From: Pseudomonas sp.
Lineage (GTDB): Bacteria > Pseudomonadota > Gammaproteobacteria > Pseudomonadales > Pseudomonadaceae
NCBI GenBank assembly: GCA_029240955.1
Contig: JARDZH010000273.1
Location: forward strand, 1 to 5,205
Reading direction: 5' to 3'
DNA length: 5,205 nt
A program made the position numbers and the translations under genes. Under the pieces are notes generated by a model. It was given only the letters and a program-made list of their open reading frames with translations, made no database searches and was not told where the DNA came from. This document shows positions 1 to 5,205 of the stretch, piece after piece; the stretch's first letter is position 1; every line of letters begins with the position of its first letter.

Positions 1-69
1 GTTGAGCAGCATCCTAAGATGGAAGGACGCCAGCTGATCATGGTCATCGCCCCGAAAAAGAAGAAGTAA
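1..69 (+). CDS. infC: Translation initiation factor IF3, C-terminal end (partial)
   Basis: The window opens inside a reading frame of 22 codons ending in TAA at 67-69. The tail reads HPKMEGRQLIMVIAPKKKK, which matches the conserved end of bacterial IF3 (PKMEGR, then a hydrophobic strand, then a lysine-rich tail). IF3 binds the 30S subunit, keeps it apart from 50S and checks start-codon and initiator-tRNA pairing. Only the last part of the C-terminal domain, which does the 30S binding, is visible; the start lies upstream. Its position directly before rpmI and rplT is the classical infC-rpmI-rplT operon, which supports the call. Nothing looks broken in the visible part. Confidence 0.93.
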   Translation, partial: VEQHPKMEGRQLIMVIAPKKKK

Positions 70-129
70 CCACTAGGGCACGGCAGGCCTTGCGGTTATG
101 TTTATCAACTGAATGCGGAGTATCCGAAC

Positions 130-324
130 ATGCCAAAGATGAAGACTAAAAGTGGTGCAGCTAAGCGGTTTCTGAAAACCGCCAACGGCATCAAGCACAA
201 GCACGCTTTCAAGAGCCACATCCTGACCAAAATGTCGACAAAGCGTAAGCGTCAACTGCGCGGTAGCAGCCTGCTGCATCCGTCTGACGTGGCTAAAGTC
301 GAGCGCATGCTGCGCCTTCGTTAA
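130..324 (+). CDS. rpmI: 50S ribosomal protein L35
   Basis: This 64-residue, strongly basic protein begins [14 protein letters not shown] and contains the L35 hallmarks [16 protein letters not shown] (about residues 30-45) and a C-terminal [12 protein letters not shown] segment. Its length is normal for L35, a small structural protein of the large ribosomal subunit. The ATG at 130 is preceded by GGAG at 117-120, a 9-base spacing, and gives the expected N-terminus. It lies 60 bp after infC and 29 bp before rplT. In E. coli, L20 represses translation of rpmI, and through coupling rplT, by binding an operator in the infC-rpmI mRNA region. Whether the same control works here cannot be read from the sequence alone. 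The gene is intact. Confidence 0.97.
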
Positions 325-353
325 TTTTGATCAAGATATAGAGGAAGTTACTC

Positions 354-701
354 ATGGCTCGTGTAAAGCGTGGCGTCATTGCCCGTAAGCGTCACAAAAA
401 GATTCTGAAACTTGCCAAAGGCTACTACGGCGCGCGTTCGCGTGTATTCCGTGTTGCCAAGCAAGCGGTCATCAAGGCAGGCCAGTACGCCTACCGCGAC
501 CGTCGTCAGAAAAAACGTCAGTTCCGCGCTCTGTGGATCGCTCGTATCAATGCTGGTGCTCGTGTTAACGGTCTGTCCTACAGCCGTTTCATCGCTACGC
601 CTACCGTGACCGTCGTCAGAAAAAACGTCAGTTCCGCGCTCTGTGGATCGCTCGTATCAACGCTGGTGCGCGTGTCAACGGTCTGTCCTACAGCCGTCTG
701 A
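354..701 (+). CDS. rplT: Aberrant L20 product as the frame actually reads (115 residues)
   Basis: Read without correction, the rplT start codon opens a 115-residue frame ending in TGA at 699-701. Residues 1-81 are authentic L20: the long basic N-terminal extension and the beginning of the globular domain. Residues 82-115 (beginning [10 protein letters not shown]) come from the second repeat copy read in the wrong frame and have no L20 character. The length is close to that of a normal L20 (118), so an automatic annotation could pass it as intact. A functional L20 is not expected, because the C-terminal globular domain, which contacts 23S rRNA and the operator, is replaced. The same locus is described as a whole under the frameshifted gene entry. 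Confidence 0.6.
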
Positions 702-706
702 TCGCT
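487..706 (+). repeat. Imperfect tandem duplication, two 110-bp units (487-596 and 597-706) inside rplT
   Basis: The two units align without gaps. I count 6 mismatches: 497/607, 551/661, 560/670, 566/676, 588/698 and 590/700. A 53-bp block (498-550 and 608-660) is identical. In L20 codons the differences are CGC/CGT, AAT/AAC, GCT/GCG and GTT/GTC, all synonymous, plus TTC/CTG (Phe79 against Leu). The unit boundary shows at most about 1 bp of shared sequence between the two sides (T at 596), so there is no flanking repeat that would explain slippage. Unit edges are therefore uncertain by about one base. Confidence 0.95.
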
Positions 707-836
707 GGCCTGAAAAAAGCGTCGATCGAGATCGACCGCAAGGTTCTGGCTGATCTGGCAGTGAACGAAAAAGCGGCGTTTGCTGCAATTGTCGAGAAAG
801 CTAAAGCCACTTTGGCCTAAGTCCCCGACAATCACC

Positions 837-853
837 GCCCCGGTTTCCGGGGC
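837..853 (+). other. Short GC-rich hairpin after rplT
   Basis: GCCCCGG (837-843), loop TTT, CCGGGGC (847-853) form a perfect 7-bp stem starting 16 bases after the ancestral rplT stop. No T-run follows, so it is not a typical rho-independent terminator by itself. It may protect the 3' end of the upstream mRNA or take part in alternative folding with the larger hairpin that follows. Confidence 0.6.
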
Positions 854-869
854 TGGTGTTGAACGTCAT

Positions 870-1940
<1,071 letters not shown>

Positions 1941-1976
1941 GTCGCACGCCCGTAACGTATCTTTCAGGAGAGCAGG

Positions 1977-4355
1977 ATGAAATTCAGTGAACAATGGCTG
2001 CGCGGCTGGGTAAGCCCGCAGGTTTCCCGCGACGAGCTGGTAGCTCGTCTTTCCATGGCCGGCCTTGAGGTCGACAGCGTGACGCCGGCCGCCGGCGAAT
2101 TCTCGGGTGTGGTCGTAGGCGAGGTGCTGAGCACCGAGCAGCACCCTGATGCCGACAAGCTTCGTGTGTGCCAGGTCAGCAACGGCAGTGAGACTTTTCA
2201 GGTGGTATGCGGCGCGCCGAACGTGCGCCCGGGCCTGAAGATTCCGTTCGCCATGATCGGGGCCGAACTGCCCGGCGACTTCAAGATCAAGAAAGCCAAG
2301 CTGCGCGGCGTCGAGTCGAACGGCATGCTGTGCTCGGCCGCCGAGCTGCAGGCCGGTGAGGGCAACGACGGCCTGATGGAGCTGGCAGCCGACGCGCCGG
2401 TCGGTCAGGACATTCGGACCTACCTTGAACTCAACGACGCGAGCATCGAAGTCGACCTGACCCCGAACCGTGGCGACTGCCTGTCGGTTGCAGGTCTTGC
2501 TCGCGAAGTCGGCGCGCTGTATGCGGCCGACGTCACTCGCCCGCAGATCGCGGCAGTCACGCCGGTGCACGACGAAACCCGTCCGGTCGAAGTGCTCGCG
2601 CCGGCCGCATGCCCGCGGTATCTGGGCCGCGTGATCCGTAACGTGGACCTGTCCCGTCCAACACCTTTGTGGATGGTCGAGCGCCTGCGTCGTTCCGATA
2701 TCCGCAGCATCGATGCCGCCGTCGATATCACGAACTACGTGATGCTCGAACTGGGTCAGCCTCTGCATGCATTCGATCTGGCCGAAATCAACGGCGGGAT
2801 TCGCGTGCGCATGGCGGAAGAGGGCGAGAAGCTGGTACTGCTCGATGGCCAGGAAGTCAGCCTGCGCGCCGACACGCTGGTCATTGCCGACCATCAACGT
2901 GCGCTGGCCATCGCCGGTATCATGGGTGGCGAACACAGCGGTGTAACCACCAGCACCCGCGACATCTTTCTGGAAAGCGCATTCTTCGACACCATCTCGG
3001 TCGCTGGCAAGGCGCGTTCGTACGGCCTGCACACCGATGCTTCGCACCGTTACGAGCGTGGCGTCGACTGGCAGCTGGCTCGCGAGGCGATGGAGCGCGC
3101 GACCGGCCTGCTGCTGGAAATCACCGGCGGTGAAGCAGGTCCTGTGATCGAAGCGGTCAGCGAACAGCACCTGCCTTCGGTTGCGCCGGTTACTCTGCGC
3201 GCCAGCCGCGTCGAGCAAATGCTGGGCCTGGTCATCGAAACGGCCGAGATCGAGCGCCTGCTCAACGCGCTGGGTCTCAAGGTTTCCGGCGACGGTGAAG
3301 GCCAGTGGCGCGTTGAAGTGCCAAGTCATCGTTTCGACATCAGTCTGGAAGTGGACCTGATCGAGGAGCTCGCTCGTCTGTACGGTTACAACCGGCTGCC
3401 GGTTCGTTACCCGCAAGCGCGTCTGGCACCGCAGGCCAAGGCCGAAGCGAAAGGCGACCTGCCGGAGCTGCGCCGTCTGCTGGTCGCTCGCGGATATCAG
3501 GAAGCGATCACCTACAGCTTCATCGATCCAAAATGGTTCGAGCTGTTCAGCCCCGGCACTCAGCCTCTGCTGCTTGCCAACCCCATCTCCAATGACATGG
3601 CGGCGATGCGCTCGTCGTTGTGGCCGGGTCTGGTCAAAGCGTTGCAGCACAACCTCAATCGCCAGCAGGATCGCGTCCGCATGTTCGAAAGCGGTCTGCG
3701 CTTCGTCGGCCAGTTGGGCGAACTGAAGCAAGAGCCGATGCTGGCGGGCGTCGTGTGCGGCAGCCGTCTGCCGGAAGGCTGGGCACAGGGCCGCGATGTG
3801 GTCGACTTCTTCGACGTCAAGGCAGACGTGGAAGCGGTACTGGGTTTCGCCGGCGCTCTGGACGATTTCACGTTCTCGCCCGGTCAGCATCCAGCGCTTC
3901 ATCCGGGTCAGACCGCGCGCATCGAGCGCGACGGTCGAGAAGTCGGTTTCCTTGGCGCGATTCATCCGGAACTGGCGAGAACCCTGGGGCTGGACCGTCC
4001 GGTATTCGTGTTCGAGCTGGTGCTGGCTGAAGTGGCTACCGGTCGTCTGCCGAAATTCCACGAGTTGTCTCGCTTCCCGGAAGTGCGCCGCGATCTGGCG
4101 CTGCTGGCCGACCGTGACGTAGCGGCGAGCGCCGTTCTCGACGTGATCCGCGAAAATGCCGGGGAATGGCTGACAGACCTCAGGCTATTTGACGTCTATC
4201 AGGGTAAAGGCATTGATCCGCATAGAAAAAGCCTTGCAGTCGGCTTGACCTGGCAGCATCCATCGCGCACTCTTAATGACGATGAGGTAAACGCAACCAC
4301 ACTTGCTATCCTCACCTCACTTGAGGAGAGGTTAAACGCCACGTTAAGGAAGTAG
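1977..4355 (+). CDS. pheT: Phenylalanyl-tRNA synthetase, beta subunit
   Basis: This 792-residue protein is of normal length for long bacterial PheT. Domains in order: N-terminal segment; OB-fold tRNA-binding domain, about 39-148 (HPDADKLRVCQV, VVCGAPNVRPG, GVESNGMLCS); B3/B4 domain, about 211-385, which holds the Tyr-tRNA-Phe editing site in the family (SIDAAVDITNYVMLELGQPL, HAFD); B5 domain, about 400-475; non-catalytic synthetase-like core, about 490-690; and FDX-ACB anticodon-binding domain, about 697-790 (SRFPEVRRDLALL, VYQGKG, LTWQHPSRTL). It pairs with PheS in the alpha2-beta2 enzyme. AGGAG at 1966-1970 lies 6 bases before the ATG. The last 60 or so codons look less GC-rich than the rest, near the junction with ihfA. 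No frameshift or missing domain is seen. Confidence 0.98.
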   Translation: MKFSEQWLRGWVSPQVSRDELVARLSMAGLEVDSVTPAAGEFSGVVVGEVLSTEQHPDADKLRVCQVSNGSETFQVVCGAPNVRPGLKIPFAMIGAELPGDFKIKKAKLRGVESNGMLCSAAELQAGEGNDGLMELAADAPVGQDIRTYLELNDASIEVDLTPNRGDCLSVAGLAREVGALYAADVTRPQIAAVTPVHDETRPVEVLAPAACPRYLGRVIRNVDLSRPTPLWMVERLRRSDIRSIDAAVDITNYVMLELGQPLHAFDLAEINGGIRVRMAEEGEKLVLLDGQEVSLRADTLVIADHQRALAIAGIMGGEHSGVTTSTRDIFLESAFFDTISVAGKARSYGLHTDASHRYERGVDWQLAREAMERATGLLLEITGGEAGPVIEAVSEQHLPSVAPVTLRASRVEQMLGLVIETAEIERLLNALGLKVSGDGEGQWRVEVPSHRFDISLEVDLIEELARLYGYNRLPVRYPQARLAPQAKAEAKGDLPELRRLLVARGYQEAITYSFIDPKWFELFSPGTQPLLLANPISNDMAAMRSSLWPGLVKALQHNLNRQQDRVRMFESGLRFVGQLGELKQEPMLAGVVCGSRLPEGWAQGRDVVDFFDVKADVEAVLGFAGALDDFTFSPGQHPALHPGQTARIERDGREVGFLGAIHPELARTLGLDRPVFVFELVLAEVATGRLPKFHELSRFPEVRRDLALLADRDVAASAVLDVIRENAGEWLTDLRLFDVYQGKGIDPHRKSLAVGLTWQHPSRTLNDDEVNATTLAILTSLEERLNATLRK

Positions 4356-4358
4356 CGT

Positions 4359-4661
4359 ATGGGGGCTCTGACGAAAGCTGAAATGGCCGAACGTCTGTAT
4401 GAAGAGCTGGGCCTGAATAAACGAGAAGCCAAGGAATTGGTCGAGCTGTTCTTTGAGGAAATCAGGCACGCTCTGGAAGATAACGAGCAGGTGAAGTTGT
4501 CCGGTTTCGGCAACTTCGACCTGCGAGATAAACGCCAGCGGCCTGGGAGGAATCCCAAGACCGGTGAAGAGATCCCGATCACTGCGCGTCGAGTGGTCAC
4601 CTTTCGTCCAGGGCAGAAGTTGAAGGCCCGAGTTGAGGCTTATGCTGGAACCAAGTCATAA
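4359..4661 (+). CDS. ihfA: Integration host factor, alpha subunit
   Basis: This 100-residue protein is a DNABII-family subunit that pairs with IHF-beta to bend DNA sharply at specific sites, supporting sigma-54 promoters, recombination and nucleoid structure. The dimerising helices are at about 4-45 ([20 protein letters not shown], then [11 protein letters not shown]). The GFGNF turn is at 49-53. The DNA-binding beta arm is at 62-75 ([14 protein letters not shown]), and its Pro66 corresponds to the intercalating Pro65 of E. coli IHF-alpha. The arm distinguishes it from generic HU, and position after pheT is the standard ihfA location. The ATG at 4359 is 3 bp after the pheT stop, with AAGGA at 4346-4350 inside pheT, so translation is probably coupled. 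It may also have its own promoter within pheT, which I could not establish. Confidence 0.97.
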
Positions 4662-4998
4662 CGACGAGCTGCCGCCGATCCCAGGCAAACGCTACTTCAC
4701 CATCGGTGAAGTCAGCGAGCTTTGTGCGGTAAAACCGCACGTTCTGCGCTACTGGGAGCAGGAGTTTCCTCAACTCAACCCCGTCAAGCGACGCGGAAAC
4801 CGGCGGTATTATCAGCGCCAGGATGTGCTGATGATCCGCCAGATCCGTGGTCTGCTTTACGATCAAGGTTTTACCATCGGTGGAGCGCGCCTTCGGCTCT
4901 CCAGCGGTGAGCCTAAGGACGATACCCAGCAGTACAAGCAGATGATCCGGCAGATGATTGCCGAACTGGAAGATGTGTTGGTGGTGCTCCGTACCTGA
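4642..4998 (+). CDS. Small MerR-family transcriptional regulator
   Basis: This 118-residue protein has an N-terminal MerR winged helix-turn-helix: [20 protein letters not shown] (residues 18-37), then WEQEF, and a wing around 48-58 ([11 protein letters not shown]). The second HTH part continues to about residue 87 ([20 protein letters not shown]). A short C-terminal helix, about 96-116, probably forms the dimer coiled coil. There is no effector-binding domain and no Cys cluster of the metal-sensing type; the only Cys is at 28, so the signal it senses, if any, is unknown. I chose the ATG at 4642 over an upstream TTG at 4633: it gives a natural N-terminus, though its Shine-Dalgarno (GAGG, 4635-4638) is close. 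It overlaps ihfA by 20 bp, indicating co-transcription and coupling. Targets cannot be inferred. Confidence 0.92.
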
Positions 4999-5035
4999 GT
5001 CCAGTCAGATACTTCCATAATTCAAAAGCTTAGGG

Positions 5036-5041
5036 TATATT
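5036..5041 (+). promoter_or_regulatory. Possible -10 element of a tRNA-Pro promoter
   Basis: TATATT at 5036-5041 matches the sigma-70 -10 consensus in 5 of 6 positions and lies in the AT-rich 75-bp gap between the MerR gene and the tRNA. The best -35 candidate (CTTCCA, 5012-5017, 18-bp spacing) is weak. A start near 5048 would give a tRNA leader of about 25 bases. No terminator separates the MerR gene from the tRNA, so read-through is also possible. Confidence 0.35.
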
Positions 5042-5073
5042 CCTCATCGCTTTATCAAGTTGTAACGCCTAGT

Positions 5074-5150
5074 CGGGGCGTAGCGCAGTCCGGTAGCGCA
5101 CTAGCATGGGGTGCTAGGGGTCGAGTGTTCGAATCACTCCGTCCCGACCA
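5074..5150 (+). tRNA. tRNA-Pro (anticodon GGG)
   Basis: The 77-base sequence folds into a full cloverleaf. The acceptor stem pairs 5074-5080 (CGGGGCG) with 5140-5146 (CGTCCCG), with one G-U pair at 5078/5142. The D stem is GCGC/GCGC. The anticodon stem is CTAGC/GCTAG (5101-5105 and 5113-5117) with loop ATGGGGT, placing anticodon GGG at 5108-5110 and G at position 37, as usual in tRNA-Pro. The T stem is GAGTG/CACTC with loop TTCGAAT. The discriminator is A and CCA is encoded (5148-5150). A C1-G72 first pair is also typical of bacterial tRNA-Pro. It reads CCC and CCU proline codons. Confidence 0.97.
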
Positions 5151-5166
5151 TATATTTCAATGACTT

Positions 5167-5194
5167 AGCCCAACCTTCTCAGGTTGGGCTTTTT
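5167..5194 (+). terminator. Rho-independent terminator after tRNA-Pro
   Basis: A perfect 10-bp stem, AGCCCAACCT (5167-5176) and AGGTTGGGCT (5181-5190), encloses the loop TCTC and is followed directly by four more T residues (TTTTC). It begins 16 bases after the encoded CCA and ends the tRNA transcript, and probably read-through from ihfA and the MerR gene. The last 11 bases of the window contain nothing I can assign. Confidence 0.93.
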
Positions 5195-5205
5195 CATGTG
5201 CGTGA

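What the first reader, a model, noticed from the sequence alone, without database searches (positions are those of the whole stretch)
354..820. Essential-type ribosomal gene rplT is broken by a 110-bp internal tandem duplication
Units 487-596 and 597-706 repeat part of rplT and shift the frame by -1, so L20 stops being L20 after residue 81 and terminates at 699-701. The rest of the true C-terminus is intact downstream in another frame. Deleting one unit restores a perfect 118-residue L20. L20 is a core 50S assembly protein and the repressor of its own operon in E. coli, and is normally single-copy, so a real lesion would need compensation. All other genes in the window look healthy. Either this is an assembly or strain-mixture error, or the strain has another L20 source or a rescue mechanism.
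Basis: partly seen in the sequence, partly recalled or inferred. Interest (0 to 1): 0.7.

Follow-up and report, generated by a model that had tools for sequence, protein, structure and literature searches.

The report
False duplication in a Pseudomonas ribosomal gene
A ribosomal gene on this short Pseudomonas DNA fragment looks broken by a repeated 110-base stretch, but the two repeats are two different natural versions of the same gene piece, so this is most likely an error made when the fragment was pieced together and not a real mutation.

Summary
On a 5205-nt Pseudomonas contig, rplT carries a 110-nt tandem repeat (486-595/596-705; 104 of 110 identical) that shifts the frame. The open frame ends at 699-701, and the rest of the L20 C-terminus lies in another frame. 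At the six positions where the units differ, both bases are natural variants among 69 distinct relatives' genes, and neither unit carries a private base at any of its 110 sites. Five of six are third codon positions; the sixth belongs to a Phe/Leu codon (Phe in 59, Leu in 10 of the 69). The units thus look like two alleles shaped by selection as L20, not a copy that decayed after duplication. The junction shares one base. Its pattern gave no hit in the species-genome collection, and 20 of 20 close genomes hold one unit. Best explanation: overlapping ends from two co-occurring related lineages were joined without merging. Reads and the source genome are not available, so the artefact is inferred, not shown. 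Interest is low.

The parts
354..701 (+). open frame of broken rplT: L20 residues 1-81, then 34 out-of-frame residues, stop at 699-701
   Evidence: PF00453 positions 1-80
486..595 (+). repeat unit 1, allele with Phe codon at L20 residue 79; one base from the nearest relative
596..705 (+). repeat unit 2, allele with Leu codon at the same residue; three bases from the nearest relative
594..598 (+). junction between the two units; one shared base (T at 596)
   Evidence: offset-110 self comparison
596..820 (+). L20 C-terminal coding part in another frame than 354-701, ending in a stop at 818-820
   Evidence: PF00453 positions 43-107

Best explanation
The repeat is a false tandem duplication. Shown: two copies of the same 110-nt part of rplT, each made only of natural variants and differing like two alleles, stand head to tail with an abrupt junction, and relatives have one copy. 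Inferred: the sample held two related Pseudomonas lineages (strains or close species). Assembly of the well-conserved rplT stopped from both sides, leaving a left sequence ending at about 595 in one allele and a right sequence starting at the place equivalent to 486 in the other. The ends overlap by 110 nt with six mismatches, so they were not merged but placed next to each other and joined. The frameshift follows only because 110 is not a multiple of three. In the living cells rplT is probably intact.
For: (1) All 12 states at the six differing sites occur in relatives, each in at least 6 of 69 distinct rplT genes, and neither unit has a private base. The same holds with a filter that does not use unit 1 (68 genes) and without a filter (75 genes). 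Only 28 of 330 possible single changes from either unit give a state seen in at least two relatives; with transitions weighted, the chance that six independent changes all do so is about 1.5e-5, or about 1e-4 if the two sites in one codon count as one event. (2) Five of six differences are at third codon positions (my own binomial with one third each gives P about 0.018), and the sixth belongs to a codon that is Phe in 59 and Leu in 10 of the 69. (3) The junction has one base of shared sequence. (4) The junction pattern had 0 hits in genome contigs. In 20 of 20 close genomes the window splits at 595/596 and the two sides overlap by 110-111 bases in the genome, i.e. one unit. (5) A protein search with the junction part gave 3 hits among 7 candidates; only the window's own record has this junction. 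That record lies on one contig of 5205 bases, the window itself. (6) The other two hits, P0002 and P0003, are metagenome L20 records with different frameshifts near residue 40, so broken records of this conserved gene recur. (7) Such errors are described: adjacent placing of divergent haplotype contigs as false duplications (PMC2864568, passages) and duplicate overlap sequence left at scaffold joins in metagenome assemblies (PMC7111523, passages).
Against: No reads, coverage or assembly graph were available, so the error was not seen directly, and no second lineage was shown in the sample. In the case described in PMC7111523 Ns stand between the overlapping flanks; here there are none, and I cannot name the assembler. 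Both flanks resemble the same set of genomes (10 of the top 12 loci shared between left flank and pheT), so the two lineages would have to be near each other, although six differences in 110 nt is about the mean between the 69 relatives (5.4). The correlation of unit 2 with the right flank is weak (0.41 with the rplT 3' part, 0.33 with pheT). The allele test does not by itself separate an artefact from a real recombination. The broken frame keeps the N-terminal domain, and in E. coli a C-terminally truncated L20 kept part of its activity in a bipA suppression assay (PMC6962249, passages), so a real lesion need not abolish all function.
Confidence: 0.85

Rival explanations
1. Library chimera: amplification or ligation during library making (template switching, multiple displacement amplification) joined fragments of two lineages, and the assembly then followed the chimeric molecules.
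For: Abrupt junction with one shared base and two different alleles fit; it does not need a joiner that accepts mismatches.
Against: The join falls on the same gene in the same direction at a 110-base offset, which a random chimera would seldom give; it would have to win over the normal molecules in the assembly (both inference).
Confidence: 0.08
2. Real lesion: the cell's rplT is broken by a tandem duplication or by a misplaced recombination between lineages, and L20 comes from a second intact copy elsewhere or is partly supplied by the truncated protein.
For: The DNA as given is broken. The window's genome is not held, so a second copy is not excluded. A C-terminally truncated E. coli L20 kept part of its activity in one assay (PMC6962249, passages).
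Against: A plain duplication that decayed does not explain that all six differences are natural variants. Of 398 genus genomes 395 have one L20 match, one has none and two have two, of which one is a frame-split single gene and the other has a weak second match with a stop. [quoted passage not shown]
Confidence: 0.05
3. Real lesion rescued by -1 ribosomal frameshifting at the heptamer A AAA AAC at 620-626, giving an L20 with a repeated inner stretch.
For: In the shifted frame the heptamer has the X XXY YYZ phase, and a -1 shift leads into the downstream L20 frame. The RNA after it folds slightly better than shuffles (z -1.71, 12 of 200 shuffles as good).
Against: The heptamer is there anyway as part of the coding sequence: 111 of 177 fetched loci hold CAGAAAAAACGT (several loci are from the same genome). 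No Shine-Dalgarno-like word was found in 561-640. A protein with about 37 extra inner residues is unlikely to fit 23S rRNA (inference).
Confidence: 0.01

Closest known systems
False segmental duplication from divergent haplotype contigs (Kelley and Salzberg 2010, PMC2864568; abstract start and passages seen)
   Same: Overlapping copies of one divergent locus placed next to each other, looking like a recent duplication.
   Different: Described for diploid genomes; here two bacterial lineages would stand for the haplotypes, and the overlap is only 110 nt.
Local assembly errors in metagenome-assembled genomes (PMC7111523; abstract start and passages seen)
   Same: Overlap between flanking sequences left as duplicate sequence at a join; co-existing close strains named as the most pronounced cause of fragmentation.
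   Different: Their example has Ns at the join; here there are none.
Ribosomal protein L20 (bL20, Pfam PF00453), gene rplT of the infC-rpmI-rplT cluster
   Same: Gene order and both pieces of the protein match.
   Different: The open frame covers profile positions 1-80 only; positions 43-107 lie in another frame.

Membership tests
intact bL20 / rplT | one open frame covering the whole L20 profile | tested here: not met
   354-701 covers 1-80 of 107; 596-817 covers 43-107 of 107 in another frame
intact bL20 / rplT | position between rpmI and pheS | tested here: met
   pieces of the window found in the same loci of relatives
false duplication from two alleles | copies differ by natural variants between lineages | tested here: met
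   12 of 12 states found among 69 distinct relatives' genes, no private base
false duplication from two alleles | duplication absent from relatives | tested here: met
   20 of 20 close genomes have one unit; junction pattern 0 hits in genome contigs
false duplication from two alleles | no reads span the join | not testable with these tools
   no reads held
false duplication from two alleles | a second lineage is present in the same sample | not testable with these tools
real tandem duplication in one lineage | units identical, or differing by changes not sorted by selection as L20 | tested here: not met
   six differences, all natural variants
real tandem duplication in one lineage | repeat or microhomology at the edges | tested here: inconclusive
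   one shared base; duplications without longer homology exist
programmed -1 frameshifting | slippery heptamer in phase | tested here: met
   A AAA AAC at 620-626, but present in many relatives for coding reasons
programmed -1 frameshifting | stimulating element (upstream Shine-Dalgarno-like word or strong downstream structure) | tested here: inconclusive
   no such word in 561-640; downstream fold z -1.71, 12 of 200 shuffles as good

The most novel reading that the evidence does not exclude
A Pseudomonas population truly carries an inter-allelic rplT duplication, and ribosomes read through it by a -1 shift at the A AAA AAC heptamer (620-626), or the cell lives on a second rplT or on the truncated protein, making a strain with an altered or relocated bL20 gene.
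Probability: 0.02. Interest if true: 0.7.

Novelty: not a real feature. Interest (0 to 1): 0.06.

Why it matters
If real, it would be an unusual case of an early 50S assembly protein gene broken in a Pseudomonas. As an artefact it is a useful caution: broken core genes on short contigs of possibly mixed samples should first be tested for allele mixing, and comparing the two copies with standing variation in relatives does that from sequence alone.

Tried and rejected
Own-genome search for a second rplT: no genome is held. Plasmid collection with 1-1000: two Proteus mirabilis records at 77% over 46% of the query. Rfam scan at gathering threshold: no match. Junction pattern in genome contigs: 0 hits. 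Right flank over 398 genus genomes: 210 could not be scored and were left out by the tool, 188 of 188 scored had a match; I then searched 20 close genomes that I chose by handle; they are not strictly the 20 nearest. Three genomes had two DNA matches to window 1-595 (G037, G112, G268); the second matches are 25-30 bases long and look like chance. Left-versus-right origin: both flanks resemble the same group of genomes, which includes Pseudomonas cerasi, so a chimera between distant genera or groups was rejected. Internal restart of the C-terminal part: in the downstream L20 frame from 560 to 820 there is no ATG, one GTG (761) and one TTG (812), far inside, so rejected. Five paper searches touched on how essential rplT is (listings); I read no direct statement for Pseudomonas or for deletion in E. 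coli; that rplT is essential in E. coli is my recollection. PMC12548448 lists rplT among protein-synthesis genes with CRISPRi knockdown phenotypes in Clostridioides difficile (passage). I ran no structure prediction.

Full report
What is there. The window is a Pseudomonas contig with the 3' end of infC, rpmI (130-324), rplT (354-820), pheS (924-1940), pheT (1977-4355), an HU/IHF-type gene (4359-4661; ihfA by position, a recalled name), a MerR-type gene (4633-4998) and tRNA-Pro(GGG) (5074-5150). The protein record that matches the broken frame exactly lies on one contig of 5205 bases, so the window is the whole contig. No genome is held for it. Among the 80 loci kept by a PheT search the nearest is Pseudomonas cerasi, 95% in protein; in DNA the nearest of 20 searched genomes is 89% over 596-5156.

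The observation. rplT contains a 110-nt tandem repeat, 486-595 and 596-705, with 104 of 110 identical. The frame opened at 354 runs to 699-701, 115 residues, of which 81 are L20 (PF00453 positions 1-80). The piece 596-817 in its own frame matches positions 43-107.

Relatives have one unit. In 20 of 20 close genomes the window splits at 595/596, and the two sides overlap by 110-111 bases in the genome. Of 398 genomes of the genus, 397 have an L20 match over the curated cut-off: 395 have exactly one match, G038 and G390 have two, and G243 (2.9 Mb) has none. The list of places is capped; the rows shown there all cover positions 1-107 without a stop. In the per-genome table only G038 (7.1e-31) and G361 (2.4e-43) have a best E-value above 1.3e-46. 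G038's second match is the rest of a frame-split single gene, and G390's is a weak match under the cut-off with a stop inside. The rplT stretches of G038 and G361 differ from that of L001 by single-base gaps in runs of A, which look like sequencing errors (my inference). The junction pattern gave no match in genome contigs. In a check of 164 fetched loci, 151 had an L20 frame by my motif, all of 117-121 residues; the other 13 were not examined further.

The two units look like two alleles. From 177 fetched loci, 118 had an L20 frame of 118 residues; 112 lay within 12% of window 354-595 (unit 1 included) and 6 were dropped; the 112 give 69 distinct sequences of rplT plus 60 nt upstream. At all six differing sites both the unit 1 and the unit 2 base occur among the 69; the rarer of the two occurs 10, 15, 9, 31, 6 and 10 times. 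Neither unit has a base at any of 110 sites that is absent from the relatives. The result is the same with a filter on 354-485 only (68 sequences) and without a filter (75 sequences). The nearest relative differs from unit 1 at one site and from unit 2 at three. Only 28 of 330 single changes from either unit lead to a state seen in at least two relatives. With transitions weighted the share is about 0.16, so six independent changes would all do so with a chance of about 1.5e-5; two of the six sites lie in one codon, and with five events the figure is about 1e-4. That codon is Phe in unit 1 and Leu in unit 2; among the 69 it is Phe in 59 and Leu in 10. Six differences is close to the mean pairwise difference among the 69, 5.4. 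A copy that arose by duplication in one cell and then decayed would not be expected to look like this. The join is therefore probably between two lineages. This test does not by itself separate an artefact from a biological recombination.

Why artefact rather than biology. The junction shares one base, so homologous recombination is not indicated. [quoted passage not shown] The contig is short and without a genome. Two further L20 records from JGI, P0002 (82 aa, contig 2232) and P0003 (76 aa, contig 5179), are frameshifted at other places near residue 40; I take them as assembly errors too, which is inference. False duplications of this sort are described for divergent haplotypes (PMC2864568, passages) and duplicated overlap at scaffold joins for metagenomes, with co-existing strains named as a chief difficulty (PMC7111523, passages).

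Results against or neutral. Both flanks resemble the same group of genomes (10 of the top 12 loci in common), so the contig gives no sign of two distant species. Rank correlations over 68 distinct loci (of 74 taken) tie unit 1 to the left flank (0.61) and unit 2 hardly to it (0.16); unit 2 reaches 0.41 with the rplT 3' part and 0.33 with pheT. This fits but is weak. In E. coli a C-terminally truncated L20 restored growth of a bipA mutant, though less than the whole protein (PMC6962249, passages), so the kept N-terminal part might not be dead. No reads could be examined and no second lineage could be shown.

A coincidence worth telling. After the junction, the frame in use meets A AAA AAC at 620-626 in the phase of a -1 slippery site, and a -1 shift would enter the downstream L20 frame. 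The same heptamer lies out of that phase in unit 1 (510), and 111 of 177 fetched loci hold the surrounding 12-mer, because it encodes Gln-Lys-Lys-Arg. No Shine-Dalgarno-like word was found in 561-640, and the fold after it is modest (z -1.71). I take it as chance.

Verdict. It is probably not a real lesion, and of low interest.

Noticed in passing
870-905: Inverted repeat between rplT and pheS; the stretch matches the opposite strand at its own place in 20 of 20 genomes searched. It looks like a conserved hairpin, a possible terminator or attenuator before pheST; the simple terminator scan did not list it.
   Followed up: no
620-626: A AAA AAC heptamer in phase for a -1 shift after the junction; the surrounding 12-mer is in 111 of 177 fetched loci for coding reasons.
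   Followed up: yes
L174 (G361) and L175/L176 (G038): rplT frame broken by single-base gaps in runs of A in two genomes, probably sequencing errors.
   Followed up: partly
P0002 and P0003 (protein records, no locus): Two JGI L20 records with different frameshifts near residue 40.
   Followed up: partly
4633-4661: The MerR-type frame, with the TTG start given by the ORF list, overlaps the end of the HU/IHF-type gene; the true start is not settled.
   Followed up: no
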